A DNA stretch of 36,910 nucleotides from Candidatus Saccharibacteria bacterium (lineage in GTDB: Bacteria > Patescibacteriota > Saccharimonadia > JAGOAT01). The stretch lies in NCBI GenBank assembly GCA_017983775.1, contig JAGOAT010000006.1, positions 1 to 36,910 on the forward strand, in the 5' to 3' direction. A program made the position numbers and the translations under genes. Of the stretch, positions 1 to 36,910 are shown piece by piece. The notes below the pieces were generated by a model. The model worked only from the letters and a program-made list of their open reading frames with translations. It did no database searches and was not told the origin of the DNA. Every line of letters starts with the position of its first letter. Within the stretch, counting starts at the first letter, position 1.

Positions 1-50
1 TGCTGGATCTCCGGTCTTGCCCTTCGGGCAACCCGAAGATGACGGGGTGG
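1..50 (+). repeat. Right half of REP/BIME-like palindromic element (copy 1)
   Basis: This is the right-hand hairpin module of the repeat family that recurs in the window. The stem is TTGCCC/GGGCAA around TTC, and the end reads CCGAAGATGACGGGG. It is almost identical to 32849-32889. The left module lies outside the window. Confidence 0.8.
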
Positions 51-140
51 AGGGCTGGATTTTGGAATATGACGGGGTGGGGAGGGAACCTTGGAGGATG
101 ACGGAGTTGGGGAGGGAGATTTGAAAGATGATGGGGTGGG
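45..140 (+). repeat. G-rich degenerate tandem tail of the repeat
   Basis: Three or four degenerate units of about 30 bases follow the hairpin module. Each carries a GGAAKATGACGG-like core and a G-rich stretch such as GGGGTGGGGAGGG. Similar tails follow the copies at 10136 and 32771. They may be serial partial duplications of the terminal ATGACG motif. No gene is visible here. Confidence 0.6.
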
Positions 141-141
141 A

Positions 142-173
142 TCATCCTCCGAAACCCGGAGGGTTTACGGGGT
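142..173 (+). repeat. Left hairpin module of REP-like element (copy 2, isolated)
   Basis: The module reads TCATCCTCCG, then the stem AAACCC/GGGTTT around GGA, then ACGGGG. Its stem sequence differs from other copies but remains self-complementary. Between it and the mnmG promoter (174-262) I see nothing else. Confidence 0.65.
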
Positions 174-262
174 AACCATTACATTCGGCTAACACTACAG
201 GCCTGTTATTCTTAGTGCAACCAGCCATATCTGTCCAAATAAACGCATTAGAAGGTTAAAAA

Positions 263-292
263 CTGGCAAAGTATGCCAAGGTCTTATATAAT
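263..292 (+). promoter_or_regulatory. mnmG promoter with internal dyad
   Basis: A -35-like CTGGCA (263-268) and a -10 TATAAT (287-292) are 18 bases apart. The start codon is at 302, so the mRNA would be essentially leaderless. A dyad TGGCA/TGCCA (264-268, 274-278) covers the -35 and could be an operator. Confidence 0.6.
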
Positions 293-301
293 TAATCTGA
301 T

Positions 302-2134
302 ATGTCAAAAAATCAATACCAAGTAATTGTGATCGGAGCAGGACATGCTGGCTGTGAAGCAGCTATCGCTAGTGCCAAGATTGGAGCGAGAACGGCTTTA
401 ATCACTACTGATCTGAGCAAAGTAGCCACTACACCTTGCAACCCCTCGATTGGTGGTCCAGGCAAAGGTAATCTAGTCAGGGAGATTGGAGCCCTCGGTG
501 GTATGATGGCCAAAGTCACTGATCAGTCTGCAATCCAAATCAAAATCCTCAATAGTGGGAAAGGTAAAGCTGTCCAAGCCTACAGAGCACAACTAGACAA
601 AACTCTCTACAATCAAAATATGCTGGCTTCCCTCAATGGTACTAAGGGACTAGATTTGATTGAGGCTCAAGTAGCAGAGATTATCAGCACAGACAACCAG
701 ATCACTGGAATAAAACTTGTAGATGACAGACTAATCAAAACAAATGCAGTCGTTATCACTGCTGGAACTTTCCTCAATGGTGAAATTGTGATCGGAGATA
801 GAGTAGTTCGTAAAGGTGGAAGAATTGATGAAGATAGTGTTTATACCCTAAGTGATAGCATCAAGAGACTTGGTGTATTATCAGCTAGACTCAAGACTGG
901 TACACCACCACGAATCGCAAGGGATAGTATAGACTATGACCAAATGGAGCTTGCTCCAGGATCAGATGCAGCGATTAGTTTCAGCTACCCAAATCATCAG
1001 GTCTTGCCCCTATCCAAGCAAGAGCCTTGCTACCTCACCTACACCAATCCCGAAACACATCAAGTAATCATGGACAATCTAATCAAATCCCCAGTATTCT
1101 CAGGTATGATCAACGAACGGTCTCCTCGTAGTTGTCCAAGTCTGGACAAAAAAGTAGCCAACTTTCCAGACAAATCTCGTCATCCCATCTTTATAGAACC
1201 AGAAGGTAGGCCGGATGGTGTCGATGGTGAAAGGATGTATATCCAAGGTGCATCCCTAGCTTTTCCAGAGGAGATTCAAGAACAGATTATCCGAACAATT
1301 CCCGGTCTACAAAATGCTAGATTTATCCGTCATGGCTATGCCGTAGTTTATGATTATTTCTTACCAAGTCAACTAGACAAAACCCTGATGGTTCGTAATC
1401 AGTCAGGGCTCTATCTAGCAGGCCAGTTAATTGGCACTACTGGATACGAAGAAGCTGCTGCCCTCGGCCTAATTGCTGGAATCAATGCTAGTCTCAAAGT
1501 GCTTGATAAGCCTAGATTTGTCCTGGAAAGAGATCAAGCCTACATCGGAGTACTAATCTCTGACCTGATTAGCAAAGTACATGTCGAACCTTATCGAATG
1601 TTTACTTCAAGAGCTGAATACCGCTTGAGCCTGAGAAATGATAATGCCGACCTCAGGCTAGCTAAGCTTGGTCATGACTTAGGTCTACAATCAAAATCTT
1701 ACCTAAACGAAGTGAACCATAGAAGGCAAAGGATTGACCAGGCCATCGAATTGCTCAAAACTAGCTCAGTCAAATACCAAGGCCATCCTACTACCGGCTA
1801 CCAGCTACTACGTCGACCAAAAATCACCCTTGATCAGACTCTTGAGCTACTTGGACTTGATCCAAGCCTGATAGATTACACCATCTATGATACCGTAGAG
1901 TCAGAGATCAAATATAGTGGCTATTTGGATAAGCAAGAGCAGATCATTGATAAACAAAGAAGGCAATCTGAGATCAAGCTAGGTAATACCATAGATTATA
2001 CCCAGATCAAAAGCCTACGCAATGAGGCAGTGGAACGACTTAGGGAAGTCATGCCTGAGACGATAGCTGATGCGATGAATATTCAAGGCATCACCCCAGC
2101 TGATCTTGAGGTATTGACTTTTAGTGTGAGATAG
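302..2134 (+). CDS. mnmG: tRNA uridine-5-carboxymethylaminomethyl modification enzyme MnmG (GidA)
   Basis: This is the FAD-dependent subunit of the MnmE-MnmG complex, which installs carboxymethylaminomethyl at the wobble uridine U34 of certain tRNAs and so supports accurate decoding in the cytoplasm. The N terminus has the dinucleotide-binding motif GAGHAGCEAA. Family signatures NPSIGG and GGMMA follow, as do the mid-protein segment ARLKTGTPPR and the C-terminal GITPADL region. At 610 residues it is close to the usual length (about 620-630). The ATG at 302 sits 9 bases after a -10 box with no Shine-Dalgarno sequence, so leaderless initiation is likely. mnmE is not in the window. No truncation or frameshift is seen, and the function is secure. 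Confidence 0.97.
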   Translation: MSKNQYQVIVIGAGHAGCEAAIASAKIGARTALITTDLSKVATTPCNPSIGGPGKGNLVREIGALGGMMAKVTDQSAIQIKILNSGKGKAVQAYRAQLDKTLYNQNMLASLNGTKGLDLIEAQVAEIISTDNQITGIKLVDDRLIKTNAVVITAGTFLNGEIVIGDRVVRKGGRIDEDSVYTLSDSIKRLGVLSARLKTGTPPRIARDSIDYDQMELAPGSDAAISFSYPNHQVLPLSKQEPCYLTYTNPETHQVIMDNLIKSPVFSGMINERSPRSCPSLDKKVANFPDKSRHPIFIEPEGRPDGVDGERMYIQGASLAFPEEIQEQIIRTIPGLQNARFIRHGYAVVYDYFLPSQLDKTLMVRNQSGLYLAGQLIGTTGYEEAAALGLIAGINASLKVLDKPRFVLERDQAYIGVLISDLISKVHVEPYRMFTSRAEYRLSLRNDNADLRLAKLGHDLGLQSKSYLNEVNHRRQRIDQAIELLKTSSVKYQGHPTTGYQLLRRPKITLDQTLELLGLDPSLIDYTIYDTVESEIKYSGYLDKQEQIIDKQRRQSEIKLGNTIDYTQIKSLRNEAVERLREVMPETIADAMNIQGITPADLEVLTFSVR

Positions 2135-2142
2135 GGTAATAT
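2114..2142 (+). promoter_or_regulatory. Promoter for the 111-residue orphan
   Basis: TTGACT (2114-2119) and TAATAT (2137-2142) are separated by exactly 17 bases, inside the very end of mnmG. The ATG follows at 2150, giving a leaderless or near-leaderless transcript. Confidence 0.65.
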
Positions 2143-2149
2143 ACAAATT

Positions 2150-2485
2150 ATGACCGATCATCTAGTGTGTATAAGCAGACGCGGAGTAGATCCTGGGCAC
2201 AGAGGACCTGAATTATTACTAATAGCAGGTGAGCTTCCGCTAGGGACTGTTAAACATATAATATTGGACTGCCTAAGCTGTCCAGCGAGTAAAGCTAGAT
2301 GTGGACTTGCAGATGCGATGGCTAACCGGGTTTATCTTAATTACACCAAACAGGCTATGCCGATGCAGGGAACTGACGTTGTTACCACCGATCTACTAAG
2401 GCTTGCGCAGGCAGCAACACTAGCCAAAGCGGCGATGATGGATGACGCACAACCCAACGCAGTGTACTCTAAAGGAACAAAGTAA
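2150..2485 (+). CDS. Hypothetical protein, 111 residues
   Basis: I do not recognise this protein. It is a soluble-looking 111-residue chain without signal peptide or membrane segment. A cysteine cluster, CLSCPASKARC, lies near residues 42-52, and an Ala/Met-rich stretch that is probably helical lies in the C-terminal third. The coding call rests on the well-spaced promoter ending 7 bases before its ATG, the same leaderless arrangement as clear genes here, and on an open frame filling the space after mnmG. It is followed by a decayed transposase on the other strand. The cysteines could bind a metal, but they do not match a zinc-ribbon pattern I can name. Confidence 0.6.
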   Translation: MTDHLVCISRRGVDPGHRGPELLLIAGELPLGTVKHIILDCLSCPASKARCGLADAMANRVYLNYTKQAMPMQGTDVVTTDLLRLAQAATLAKAAMMDDAQPNAVYSKGTK

Positions 2486-2529
2486 GGTCACCTCAAAGCT
2501 GATTAGATTCGCCAGGGTAACTTAACTTA

Positions 2530-2950
2530 TTAGAATCTACCTCGTTCTGCTGAAACTTCGTTTTGTTCTTGTTCGTGAATATAGCGTTTTACTACTTCTT
2601 TATCGAACCCTACTGTACTGATTGCGTATCCCCTAGCCCAGAAATGTTCTCCGTTAAAGTTTCTAGCCTTATTATTAATCTCTCTAGCTATCACTATGGC
2701 ACTCTTGACCTTAATGAAGCCCACAATGTTACTGGATATTTTGGAGGTTTTTCTATTTACATATGGACATGATCTGGCACAAGGTGTATTGGTTATCTTG
2801 CAGTCATTTTGGCTGGCTAATACATGGAATACCCGTTCTAGTTCTGGTCTAATTTCACAATAGAATATTTTTCTCCTCATTTTTGGAATAAATATTAGAT
2901 GATATTTACAATCCCATCTTAAATGGGATAATGAATTATGAGAGTTATGA
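2530..2950 (-). pseudogene. IS200/IS605-family TnpA transposase, frameshifted relic
   Basis: Y1 (HUH) transposases of this family move single-stranded DNA. The C-terminal half is easily recognised: VGFIKVKSAI, then NFNGEHFWARGY, then STVGFDKEVVKRYI. The N-terminal part continues upstream of the first ATG (2880) in the same frame as SHLRWDCKYHLIFIPK, so that ATG is internal and no valid start is left. The catalytic HUH motif is present as VPDHVHM at 2760-2780, but in another frame and followed at once by a stop. At least two frame changes therefore separate the pieces. The gene is dead and is not followed by a TnpB gene. Confidence 0.8.
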
Positions 2951-3002
2951 CATAACTTGAATCCTTTTTTTAGTTGGCGAATCCATAGTCTACTCTACAG
3001 CG

Positions 3003-3035
3003 AAATATCCAGAGTGTTAACTCTGGATATTTTTT
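3003..3035 (+). terminator. Strong hairpin with T-run
   Basis: A perfect 12-bp stem, AAATATCCAGAG/CTCTGGATATTT, encloses the loop TGTTAA and is followed by a run of T. It reads as a plus-strand intrinsic terminator. It may be the transcription-insulating hairpin at the left end of the IS200-like relic. Confidence 0.65.
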
Positions 3036-3169
3036 GTTAACCGGTAAAGGTCAACCCTTGTCTAGTCACACTAGTAGAGCTAGTGGCTTACTTATGGGAT
3101 AGTTAACTATACACTTAACTCCAGGGCAAAGCTTCAAGAGGCTGGTTCTTGGCCTGGATGAATTGACAA

Positions 3170-3199
3170 TTAACACTTATATATTCATTGATGTATAAT
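3170..3199 (+). promoter_or_regulatory. Nudix gene promoter
   Basis: TTAACA (3170-3175) and TATAAT (3194-3199) are separated by 18 bases. The ATG at 3207 comes 7 bases after the -10 box, implying a leaderless transcript. A TTGACA at 3163 is too far away for this -10. Confidence 0.6.
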
Positions 3200-3206
3200 T
3201 ATTAGT

Positions 3207-3662
3207 ATGAGCTATCAATCCTTCAAGATAGGAGTGGGCATACTAATCCTTAACGACTGCGGGGAGATATTATTAGGTGAGCGTAACGACCCCAAAGACC
3301 CTGACAATCTAGGGAGAAAAGAATTATTGGGTGGATATATTGAGCCTGGTGAAACACCAGCCCAAGCGATTGCAAGAATCTTGATCGAGGAAGCTGGTGA
3401 TGACCTCAAAGTAGAGATCATTGCTCCGTTTACCACATTATCCTCGGCATCAGTGTCTGATCCAAGCATCTGGAGTATCGGAATACCCCATGTATGCAAA
3501 CTGATATCTGGAAAACCAAAAGTCAACCCCGACTACAACCGAGTAACAGACTTTTGGTGGCTCAACCTAGAGCAAGCTTTAGCCGATCCCAACCTGACCC
3601 CTGGCACTCGTACCCAGCTCGAGGATTATCAAAAATTTAGATATCAAGCCTGTGGAACCTAA
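3207..3662 (+). CDS. Nudix hydrolase (MutT-like)
   Basis: Nudix enzymes hydrolyse nucleoside diphosphates linked to another moiety, for example oxidised dNTPs or nucleotide sugars. The 151-residue protein is a single Nudix domain. The Nudix box starts at G43 and E49, continues through R57, and ends in E61-E62-A-G64, the metal-binding Glu pair. The Glu normally following the Arg (REUXEE) is Ile here. The C terminus, with an FWW segment (about 115-118), resembles MutT-type proteins acting on small nucleotides. The substrate cannot be read from sequence. Transcription starts at its own leaderless promoter. The downstream WhiB-like frame overlaps its last codons. Confidence 0.85.
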   Translation: MSYQSFKIGVGILILNDCGEILLGERNDPKDPDNLGRKELLGGYIEPGETPAQAIARILIEEAGDDLKVEIIAPFTTLSSASVSDPSIWSIGIPHVCKLISGKPKVNPDYNRVTDFWWLNLEQALADPNLTPGTRTQLEDYQKFRYQACGT

Positions 3663-3922
3663 ACACACTATTAGATCGCTAGAATCTACCCCCCTTAAAT
3701 CAAGGCGAATCCTGGCAAGAAAGAGCAAAATGCAAAGGTCGGTCTTTAGACGATTTCTTTCCAAGCACCTTTGAGGATCAAGAAGCAGCTAGAACCTTTT
3801 GTATTGGATGTGATGTAAGTGAACAATGTCTAAATCTTGCATTAACGCATAATACTAAGGATGGTATCTGGGGCGGAGAAGTATTTGGTAGGCTCATAAG
3901 ACCCAGAAGAACTACCACCTAG
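3652..3922 (+). pseudogene. WhiB-like (Wbl) iron-sulfur regulator, interrupted at a C6 tract
   Basis: Frame 3683-3922 encodes a clear Wbl domain with four cysteines spaced C-x22-C-x2-C-x5-C (codons at 3731, 3800, 3809, 3827), FFP after the first Cys, the turn motif DGIWGG and a basic tail RLIRPRR. Wbl proteins bind a 4Fe-4S cluster and regulate transcription, usually with the primary sigma factor, and are known mainly from Actinobacteria and their phages. The frame has no ATG, GTG or TTG after the stop at 3680. The +1-related frame starts with GTG at 3652, inside the end of the Nudix gene, and runs open to a C6 tract (3689-3694). Removing one C joins them into an 89-residue protein of normal Wbl size. 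This may be a real mutation, programmed slippage or a sequencing error. The domain identity is firm; expression is uncertain. Confidence 0.8.
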
Positions 3923-4222
3923 CTTCAAGCTTAAGTTAATGGCATTGCACTATCATCCTCCGCAACTCAGTCTCTTCTATCATCTTCTGACACTCTCCTG
4001 TCTTGTCACCCCTGGCCTCCTTGTCATCCTCCGATTGTCCAGAGGACAATACGAGGGATCCAGTATTTATAGCCATTGACATTCGTAGTACTCAAAGCGG
4101 AGCTTCGAGTATCTGAGACAATACACAAACAACAGTATAAACCAACCAATACAATCAATTATCTTGAGCCTCGAATCCTCAATACTTCGAAGTTCAAACT
4201 TACAAGGAACAGGTCTTTTGCT
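3923..4222. other. Intergenic region with repeat fragments
   Basis: No gene is supported here. TCATCTTC- and TCATCCTC-like fragments at about 3951-4020 lead into a partial repeat copy at 4021-4062. The plus-strand open frame near 4076-4279 overlaps the end of a minus-strand gene and looks accidental. Confidence 0.6.
4021..4062 (+). repeat. Left hairpin module of REP-like element (copy 3)
   Basis: The module reads GTCATCCTCCG, the stem ATTGTCC/GGACAAT (with one extra base), ACGAGGGATCCA, and then diverges. It is the same stem version as at 10136 and 32649. Confidence 0.75.
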
Positions 4223-4876
4223 TTAATACACTGCCAAAAACTGCCGATTTGGAATGAACTGCTGGTAGTGGCTCAGTAACCCAGCTGGCAAATTACCATC
4301 CGCTACCTCACTACCAAATATCGCATAGAGTTCAGTATCAAAATCCTGACCCTCTTGATCTTGATATGCATCAAATCTATTGGGATAGACATTGGTGTTA
4401 TAAAATTGATAATACTCTCTTAGTCCGACTGACAATTGTTCTCTAGCTCGATCATCAAGCAACTGAGAGTAGACATAATGCAAATATTCGTGAGCGACAG
4501 TCGTAGCCAATCCCGCTGCACCCATCTCAAATGCCTCAGGACGAATATAGATATTGCTTGGTGGCTCTATATAACACCCGAGAATTTTTCCATCTGGATG
4601 ACTAGTTTGCTCAAGACACAAATCAGCATTGACTAAAATATCAGGTAGTGAACTCCTATCAATACCAAGATTATCAACTATTTCAACTACTTGGCTATCA
4701 AGATACTGATATCCCTCAATCGGTTGATCAGGAATATCCAAAGGATAAAGCTGGGAAATAACCGTGCTGAATAACCGGTAATTATCTTGGCTATAGCCAA
4801 TCAGACCAATTCCAAGTACAGTCATAACCCCTATGCTAAATATCACCGCATTAATAAATCTAATAATTATTTTCAT
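4223..4876 (-). CDS. Membrane-anchored putative zinc metalloprotease
   Basis: The 217-residue protein starts with a hydrophobic segment (about 5-28) that should anchor it with the rest outside the membrane. Residues 129-133 are HEYLH, an HExxH zinc-protease signature. TELYAIFGSE follows at 181-190, and E182 could be the third zinc ligand of a gluzincin-like fold. Two cysteines (about 87 and 101) could form a disulfide. I cannot assign a named peptidase family. Its start overlaps the end of the MscS gene by four bases (ATGA type), so the two are co-transcribed and translation is probably coupled. A role in envelope protein turnover or stress is plausible but inferred. Confidence 0.75.
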   Translation of the reverse strand: MKIIIRFINAVIFSIGVMTVLGIGLIGYSQDNYRLFSTVISQLYPLDIPDQPIEGYQYLDSQVVEIVDNLGIDRSSLPDILVNADLCLEQTSHPDGKILGCYIEPPSNIYIRPEAFEMGAAGLATTVAHEYLHYVYSQLLDDRAREQLSVGLREYYQFYNTNVYPNRFDAYQDQEGQDFDTELYAIFGSEVADGNLPAGLLSHYQQFIPNRQFLAVY

Positions 4877-5901
4877 TGGTCAACAGAAAAACTCTTGCCA
4901 ATCAATACCAAATCCAGACCTTGAATCACCTCTAGTAACTGCTCAGTCACTGACTGACGAATTTGCAAATGCTTGACAAAATCTCGATCCGCCAAGAAAT
5001 AAACCAGCTTATAGCCTATACCAAATTGGTCAAGATTATTGAGATAACAGTCTTGATATTCTATTTCTCCTATCTTTGAAAGCGCACTCTTGACTTCGAT
5101 AGGAAGCTTGGTTCTCTTGGCTTGAGTTGAATGGTAATCGAGATAGAATACCAGCTCGACACGTCGACGATTCAGCTTGGCATAATTATAGAGACGAATA
5201 TTTGTCAATTCCTTATTTGGTACAATGATTTGCTCACCATTGATTGACTCTATCCGAGTAGATTTGATACCAATTTTTTTGACTACACCACTATCCAGGC
5301 GGTCTTTTCCCAATACTACATAATCATCCAACTCAAAAGGTCGATCAAAAATAATTGAGAAATAAGCCAAGATGTCAGTCAAAATTGACTGGACACCAAA
5401 AGCTAGAGCCACACCCAAAATACCCAATGATCCGATCAAGGCAGTTAGCTGAACGCCGACATTTTGCAAGACTACCAAGCCAACAACAATCCAGATCACA
5501 ACACTAAGGATATGACCAATAATATCACTGATAAGTCTAGCCGTACTATGTTTGAGATGTTGAGCTAGCAACCTCTCCAAGATAATATGAGAAATGATCC
5601 CAATAAACTCCTTAGTCAGCAGAATGATTAATGCTACCCAAGCTAGTTTTTGCAAAAAATAATTTTCAGCTGGGTATCTAACAATATGAGTAGCCAATAG
5701 AAAAGCAACCCCAATGATAATCAGGTTCTTACCCTGAATCAGTCTTGTGATAAAATAATATTTTTCTGCTTTTGTCTTCTTATATATCGCAGTTAGTTTT
5801 GTCAAAAAATAGGACTGAGCTAGCTTGAGCAGGATTATCATCAAGATAAAAATTACCACAAGGTTCGCAATAGTCTGCCAGCTTATTTGTCCAAATATCA
5901 T
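4873..5901 (-). CDS. MscS-family mechanosensitive ion channel
   Basis: MscS-type channels open under membrane tension to release solutes during hypo-osmotic shock. The 342-residue protein has hydrophobic segments near residues 8-28, 55-72, 80-100 and 130-155. The pore-lining helix and MscS signature follow: GVALAFGVQSILTDILAY, DRPFELDDYV, and the beta domain containing STRIESINGEQIIVPN. A cytoplasmic alpha/beta domain runs to the end. Length and domain order fit the small-channel group. A purine-rich AAGGGGG sits almost against the ATG, an unusually short spacing. It is the first gene of a two-gene minus-strand unit with the metalloprotease. Confidence 0.92.
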   Translation of the reverse strand: MIFGQISWQTIANLVVIFILMIILLKLAQSYFLTKLTAIYKKTKAEKYYFITRLIQGKNLIIIGVAFLLATHIVRYPAENYFLQKLAWVALIILLTKEFIGIISHIILERLLAQHLKHSTARLISDIIGHILSVVIWIVVGLVVLQNVGVQLTALIGSLGILGVALAFGVQSILTDILAYFSIIFDRPFELDDYVVLGKDRLDSGVVKKIGIKSTRIESINGEQIIVPNKELTNIRLYNYAKLNRRRVELVFYLDYHSTQAKRTKLPIEVKSALSKIGEIEYQDCYLNNLDQFGIGYKLVYFLADRDFVKHLQIRQSVTEQLLEVIQGLDLVLIGKSFSVDQ

Positions 5902-6101
5902 CCCCCTTATGATTACATATTTACCCCAATCTGTCTATCTTAGTTACTAACTTTTAGCAATTAGACCTTATGCTTGACTGACAGATAATTTTGCTAAGTT
6001 ACCTATAATATTAGATCATTATTGAATTGAATTATCGTGTTAACCTAAAAAAATAACCAAGATAAGTCGTTTGTAAAATATTACCTCTCCAAAAAAACTT
6101 C

Positions 6102-6199
6102 ATCATCTTCCAAATTTCTGTAACTCTCCACCTCGTCATATTCCAAATCTCAGCAGAGGTGGATCCCCCCGTAAGCTCTCCGAGCTTCGGAGGATGACA
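6102..6199 (-). repeat. REP/BIME-like element, minus orientation (copy 4)
   Basis: Read on the minus strand it gives GTCATCCTCCG, the stem AAGCTC/GAGCTT around GGA, ACGGGGGGATCCAC, TCTGCTGAGATTTGG and AATATGACG, with a second degenerate ATGATG end. The stem version matches the second copy at 32771. Confidence 0.75.
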
Positions 6200-6272
6200 A
6201 AAAAAGGGGGGAGGAATTCGGAAAATCACAAAGCAAGTAGCAAGATTTCGGAGGATGACTGTAGTAGCAATC

Positions 6273-6301
6273 CTGATTTTGGATTGATATTACTATATAA
6301 T
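6273..6301 (+). promoter_or_regulatory. dnaE promoter fixing the start at 6308
   Basis: CTGATT (6273-6278) and TATAAT (6296-6301) are separated by 17 bases. The ATG at 6308 begins 6 bases after the -10 box, so the mRNA should begin at or next to the start codon. An upstream in-frame ATG at 6194 would lie ahead of this promoter and inside the repeat. Confidence 0.65.
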
Positions 6302-6307
6302 ACTCTT

Positions 6308-9300
6308 ATGGCAAAACCTACCGAGTTAGTTCATCTCCATAATCATACTCATTATAGTATCTTAGATGGTTTGCAGAAAATTCCAGCAATGCTTGATAGA
6401 GTCAAAGAATTGGGTCAAAGTGCAGTAGCAATCACTGATCACGGAACTATGTCTGGAGCGATCGAATTCTACCTAGAAGCCAAGAAGCGGGATATTAAAC
6501 CAATCATCGGAATAGAAACCTATATGGCCCGTAGAAGCCACCTGGACAAGTCTGGTAAACAAGATGCCAACCCCTACCACCTGATCCTACTCGCCAAGAA
6601 CTATCAAGGTTATCAAAACCTCTGCCAGCTCTCGACTATTGCCTGGCTAGATGGCTTCTATTACAAGCCAAGGATAGATAGAGAACTACTTGAAAAATAC
6701 AGTGAGGGCTTGATCTGCCTATCTGGCTGTGCTGGTGGCGAACTAGCCAAAGCCATCGAAGCCAATGATTTTGAAAAAGCGACCGAAATCGCCAAGTGGT
6801 ACCAGCAAGTCTTTGGCGATGATTACTATCTAGAACTCCAAGACCATGGTGACTGGGAACTAGGCCAAATAATCAATCAAGGCAATCTTAGGCTGGCCAA
6901 AGAGCTTGATATCCAATATGTGATCACAAAGGATTGCCACTATACCCTCAAAGAGCAGGAAAAAGCTCATGATATCTTGCTCTGTATTCAGACAGCTAGT
7001 AATCTCGATGACAAAGATCGATTTCGTATTGACTTGCCCCTTTACCTTACTAGCACAGAAGAAACTCTCGCAACCTCCCAGCTTGAAGCAGAGGTCATCA
7101 CAGAAGCAATCAGCCAAACTAGCCAAATAGCTGACAAGGTAGAGCTAGAAATACCAATGGGTCAAATCTTGATACCGACCTTTCCAGTCCCAAAATCTGA
7201 AACCGAAGAAAGTTATTTAGAATCTCTAGTGCTTGAGGGAGCAAATAGACTTTACTCAAATGACCAAGGTACTTTGTCAGATCAAGTTACTAATAGGATT
7301 AAATTCGAACTGGGAGTAATCAAGAGGATGGGATACTGTGGATATATGTTGATAGTCTGGGATTTGATCAACTGGAGCAAATCCCAAGGTATCATCACTG
7401 GACCTGGTCGGGGGAGTGCGGCAGGTTCGATAGTCTGTTACTGCCTAGGCATTACTGACATCGATCCCTTAAAATATCAATTACTATTTGAACGTTTTCT
7501 CAACCCAGAGAGGATCAGTATGCCAGATATTGATATGGATTTTCCCGATGACCATCGGGATGAAGTGATTCAATATGCCAGTCAAAAGTATGGTTCGGAT
7601 CAAGTAGCTCATATCGTGACTTTTGGGGTAATGGCTGCCAGAAATGCTGTTCGTGATACTGGGCGCGTCCTAGGCTACGATTACAATTCAATTGATGCCA
7701 TAGCCAAAAAAATACCTGCCCCCGTACAAGGTAGGCATATCCCACTAGCTGATTCTATCAAGAACGATCCAGAGCTCAAGACGGAGTATCAAACTAACCC
7801 AATCGCCAAGCACGTGATCGACAATGCCCTAAACCTAGAAGGAACTATCCGCAATTCAGGGGTTCATGCTGCAGGAGTAGTAATAGCACCCGAACCATTA
7901 GTCAAGAGGATCCCCCTGATGAATGCTGCCAAAGGAGTAGTTGCTACTCAGTACTCTATGAACTATGTCGAAGGCTTAGGGTTTCTGAAGTTTGATTTTC
8001 TTGGACTATCCAATCTAACTATTATCAAAAATACTCTAAGAATTGTCAAAAAGGTCTATGGAGAAAAAATCAATGCAACTGATATTCCCCTGGATGATCC
8101 TAATACCTACCGACTATTCCAAGAAGGTAAGACTATGGGAATATTCCAATTTGAATCTAGTGGAATGCGCAGCTATCTAAGACAGCTCAAGCCTACTGTC
8201 TTTGAAGATATAGTTGCAATGGTTGCTCTTTATCGCCCAGGCCCATTGGGTGGTGGTTTTACCGATGAATTCATCAAACGTAAAAATAATCCTGACCTAA
8301 TCAAGTATGACCATCCCAAACTAGAGCCTATCCTCCAACCCACCTATGGAGTAGTAGTCTACCAAGAACAAGTGATGGATATCAGCAAGGTGCTATCAGG
8401 ATTTAGCGGCGGAGAAGCTGATACTTTGCGCAAGGCAATGGGTAAAAAACAGCGTGATACCCTGGCCAAAATGAAGGATAAATTTATCAAAGGGGCAAAA
8501 ACACATAGTCAGGTTGATGATCAATTCATCAATGATCTCTGGTCTAGTCTAGAAGACTTTGCTGATTATGGATTTAACAAATCCCATGCCGCTAGCTATG
8601 CCCTAATCGCCATCTGGACTGCCTACCTCAAGGCTCATTATCCAGCCGCATTTATGGCAGCTTTGATGACCAATCATTTTGAGGAAACAGAAAAGCTAAC
8701 TATTGCAATCAAGGAATGCAAGGATATGGGTGTCAAAATCCTTCCTCCCGATATCAATCAGAGTTATACAGAATTTGCCATTACACCCGATAAGCAAGCA
8801 ATCCGTTTCGGACTAATGGCCATCAAAAATGTTGGCGAGAAAAGTATCGAGCAAATTATTGAGATTCGCAACCAATCTGGCCAATTTACAGATCTGGATG
8901 ATTTCCTTATCAAAATACCTGCAGGGGTAATCAACAAGAAGATTTTAGAAAGTATGATCAAGGTTGGAGCTTTTGACTCACTAGGAGATAGACAAATCTT
9001 ACTAGCTAATATCGAACAGATTGTAAGCTTCCATAGCAATCTGCAAAAAACTCTCAACTCTCAGCAGAATAGTCTATTTGCTGGTACTGAGTCAGCTGAA
9101 TCTATTCATAAAATTAAACTCAACCCAGCCCAAGAGATTATTAGTGATAAAACAATTCTGACTTGGGAGAAAGAACTGACTGGCCACTACATTAGTAAGC
9201 ATCCCCTTGAAGAATTCATAGAAGAAATAGAGAAGAGAACGCAATCAATATCTGGTCTTAACCCAAGTCAAGAGGGTCAAATGGTAGTGATAGCTGGGAT

Positions 9301-9817
9301 TATTACTACAATCAAAAAAATTACTACGAAGAAGGGTCAGACTATGGCAATCTTAAATCTATCTGGAGTGGAAGAAGAAATAGAGCTAGTAATTTTCCCT
9401 AATACATATCAATCCTACCAACAATTGATTAATGAAAATCAAATAGTAGTAGCCAAAGGCAAACTTAGCTATCTAGATCGAGGTAGACAATTAGACAAAC
9501 CAAAATTGATCACTGAGAAATTGGGACCACTTGATCAGAAAACCCTGTCCCGGATTAGGCCACCAAAGCAATCAAAACCTTCTGATATTATAAGCTATAA
9601 ACCACTCGAAAAACTAATTATCACCATTAATCAGCCCGGAAAGAACCAGCTTGTTGAACTAAAACAACTCCTAGACAAATACCCTGGAGAGCACCCAGTA
9701 CTCCTAAAAATTCAAACTGGGCACCACATTCAACCTCTCGAATTACCAATCAAAGTTGCCAAGGATCCCGAACTGGTCACTACACTTGAGAAAGACTATA
9801 GTCTGGGATACAACTAA
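6308..9817 (+). CDS. dnaE: DNA polymerase III alpha subunit DnaE
   Basis: This is the replicative polymerase catalytic subunit. I set the start at 6308, giving 1169 residues beginning MAKPTELVHLHNHTHYS. That is the normal DnaE start, and it follows the leaderless promoter. The N-terminal PHP domain (about 1-190) keeps metal-binding motifs HLHNHTHYS, ITDHGTMSG and LSGCAGGEL, so a PHP-type exonuclease is possible. The polymerase core has the catalytic pair in PDIDMDF (about residue 405) and a third Asp in KFDFLGL (about 560). Tandem helix-hairpin-helix and a C-terminal OB domain (about 985-1070) follow. No other replication genes neighbour it. It is single-cistron, bounded by repeats on both sides. 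Confidence 0.97.
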   Translation: MAKPTELVHLHNHTHYSILDGLQKIPAMLDRVKELGQSAVAITDHGTMSGAIEFYLEAKKRDIKPIIGIETYMARRSHLDKSGKQDANPYHLILLAKNYQGYQNLCQLSTIAWLDGFYYKPRIDRELLEKYSEGLICLSGCAGGELAKAIEANDFEKATEIAKWYQQVFGDDYYLELQDHGDWELGQIINQGNLRLAKELDIQYVITKDCHYTLKEQEKAHDILLCIQTASNLDDKDRFRIDLPLYLTSTEETLATSQLEAEVITEAISQTSQIADKVELEIPMGQILIPTFPVPKSETEESYLESLVLEGANRLYSNDQGTLSDQVTNRIKFELGVIKRMGYCGYMLIVWDLINWSKSQGIITGPGRGSAAGSIVCYCLGITDIDPLKYQLLFERFLNPERISMPDIDMDFPDDHRDEVIQYASQKYGSDQVAHIVTFGVMAARNAVRDTGRVLGYDYNSIDAIAKKIPAPVQGRHIPLADSIKNDPELKTEYQTNPIAKHVIDNALNLEGTIRNSGVHAAGVVIAPEPLVKRIPLMNAAKGVVATQYSMNYVEGLGFLKFDFLGLSNLTIIKNTLRIVKKVYGEKINATDIPLDDPNTYRLFQEGKTMGIFQFESSGMRSYLRQLKPTVFEDIVAMVALYRPGPLGGGFTDEFIKRKNNPDLIKYDHPKLEPILQPTYGVVVYQEQVMDISKVLSGFSGGEADTLRKAMGKKQRDTLAKMKDKFIKGAKTHSQVDDQFINDLWSSLEDFADYGFNKSHAASYALIAIWTAYLKAHYPAAFMAALMTNHFEETEKLTIAIKECKDMGVKILPPDINQSYTEFAITPDKQAIRFGLMAIKNVGEKSIEQIIEIRNQSGQFTDLDDFLIKIPAGVINKKILESMIKVGAFDSLGDRQILLANIEQIVSFHSNLQKTLNSQQNSLFAGTESAESIHKIKLNPAQEIISDKTILTWEKELTGHYISKHPLEEFIEEIEKRTQSISGLNPSQEGQMVVIAGIITTIKKITTKKGQTMAILNLSGVEEEIELVIFPNTYQSYQQLINENQIVVAKGKLSYLDRGRQLDKPKLITEKLGPLDQKTLSRIRPPKQSKPSDIISYKPLEKLIITINQPGKNQLVELKQLLDKYPGEHPVLLKIQTGHHIQPLELPIKVAKDPELVTTLEKDYSLGYN

Positions 9818-10135
9818 TATCCTCCGCTATCTATTCTCGGAATTTACCCCTATTCAGATACTCCATCCGGTTACCCAAGACAAATATTTGACACAATATT
9901 AAATAGCTTCAGATTATAGACCCCGAAAAACAAACAGGTCTTGGTTTGGTCGGCTATAGATTTTCGTAATTATCCGCCATCTCCAGAGCAAACCCCTAAA
10001 TCCAAAAACAAACAAAAGCACAAAGGTGGCATCAGCATCAATGTGCAGTTCTATCATCCTTCGATAACCTCCCAGCTATCTTATTACCCCCAATACCCCC
10101 TGCCTTGTCATCCTCCGAAACCCGACCTTTTTTAT

Positions 10136-10256
10136 GTCATCCTCCGATTGTCCGGAGGACAATACGGGGGATCCACCTCTCTTGATATTTAGATAGTCTT
10201 TTGATGCATAATGCTGGATCTTCGGTCTTGCCCTTTGGGCAACCTGAAGATGACGA
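10136..10256 (+). repeat. Complete REP/BIME-like element (copy 5)
   Basis: The left module has the stem ATTGTCC/GGACAAT around GGA. A spacer of about 35 bases contains TAGATAGTCTTTTGATGC. The right module has the stem TTGCCC/GGGCAA around TTT and ends CTGAAGATGACG. The ends form an imperfect GTCATC...GATGAC inverted repeat. A degenerate ATGACR-rich tail follows to about 10320. Confidence 0.85.
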
Positions 10257-10560
10257 GAGGGGTGGGGGTTTTGGAATATGACAAGAGGAAGGGTGACAGA
10301 ATTTTGGAAGATGACGAGGTGCAAGCTTACAGGGATTTGGAATACCTATTAGTAGGTTGAGGTTTAGAATATGAAGAGATAAGGTTAATGGAGACTTGGA
10401 AAGAGGATAGGGTGAGGGTTGCGGTTGATGACAGACGCAATGACAGATAACCCAGCTCAACACTATTCCCCCGAAGTGATCTCTGACTTTTTCTATAATC
10501 TTTTTCCGACTCCAAAGACATGGGTTTAAGTGATTAGAGAGCTAACCAGCAAAAATCAGT

Positions 10561-10588
10561 TTAAACTGTTTGCAACTGGTGTTATAAT
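10561..10588 (+). promoter_or_regulatory. htrA promoter
   Basis: The -10 TATAAT (10583-10588) is preceded by a weak -35 TTAAAC (10561-10566). The ATG at 10595 begins after 6 bases, a leaderless arrangement. Confidence 0.55.
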
Positions 10589-10594
10589 CTAGTT

Positions 10595-11710
10595 ATGCTT
10601 AAAATGTCCAAAACCAATGACCCGGTCCTAAGAATAGTTGGTGTTATGATACTGGCTTGCCTATTAATTATTGCTTTCTTGCTGGGTAGAAGTTTCCAGA
10701 CCAATAATTCCAATTCTTCATCCCAATCACAATCTATCACCCTAGAAGAAGATTCAATTGTGATCGATATTGCTGAAAAGATCTCTCCTAGCGTGGTCAG
10801 TATTCAGACCTCTGCCGACAGATCAAATCTTTTTGGCGAAAGTGAACTAACCCCAGTCGGAGCAGGTACCGGTATTGTCATAGATCAAAATGGCTTGATC
10901 CTAACCAATCGTCATGTTGTATCTGATGCTGATCAGTTAACTATCTATACCAATGATGGGGTATCTCACTCAGCTGAATTAATTGATATAGATAGCTTTA
11001 ATGATTTGGCATTTATCCAAGCCGAAGGTGACGGCTATATACCTGCTGATCTAGGGTCATCCAACGATATGAAAATAGGCCAGCAAGTCATAGCAATAGG
11101 TAATGCCCTAGGACAGTTTGACAATACAGTTACCACAGGAATTATTAGCGGGAAAGGTAGAGACATTGTCGCCGGAGATAGTGTGGGTGGCAGCTCTGAC
11201 TCACTATCAAACCTTTTGCAAACTGATGCTGCAATCAATTCTGGTAATTCGGGTGGGCCATTACTGAATTATGCTGGTCAGGTAATCGGTATCAATACAG
11301 CGGTAGCTAGCTATAGCGAAAATATTGGTTTCGCAATCCCAATAGATGATGCCAAGTCACTAATCGATTCGATTAAAAATCAAGGTAGAATTATTCGCCC
11401 CTACTTAGGAATTCGCTATATAAATCTCAATCAAGAGCTATCCGAACAGTATAATTTGAACGCCACGGGTGGAGCTTTGATCAGAGGTGATGACAATGAT
11501 CCAGGTGTACTAGAGGACAGCCCAGCTGCCAAAGCTGGTCTAAAATCTGGCGACATAATTATCAAAATAGATGGACAAGCAATCAATGAAAGTACAGACC
11601 TATCTAGTCTAATCAATAGCCACAATGTCGGAGACAAACTAGACCTAGCTATTATCCGTGACAACCAAGAGCAAACTCTATCAGTTACACTGGAAGAGTA
11701 CAATCAATGA
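10595..11710 (+). CDS. htrA: HtrA/DegP-like serine protease (S1C) with one PDZ domain
   Basis: This is an envelope quality-control protease. The 371-residue protein has one N-terminal membrane anchor (about 13-31), a Ser/Gln-rich linker, and a trypsin-like domain. The catalytic residues are readable: His107 in LTNRHVV, Asp137 in FNDLAF and Ser219 in NSGNSGGPLL. A single C-terminal PDZ domain (about 275-365) contains DSPAAKAGLKSGDIIIKIDG. The layout matches membrane-anchored DegS/HtrA-like proteins of Gram-positive bacteria. A second ATG at codon 4 is possible, but the first fits the -10 distance seen elsewhere. It is probably monocistronic, since rpmE has its own promoter. Confidence 0.95.
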   Translation: MLKMSKTNDPVLRIVGVMILACLLIIAFLLGRSFQTNNSNSSSQSQSITLEEDSIVIDIAEKISPSVVSIQTSADRSNLFGESELTPVGAGTGIVIDQNGLILTNRHVVSDADQLTIYTNDGVSHSAELIDIDSFNDLAFIQAEGDGYIPADLGSSNDMKIGQQVIAIGNALGQFDNTVTTGIISGKGRDIVAGDSVGGSSDSLSNLLQTDAAINSGNSGGPLLNYAGQVIGINTAVASYSENIGFAIPIDDAKSLIDSIKNQGRIIRPYLGIRYINLNQELSEQYNLNATGGALIRGDDNDPGVLEDSPAAKAGLKSGDIIIKIDGQAINESTDLSSLINSHNVGDKLDLAIIRDNQEQTLSVTLEEYNQ

Positions 11711-11748
11711 TCCCTCTGAGCTTCATCTTGCTTGATTGATAAAAATTA

Positions 11749-11777
11749 TTGTTAGGACAAAAATTTCGTGTTATAAT
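11749..11777 (+). promoter_or_regulatory. rpmE promoter fixing the start at 11787
   Basis: TTGTTA (11749-11754) and TATAAT (11772-11777) are 17 bases apart. ATG 11787 follows after 9 bases. An upstream in-frame start at 11736 would precede the promoter and is rejected. Confidence 0.65.
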
Positions 11778-11786
11778 AATCGAGTT

Positions 11787-12110
11787 ATGAAAAAAGATAT
11801 TCACCCAAAAATCCTTCAAACCAAAGTCCATTGTGCTGGCTGTGACAAAAGCTGGATCACCGAATCAGTTGTGGATAGTATCAATATCGATGTTTGTAGT
11901 AATTGTCATCCATTCTACACAGGCAAGGATAGATTACTTGATTCGACAGGTAGAGTAGATAGATTTAAACAACGAGCTAGTAAGTCTGAGCAACTGCGTC
12001 AACAATCTAAGCCCAAACAATCTCGTGTTAAATCAGAACAACCTGAACAAGCCTTAGAACAACCTGAGCCTCAAATCACCGAATCAGAAGCCCAACCAAT
12101 AGAGCAGTAA
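11787..12110 (+). CDS. rpmE: Large ribosomal subunit protein bL31 with C-terminal extension
   Basis: bL31 lies at the intersubunit bridge of the ribosome. The 107-residue protein begins MKKDIHPK and contains the zinc-binding pairs CAGC (about 16-19) and CSNC (about 37-40). [20 protein letters not shown] is the family core. After residue 60 it has an unusual Lys/Gln/Glu-rich, low-complexity tail ([15 protein letters not shown] and on) of about 45 residues beyond the typical 70-80. The stop overlaps the prfA start (TAATG), so translation of prfA is probably coupled. Confidence 0.93.
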
Positions 12111-13207
12111 TGCAGATCGACTACCAAGCGATAGAAGATGCTTGGTCTTCTGATTTAGCAAAATTGGAACAAGATCTCCAGGTCACTACCGACTATAATT
12201 CTGATCAATATATCAACAATCTCAGACGCCAAAAGAAGCTTGCTACCAAACTCCAGACAATTCAAGACTACAATCAATTAGGTAAGGACTTAGAAGAATT
12301 AAAAAAATTACTAGATGATCCAGATTTTGCCGATTTAGCAAAAGAAGAACAAGCAGAAAAATCCAAGCTAAGAGTAGAACTCAAACAAAAGCTTGAGCTA
12401 ATGATCCTCCCCGAAAACCCTGATGATGATAAGTCTGTTATTCTAGAACTCCGAGCTGGAGCTGGTGGTGATGAAGCAAGTCTGTTTGCTTCAGAGCTAC
12501 TGCGAGGCTATGGTCGATGGCTTGAAGCCAAAGGTCTCAATGTTGAATTGCTTTCCAGTAGCGAAAATCCAGTCGGTGGATATAAAGAAGTAGTTTGCGA
12601 AATCAAATCAAGTCGAGAATTGGGGGCTTATAATCTACTCAAATATGAATCTGGAGTCCATAGAGTTCAAAGAGTGCCTACTACCGAATCAGGAGGCAGG
12701 ATCCATACCTCGACTATCACAGTCGCGGTATTACCAGAAGTAGAGGAAAGTGAGCTGGATATTGATCCAAATGACTTAAGAATTGACACCTATAGGTCTA
12801 GTGGCCATGGAGGCCAGAGTGTCAATACTACCGACTCTGCCGTCAGAATTACCCACCTACCAAGTGGGGTAGTTGTTACTTGCCAAGACGAAAAATCCCA
12901 GCTAAAAAACAAAGTCAAGGCCATGACCATTTTGCGTAGTAGGCTTCAGGCTATCTGGCAAGCTGAACAACAGGCAAAACTAGATCAAGATAGATTAGTT
13001 CAGGTTGGTACTGGGGATAGATCTGAAAAGATTCGTACCTACAATTACCCTCAAGATCGAATTACTGATCATCGAATTAATCAATCTTGGCATGGACTAG
13101 AACAAATTATCAATGGAGATTTTGACAAATTATGGCAAACCCTAGATTCAAATTACCACCAGCAACGCTTAGCTCAATTGCTCAAAAGCAAGCCAGAAAC
13201 CACCTAG
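12110..13207 (+). CDS. prfA: Peptide chain release factor 1
   Basis: RF1 recognises UAA and UAG at the ribosomal A site and triggers peptide release. The 365-residue protein contains the catalytic GGQ in [17 protein letters not shown] (about residue 233). The upstream [14 protein letters not shown] segment and a C-terminal domain with DRITDHR are typical of RF1. The single-base overlap with rpmE and 76-base overlap with prmC show tight coupling. prmC encodes the methyltransferase that modifies this GGQ glutamine, so substrate and modifying enzyme are co-expressed. Confidence 0.95.
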
Positions 13208-13974
13208 CCAAGATAGGTATCTTATCAGCTAGCCTTGATAGTCAATTGCTACTAGCCCATAGTCTAGGCCTCACCAAATCCAAGCTAGCCACCTCTGAAG
13301 ACCGATCTCTAACTGATAATCAAATCAAGAATTTTGAAGTACTAATCAATCAAAGAGCAAAAAATCAACCATTAGCTTATCTCACTAAAAAACTTGAATT
13401 TGCTGGTTTAGAGTTTTTTGTTGACCCAAGAGTCTTAAAACCAAGAACAGAGACAGAAATCATTATCGAAAAACTTATCCAAGAATTAGCTCCAAATAGT
13501 CGAGTCTTAGATCTTGGCACGGGCAGTGGCAATCTGGCAATTAGTCTTAAATACCATCGTCCTGACTTAAATGTCACTGGTAGTGATTATTCAGTTGAAG
13601 CCTTGGAGGTAGCAAGAATTAACCAGGCCAGATTAATTCCCAACCAAGATATTGATTGGCGAGTATCTGATATCTTCGATCAGTTTTCATCCAAAAAATT
13701 TGAAGCAATTGTCGCAAACTTGCCTTATCTACCGGATGGGATTGAAGTAATGCCAGAGACAAATTTTGAGCCAGCAATAGCTCTATTTGGGGGCAAAACA
13801 GGATTGGAACTTTATCAAAAAATGTTCGAGAGTATCAGTCAATACCTTAGTCCAGGAGCAGTAGTCTGGATAGAATCAGACCGTTGGCAACAGCCTGATC
13901 TTGAAAACCTTGCCTTAAAATCTGGCTTAAGGGTTTACTATCAGGATTATTTCATTACAGGCTTTAGAAATTGA
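13132..13974 (+). CDS. prmC: Release factor glutamine N5-methyltransferase PrmC (HemK)
   Basis: PrmC methylates the glutamine of the release-factor GGQ motif using S-adenosylmethionine. The 280-residue protein has the N-terminal helical domain (about 10-100, with [14 protein letters not shown]), then PRTETE, then the SAM-binding motif [12 protein letters not shown] (about 125). The active-site motif is NLPY (about residue 196) instead of the usual NPPY, which is worth noting because this motif holds the substrate glutamine. The start at 13132 overlaps prfA by 76 bases. Homology reaches far enough upstream that a much later start would remove part of the first helix. Confidence 0.9.
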
Positions 13975-14260
13975 ACTGATCAATCCCAAGAGCTCGTAAG
14001 TTCTTAATCAAAAAATCATCCCAGTTAAGATAATCTTCACCAGGAAGAATTGGGCAAAATTGATTTAGCTGATTTAATTGACTATGAGCACTGCCGGAAT
14101 ACAACTCTCTTTCTTCCTTATTATCACCCAACATCAAATCAACTATACACTCAAGCGAAAGAATTAGATCTTCTACTAGGATTGATTTGGCATTTTTGTA
14201 TAAAGGTAATGATTCCTTGGTGATTGAAACATGACCAGAAATTAGTTTAAATCCCGACAT
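13964..14260 (-). CDS. Hypothetical protein, 98 residues
   Basis: I do not recognise this protein. It is soluble-looking, acidic and without signal peptide, with a predicted helical middle (AKSILVEDLILSLECIVDLMLG) and a C terminus containing DYLNWDDFLIKNLRALG. The coding call is supported by a strong Shine-Dalgarno AAGGAGGAG one base before the ATG at 14260, read on the minus strand. It is the only gene of this strand between 5902 and 30217. Its 3' end overlaps the end of prmC by 11 bases tail to tail. The upstream region (14312-14425) holds the crossed inverted repeats, which would sit in its 5' leader if transcription starts beyond them. Confidence 0.6.
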   Translation of the reverse strand: MSGFKLISGHVSITKESLPLYKNAKSILVEDLILSLECIVDLMLGDNKEERELYSGSAHSQLNQLNQFCPILPGEDYLNWDDFLIKNLRALGIDQFNF

Positions 14261-14311
14261 ACTCCTCCTTGATATTAATTATATTTTAATTATTAGAAGT
14301 AAGCATACAAA

Positions 14312-14425
14312 AAGGACACTTACTTCGACTTGCCTATTTCACAACAAGTAATACTAGATCAATGTTGTGGTGTCTATGTAAGTGTCCTTACTGCGATCTA
14401 ATATACTTTTTTGTGAAATAGGCAA
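14312..14425. other. Crossed inverted repeats, candidate pseudoknot or switching RNA
   Basis: Two long perfect inverted repeats interlock. AAGGACACTTAC (14312-14323) pairs with GTAAGTGTCCTT (14378-14389). TTGCCTATTTCACAA (14330-14344) pairs with TTGTGAAATAGGCAA (14411-14425). The order A-B-A'-B' is a pseudoknot topology. A third pair, CACAACA (14340-14346) with TGTTGTG (14363-14369), competes with arm B. On the minus strand, GTAAGTGTCCTT is followed by a T-run, like a terminator. It lies between the minus-strand orphan and rpsB. Confidence 0.7.
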
Positions 14426-14443
14426 CCATTATCATAACATATT

Positions 14444-14471
14444 TTGTATTTCTTAGCTTTTGTGTTAGAAT
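14444..14471 (+). promoter_or_regulatory. rpsB promoter
   Basis: TTGTAT (14444-14449) and TAGAAT (14466-14471) are 16 bases apart. The ATG follows after 7 bases (14479). Because the mRNA would be leaderless, it has no room for an S2-binding leader as found in other bacteria. Confidence 0.55.
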
Positions 14472-14478
14472 TACAGCT

Positions 14479-15210
14479 ATGTCTAAACAATTAACAAAGT
14501 CCGTTACCTTAAACATTACCGTGGAAGATCTTTTTCAATCAGGAGCTCATATTGGCCACAAGACCAGTCATTGGAATCCAGATATCAAGAATTTTATCCA
14601 CTCCAATCAATCCAACACCCATATTATTGATTTATTCCAGTCAATTGAGCAGCTAGAAGCTGCTTGTCAGGCGGCTTACAAGATAGGCTCTAAAGGTCAT
14701 AAAATTTTATTTGTTGGAACAAAATCCCAAGCTGCACCTGTCCTTACTAGCTTAGCCAAAGAAATTGATGCCCCTTACGTGACCAAGCGTTGGCCAGGTG
14801 GTCTTCTAACAAACTTTGCTACTATATCAGCACGACTTAAAAAGTTAACTGAAATGGAAAAGATTTTAGCCGATCAAAGCCTCAGGGCAAAATACACCAA
14901 AAGAGAGCTTGGCAAGATCGAACAATCTATCAAAAAACTTAATACAATGCTGGGTGGTATTAAGGGAATTAAACGTCCACCACACGCTATATTTGTCGTT
15001 GATACCAACCTTGAGAAAACTGCAGTAAGAGAGGCCAACAAGCTAGGTCTAACAACCATCGCCATAGTCGATACAAATTCTAGTCCCAAAGGTATTAATT
15101 ACCCAGTGGTAGCCAGCGATGATAACCTTAAAGTAATTGAATTAATTGCTAAAGAGATACAAGTAGCTTATCAATCAGGCTATCAGGCATATTTGACCCG
15201 CCAGAAATAA
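14479..15210 (+). CDS. rpsB: Small ribosomal subunit protein uS2
   Basis: uS2 binds late to the back of the 30S subunit and helps recruit bS1. The 243-residue protein contains FQSGAHIGHKTSHWNPDIKNFI, WPGGLLTNF, KRPPHAIFVVDT and the C-terminal GINYPVVASDDN region. Length is normal. It heads the typical rpsB-tsf-frr-uppS-rseP run, a gene order conserved across many bacteria, and is separated by 30 bases from tsf. Confidence 0.97.
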   Translation: MSKQLTKSVTLNITVEDLFQSGAHIGHKTSHWNPDIKNFIHSNQSNTHIIDLFQSIEQLEAACQAAYKIGSKGHKILFVGTKSQAAPVLTSLAKEIDAPYVTKRWPGGLLTNFATISARLKKLTEMEKILADQSLRAKYTKRELGKIEQSIKKLNTMLGGIKGIKRPPHAIFVVDTNLEKTAVREANKLGLTTIAIVDTNSSPKGINYPVVASDDNLKVIELIAKEIQVAYQSGYQAYLTRQK

Positions 15211-15240
15211 CCTAAATACTTTTTAAAATTAGGAGAGGAA

Positions 15241-15825
15241 ATGAGCATTAATCTAGCAGACATTAAAAAAATTCGCGAACAAACAGGTGCAGGTATGATG
15301 GATGTCAAATCCGCCCTAAATGATGCCAATGGTGATATTGATAAAGCTAAAGAGCTTTTACAGCAACGCGGTATTGCCAAGGCTAGCAAAAAAAGTGACC
15401 GCAATACCGATCAAGGCCTAATAGAAACCTACAATCACCTAGGTAAGGTTGGTGTATTACTCGAACTTAACTGCGAGACAGATTTTGTCGCCCGTACTGA
15501 TGACTTCAAGGCCTTAGCCAAAGAAATTGCAATGCAAATTGCTGCTAGTGACCCTCAGTATATTATCGATCAAGATATAGATCAACAGACCCTAGATCAA
15601 TGGAGATCGGAAATCTCGGATCAAGTAGATACCAATAAACCAAAAGAAATCCAAGATAAGATTATTGAAGGCAAACTAGATAAATATCGTGATGAATTAG
15701 TCTTGATGCGAATCAAAACCCTCAAAGATCCTGATAAATCTATTGCTGACCTAGTCAATGCTAATATCGCAAAACTAGGCGAAAATATTACTATCAAACG
15801 TTTCGTTCGCTATCAATTAGGCTAA
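15241..15825 (+). CDS. tsf: Elongation factor Ts (short form)
   Basis: EF-Ts is the guanine nucleotide exchange factor for EF-Tu. The N terminus is the UBA-like domain (KKIREQTGAGMMDVKSALND), followed by LELNCETDFVARTDDF, which contains the TDFV motif that contacts EF-Tu. At 194 residues it is shorter than the roughly 280-residue E. coli protein and matches the compact form with a reduced core. A clear Shine-Dalgarno AGGAGAGG precedes the ATG, in contrast to the leaderless start of rpsB. Confidence 0.96.
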   Translation: MSINLADIKKIREQTGAGMMDVKSALNDANGDIDKAKELLQQRGIAKASKKSDRNTDQGLIETYNHLGKVGVLLELNCETDFVARTDDFKALAKEIAMQIAASDPQYIIDQDIDQQTLDQWRSEISDQVDTNKPKEIQDKIIEGKLDKYRDELVLMRIKTLKDPDKSIADLVNANIAKLGENITIKRFVRYQLG

Positions 15826-15827
15826 AG

Positions 15828-16379
15828 ATGGATTCAACAATACTAGCTAAAGAGCTAGACAAAACTTTGCTATTCTTAGACCAAGAATTGGGTCAAATTC
15901 GTGACGGTAGGGCTAGTGCTAGCCTGGTAGATACCCTCAAAGTACCAGTCTACGGTCAGCAACTACCCCTCAATCAGACTAGTAATATTACTGTGCCCGA
16001 TCCACAAACAATCTTTATCGAGCCCTGGGACAAAACCAATCTGGAGGCTATCGAAAAAGCAATTTCAGAGAATAATGCCCTAGGTATTAACCCTAGTAAT
16101 GATGGTAATCGAATTATTCTCAAGATTCCTGCTATGACTGAGGAAGTTAGACTGGGTCTAGTCAAGTTGATTGCAGAGAAGCAGGAGCAAGCCATGGTAG
16201 CACTTCGTCAACAGCGTCAAGCTGCCCATAAGGAAGTCAAAGCCCAAGAAAAAGATAAACTAATTAGCGAAGATCAAGCATCAGACCTCAAAGATCAGAT
16301 TGAAAAAACCTGCCAAGACTACACTGCCAAAATAAAACGAACAATCGAGGTCAAGCAAACAGCTATTAAATCTATTTAA
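15828..16379 (+). CDS. frr: Ribosome recycling factor
   Basis: RRF splits post-termination ribosomes together with EF-G. The 183-residue protein matches the family throughout: IRDGRASASLVDTLKVPVYG, then NDGNRIILKIPAMTEEVR, then a helical tail with ALRQQRQAAHKEVK. The ATG lies two bases after the tsf stop without a Shine-Dalgarno sequence, so it probably depends on coupled translation. In related bacteria pyrH usually sits between tsf and frr; here it is absent. Confidence 0.96.
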   Translation: MDSTILAKELDKTLLFLDQELGQIRDGRASASLVDTLKVPVYGQQLPLNQTSNITVPDPQTIFIEPWDKTNLEAIEKAISENNALGINPSNDGNRIILKIPAMTEEVRLGLVKLIAEKQEQAMVALRQQRQAAHKEVKAQEKDKLISEDQASDLKDQIEKTCQDYTAKIKRTIEVKQTAIKSI

Positions 16380-17066
16380 ATGATTTTACCTAACCATATT
16401 GCCTTTATTTTAGATGGTCATCGTAGATGGGCAAAAGCCAATGGTAAACCTCCCCTATTAGGTCATCAGGCAGGATATGACAATTTTATAGAAATTGCTA
16501 ATTCATGTTATGACAAGGGCATCAAGATTGTTTCAGCCTATGCTTTCTCTCAAAAGAACTGGAAAAGAAGTCAGGATGAAGTGGGCTATCTAATGAAATT
16601 ATTTGCAAAATCTTTTAGCCACAAAAAACTAGACCAGATTATCAAAAGGGGTATCAGGGTAATATTCCTTGGTCGTAGAACTGAGCTTGACAAAAGCTTA
16701 GTAAAAAAAATGACCGAACTCGAGAATCAGACCAGCAATAATCAAGATGGCGTTCTAGCAATCCTCATTGATTACGATGGTAGAGCAGAAATAATCGAAG
16801 CTGCTAAAAAACTAAAAGAAACAAATCAAGAAATATCTGAACAAAACCTTCAGCAAGCAATGTGGAGTAGCCAAGTAGCCGATCCAGACCTAATAATAAG
16901 GACTTCGGGCGAGCAGAGATTATCTGGATTTTGGCTATGGGGCAGTAGCTATAGTGAGTTTGCTTTTATTGACAAGAACTGGCCTGACTTTGATTTACAA
17001 GATCTGGAAAATGTCTTGAAAGACTATAGCTCTAGAGAGAGAAGATATGGAGCAGGACAAGCATGA
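16380..17066 (+). CDS. uppS: Isoprenyl transferase (undecaprenyl diphosphate synthase family)
   Basis: Cis-prenyltransferases build the C55 lipid carrier for peptidoglycan and other wall polymers. The 228-residue protein has the family signatures. The catalytic Asp12 is in LDGHRRW, then GHQAG, YAFSQKNWKRS, and the C-terminal RTSGEQRLSGF and WPDF segments. The usual DGN-x-RW motif is DGH-R-RW, an Asn-to-His change in the diphosphate-binding loop. The ATG starts on the base after the frr stop. The next gene, rseP, overlaps by four bases. Confidence 0.93.
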   Translation: MILPNHIAFILDGHRRWAKANGKPPLLGHQAGYDNFIEIANSCYDKGIKIVSAYAFSQKNWKRSQDEVGYLMKLFAKSFSHKKLDQIIKRGIRVIFLGRRTELDKSLVKKMTELENQTSNNQDGVLAILIDYDGRAEIIEAAKKLKETNQEISEQNLQQAMWSSQVADPDLIIRTSGEQRLSGFWLWGSSYSEFAFIDKNWPDFDLQDLENVLKDYSSRERRYGAGQA

Positions 17067-18145
17067 GCATCCTTATAGCTATCGTCACCTTCTCGATATT
17101 GGTATTACTTCACGAATTTGGGCATTTTATTTCAGCCAGAAGGGCAGGGATTCGAGTTGATGAATTTGGCATTGGTTTTCCTCCCAAAATCTGGGGTATT
17201 AAGCGCAAAGGAACACTATATAGCATCAACCTCTTGCCAATCGGTGGTTTTGTCAAGATTGCCGGAGAAGATAGCCAGGAGTCTGGACCCGACAGCTTTG
17301 TGGCTGCTAGCACCTATCACCAACTTCGAACATTGCTTGCTGGAGTATTAATCAATTTCTTAATTGGTTGGCTGATCCTAACCGGTCTTTTAATCAATGG
17401 TCTACCTTCACTAATTTTTCCTTTTGACATTAGTCAACTTGGTCATATTAAGGGTCAATTGGTTGAAACTACCCAACCAAAAGTCATTTATGTAGCTCCT
17501 GATTCTCCAGCTAGCCAGATAGAACTTGAGTCCGGGGATCAAATCATCAAAATTAATGATCAACAGGTTACCAATCAAAACCTTAGCCATCTGACCGAAC
17601 AGTTTGCTGGTCAAGATATCCAATTAGGATACTTAACTCACGGTCAAGTAACTGAACAAAATTTAACCTTAGCTAGCCCCGAAGCAGACTCAGGCAAGCT
17701 AGGTGTAATTATTGAACAACAATGGAGCTATCGTCCTCTAGATGCTGCCTATGCTAGCCTGGTAATAATTATTAAATCCTTCAAGCTTACCTTAGAAACA
17801 ATTGCCTCACTAATCACTGGCATTTTTATAGATAACCATGATGGTGACCAATTGACCAATTCGGTAACTGGGCCGGTAGGGATTGTTTCGGTCTTTCGTA
17901 GTAGCCTCAAGTTAGGATTTAGCTATGTGCTAGCCTTGACAGCCGCTATCTCTATTTCACTCGGTATTATGAATACGCTACCTTTACCCGCGCTTGATGG
18001 CGGTAGAGCCCTAATCGTAATTCTTCGGAAAATTGGAATCAAAATTGGTGATAAGTTTGAGCTTTACTATCACGGAACAGGGATGGTCATCCTACTTATT
18101 CTTATGGCATTAATCACGATCCGCGACATCCGCAACTTCTTCTAG
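17063..18145 (+). CDS. rseP: Site-2 protease RseP (M50 metalloprotease)
   Basis: This intramembrane zinc protease releases or clears membrane-anchored regulators and signal-peptide remnants. The 360-residue protein has the active-site HEFGH (17-21) in the first membrane helix, a second helix near 88-115, one PDZ domain (about 150-215, with DSPASQIELESGDQIIKIN) and the C-terminal metal-binding LPLPALDGGRAL followed by a final helix. Overlap with uppS by four bases shows coupling. Together with htrA it would give a minimal envelope proteolysis set; no anti-sigma substrate is visible here. Confidence 0.95.
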   Translation: MSILIAIVTFSILVLLHEFGHFISARRAGIRVDEFGIGFPPKIWGIKRKGTLYSINLLPIGGFVKIAGEDSQESGPDSFVAASTYHQLRTLLAGVLINFLIGWLILTGLLINGLPSLIFPFDISQLGHIKGQLVETTQPKVIYVAPDSPASQIELESGDQIIKINDQQVTNQNLSHLTEQFAGQDIQLGYLTHGQVTEQNLTLASPEADSGKLGVIIEQQWSYRPLDAAYASLVIIIKSFKLTLETIASLITGIFIDNHDGDQLTNSVTGPVGIVSVFRSSLKLGFSYVLALTAAISISLGIMNTLPLPALDGGRALIVILRKIGIKIGDKFELYYHGTGMVILLILMALITIRDIRNFF

Positions 18146-18157
18146 TTAAAAACCATC

Positions 18158-18787
18158 ATGACATTTGAGCCAAATCCAACTGACTGTTCTGGCGAGCAAA
18201 AACCACCCCCTGACTTTGACAGATTGAATCTGATCCCAGTTGTTGATCGAATTATTTTGCCCGAAAAAGCCGATTACTGTCTAGTCCCAATTACTGATAC
18301 AAATACTAATCAGATTGAAGCTTACCACCCTAGAGATCTACTTGAGTTAATCAATCATCATAATAAGCCTGATGATAACATTACACAGGCTCAAACAGTA
18401 ATCCGATTGATCCAAGAATACTGCAAATCAGATATCGAATTAGCCATCAAGCTAGCTTTGATTATCCGACCCTTTGCCAATTATAAATTACTATCAATAG
18501 CAGAATTAAGGGAAGATCTCAAAGTAAACCCGAATGATAAATTGATTGATGGTGATCAAGGGGTAACCTATTGGAAGATTGATCTAAATTACCTAATATC
18601 AAAGATTAATATTCTTATTAATAAAATTGATCAAGAAAGACTGAATATTTATCTCAGTAGCCTATCAACTATACTTAATGGCCTTCATCCTGATCAGTCC
18701 CCTAAAAATGCAGTTAGGAGATGTTTCCTTCGTCAACAAATATCTAGAATACTCAAAGCCATATGTTACTTACATCATTCCAGATAA
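18158..18787 (+). CDS. Hypothetical protein, 209 residues
   Basis: I do not recognise this protein. It has no signal peptide or clear membrane span. It starts with a proline-rich stretch (CSGEQKPPPDFDR), and much of the rest looks helical, with a hydrophobic helix around residues 95-112 and a basic C terminus (RRCFLRQQISRILKAICYLHH). It follows rseP by 12 bases without a Shine-Dalgarno sequence, so it is probably the last gene of the rpsB operon. In many bacteria proS occupies this place, but nothing of that family is visible. Confidence 0.6.
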   Translation: MTFEPNPTDCSGEQKPPPDFDRLNLIPVVDRIILPEKADYCLVPITDTNTNQIEAYHPRDLLELINHHNKPDDNITQAQTVIRLIQEYCKSDIELAIKLALIIRPFANYKLLSIAELREDLKVNPNDKLIDGDQGVTYWKIDLNYLISKINILINKIDQERLNIYLSSLSTILNGLHPDQSPKNAVRRCFLRQQISRILKAICYLHHSR

Positions 18788-18853
18788 ACCACCTCAGGGC
18801 TTTGAGGGCAAATCGTTTTCTATCCTCTTTCAAATCCTCAAATACAAAAATAC

Positions 18854-18882
18854 TTGACCCCAACATAAATACCCTGTATACT
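18854..18882 (+). promoter_or_regulatory. Consensus promoter upstream of secE hairpin
   Basis: TTGACC (18854-18859) and TATACT (18877-18882) are separated by exactly 17 bases. Transcription would begin near 18889, directly at the foot of the hairpin at 18890-18909. Confidence 0.55.
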
Positions 18883-18889
18883 TGACATA

Positions 18890-18909
18890 GGCCTTAGAAG
18901 GCTTTTTTT
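18890..18909 (+). terminator. Intrinsic terminator or attenuator before secE
   Basis: The stem AGGCCT/AGGCTT (one G-U pair) with loop TAGA is followed by seven T. It could end the rpsB operon. However, it sits just after a good promoter and just before the secE -10 box, so an attenuator is also possible. Confidence 0.6.
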
Positions 18910-18914
18910 ATTGG

Positions 18915-18920
18915 TAAAAT
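18915..18920 (+). promoter_or_regulatory. secE proximal -10 box
   Basis: TAAAAT ends 5 bases before ATG 18926, matching the leaderless pattern. The -35 is poor (TTAGAA, 15-base spacing). This supports 18926 rather than the TTG at 18911 as start. Confidence 0.45.
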
Positions 18921-18925
18921 TTATT

Positions 18926-19147
18926 ATGAAGAGCAAAGCCAACCAAGTAAATATCTTTAAAAGAATTGGAGATTTTTTTTCCAATTACACTGAAGAGGCT
19001 CGCAAAGTTACCTGGCCAAGTCGCCCGGAAATTATCAGGGTTACAATCATGGTGATCATAGTAACAATTATCAGTGCTACGATTATATTTATCCTTAATC
19101 GTATTTTTGACATATCATTAACAAGGTTTATCGAAATCAATGGCTAA
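18926..19147 (+). CDS. secE: Preprotein translocase subunit SecE
   Basis: SecE clamps SecY in the SecYEG translocon. The 73-residue protein has the cytoplasmic amphipathic motif EEARKVTWPSRPEII and one membrane helix (about 42-62), the minimal one-span form. I chose the ATG at 18926 over an upstream TTG because of the -10 position. Its 3' end overlaps nusG by eight bases. The order secE-nusG-rplK-rplA is the widely conserved one. Confidence 0.95.
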   Translation: MKSKANQVNIFKRIGDFFSNYTEEARKVTWPSRPEIIRVTIMVIIVTIISATIIFILNRIFDISLTRFIEING

Positions 19148-19703
19148 ATATAGATTCAAAGAACGTTCAATTAGAGACAATAATCCTCATTGGTACATTG
19201 TTCATACTTACTCAGGCTACGAAGATGTAGTAAAAACAAACCTAGAACAAAGAATTGAGTCAATGGATATGTCTGAAAAGATCTTTGAGGTAGTTGTTCC
19301 CAAGGAAAAACGTATTGAGATCAAGAACGGTAAAAGAAAAGTAGTCGAACGCAAAATTTTCCCAGGATATATTATGGTCTACATGGTTATCAATGACGAC
19401 TCTTGGTATGTTGTTCGTAATACGCCTAATGTCACTGGTTTTGTAGGTTCAGGAGTAGATCCAACCCCTATGGCTGATGCTGAAGTTAAGTCTATTCGCA
19501 AACGTATGGGAATCGAAAATCCAGTATACGATATTGAATTCAGCGTTGGAGATTTAGTTCATATCATAGATGGTCCCTTCAAAGGATTTGATGGCACCAT
19601 ATCCGAAGTCGACCAGCAAAAGGGCAAAATCACAGTTCTGGTCAATATGTTTGGTCGCGAAACACCAGTAGAATTAGATTCATTACAAGTAAAGAAGGTA
19701 TAA
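19140..19703 (+). CDS. nusG: Transcription termination/antitermination protein NusG
   Basis: NusG binds RNA polymerase and couples it to ribosomes or Rho. The 187-residue protein has the NGN domain (WYIVHTYSGYEDVVKTNL, and FPGYIMVYM near 77-85) and a C-terminal KOW domain (about 130-187, with GDLVHIIDGPFKGFDGTI). The linker has no extra domain. It overlaps secE by eight bases, and the rplK ATG begins two bases after its stop. Confidence 0.97.
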   Translation: MAKYRFKERSIRDNNPHWYIVHTYSGYEDVVKTNLEQRIESMDMSEKIFEVVVPKEKRIEIKNGKRKVVERKIFPGYIMVYMVINDDSWYVVRNTPNVTGFVGSGVDPTPMADAEVKSIRKRMGIENPVYDIEFSVGDLVHIIDGPFKGFDGTISEVDQQKGKITVLVNMFGRETPVELDSLQVKKV

Positions 19704-19704
19704 T

Positions 19705-20133
19705 ATGGCAAGCAAAAAAGTTATCGCAAATCTCAAAATGGTTATCCCCGGTGGTGGAGCAACCCCAGCTCCTCCTGTAGGCTCCAGCCTTGGACAGTAT
19801 GGTGTTAATATGATGGAGTTCATCCAGGCTTTTAATGATGCAACTTCAGATCACAAAGGTCAGCAATTGCCTGTAAAGATTAAGATTTTTGAAGATAAAT
19901 CGTTCAAGTTTAGCTACAGCCTAACGCCTGCAGATCAAATGATTCTAGCTGAGCTAGGAATCAAAAAAGGCTCCGGAGAACCCAACAAAAATAAGGTCGC
20001 TAGTCTAACAGATCAGCAGTTGACCAAGATTGCCGAAGCCAAAATGTCTGACCTCAATGCCAATGACCTAGAAGCTGCCAAAAAAATCATTGCTGGTACA
20101 GCCAAATCCATGGGGATTGAAATTAAAGATTAG
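19705..20133 (+). CDS. rplK: Large ribosomal subunit protein uL11
   Basis: uL11 forms the GTPase-associated centre with 23S rRNA and the stalk. The 142-residue protein is full length with the signatures PGGGATPAPPVGSSLGQYGVNMMEF, PVKIKIFEDKSF and the C-terminal RNA-binding domain ending KSMGIE. A purine-rich AAGAAGG lies upstream inside the nusG end and can serve as Shine-Dalgarno. Confidence 0.97.
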   Translation: MASKKVIANLKMVIPGGGATPAPPVGSSLGQYGVNMMEFIQAFNDATSDHKGQQLPVKIKIFEDKSFKFSYSLTPADQMILAELGIKKGSGEPNKNKVASLTDQQLTKIAEAKMSDLNANDLEAAKKIIAGTAKSMGIEIKD

Positions 20134-20148
20134 ATCAGTTAGTAAGAC

Positions 20149-20181
20149 GTGGGAGATTCTGTCGGGAATCGCTATCACCAC
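20149..20181 (+). promoter_or_regulatory. Candidate L1-binding leader between rplK and rplA
   Basis: The segment folds as GTGG/CCAC closing an asymmetric internal loop and an inner stem GATTC/GAATC with loop TGTCGG. It is immediately followed by the Shine-Dalgarno AAGGA (20186-20190). L1 is known to repress its own operon by binding a similar asymmetric stem-loop in mRNA. The assignment is inference from position and shape. Confidence 0.45.
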
Positions 20182-20196
20182 AAAAAAGGAACTATC

Positions 20197-21018
20197 ATGT
20201 CAAAACCATTAGAAAATCAAGAGGAACCTGTTATTAATCAAGTTGAAAATTCTACCGAGGAACCCAAGAAGGCTAAGGCAATTAAAACTACAAAAAGTCC
20301 TAGTAACAAACCCAAAGATGCAATATCCAAGAAATCCAAGCGTTACCGCAAGGCGGCTGCACAGCTAGGTAAGGCTCTTGAAACACCTCAAGCTTTAGCC
20401 TCCGCCATCAAGCTCTTAAAAGACCTCGACCAGCCAAAATTTGATCCGACCGTAGAACTACACATCCGCCTAGGTGTTGATGTCAAGCATGCTGATCAAA
20501 TAGTTCGTGGGACTGTAACTCTACCTTTCGGTACTGGTAAAACTATCAAGATTTATGCCTTGGTAGAGGCTGCAGATACAGCAGGAGCAATCAAGGCAGG
20601 AGCAATCGAAGCCGAAGAAGAAAAGATTATTGAACAACTCGAAAAAGGACAGCTAGAATTTGATGTGCTAGTAGCCACCCCCTCAAAGATGCCCTTACTC
20701 GGCAAGTATGCCAGAGTACTAGGCCCTAGAGGGTTAATGCCTTCACCAAAAGCTGGAACAGTTACTCAAAACCCGATTGAAGCTATAGGTGAGCTACTGA
20801 AAGGTCGAGTAGAATACAAGACTGATTCTTATGGCATCATTCATATTCCCGTTGGAAAAATTAGTTTTGAAAACCAAGCATTAGTAGATAATGCCCAAAC
20901 TGTGATCAGTGCTATCAAGGCTGCTAAGCCGGGCACAAGCAAGGGTAAATATTTATTAAGTGCTTATTTGACATCCACTATGTCACCTAGTCTAGAGCTA
21001 GAAACTACCAGCTTCTAG
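20197..21018 (+). CDS. rplA: Large ribosomal subunit protein uL1 with N-terminal extension
   Basis: uL1 forms the mobile L1 stalk that handles exiting tRNA and is often an autogenous repressor. I start at ATG 20197, preceded by AAGGA, rather than at the GTG at 20149, which lies in the leader stem. The resulting 273 residues are longer than the usual 225-235. A Lys/Glu/Pro-rich extension of about 44 residues precedes the normal start region (KSKRYRKAAAQLGK). The core shows LPFGTGKTIKIYAL, GKYARVLGPRGLMPSPKAGTV and HIPVGKISF. Many CPR lineages lack L1, so its presence argues for a group that keeps it, such as Saccharibacteria. Confidence 0.95.
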   Translation: MSKPLENQEEPVINQVENSTEEPKKAKAIKTTKSPSNKPKDAISKKSKRYRKAAAQLGKALETPQALASAIKLLKDLDQPKFDPTVELHIRLGVDVKHADQIVRGTVTLPFGTGKTIKIYALVEAADTAGAIKAGAIEAEEEKIIEQLEKGQLEFDVLVATPSKMPLLGKYARVLGPRGLMPSPKAGTVTQNPIEAIGELLKGRVEYKTDSYGIIHIPVGKISFENQALVDNAQTVISAIKAAKPGTSKGKYLLSAYLTSTMSPSLELETTSF

Positions 21019-21077
21019 TGTTTTATTAAGGTGACACACTGCGCAAGCTCACTAGGTTGTGTTATATCCAAAATTTG

Positions 21078-21118
21078 CCAAGTATTTCTTTATACATAGC
21101 TTAAAGTTTGCTACTTGG
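21078..21118. promoter_or_regulatory. Inverted repeat over the tmk -35 region
   Basis: CCAAGTA (21078-21084) and TACTTGG (21112-21118) form a 7-bp dyad whose right arm overlaps the -35 TTGCTA. It could be an operator or simply a weak hairpin after rplA. Confidence 0.3.
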
Positions 21119-21136
21119 ACTGGAGTGCTATAAAAT
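21108..21136 (+). promoter_or_regulatory. tmk promoter
   Basis: TTGCTA (21108-21113) and TAAAAT (21131-21136) are separated by 17 bases. ATG 21143 starts 6 bases later, implying a leaderless mRNA. Confidence 0.55.
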
Positions 21137-21142
21137 AATATC

Positions 21143-21778
21143 ATGATTAATAATCCCAATCTAAAAGCGCGGTATCTGGTAATCGAAGGAGCTGAAGCTT
21201 CTGGTAAATCTACTCAGGTCAAACTACTAATTGAATACCTGACTGACCGCAATATCCCGGCCCAAGCCGTTAGGGAGCCTGGATCTACACCAGCCGGTGA
21301 GGCAATTCGCAATCTCAATCAACATAGTGAATTTGACCTTGACCCAACAACAGAACTATTGCTAGCCTATGCTGCAAGATTAGAACTACTTAAAGAAGTT
21401 GCAAAGTCCCTCAAGGCAGGCTATTGGGTGATTAGTGACAGAAACTACCTCTCGACCTATGCCTATCAAGGCTATGGTCAAGGAATGGATATGTCTACAA
21501 TCGACCAAGTGCACCGGGCTGTAATGCCTGATAATCTAGCACCGGATCATACTTTTGTGATCGATACAAGCTTTGCTACCAATCAAGCTAGACTTGAGTC
21601 ACAAGAAGCAGAATTAGATCGTTTTGAGCGTATGGGTCCAGATTTTCATACTAGAGTACATCGAGGATATCAAGAATTAATTAAGAATCAACCAAATGTT
21701 ACTCGGGTCAACGGCGACCAGACTATTGCAGCAATCCATGCTGATATTGTTAAGCATCTAGATACTAGTCATAGATAG
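21143..21778 (+). CDS. tmk: Thymidylate kinase
   Basis: Tmk phosphorylates dTMP to dTDP. The 211-residue protein starts with VIEGAEASGKST (P-loop at 16-24), has the DR-containing segment DRNYLSTYAYQGYG that contacts dTMP, and the lid/base region LDRFERMGPDFH. It heads a short cluster that also contains glyA and the ThyX-like gene, so the dTMP branch (5,10-methylene-THF supply, methylation, phosphorylation) is located together. tsaC follows 7 bases after its stop. Confidence 0.94.
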   Translation: MINNPNLKARYLVIEGAEASGKSTQVKLLIEYLTDRNIPAQAVREPGSTPAGEAIRNLNQHSEFDLDPTTELLLAYAARLELLKEVAKSLKAGYWVISDRNYLSTYAYQGYGQGMDMSTIDQVHRAVMPDNLAPDHTFVIDTSFATNQARLESQEAELDRFERMGPDFHTRVHRGYQELIKNQPNVTRVNGDQTIAAIHADIVKHLDTSHR

Positions 21779-21785
21779 GTAATTG

Positions 21786-22334
21786 ATGAAATTTACAAAA
21801 GAGCAAGTCCAGCTTTTGATTGATGGTGCTATCGCAGTAATACCCACTGATACAATCTATGGATTTAGTGCCAGCGTCTTTAAGCCTGATGCAATTGAAA
21901 GAATTAAAGCAATCAAGTCTAGGCAGTACACCAAACCTTTCATAATCTTGATCGGAGAAATCTCAGAGTTGCGTGATCTAGGGGTAGATTATCAACCTTA
22001 TATAAAATATATAGATCAGCTTTGGCCAGGACCCAATACTTTGATTTTTCCGTTTCAATCAAATCAACTAGGCTATCTTAACCCCGCCGGCAATACTTTA
22101 GCAATTCGTTTACCAAATCATCCAGAGTTACGACAATTACTTCTTGAAACTGGCCCCCTAGTCTCTACCAGCATTAATCTTGATAAGGGATCTCCTATCA
22201 ATGACCCTGTTCTGATCAATCAACTCTTTTCTAACCAGATTGACATGATGCTTTCCGTGGGTAAACTTATTGCTAATCCTTCGAGCATCTATCAGGTTGA
22301 TCTTCAATCGGACAGATTGATAAAGCTCCGCTAA
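21786..22334 (+). CDS. tsaC: L-threonylcarbamoyladenylate synthase (TsaC/YrdC)
   Basis: The YrdC domain makes threonylcarbamoyl-AMP from threonine, bicarbonate and ATP, the first step of t6A37 tRNA modification. The 182-residue protein is the domain alone, without the C-terminal Sua5 part. Visible motifs are PTDTIYGFSA, IKSRQYTKPF (nucleotide-binding K-x-R), LWPGPNTLIFP and STSIN. I prefer ATG 21786 to the TTG one codon upstream. It follows tmk closely and is probably co-transcribed. Confidence 0.92.
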   Translation: MKFTKEQVQLLIDGAIAVIPTDTIYGFSASVFKPDAIERIKAIKSRQYTKPFIILIGEISELRDLGVDYQPYIKYIDQLWPGPNTLIFPFQSNQLGYLNPAGNTLAIRLPNHPELRQLLLETGPLVSTSINLDKGSPINDPVLINQLFSNQIDMMLSVGKLIANPSSIYQVDLQSDRLIKLR

Positions 22335-22512
22335 TGCCTAGTGCTATTATCCCCTCACATTCTTCCTATTCGGTGTTTAATAATATCAAACTATCAGGTG
22401 TGAATGGTCTGCTGACTAAAGGCAGGTGATGCGCTTGAAATAACAGGATCAATACAACTGGTTGAAGCCAATTGGTAAACCCTCAACACATTTGATACTT
22501 TTGTCAAGGTTT

Positions 22513-22518
22513 TATAAT
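22513..22518 (+). promoter_or_regulatory. glyA -10 box
   Basis: TATAAT with an upstream TTGATA (22492-22497, 15-base spacing). It lies 24 bases before ATG 22543, so here there would be a short untranslated leader without a Shine-Dalgarno sequence. A second box, TAAACT (22533-22538), would give a leaderless start. Confidence 0.4.
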
Positions 22519-22542
22519 ACCCAAAACTAAGTTAAACTATTA

Positions 22543-23748
22543 ATGATGGATAGAGAGGTAGCAGAATTAATTAGACTAGAAGAAGAGCGTCAAGCCAATA
22601 CGCTCAATCTCATTGCCTCCGAAAACCATACCTCCAAGGCAGTTAGAGAAGCTAATGGCTCAATCTTTACCGAAAAATACTCTGAGGGTTATCCTGGCAA
22701 ACGTTATTATGCAGGTTGCGAAATAGTTGATCGTCTTGAATCTCACGCGATTAATTTGGCAAAACAATTATTTGATGTAAACTTCGTAAATCTTCAGCCC
22801 TACTCTGGCTCAAGTGCCAACCTAGCTACCTACGCCGCCCTGGCTGGAGTAGGTGATAAAATCATGGGGCAGGCCTTATCTGATGGTGGACATTTAACCC
22901 ATGGATCTAAGGCTAGCCTAGTATCTAGCTTTTTTAAGTTTGAGCAATACGGAGTCAATCAACAAGGCTGGATTGATTATGATAAGCTTGAAAAATTGGC
23001 CAAGAAATTTCAACCCAAAGTAGTAGTTGCTGGGACTAGTGCATACCCCAGACTAATTGACTGGGACAGATTGAAGAAAATTGCAGATCAAGTCAATGCC
23101 TATTTAGTCGCAGATATTGCTCACTTATCTGGGCTAGTAGCTGGTAAAGCAATCCCTAGTCCAGTAGGAATTGCTGATGTAATCACCTCTACTACCCAGA
23201 AAAGTATCCGTGGCCCAAGAGGCGGAATGATTATGACAAATGATGAAGAACTGGCAATCAAGATTGACCGGGCTGTATTCCCTGGCCTCCAAGGTGGTCC
23301 ACATCAGCATAGTATTGCCGCTAAAGCTCAAGCTTTCCATGAAGCCTTACAGCCAGATTTTACCAATTATGCTTCGCAGGTCATCAAGAATGCACAAGCC
23401 CTTGCAAAAGCTTTGCAAGACCATGGTGTGGAACTTTGGAGCGATGGAACAGATACTCACCTACTAGTATTCAACAGCTATCAAGCCTTTGATCTAACTG
23501 GGCTAGAAAGTAAAGATCTTCTAGCAGATCAAGGTATTATTACCTCTCAAAGTCAAGTACCAAATGATCCCTTACCACCTATCCAATCTTCTGGAATTAG
23601 ATTAGGTACTGCCGCCTTAACTACTCGAGGGATGCGAGAAGAACAAATGACAACAATAGCAGAAATTATTGTCAGAGTCCTAAGAGGGAAAGAGAATCTT
23701 AGATCAGATGTGCTAAGCCTAGCAAAACAATTCAAATTACCAGATTAA
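22543..23748 (+). CDS. glyA: Serine hydroxymethyltransferase
   Basis: This PLP enzyme converts serine and tetrahydrofolate to glycine and 5,10-methylene-THF. The 401-residue protein is normal length with NLIASENHTS, EKYSEGYPGKRYYAG, DIAHLSGLVAGK and the PLP-lysine region TTQKSIRGPRGG. The His usually preceding the lysine (THK) is Gln here, a minor variation. Two ATGs stand in tandem; the first is taken. It precedes the ThyX-like gene by 16 bases. Methylene-THF is the ThyX co-substrate, so the pair makes metabolic sense. Confidence 0.95.
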   Translation: MMDREVAELIRLEEERQANTLNLIASENHTSKAVREANGSIFTEKYSEGYPGKRYYAGCEIVDRLESHAINLAKQLFDVNFVNLQPYSGSSANLATYAALAGVGDKIMGQALSDGGHLTHGSKASLVSSFFKFEQYGVNQQGWIDYDKLEKLAKKFQPKVVVAGTSAYPRLIDWDRLKKIADQVNAYLVADIAHLSGLVAGKAIPSPVGIADVITSTTQKSIRGPRGGMIMTNDEELAIKIDRAVFPGLQGGPHQHSIAAKAQAFHEALQPDFTNYASQVIKNAQALAKALQDHGVELWSDGTDTHLLVFNSYQAFDLTGLESKDLLADQGIITSQSQVPNDPLPPIQSSGIRLGTAALTTRGMREEQMTTIAEIIVRVLRGKENLRSDVLSLAKQFKLPD

Positions 23749-23764
23749 ATAAAGGGGGTAAGTT

Positions 23765-25387
23765 ATGGGAAATGACTTAATTCAGGTTGTCAATCAGCCT
23801 ACGAGTAAGGGTTATGAATTATTAAATAGTATTGTTACTAATACTTCTGGCAATGTCTATGGTTTCTGGCCTTATGTTCCTGCTGACACAATTGCAGCCG
23901 CGATGGCTAGACTATCTAGAAGTCCTGATGATCTCAGAGTTAACCTACTTTTAGAATTTTCTAATGAAATTAAGCATCTAGATAGAATTCAACAACTATC
24001 CAGAGAAGTCGATAGAAACAAGACAAATAATCTCATGAAACGAGTTCTTACAGCCTATGGAGATGACTCAGTTCAACAGCTATTACCAATTCAACTAGTT
24101 GTTGAAAATACCTCAAACATTATGACAAAGACTATTGAGTGGCATAGATTAGGTGCCTATCTAGAACAATCTACAAGATACATATTCTTTGATCAAAAAA
24201 TCAATGGCCACTACCGATATCATACTCCAGAAGAATTATCTGAATCTGATAAAATCTATTATCAATCTGTAATGGACCAAGTTTTTGACAACTATTCAGC
24301 CCTAGTCACCAAGCTAACACAATATATTCGAGACAAAAATCCAAAACCAATAGATAAGGGTGAATACCTTGCTTGGGTAGCAGCTACTAGAGCCCAAGCA
24401 TGTGATAGTGCCCGACCTTTACTACCAGTAGCAACTACTTCAACAGTTGGCATAGTTGCCAATGCTCAAACTATCGAATATATGATTACTTCCTTAATTT
24501 CAAATCAGTTAATAGAAGCTCAAAAGCTAGGTCTATCAATCCTCAAGGAAGTTCGCAAGATCTATCCAGTATTCTTTGAGCGTGTAGACATGCCTAGTCG
24601 AGGATTAACTACCTCAGCTTATAAATCACAAATCAGTATGAATCTTGAGCAACTTGCCCATGAGCTCAAGTTCCCAAAAAGCCCTAATGATAAATCAGTC
24701 AGACTGATTAATGTATGGCCTAACTTTGAAGAAATTTATAGTAAGATACTCTTTGAATACACTCAGGCTGACTCAATATCGTTAAAGTCTATTACTGACC
24801 AGTACGACTCGGAATCATCAGAAAGACTCTGGGAAGCATTTATTGGCAAAAGAATGAATCGTAGGCACAAACCAGGCAAAGCCTTAGAGATAATCCATTA
24901 TGAATGGGAAATTATTGGAGATTATGGGACATTTAGAGATCTTCAACGTCATCGAATGGTAGATGATATGCGTTGGCAAAAACTCTCTCCAGAACTAGGT
25001 TATGATGTTCCAGAATTGGTCATTGAAGCTGGTCTTGAATCAATCTTTCGGGAGACAAATGAGCTATCTCACCAACTCTACAACTACCTAGAGGAGACTC
25101 AAAATCAATCAATTGCCCAATACGCCTGCTTACTCGCAAATAAGATACGGTATCGTTTTGTAATTAATGCGCGTAGCCTAACGCATCTTCTTGAAATCAG
25201 AACTACTCCACAAGGCCACCCTGGCTATCGCAAAATCTGTCAAGAAATGTATAGTCAGGTAATGAAATCTACACCGGAAATCGCCAAGATGATGAGATTT
25301 GTCAGCCAAGATGAAGACCCAGAGCTAACTAGACTAGCGAGCGAACAAGCAACTGTCAAAAAATTAAAGGAACTAACCGAACAATGA
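23765..25387 (+). CDS. Tandem ThyX-like (flavin-dependent thymidylate synthase family) protein
   Basis: ThyX makes dTMP from dUMP with FAD and methylene-THF. Standard ThyX is about 220-260 residues; this is 540 and reads as two ThyX-like halves. The first half has EWHRLGAYLEQSTRY (125-139), matching RHRxxSxNExSxRY with Trp for the first Arg, and ARPLLP (216-221). The second half has RHRMVDDMRWQKLSPELGY (395-413) and NARSLTHLLEIR (468-479), matching the C-terminal ThyX signature. Each half lost a different part, suggesting a fused pseudo-dimer with perhaps one composite active site. A GGGGG Shine-Dalgarno precedes the ATG. pyrG overlaps by four bases. No ThyA is visible. Catalytic competence is unproven. 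Confidence 0.82.
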   Translation: MGNDLIQVVNQPTSKGYELLNSIVTNTSGNVYGFWPYVPADTIAAAMARLSRSPDDLRVNLLLEFSNEIKHLDRIQQLSREVDRNKTNNLMKRVLTAYGDDSVQQLLPIQLVVENTSNIMTKTIEWHRLGAYLEQSTRYIFFDQKINGHYRYHTPEELSESDKIYYQSVMDQVFDNYSALVTKLTQYIRDKNPKPIDKGEYLAWVAATRAQACDSARPLLPVATTSTVGIVANAQTIEYMITSLISNQLIEAQKLGLSILKEVRKIYPVFFERVDMPSRGLTTSAYKSQISMNLEQLAHELKFPKSPNDKSVRLINVWPNFEEIYSKILFEYTQADSISLKSITDQYDSESSERLWEAFIGKRMNRRHKPGKALEIIHYEWEIIGDYGTFRDLQRHRMVDDMRWQKLSPELGYDVPELVIEAGLESIFRETNELSHQLYNYLEETQNQSIAQYACLLANKIRYRFVINARSLTHLLEIRTTPQGHPGYRKICQEMYSQVMKSTPEIAKMMRFVSQDEDPELTRLASEQATVKKLKELTEQ

Positions 25388-26982
25388 CAAAATATATCTT
25401 CGTAACCGGTGGAGTTATGTCAGGCTTAGGTAAAGGCATCACTGCAGCTGGTATTGGTGCCAATCTTAAGGCAGCAGGATACAATGTCGGTATCCTCAAA
25501 TGTGATCCTTATCTAAACTTTGATGCAGGGACCCTCAATCCAAGTGAGCATGGAGAGGTCTATGTAACAAAAGATGGAGCCGAAACTGACCTCGACCTGG
25601 GGCATTACGAAAGATTTCTTGATCTAGAATTAGATCAAAGTTCTTCTCTAATGAGTGGTAAGATACTTAGTCAAGTCATCCAAGACGAGAGAGAAGGGAA
25701 GTACCTTGGTAAAACAGTTCAACTTGTTCCACATGTAACCAATAAAATTCAAGAAGATATCATAAAGTCTGCTAAAAACTATCAGATAATGCTTGTCGAA
25801 ATTGGTGGAACGATTGGAGACATAGAGGGACTAACGTTCATAGAAGCAATTCGGCAAATGAGAAGGCGAGTCGGACCCAGTAATGTAGCCTATGTTCACC
25901 TAGTATATTTACCTTACCTCATTACTAGCAAGGAGTTCAAGACCAAACCTGCTCAAAATAGTCTCAAGATTTTGCAATCTTATGGTATTAAGCCAGACCT
26001 AGTCTGTGCAAGATCTGACCAAGCAATCAACTCTTCTAGCCTAGAGAAATTGAGCATCTTTGCTGACCTAGACCAAGAATACATCGTTCCTCTTCCTACA
26101 CTAGACAGTGTCTATGAAGTCCCCCTCTATCTTAGTAAATTTTCAATCACCAAGATATTTTCTAAGCTCTTAAATCTTGATCAATACAGTCCTGATTTTT
26201 CGATATGGGAAGCCTTAACTGACAAAATAGCTAGTAGTAGTGGCAAAAATGTCACAATCGCTATAGTCGCTAAGTATCTTGACAATCAGGATACTTATAC
26301 TAGTATTGTCGAAGCCCTTAAATCAGCTGGTTGGGAACTTGGAGTAACAGCTAAAATCAAATGGGTTGATAGTGAAGATCTGGAAAACCTAGAAACCAAT
26401 CTTGTAGATTGTCAAGCAATCTTGGTACCTGGTGGTTTTGGTTCTAGAGGAATCGATGGTAAGGTGTTGGCTAGTAAATTTGCCCGTAAAAATCAAATCC
26501 CATATCTGGGGATTTGCCTCGGTATGCAGACAGCAATCATTGATATAGCAAGAAATGAACTCGGCTTAACTGATGCAAATAGTACTGAGTTTGACACTGA
26601 TACCAAAGATCCAGTAATCCATCTCATGGATGAACAAAATCACGTAACAAAACTTGGTGGGACTATGAGACTAGGTAATTACCCAGCAATACTTGAGGCT
26701 GAGTCAATTATCCATGGGCTATATCAGTCCAGCCAAATTACCGAACGTCATCGTCATCGCTATGAAGTCAACAACCTATATAAGTCAAAGCTAGAATCAG
26801 TGGGGGTTAAGTTTGTGGGACTATCTCCAGATAGAGAGCTTGTGGAATTTATCGAACTAGATCAATCAATCCATCCATTTTTTGTAGCGACTCAAGCTCA
26901 CCCCGAATTTCGCTCTAGACCAATGAAACCTCACCCTCTATTCTTGGGCTTACTGAAAGCAACTATATCAACAGACCGATAG
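25384..26982 (+). CDS. pyrG: CTP synthase
   Basis: PyrG aminates UTP to CTP using glutamine. The 532-residue protein has the synthase domain with GGVMSGLGKGITAAGIG and EIGGTIGDIE. The glutaminase domain has the nucleophile Cys in YLGICLGMQ, the oxyanion region VPGGFGSRG, and the His-Glu pair in AQAHPEFRSRP. The start overlaps the ThyX-like stop (ATGA), so the proteins are probably made from one mRNA. It ends this pyrimidine cluster. Confidence 0.97.
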   Translation: MTKYIFVTGGVMSGLGKGITAAGIGANLKAAGYNVGILKCDPYLNFDAGTLNPSEHGEVYVTKDGAETDLDLGHYERFLDLELDQSSSLMSGKILSQVIQDEREGKYLGKTVQLVPHVTNKIQEDIIKSAKNYQIMLVEIGGTIGDIEGLTFIEAIRQMRRRVGPSNVAYVHLVYLPYLITSKEFKTKPAQNSLKILQSYGIKPDLVCARSDQAINSSSLEKLSIFADLDQEYIVPLPTLDSVYEVPLYLSKFSITKIFSKLLNLDQYSPDFSIWEALTDKIASSSGKNVTIAIVAKYLDNQDTYTSIVEALKSAGWELGVTAKIKWVDSEDLENLETNLVDCQAILVPGGFGSRGIDGKVLASKFARKNQIPYLGICLGMQTAIIDIARNELGLTDANSTEFDTDTKDPVIHLMDEQNHVTKLGGTMRLGNYPAILEAESIIHGLYQSSQITERHRHRYEVNNLYKSKLESVGVKFVGLSPDRELVEFIELDQSIHPFFVATQAHPEFRSRPMKPHPLFLGLLKATISTDR

Positions 26983-27217
26983 TGTAGCCAAAAAACAAAA
27001 CCCATAACCTTGACCGTATCTTACGGTACATACCTGTCACTGTTACTTCTCATCATATCTATATATATGATTTATCACAATAACAATAATTCTAGATCCA
27101 TAATCTATTACTCCAAGCGAACAGGTTTGTTTTGGGCGGCTACAGACCTGACTCCCAGCCGTTATTAAATCAAATCTCCGAGGAATATTGTAGGATTTTT
27201 TGAGCAAAGTAGCTCAT

Positions 27218-27340
27218 ATCATCCTCCGAAACCACGTCTTCCGTCTTGTCATCCCTCAAAACCCGAGGGCTTAGCTTCACGTCATCCTCCGATTGTTCAT
27301 AGAACAATACGGGGGATCCACCCCTACTGGCACTTGGATA
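27218..27340 (+). repeat. REP/BIME-like element, rearranged (copy 6)
   Basis: Two TCATCC-type starts precede a left module with the stem ATTGTTC/GAACAAT and ACGGGGGATCCACC, then a diverged spacer. An extra module carries AAACCC/GGGCTT. The right module is lost. Confidence 0.7.
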
Positions 27341-27430
27341 ATCCCTTAATTCGGAATACTAGATATTTTATACCATACAAATAATCAAAGGACACCATAA
27401 GCGTAATGGATACTTAGGCGCTCGGATACT

Positions 27431-27460
27431 TTGGTTTTGCTGTATTTTATATGATACAAT
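27431..27460 (+). promoter_or_regulatory. Response-regulator promoter
   Basis: TTGGTT (27431-27436) and TACAAT (27455-27460), 18 bases apart. ATG 27468 follows after 7 bases, giving a leaderless start. Confidence 0.5.
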
Positions 27461-27467
27461 AAGTCTT

Positions 27468-27839
27468 ATGAATCCAATTAAAAAAGTCCTATTAGTCGAA
27501 GATGATAGTCAGCTAAGCAAGATCTATCAGACCCGATTAGAAGCAGAGGGCTTTGAGCTCAAAGTTGCTCAGGATGGCGAAGAAGGATTGGCAATCGCCT
27601 TAGACTTCAAACCAGATTTAATCCTGCTTGACATTATGATGCCAAAGATTTCCGGATATGATGTATTGGATATTTTAAAAAATACTCCTGAGTTCAAATC
27701 CAAGATTGTAATTATCAGTGCGCTTTCTCAGCCAAGTGACATCCAGCGAGCAAAATCCCTCGGAGCTGATCAGTATCTAGTCAAGTCTCAAGTCAGCATT
27801 GCTGAGGTAGTAGATACAATCAAATCCCTAGTCAGTTAA
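27468..27839 (+). CDS. Single-domain response regulator (CheY-like receiver)
   Basis: The 123-residue protein is one receiver domain with no output domain. The acidic pair D12-D13, phospho-acceptor D55 in LLDIMMPK, Ser84 in VIISA, and K106 in YLVKSQ are all present, so it should be phosphorylated by a histidine kinase. No kinase is in the window, so the partner is unknown. It is followed three bases later by a tRNA methyltransferase-like gene, hence probably co-transcribed. The link between the two functions is unexplained. Confidence 0.92.
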   Translation: MNPIKKVLLVEDDSQLSKIYQTRLEAEGFELKVAQDGEEGLAIALDFKPDLILLDIMMPKISGYDVLDILKNTPEFKSKIVIISALSQPSDIQRAKSLGADQYLVKSQVSIAEVVDTIKSLVS

Positions 27840-27842
27840 TCA

Positions 27843-29054
27843 ATGTCTAGCTATCTTGCCCAGATTGGCAGATCGGTTAATCTGACTCTTGCCGAACTTA
27901 GATCAATCTATGCAGTCTCAGAAGTTTTCTCTAATGAGTTTGTCCAATTTCAAACCAAACTAGCCCCTTCAATAAATCAACTCGGGTCTACCCCAAAAGT
28001 AGCTGAGATAATAGAAGATCTTGATAATCCTCAAGATTTATTTTCTAGAATTAAGCAAATCATAATTTCAACTCTACCAAATAAGCAAAAACTTAACCTC
28101 GCAATCTCAAACTATAGTGACTATAATCTTAGCTCTACTCAGCTTCTCAGACTAAAAAAACAACTAAGCCAGCGAGGGATGAAAGTTAGGCTGGTTTTGC
28201 CAACCTCAGGCAAACAAGCCTTGACCAATACTCAAACATTTCACAACAAGCTTGACCAACTCCCAAACCTAGAGTTACTGATCATAAGATCAAACAATAA
28301 ATTCTTCCTAGCTAAAACAATTGGAATCCAAAACCCAAACCTGTATAGTCTTCGAGACTATCACAAGCCTGGCAGGGATAGCAAGGTAGGCATGCTACCT
28401 CCTAAGCTTGCCCAAATCATGATCAACCTGGCTCAACCAGGGCTAGATGATCTAATCTATGACCCATTCTGTGGAACTGGCACTATTAATATTGAGGCTA
28501 GCCTACTAGGACTCTACAATGTTGGCTCTGACAATTCAAAGGCAGTCCTTGAATTAGCCAAACAAAACCTAACTTGGCTCTTTGAACAAAAAAGCCTAGT
28601 TGGGCTTCAGCCTAACCCCTATCGACCAGTCACAGAATCCTTAGTCCAAGGTCTAGATTTATCAGATGCGACTACTAAGCAATCCCTAGATCAACTAAAT
28701 TTTAAGGGTCGGATCAAAATTGTTAGTGAGGGCTATCTTGGGAAAAATTTTGAATCACATCCAAATCTAGAGCAAATCCTTGAACAAAAATCAAATCTAG
28801 AGTCAATCTACTCTCAAGTCTTAACTCTCTGGTCCAAAGATACAAGAATTGACCGAATAGTAATTTGTACCCCCAATTGGCAACTAGATAACCAATCAAT
28901 ATCACTGGGACTTATTGACCAAATAAAAGATTTGGGATATAATTTATTGAAGTTTGGCCTTGAGGCGGCGAATAATCAATTGATATATGGTCGTCCCGGT
29001 CAATTTGTAAGAAGAGAATTATTAGTATTGGAGAAGAGTAATGTCAAAAACTAA
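27843..29054 (+). CDS. Trm11/THUMP-type RNA methyltransferase-like protein
   Basis: The 403-residue protein has an N-terminal region of THUMP-like size (about 50-120). Its methyltransferase domain contains KVGMLPPKLAQIM and the SAM motif DPFCGTGTINIEASLLG (about 206-222), characteristic of the Trm11/TrmG10 group that makes N2-methylguanosine in tRNA. The catalytic motif usually written (D/N)PPY reads TPNW (about residue 343), so activity or substrate may differ. It overlaps the start of rpmA by 14 bases. The specific RNA target is not deducible. Confidence 0.8.
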   Translation: MSSYLAQIGRSVNLTLAELRSIYAVSEVFSNEFVQFQTKLAPSINQLGSTPKVAEIIEDLDNPQDLFSRIKQIIISTLPNKQKLNLAISNYSDYNLSSTQLLRLKKQLSQRGMKVRLVLPTSGKQALTNTQTFHNKLDQLPNLELLIIRSNNKFFLAKTIGIQNPNLYSLRDYHKPGRDSKVGMLPPKLAQIMINLAQPGLDDLIYDPFCGTGTINIEASLLGLYNVGSDNSKAVLELAKQNLTWLFEQKSLVGLQPNPYRPVTESLVQGLDLSDATTKQSLDQLNFKGRIKIVSEGYLGKNFESHPNLEQILEQKSNLESIYSQVLTLWSKDTRIDRIVICTPNWQLDNQSISLGLIDQIKDLGYNLLKFGLEAANNQLIYGRPGQFVRRELLVLEKSNVKN

Positions 29055-29325
29055 AGCCGGTGGTTCTACTAAAAACGGAAGGGATTCCAAGGGTCAAAGA
29101 CTAGGTCTCAAGCTTTTTGGTGGACAAATTGTCAGAACTGGTCAAATTATTTTGAGACAACGTGGTACCAGATATAAATCTGGAAATAATACTTTTAGCT
29201 CCAAGGATCAAACCATCCACGCCAGCCAAGATGGCAAAGTAGCCTTTAGGCAACGCAAAGTTCGCAATTATGCTGGTAAGCCAGTAGTAAGAACTTACGT
29301 AGACGTGGTAGATACAGCACTCTAG
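29041..29325 (+). CDS. rpmA: Large ribosomal subunit protein bL27
   Basis: The N-terminal tail of bL27 reaches the peptidyl transferase centre. The 94-residue protein begins MSKTKAGGSTKNGRDSKGQRLG and continues KLFGGQ and ILRQRGTRY, as in the family. The tail has Ser-Lys-Thr in place of the usual Ala-His-Lys. No cleavable Firmicutes-type extension is present. It overlaps the upstream methyltransferase gene and is two bases from dus. The usual partner rplU (bL21) is not adjacent. Confidence 0.95.
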   Translation: MSKTKAGGSTKNGRDSKGQRLGLKLFGGQIVRTGQIILRQRGTRYKSGNNTFSSKDQTIHASQDGKVAFRQRKVRNYAGKPVVRTYVDVVDTAL

Positions 29326-29327
29326 GG

Positions 29328-30254
29328 TTGGCAAAAGACTCCAAGATTCTTGCCCTTGCACCAATGGAGGCAGTGACCGATTGGGTATTTCGCTCTATCG
29401 TTGAGATCCATTCTCCTGCCGACCTATATTTTACTGAATTTTGTTGTGTAGATAGTTGGGATACTCCTGGCTGGGCTATTAGCTCAAAACGTCTTAATAG
29501 GTACCCAGGTGAGAATAAATTGATTGCTCAGATCTGGGGATCAAACCCAGATAAGTATTATCAAGTCGCCAAGCATCTTAATGCCAACAACTACCAAGGG
29601 ATCGACATCAATATGGGATGTCCTGATAAGGCTGTCATCAAAAAAGGTTGCTGTGCAGCCTTGATAGATAATCCTGCCTTGGCTCAAGAAATTATCGAAG
29701 CAACCAAAAATGGAGCCGGAAATCTACCAGTCAGCGTTAAAACTAGGCTTGGTAATAAACAAGATCAATCTATAGAGTGGATAAGTTTTTTGGCTAGTCA
29801 ACAAATAGATATGCTGACTGTTCATGGCAGATTAGCTAAAGATATGAGTAAATATCCTGCTGATTGGATGAAAATAGGTACTTGTGCTAACATTGCCAAA
29901 TCAATTAATCCTAAAATTAAGTTCCTAGGTAATGGTGATATATTAGACCTGGATCAAGCCAATCAATATATCAATCAATACAATCTCGATGGAGTAATGA
30001 TAGCTAGAGGAATTTTCTCAAACTTCTTTATATTCAGTGACCGCAAAGGTACAAAACAAGAATTACTAAATGTTGCCCAGAACCACTTAAAGCTATTCAT
30101 TACGGCCAATCAGGGTTTTTCTAATCGTCGCTATGCTAGTATTAAAAAGTTTTTCAAAATGTATATTAGAGAGTTTGATGGTGCTGATAATCTACGTGCC
30201 AAACTCATGAATACTACTAGCCCTGAGCAAGCACTTCTTCTTTTATCTTCTTAA
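29328..30254 (+). CDS. dus: tRNA-dihydrouridine synthase family protein
   Basis: Dus enzymes reduce uridine to dihydrouridine in tRNA using FMN. The 308-residue protein has LALAPMEAVTDWVFR, DINMGCPDKAVIKKGCCAAL (Cys98 in GCP) and VKTRLG, then VHGR (about 165) and GNGDILD. The start is a TTG two bases after the rpmA stop, which fits coupled translation, because the first residues belong to the conserved beta strand. Dus subtype is not assignable. Its end overlaps the end of the minus-strand gene by 38 bases. Confidence 0.93.
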   Translation: MAKDSKILALAPMEAVTDWVFRSIVEIHSPADLYFTEFCCVDSWDTPGWAISSKRLNRYPGENKLIAQIWGSNPDKYYQVAKHLNANNYQGIDINMGCPDKAVIKKGCCAALIDNPALAQEIIEATKNGAGNLPVSVKTRLGNKQDQSIEWISFLASQQIDMLTVHGRLAKDMSKYPADWMKIGTCANIAKSINPKIKFLGNGDILDLDQANQYINQYNLDGVMIARGIFSNFFIFSDRKGTKQELLNVAQNHLKLFITANQGFSNRRYASIKKFFKMYIREFDGADNLRAKLMNTTSPEQALLLLSS

Positions 30255-30764
30255 GAAATTCAGGAGTAACTTGCCCAGTTGTACCAGACACCAAACAAAG
30301 TGTTCGCCTCCCATCCTTATCCTGAGAATTAAGAAAATACGGACCCACCTTGATATATCCTCCATATCTAATTGTATTTCTCGTAGTCGGATTCAGGTAT
30401 ATTTCTCTGTATTCTGCACCCTGTTCCATACAAGGAGCTCCATGTCTTTCGTACACCAAGGCAGTCGGCAAAGAATAAACCATATTCCCACCACCATCTT
30501 TAATCTTTATAAAATCACCTCTAGGTAAAAATCTTTCTGGAAGATGACTTGTTAATAATAGTTTTTTATTGGGATCAGATGGATCTAGGGTATGCATAAT
30601 AGTTATCAGATCTTGATCCCTCTGCATCCTAGATAGACTCTTGTCTTGACACTGTTGTGGTATCCATAAAGTGGGGGGGGGTACCCTTCATAATATTCTA
30701 CTAAGTCTTCTAAAAGACTCCTACCTAGCCCAAGATATTCACCAGCCTTTCTAGCTTCACTCAT
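30217..30764 (-). pseudogene. Hypothetical gene split at a C9 tract (candidate phase-variable)
   Basis: Two overlapping minus-strand frames form one plausible gene. The first, from ATG 30764 (MSEARKAGEYLGLGRSLLED), runs through a C9 tract (30673-30681) and soon ends. The second covers 30627-30217 (136 residues). Adding a single C joins them without a stop into one 182-residue protein. The C-terminal part has an RYGGYIKVGPYFL core and ends GTTGQVTPEFLKKIKEEV. No family is recognised, and no signal or membrane segment is visible. The tract length could switch the gene on and off, or could be a sequencing error. Confidence 0.6.
30673..30681. repeat. Homopolymer G9 (C9 on the coding strand)
   Basis: The longest homopolymeric G/C run noticed in the window lies exactly where the reading frame of the minus-strand gene breaks. 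Confidence 0.85.
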
Positions 30765-30795
30765 TACAGCCCCTAAATTACAATGGTATAATACC
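30764..30795. promoter_or_regulatory. Bidirectional promoter with palindromic -10
   Basis: TGGTATAATACCA is a near-perfect palindrome. On the plus strand TATAAT (30787-30792) precedes ATG 30801 by 8 bases. On the minus strand the same bases read TATTAT, 22 bases upstream of ATG 30764. The plus -35 (TTACAG, 30764-30769) is weak. Confidence 0.5.
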
Positions 30796-30800
30796 ATAAT

Positions 30801-31877
30801 ATGGGTCAAAAGTTTAGACTATCAGCAAACACCATCAAATCAAAACTCACGTTTCGCAATATTATCATTGCTATTGCAATCATTGGCCTAATCAGCCTAA
30901 CTTCATCTAGTATCCCCCAATTCAAGAACTTGACACAGACTATCAAAGATATCAACCTAGCGATCTTATGCTTGGCAATCTTGCCACGTATACTCAGTAT
31001 TTATTGTCAGGCTGGATATTTTAGGAGTATCATCATCAATGATAAGAAGCATCCTTGGCCAGCCATCTCACATATAGCACCCTTCTGGACAATGAATACC
31101 ATTAATCTACTAGTTCCAAGCGGAGGAATTGCTGGAATAAAATATATGCAGACCAAACTATATCCAGATATAAAATTTAGCGAAATTAGCTCTGCAAATT
31201 TCCTATTCTATATATTTAATGGGCTCGCAATCTTTAGCTGGCTAGTTATTGCCTTCTTTAGCCTAATCTGGAGTGATAATATCGACTTAATCAGCTTCAA
31301 GATTGTTTATATTATCCTAGGTCTACTGATTGTTCTAATGCTGGTCTTGATCCTGATCACGATTGCTATTGATTTCTTTAAAAATCTGACCAATATCGCC
31401 TTAATCCCGATTGAAAAACTAATCAAAAAATTCAGACCCAACTTTAATCGCGACCAAGCCGTAACTTTTATCAATGATCATCTTGATCAAATCCACCGCT
31501 TAATTACACAAGACAAAAACTTTATTTGGCCACTTGGTTTTGCGCTATTAGGAGTATTTGCCGATATCCTGACTATTACTATTGTTTTTTGGTCACTAGG
31601 AGACATTCTCAATATTGGAATTATCATAGTCGCCTATAGCTTTGCTCTGGGTAGTAGTATTGGCTCAATACTAGCAGGTGGAGTAGGGATTTATGAGACT
31701 GTGATGACTACTACCTTTGTCACCCTTGGAGTACCTCTTAGCTTAGCCTTGCCCGCTACTCTAATCTACCGTCTTGTCAGTGTCTGGATCCCAATCATAC
31801 CTGGCGCATACTACTACAAACGCTATCCATCTAGACTAGAATCAAATCCTACCCCAGACGATGCTCAAGACATTTGA
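30801..31877 (+). CDS. Flippase-like membrane protein (LPG synthase TM / UPF0104 family)
   Basis: The 358-residue protein has about seven to eight membrane segments (near 20-40, 47-65, 115-150, 165-190, 235-260, 265-300, 310-335). It ends with the family signature GGVGIYETVMTTTFVTLGV and PATLIYRLVSVWIPIIPG. Relatives include the flippase part of lysyl-phosphatidylglycerol synthases and archaeal AglD-type proteins that move lipids or lipid-linked sugars. There is no soluble aminoacyl-transfer domain, so MprF function is unlikely. The leaderless promoter fixes the start at 30801. The next gene overlaps by 17 bases. Confidence 0.85.
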   Translation: MGQKFRLSANTIKSKLTFRNIIIAIAIIGLISLTSSSIPQFKNLTQTIKDINLAILCLAILPRILSIYCQAGYFRSIIINDKKHPWPAISHIAPFWTMNTINLLVPSGGIAGIKYMQTKLYPDIKFSEISSANFLFYIFNGLAIFSWLVIAFFSLIWSDNIDLISFKIVYIILGLLIVLMLVLILITIAIDFFKNLTNIALIPIEKLIKKFRPNFNRDQAVTFINDHLDQIHRLITQDKNFIWPLGFALLGVFADILTITIVFWSLGDILNIGIIIVAYSFALGSSIGSILAGGVGIYETVMTTTFVTLGVPLSLALPATLIYRLVSVWIPIIPGAYYYKRYPSRLESNPTPDDAQDI

Positions 31878-32628
31878 CAAAGATCACATTGACTTAAGCT
31901 TACTACTTAGTCGCCCTATCCGAAGGCAAGACCGCCAAAGTTTAGCCCTGGTAGCTAGTGACCTTCTCTCAATCCACCAGGTAGAACCTCTATACCGAAC
32001 AATTGCTGATAACTATCAGTTTTTTCTTGAGAACAAACCAGACCTCAATCTGCCAATATCAGATATTAACTACCTTACTAACCAACCAAGAAATTTTAAC
32101 CAGATAGTGTATGGGACTGGATCTAGCTTCAATGAAAAGCTCAGATCTAGCGTTGCTAGATCTCTTGCCATTAATCCAATGGCTAGCCTTAGTTTCATTG
32201 GTCAGTCTAGTAAGTGGCTACTAAATACAGATAAAGTCAATATTTCTAATCTAGACCTGAGGCTAATAATTGATATTCATCAATTCCGCAAGCTTACCAA
32301 TGACCTTGACATCACCTTACCTCAAGATACTGATAATCTGATTCTCTTGGAAGACAGTATTAATAAGCTAATGACCAAACTGAGCTTATCTAGTATCGGC
32401 TTAATTCTCCGAGATAAATTGTGGCTATATTTTAGTCCAATTAATAATCTAATTATAAACTTCACAATCCCCAGTAGCTTAATGCTTGATCTAATCCAGG
32501 TAATTATTATTAGCTTTCAGGAACCGAACAATTCTGCATCTCTCAATCTGGTTGGTAGCATTTTAACCAAGATCCAAAGTAGCCAGCTCGAATTAAGCCT
32601 TGACCAGCTCAAAAGCCTTTTGGTTTAA
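31861..32628 (+). CDS. Hypothetical protein, 255 residues
   Basis: I do not recognise this protein. It is soluble-looking and rich in Leu, Ile, Asn and Ser, with an alternating hydrophobic pattern suggesting an alpha/beta domain (for example YGTGSSFNEKLRSSVARSL at about 84-102, and LILRDKLWLYF near 182). Overlap of 17 bases with the flippase-like gene shows they are co-transcribed, so it may be a partner of that membrane protein. Repeats follow directly. Confidence 0.65.
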   Translation: MLKTFDKDHIDLSLLLSRPIRRQDRQSLALVASDLLSIHQVEPLYRTIADNYQFFLENKPDLNLPISDINYLTNQPRNFNQIVYGTGSSFNEKLRSSVARSLAINPMASLSFIGQSSKWLLNTDKVNISNLDLRLIIDIHQFRKLTNDLDITLPQDTDNLILLEDSINKLMTKLSLSSIGLILRDKLWLYFSPINNLIINFTIPSSLMLDLIQVIIISFQEPNNSASLNLVGSILTKIQSSQLELSLDQLKSLLV

Positions 32629-32648
32629 GCGGACAAAAAATAAATAAC

Positions 32649-32762
32649 CCTCCGATTGTCCGTAGGACAATACGGGGGATCCATCTCTGCTGAGGTTTAG
32701 ATAGTCTTTTAATGCAAAATACTGGATATCCCATAAATCCCTAAGGGATTTTGGAATATGAC
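32649..32762 (+). repeat. REP/BIME-like element (copy 7a)
   Basis: The left stem is ATTGTCC/GGACAAT. The spacer contains TAGATAGTCTTTTAATGC. The right stem is AATCCC/GGGATT around TAA, in place of TTGCCC/GGGCAA, ending GGAATATGACG. Confidence 0.85.
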
Positions 32763-32770
32763 GCAGGGGC

Positions 32771-32889
32771 GTCATATTCCGAAGCTCGGAGAGCTTACGG
32801 GGGATCCACTTCTACTGACATCTGGATAGTCTTTTGATACATAATGCTGGATCTCCGGTCTTGCCCTTCGGGCAACCCGAAGATGACGG
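32771..32889 (+). repeat. REP/BIME-like element (copy 7b, most complete)
   Basis: A 119-bp unit with ends GTCATATTCCG and CCGAAGATGACG. The left stem is AAGCTC/GAGCTT around GGA. The spacer contains TGGATAGTCTTTTGATAC. The right stem is TTGCCC/GGGCAA. It abuts copy 7a in the same orientation. Confidence 0.88.
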
Positions 32890-33129
32890 GATGGAGGGCT
32901 GGGTTTTAAGAGGTGACGGAATGGAGGTTATGAAGCCTTTCAAGCTGATACGCTTGAGGATGCAGTTGGGATTTGTAAGTCTTGGATATTCAGGAAATCA
33001 GCAAAAAACAGAACTAGGAAAATGTAATGAACTAACCCGGACTCTAGATACTATGACTAGCAATCCCGACAACCAAAAGTTTGAATCTTATCTCAATCTG
33101 AAAGAAGTTTCTTAATATCAATAGACTTC

Positions 33130-33870
33130 TTACTTCTTACCGAAGGACTCAAATGCTCTAAGGATTTCCAGTGGAAGTGCAAATACCACGGTATTAGACT
33201 TGTCACTACTCAGGTCATTTAGAGTATTAAGAGTTCGCAAATGAAGAGCCCCTGTACTTTGCGCCAGAGTATCTGCTGCCAGCTTGAGATTCTCGGCAGC
33301 AATGACTTCACCCTTGGATTTGATCACAACAGCCCGTTTTTCACGTTCAGCCTCGGCTTGCTTAGCAATCACCCTTTGCATATCCTCGGGCAAAATAATA
33401 TCTTTGAGTTCAACACTCTCAACACTAATCCCCCAGGGATCTGAAGTTGAGTCAATAATCTTACGGATTTTATCAGCAGCAGTTTCACGATTGGCTAACA
33501 ACTGATCTAGGTCCATCTCACCACAAACATTACGCATCGTAGTCTGGGCTAGCTGGCTAATAGCAAAATAATAATTTTCAACTGCTAGTACTGCCTTGGA
33601 GGCATCATTAACCTTGTAGTAAATCACTGCATTTATCCTAGCTGAAACATTATCTTTGGTGATTGCCTCTTGGCTCGGTACATCAACAGTCTTGACCCGA
33701 ATATCAACCTTGATCATGCTCTGAATAACTGGGAATATCAATCTCCAGCCCGGATCAACAATCCCCTTATAGCGGCCAAATTGAAATTTTACCCCTCTTT
33801 GATATTCATCGACTTGTCTTATACTGATCAGGATAATCACGATCACAATCACTATTATTACAATACCCAT
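33130..33870 (-). CDS. Stomatin/slipin-like SPFH (band 7) protein
   Basis: SPFH proteins form membrane-associated rings linked to lipid microdomains and protease control. The 246-residue protein has an N-terminal membrane segment (1-18), then the slipin core: EYQRGVKFQFGRYKG, DPGWRLIFPVI, DVPSQEAITKDNV, YYKVND and DPWGISVESVELKDI, with a coiled-coil-prone EAEREKRAVVIKSKGE region near 170-185. A GGGAG-like Shine-Dalgarno precedes the ATG. The usual NfeD partner is absent. It is divergent from the cobalamin operon. Confidence 0.93.
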   Translation of the reverse strand: MGIVIIVIVIVIILISIRQVDEYQRGVKFQFGRYKGIVDPGWRLIFPVIQSMIKVDIRVKTVDVPSQEAITKDNVSARINAVIYYKVNDASKAVLAVENYYFAISQLAQTTMRNVCGEMDLDQLLANRETAADKIRKIIDSTSDPWGISVESVELKDIILPEDMQRVIAKQAEAEREKRAVVIKSKGEVIAAENLKLAADTLAQSTGALHLRTLNTLNDLSSDKSNTVVFALPLEILRAFESFGKK

Positions 33871-34004
33871 TACCAGCTCCCGATTAATACTCTAGTAGTA
33901 TTATGCACTATATAAATACAAATATAAAGTATTAAATCCAAGAGTACCCAGCATTGACCCACCACTAGGCCTGTGCTAGACTTGGATTAGTCCTTGGTGG
34001 AATG

Positions 34005-34115
34005 ATTTGTTACAAAACAAATTAACGGGGAAGTAGGGTGAGATTCCCTCGCTGTGCCGCAACTGTAAGCTTGCCTAGTCAAGCAAAGCCAGAATACCGT
34101 ACCATCAATAGACGT
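34005..34115 (+). ncRNA. Cobalamin riboswitch (aptamer)
   Basis: The conserved core reads GGGGAAGTAGGGTGAGATTCCC at 34027-34048 (overall shape GGGAA..GGTGAxATTCCC), then GCCGCAACTGTAAGC (34055-34069), and a B12-box-like AAGCCAGAATACC (34086-34098). The peripheral region between the last two is short, so this is a compact class. It lies in a leader of over 200 bases before the DUF4430 gene, which is rare among the mostly leaderless genes here. Promoter candidates are two TATAAA boxes at 33911 and 33923. Confidence 0.9.
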
Positions 34116-34157
34116 GTCCTTCGTAGCAAAGGAGCGTGTTGATTTAGACACACCTAA

Positions 34158-34187
34158 CCCTTTGCGATTAATATTTACCAAAGAGGG
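34158..34187 (+). promoter_or_regulatory. Shine-Dalgarno-sequestering hairpin of the riboswitch
   Basis: CCCTTTG (34158-34164) pairs with CAAAGAGGG (34179-34187, one bulged A), covering the Shine-Dalgarno GAGGG of the following gene. It suggests translational control. A second hairpin, AGG..GTGT/ACAC.CCT (about 34130-34155), may be the switching partner. Confidence 0.55.
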
Positions 34188-34192
34188 AAGTG

Positions 34193-34900
34193 ATGAAAGT
34201 ATCTACTATATTGACTGGCAACTTCAAGCAATCTATTAGATTTAAAGACCTAGCAATTCTTGGGATAGTCCTGATAATGATCCTAGCTACCTTTGCTACG
34301 ATCAAAGTTTTTGCTGGACAAGTCGAACATAGATCTCTATCCAACAACCAACAACAATCGCTAGTTGTTGATCATCAGGATCAGTCAGTATCGACCAACC
34401 CTACTTCATCTGAATCAAATTCAACTCCAAGCCAAGAGCCCACTACCCAGTCCGATCAGTCTACACCAGCAGCAACCATTTCTGATAGTAACAATTCTTC
34501 TAGTCAACCCGAACCCAACATAGCCCCCCAGTTGGCAATAACTAATCCTAATCCTCCGACCAACCCTTCGAGTCAACCAAACCCAGAGCCTATCCAGCCT
34601 GAAACCTTAAATATTAAGCTCCAAATCAATACTGATTCAGTCATACCACTAAAAATACTAGCTGGACTCAACCATTGCCAGCTGCTTGAACAAGCTCACA
34701 GTCAAGGCAAAATTAGCCAGCTAAATATTCGCTATTTCCCCGAGTATTCAAGCATGGGGGTAATCAGCATCAATAATATCGGCGATGCCAATCAAGTATA
34801 TTGGACTTATAAAGTCAATGGAGCTGGTCCACCCCTGGGTTGCTCTCAGGTTTTGGTCAAATCTGGAGATTTTGTATTATGGGAATATCAAGGTAAATAA
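34193..34900 (+). CDS. Membrane-anchored DUF4430 (transcobalamin C-terminal-like) protein
   Basis: The 235-residue protein has a membrane anchor (about 20-41), a long Ser/Pro/Gln/Asn-rich stalk (about 48-138) and a C-terminal domain (about 139-235). That domain has the DUF4430 hallmarks YWTYKVNG (203-210) and GDFVLWEY (225-232), with C162 and C217 possibly paired. DUF4430 is related to the beta domain of animal intrinsic factor and transcobalamin, which covers bound cobalamin. Start at ATG 34193 with GAGGG five bases upstream; the GTG one codon earlier is unlikely. Control by a cobalamin riboswitch strongly supports B12 binding. It is eight bases from the next gene, which supplies the alpha-barrel domain. 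Confidence 0.87.
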   Translation: MKVSTILTGNFKQSIRFKDLAILGIVLIMILATFATIKVFAGQVEHRSLSNNQQQSLVVDHQDQSVSTNPTSSESNSTPSQEPTTQSDQSTPAATISDSNNSSSQPEPNIAPQLAITNPNPPTNPSSQPNPEPIQPETLNIKLQINTDSVIPLKILAGLNHCQLLEQAHSQGKISQLNIRYFPEYSSMGVISINNIGDANQVYWTYKVNGAGPPLGCSQVLVKSGDFVLWEYQGK

Positions 34901-34908
34901 GGAGTAAA

Positions 34909-36096
34909 ATGCAAAAAATTATTAACTACATTATCACCCTAATGGCAACAACCGGTCTTGTTCTGGTTAGTCCAAGTCTAGCTTTAGCTAGCCCTGCAGT
35001 TGGTGGAACTGATTGTCAAATTCTCAGATCTACACAGTATCTCAATACTCAACAATCAATTACAACTGGAGAGATCAATGGCTTTGGTGGTAATTCGGAC
35101 TGGTCTAGCATTGGTCTAGTCGCAGCTGGACTTGATCCAGCAAGCTTTAGTAATCAATCAGGTCCGACCATAATTGACTACCTAGTAAGTAATCCTTTGG
35201 ATCCTGCTAGCTCAGCTACTACTATCGAGAAAAGGATTTTGGCAATTAATGCACTTGGACAAGATCCTCAAGATTTTTATGGAATAGACTATCTAGACCG
35301 ACTACTTACTACTTATCAAGCCAACCAATTAGGTGATCCTAGTCTCCTCAATGATGATATATTTGGAATAATTGCACTCATTGGTAGTGGCCAAACCAAT
35401 CAAGCAGTCTTGCTTGATAGTCTCAATTATTTGATAACCAATCAAAGTCCTGATGGAGGATTTGGCTATAGCTTGTCCAGTGGTTCCGATACCAATGATA
35501 CTGCTTCAGCATTAGTGGCTTTGATCAGTAGCAAACAAGCAGACCTTGCCCATTCTAATCTTGATCTAGCCATCAGTAATGCGGTGACCTACCTGCTGAA
35601 TAGTCAAAATACAGATGGTGGTTTTGGCTACTTGCCTGGTGACATCTCTGATGGATCTTCAACTACTTGGAACCTGATTGCTCTCAATGCAATTAGCACC
35701 AACCAAGATGTTCAAAGTTATCAGGAGCTAGCTAGCCAATGGCTGACTAGCAACCAACTTGGTGATGGCGGCTTTGGCTACCTAGCTGAATATGGATCTG
35801 ATACCTATACCACCAGCCATGCCATAATTGCTTTGACCGGTAACACTTGGCTTAACCTAAGACCAATCCAATTGAATTGCCCTGATCAACCCATTGATCC
35901 AATCCAGCCAGTAGTTGAAGATGTCTCAACAGATTTGCCTAATCCATCTACCCAGGCTGAGGTGGGTGAAGTATTAGGCTACACTCAAGTAACCAGCTTG
36001 CCAAGTACTGGCAATTTGAATCCTTTGTCTATAATCATTGTCCTAATTCCACTCGCTGTAATATTAAGAAGAATTACACGTATTGAAACAGCCTAA
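34909..36096 (+). CDS. Surface alpha-barrel protein (squalene-cyclase repeats) with LPSTG anchor
   Basis: The 395-residue protein has a signal peptide (likely cut after ALA27) and an extracellular domain with DGGFGY repeats at 182-187, 236-241 and 286-291 plus an earlier GEINGFGG (54-61). This is the pattern of prenyltransferase/squalene-oxidase alpha/alpha barrels, the fold of the N-terminal domain of intrinsic factor and transcobalamin. It ends with LPSTG (364-368), a hydrophobic segment and RRITR, a sortase sorting signal. C36 and C324 could form a disulfide. A good Shine-Dalgarno AAGGAG precedes the ATG. Genomic pairing with the DUF4430 protein and riboswitch indicates a role in B12 capture, not terpene chemistry. 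No sortase or transporter is in view. Confidence 0.87.
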   Translation: MQKIINYIITLMATTGLVLVSPSLALASPAVGGTDCQILRSTQYLNTQQSITTGEINGFGGNSDWSSIGLVAAGLDPASFSNQSGPTIIDYLVSNPLDPASSATTIEKRILAINALGQDPQDFYGIDYLDRLLTTYQANQLGDPSLLNDDIFGIIALIGSGQTNQAVLLDSLNYLITNQSPDGGFGYSLSSGSDTNDTASALVALISSKQADLAHSNLDLAISNAVTYLLNSQNTDGGFGYLPGDISDGSSTTWNLIALNAISTNQDVQSYQELASQWLTSNQLGDGGFGYLAEYGSDTYTTSHAIIALTGNTWLNLRPIQLNCPDQPIDPIQPVVEDVSTDLPNPSTQAEVGEVLGYTQVTSLPSTGNLNPLSIIIVLIPLAVILRRITRIETA

Positions 36097-36113
36097 TCGC
36101 AATCGATCATTGA

Positions 36114-36141
36114 TGACAAAAAGATTGTTTTCTGCTTTAAT
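36114..36141 (+). promoter_or_regulatory. Promoter of the P-loop kinase-like gene
   Basis: TGACAA (36114-36119) and TTTAAT (36136-36141) are 16 bases apart. ATG 36150 follows after 8 bases, again a leaderless arrangement. Confidence 0.45.
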
Positions 36142-36149
36142 TTAGTTGT

Positions 36150-36713
36150 ATGGCAGACCACCTAAGACTTGGAGTAATCGGACTATTCAGTAGTGGCAAA
36201 GACTATTTTTCAGAATACATACTCGATCATTATTCGGCCGATCATCAATCGACTAGTGATGCGGTAAGGGCACAAATCAAAAAAAACAATCTAGGTAATC
36301 TTGATAGAGACAATATGGCACTAGTTGCAAATCAAACTCGAATTCAAGAAGGCAACGATTATTTTGCCCGATTAGCCTATGATTTGCTTGATTCGAAGCA
36401 ACAAATTTGGCTAGTAAGTGGCATGCGAACAATTGAGGAAATTAATTACCTCAAGGCTCAAGGGTTCAGGATAGTCTTGATAAATGTCAAACCCGAGATT
36501 AGATACCAAAGAGCCATTAAGCGAGGTAAGATCGGAGAAAACATTAGCTTTGAATACTTTAGAGAGCAAGAAGATCTTGAGTTGCATTCCAAACTTAGTA
36601 CCTTTAGCCTAGCCAGGGTTTTAGAAGCGTATGACTACCAACTAAACAATGACGGCGACCTTGAACAGTTTAATGAATCAATCAAGGGATTTATCGACTC
36701 TTTAATAAATTAA
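36150..36713 (+). CDS. P-loop nucleotide kinase-like protein (dNMP/dephospho-CoA kinase type)
   Basis: The 187-residue protein starts with a Walker-A-like motif GLFSSGKDYF (11-20), where Asp follows the Lys in place of Ser/Thr, as in phage-type deoxynucleoside monophosphate kinases. It has a WLVSGMRTIEE segment (about 90-100) that fits the Walker-B/substrate region, and Arg-rich RYQRAIKRGKIG (about 118-129) as a possible lid. dNMP kinase, dephospho-CoA kinase-like and CMP/dCMP kinase-like activities are all possible. It has its own promoter, so it is not necessarily linked to the B12 genes. Confidence 0.7.
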   Translation: MADHLRLGVIGLFSSGKDYFSEYILDHYSADHQSTSDAVRAQIKKNNLGNLDRDNMALVANQTRIQEGNDYFARLAYDLLDSKQQIWLVSGMRTIEEINYLKAQGFRIVLINVKPEIRYQRAIKRGKIGENISFEYFREQEDLELHSKLSTFSLARVLEAYDYQLNNDGDLEQFNESIKGFIDSLIN

Positions 36714-36795
36714 ACCAAGATATTCGATCTATCAGTACTCCATAAGGCTAGCTCAACGGATGGACGGAAAATTCCCACCAATAATATAACACCCG

Positions 36796-36832
36796 TATAA
36801 TCTTTGTTAGATAATTAATTAACAAGGAAGGA
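36796..36832 (+). promoter_or_regulatory. Promoter and Shine-Dalgarno of the last gene
   Basis: TATAAT (36796-36801) and, 25-31 bases further, a strong GGAAGGAG (36826-36832) eight bases before ATG 36841. Unlike most promoters here it leaves a real leader. Confidence 0.55.
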
Positions 36833-36840
36833 GTGTCGCT

Positions 36841-36910
36841 ATGCGAATGCTATCACATAGCTTGGAATATGCACCAAGCAGGGATAAGAGTCAGTCTAAT
36901 AGCTATAAGT
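36841..36910 (+). CDS. Start of an unidentified gene, cut by the window end
   Basis: An open frame begins MRMLSHSLEYAPSRDKSQSN and continues to the window edge (23 codons). Strong Shine-Dalgarno and promoter support it as a real gene. Too little is present to assign a function. Confidence 0.65.
   Translation, partial: MRMLSHSLEYAPSRDKSQSNSYK

What the first reader, a model, noticed from the sequence alone, without database searches (positions are those of the whole stretch)
34005..36096. Split intrinsic-factor/transcobalamin-like B12 capture system under a cobalamin riboswitch
Seen: a cobalamin riboswitch core, then a membrane-anchored stalk protein ending in a DUF4430 domain (YWTYKVNG, GDFVLWEY), then 8 bases later a signal-peptide protein with three DGGFGY barrel repeats and an LPSTG anchor. 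Known: animal intrinsic factor and transcobalamin consist of exactly these two domains, alpha/alpha barrel plus beta domain, closing around cobalamin. Inferred: the two domains are separate proteins here, one held by the membrane and one by a sortase, and close on B12 at the surface. A reduced, probably host-dependent bacterium that displays a scavenging receptor for host B12 would be notable.
Basis: partly seen in the sequence, partly recalled or inferred. Interest (0 to 1): 0.88.

Follow-up and report, generated by a model that had tools for sequence, protein, structure and literature searches.

The report
Two-part B12 catcher in Saccharibacteria relative
A tiny-genome bacterium of the Saccharibacteria group carries, under a vitamin-B12-sensing RNA switch, genes for two separate surface proteins that resemble the two halves of the animal proteins that carry B12, and these very probably catch B12 for the one enzyme it is known to use to make DNA building blocks.

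Summary
The window holds a full-length cobalamin riboswitch (RF00174, 41 bits, cut-off 31.5), then a DUF4430 protein with an N-terminal hydrophobic segment and a stalk, then after 8 bases an alpha/alpha-toroid protein with a signal peptide and an LPSTG anchor. A DUF4430 profile built from the window and relatives finds, among all PDB chains, only intrinsic factor and transcobalamin-1 at E<0.001. The same riboswitch-DUF4430-toroid order recurs in Saccharibacteria, Gottesmanbacteria and Magasanikbacteria, often followed by DUF6580. A DUF6580 profile has one PDB match, CbrT, the B12 S-component. In 245 genomes of the class, all 20 with DUF4430 also have DUF6580 (22 genomes do); the toroid occurs in 4, each beside a DUF4430 gene. 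The window's genome has DUF6580, PduO, three sortases and a B12-dependent ribonucleotide reductase as its only PF02867-type reductase, but no BtuC, CbiQ or BtuR. Best reading: a split, riboswitch-controlled surface B12 trap feeding a CbrT-like importer that lacks a detectable energising module. Not shown: that the two proteins close on one B12, or that the vitamin comes from a host. Burroughs et al. (2007) predicted surface DUF4430/toroid B12 scavengers, so this is a new variant, not a new kind.

The parts
33985..34116 (+). Cobalamin riboswitch aptamer (RF00174)
   Evidence: cmscan 41.0 bits, gathering 31.5, model 1-189
34117..34192 (+). Leader between aptamer and start codon, with Shine-Dalgarno AGAGGG; presumed expression platform. 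CCCUUUG could pair with CAAAGAGGG and mask the ribosome site, or with the upstream GCAAAGG
   Evidence: Read from sequence; predicted folds are no more stable than shuffles suggest (z about -1.1 to -1.4), so inferred
34193..34900 (+). DUF4430 (SLBB, transcobalamin beta-domain-like) stalk protein, 235 aa (GTG at 34190 is an alternative start)
   Evidence: PF14478 33.7 bits, E 5.2e-8
34256..34312 (+). Hydrophobic segment: membrane anchor or signal peptide
   Evidence: Kyte-Doolittle maximum 2.51
34610..34897 (+). DUF4430 domain, 96 aa; Pfam match covers 34760-34891; two cysteines conserved in the Saccharibacteria-class relatives
   Evidence: Alignments A1 and A3; profile hits intrinsic factor and transcobalamin-1 in PDB
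34909..36096 (+). Secreted alpha/alpha-toroid (barrel) protein, 395 aa
   Evidence: PF00432 39.3 bits, E 6.7e-10; AlphaFold2 pLDDT 91.2, pTM 0.91 for the toroid domain
34909..34989 (+). Signal peptide of the toroid protein (...SLALA-S)
   Evidence: Hydrophobic N-terminus and A-x-A motif in sequence
34999..35880 (+). Toroid domain
   Evidence: Alignments A2 and A4, model
35452..35469 (+). DGGFGY repeat 1
   Evidence: Sequence
35614..35631 (+). DGGFGY repeat 2
   Evidence: Sequence
35764..35781 (+). DGGFGY repeat 3
   Evidence: Sequence
35998..36012 (+). LPSTG sorting motif, followed by a hydrophobic segment to about 36066 and a basic tail
   Evidence: three sortase genes in the genome

Best explanation
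This is the surface-capture part of a B12 (corrinoid) salvage pathway in a small Saccharibacteria-class genome. When B12 is short, the riboswitch allows expression of a DUF4430 beta-grasp protein on a stalk and a sortase-anchored alpha/alpha toroid protein. Together they trap corrinoid outside the membrane, probably with B12 held between toroid and beta domain as in intrinsic factor and transcobalamin, but here by two separate chains. The corrinoid passes to DUF6580, a remote relative of the B12 S-component CbrT encoded elsewhere in the genome, is adenosylated by PduO, and serves the B12-dependent ribonucleotide reductase. Shown: genes, riboswitch, homologies, conserved order, co-occurrence. 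Inferred: B12 binding, cooperation of the two proteins, hand-over, direction of regulation.
For: Riboswitch. DUF4430 profile: the only PDB matches under E 0.001 are intrinsic factor and transcobalamin-1. Toroid fold predicted with high confidence; transcobalamin among the structural matches (rank 16, E 5e-6). Riboswitch-DUF4430-toroid order in UBA6017 (L031), Gottesmanbacteria (L032) and Magasanikbacteria (L038-L040), plus sub-threshold aptamers at the matching place in L034, L027, L042 and L044. L032 continues with DUF6580 and PduO. Toroid in 4 of 245 class genomes, all beside a DUF4430 gene. DUF4430 and DUF6580 co-occur: all 20 DUF4430 genomes are among the 22 of 245 with DUF6580, Fisher p 2e-27, or 5e-16 counted by genus. 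DUF6580 profile: only PDB match is 6FNP chain A, from the ECF-CbrT structure. Toroid and DUF4430 are fused in one chain in an archaeon and a Dehalococcoidales. The genome has PduO and a B12-dependent reductase as its only PF02867 match. Other Saccharibacteria-class genomes have NrdJ-DUF4430-DUF6580-BtuR clusters, like the nrdJ-cbrS-cbrT-pduO cluster of L. delbrueckii (PMC5997447).
Against: No binding data. The window toroid is nearest to squalene-hopene cyclases by sequence and fold and does not match PF01122; only two distant relatives do, below the cut-off. The model of a fused relative says nothing about docking. Most class genomes with DUF4430 lack the toroid, so it is not needed for the basic role. 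No CbiQ-type or BtuC-type partner was found to power uptake. Co-occurrence was not corrected for phylogeny beyond counting genera.
Confidence: 0.74

Rival explanations
1. Both proteins serve B12 uptake but do not form a clamp: the DUF4430 protein alone binds B12 and hands it to the importer, while the toroid does something else, such as binding a carrier protein or another corrinoid, or shaping the surface.
For: 18 of the 22 class genomes with a DUF4430 match have no toroid; many have NrdJ-DUF4430-DUF6580-BtuR clusters.
Against: The toroid was never found in the class without an adjacent DUF4430 gene; the two domains are fused in other phyla; Burroughs et al. report the same fusions in Gram-positives (PMC1796856).
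Confidence: 0.17
2. The toroid is a secreted terpene cyclase or prenyl-binding enzyme, and its place under the riboswitch is incidental.
For: Best sequence and fold matches are squalene-hopene cyclases and drimenyl diphosphate synthase.
Against: Signal peptide and LPSTG anchor; the position aligned with the class II cyclase DxDD motif reads DTND here and is not kept among relatives; repeated coupling to DUF4430 and cobalamin riboswitches.
Confidence: 0.03
3. The ligand is not B12 itself but a precursor or another metal chelate (cobinamide, cobalt, heme), with B12 acting only as the regulator.
For: Cobalamin riboswitches can precede metal-uptake genes (PMC2667541); the nearest bacterial DUF4430-like entry in PDB (3u7z) is titled 'putative metal binding protein', at E 0.11.
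Against: Match of DUF4430 to intrinsic factor and transcobalamin and of DUF6580 to CbrT; neighbours are adenosyltransferase and B12-dependent reductase. CbrT also takes cobinamide, so a precursor is compatible in part.
Confidence: 0.06

Closest known systems
Predicted bacterial surface SLBB (DUF4430) plus alpha/alpha-toroid B12 scavengers (Burroughs, Balaji, Iyer, Aravind 2007, PMC1796856)
   Same: Same two domains, secreted or wall-anchored, predicted to scavenge B12
   Different: There the two domains are commonly fused in one chain and travel with CbiO/CbiQ; here two chains with separate anchors, under a riboswitch, with DUF6580 and no CbiQ, in Patescibacteria
Animal intrinsic factor / transcobalamin / haptocorrin
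   Same: DUF4430 beta domain related by profile; toroid fold shared
   Different: Two chains instead of one; gene order is beta domain first; window toroid does not match PF01122 and has no significant sequence match to these proteins
Lactobacillus CbrT system (nrdJ-cbrS-cbrT-pduO; PMC5997447)
   Same: B12-dependent reductase, adenosyltransferase and S-component; DUF6580 is a remote CbrT relative
   Different: CbrT works with an ECF module; no EcfT-type (CbiQ) gene was found here; surface toroid added
BtuM, solitary S-component-like B12 transporter (PMC6072759)
   Same: Single membrane protein importing B12 without an ECF module; adenosylation proposed to trap it
   Different: DUF6580 matches CbrT, not BtuM, in the PDB sequence search; no surface capture partner is described for BtuM in the passages read

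Membership tests
Cobalamin riboswitch (RF00174) | Covariance-model score above the curated cut-off over the whole aptamer | tested here: met
   41.0 vs 31.5 bits, model 1-189
Cobalamin riboswitch (RF00174) | Binds cobalamin and switches expression | not testable with these tools
   Folds are not decisive
DUF4430 / transcobalamin-like SLBB clade | PF14478 above the gathering score | tested here: met
   33.7 vs 23.8 bits
DUF4430 / transcobalamin-like SLBB clade | Complete beta-grasp domain with the ligand-contacting hairpin | tested here: inconclusive
   Alignment A3 is collinear over 96 aa, but Pfam covers positions 26-71 only and the window domain was not modelled
Intrinsic factor / transcobalamin | PF01122 cobalamin-binding alpha domain | tested here: not met
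   Window toroid does not match at E<1; two distant relatives match below cut-off
Intrinsic factor / transcobalamin | Both domains in one chain | tested here: not met
   Two genes, different frames
Intrinsic factor / transcobalamin | B12 held between the two domains | not testable with these tools
   Docking of a fused relative came out without confidence
Bacterial toroid-SLBB B12 scavengers (Burroughs 2007) | Secreted or wall-anchored toroid and SLBB domains | tested here: met
   Signal peptide, LPSTG, three sortases; domains on two chains
Bacterial toroid-SLBB B12 scavengers (Burroughs 2007) | Association with CbiO/CbiQ transporter genes | tested here: not met
   No CbiQ in the genome
Bacterial toroid-SLBB B12 scavengers (Burroughs 2007) | Lack of B12 biosynthesis | not tested
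CbrT-type S-component (for DUF6580) | Sequence relation to CbrT | tested here: met
   Only PDB match of the A6 profile, E 2.6e-4, N-terminal half
CbrT-type S-component (for DUF6580) | ECF module in the genome | tested here: not met
   No PF02361 match
Class II terpene cyclase (squalene-hopene type) | Catalytic DxDD motif | tested here: not met
   Aligned position reads DTND; not kept in relatives

The most novel reading that the evidence does not exclude
A minimal B12 salvage system of Patescibacteria: an intrinsic-factor-like clamp split into two separately anchored surface proteins, which close on corrinoid outside the membrane and hand it to a CbrT-like S-component (DUF6580) that works without an ECF energising module, with trapping by PduO.
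Probability: 0.4. Interest if true: 0.75.

Novelty: new variant of a known kind. Interest (0 to 1): 0.62.

Why it matters
How ultra-small, partner-dependent Patescibacteria obtain B12 is little described; the paper searches made here found no account of it. This work names a full candidate route (capture pair, DUF6580, PduO, reductase) for a B12-dependent reductase, gives the uncharacterised family DUF6580 a testable function, and offers a prokaryotic split version of the animal B12 carriers in which the contribution of each half can be measured apart.

Tried and rejected
AlphaFold2 of a naturally fused relative (L035) to test docking: beta domain below 50 pLDDT, not usable. RNA folds of the leader do not separate from shuffles. 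Plasmid searches found only weak Streptomyces matches for the toroid and none for DUF4430. Terpene-cyclase role rejected on the motif and secretion. BtuCD route rejected: no FecCD-type gene. Paper searches for riboswitch-transcobalamin-prenyltransferase and for CPR-cobalamin-reductase-riboswitch returned nothing.

Full report
Setting. The window is contig C6 of a 787 kb, 43-contig genome, 97.4% complete. Its class includes a genome (G199) one of whose contigs matches a Candidatus Saccharibacteria record in content and length (L034, 81,052 bases), so it is treated as Saccharibacteria-like; its own name is not known.

What is in the sequence. A cobalamin riboswitch lies at 33985-34116 (41.0 bits, cut-off 31.5, whole model) and is the only one in the genome. 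It is followed by a 235-aa protein with one N-terminal hydrophobic segment, a low-complexity stalk and a C-terminal DUF4430 domain (PF14478, E 5e-8). Eight bases after its stop begins a 395-aa protein with a signal peptide, an alpha/alpha-toroid domain (PF00432, E 7e-10), three DGGFGY repeats, and LPSTG plus a hydrophobic segment and basic tail. Whether the DUF4430 protein stays in the membrane or is cleaved is open: several relatives have plausible signal-peptidase sites by eye.

Is DUF4430 here really the transcobalamin kind? A profile of the window domain and eleven relatives searched against all PDB chains gives gastric intrinsic factor (two entries, E 7e-4) and transcobalamin-1 (E 7e-4), then nothing below 0.1. 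The four Saccharibacteria-class proteins share two cysteines and the W..K.NG-like and W.Y motifs.

Is the toroid a B12 toroid? The fold is confident (AlphaFold2 pLDDT 91.2, pTM 0.91). By Foldseek the best matches are squalene-hopene cyclases (E 2e-8); transcobalamin follows at rank 16 (E 5e-6, query TM 0.61). By sequence it matches cyclases, not transcobalamin, and it does not match PF01122; two distant relatives do so below the cut-off. So the toroid alone would not identify the function. Its catalytic motif position reads DTND rather than DxDD, and the protein is secreted, which argues against a cyclase.

Context in related genomes. A scan of GTDB genomes with the toroid alignment gave 15 loci. 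A DUF4430 gene precedes the toroid gene in Saccharibacteria, Gottesmanbacteria, Doudnabacteria and Magasanikbacteria loci. Cobalamin-type riboswitches above cut-off lie upstream in L031, L032, L038, L039, L040 and, for a toroid protein with a diverged C-terminal domain in Solirubrobacterales, L045. Weaker aptamer matches sit at the matching place in L034 (36.3 against 36.5), L027, L042 and L044. L036, L037 and L043 showed none. In Gottesmanbacteria L032 the unit reads AdoCbl-II riboswitch, DUF4430, toroid, DUF6580, PduO. In Magasanikbacteria a DUF6580-like gene also follows. In an archaeon (L033) and a Dehalococcoidales (L035) toroid and DUF4430 are one chain.

Census. In 245 genomes of the class, DUF4430 passes its cut-off in 20, DUF6580 in 22, and all 20 are among the 22 (Fisher p 2e-27; by genus 13 of 13 against 14 of 110, p 5e-16). 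This includes genomes in which the two genes are on different contigs, such as the window's. The toroid occurs in 4 of 245, always beside a DUF4430 gene. Many of the other DUF4430 genomes have a cluster NrdJ, short DUF4430, DUF6580, BtuR without toroid.

The importer. DUF6580 appears in no paper of the library. A profile of 13 members has a single match in all of PDB: 6FNP chain A (E 2.6e-4). 6FNP is the ECF-CbrT structure, and the 182-aa chain titled membrane protein fits the S-component CbrT. The L. delbrueckii cluster nrdJ-cbrS-cbrT-pduO is parallel to the clusters seen here, and a DUF4430 gene next to rtpR is noted in L. rhamnosus. The window's genome has one DUF6580 (G000:C1:20348-20800) and one PduO (G000:C18:5443-5964), but no CbiQ, FecCD or BtuR. 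BtuM is a precedent for an S-component-like protein that imports B12 without an ECF module.

The need for B12. The only PF02867 match in the genome is a 1010-aa reductase scoring 1092 bits on the B12-dependent model NF005122 (cut-off 859), beside an nrdR-like gene. NrdD-type reductases and B12 biosynthesis were not searched.

Mechanism. Low B12 frees the leader; the two surface proteins are made; corrinoid is trapped outside, most likely between toroid and DUF4430 by analogy with transcobalamin; it passes to DUF6580, is adenosylated and used. Only the parts list, homologies and associations are shown. The clamp, the hand-over and the direction of regulation are inferred.

Relation to the known. 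Burroughs et al. 2007 defined the SLBB superfamily, described bacterial toroid/SLBB fusions in either order, and predicted surface B12 scavenging with CbiO/CbiQ. What is added here: the split form with separate anchors, its riboswitch, its occurrence across Patescibacteria, and DUF6580 as the likely importer. It is predicted to work like intrinsic factor/transcobalamin; it is not a member of that family, since single-chain architecture and PF01122 were tested and not met.

Noticed in passing
window 1-172, 4022-4062, 6097-6198, 10096-10320, 27217-27367, 32639-32924: Dispersed, mostly intergenic palindromic repeat (TGTCATCCTCCGATTGTCC...GGACAATACGGGGGATCCA...GATGACG), several copies per 37 kb, both orientations.
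   Followed up: partly
G000:C1:20348-20800 (L047:8289-8846): DUF6580, an uncharacterised family, is a remote CbrT relative and carries an invariant His in an RxLPH-like motif across 13 members; the His could be a cobalt ligand, untested.
   Followed up: partly
L007, L008, L009, L012 and similar loci: Other Saccharibacteria-class genomes have a toroid-free cluster NrdJ, short DUF4430, DUF6580, BtuR.
   Followed up: yes
class of 245 genomes: NrdJ_Z (TIGR02504) passes its cut-off in 95 genomes, far more than the 22 with DUF6580, so many must obtain B12 another way or the reductase model is too generous.
   Followed up: no
L032:3598-4944: 448-aa protein after PduO in the Gottesmanbacteria operon, with a C-terminal zinc-ribbon-like motif and no Pfam match.
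   Followed up: no
window 23765-25387: 540-aa protein that reads like two ThyX (flavin-dependent thymidylate synthase) copies in tandem; judged by eye only.
   Followed up: no
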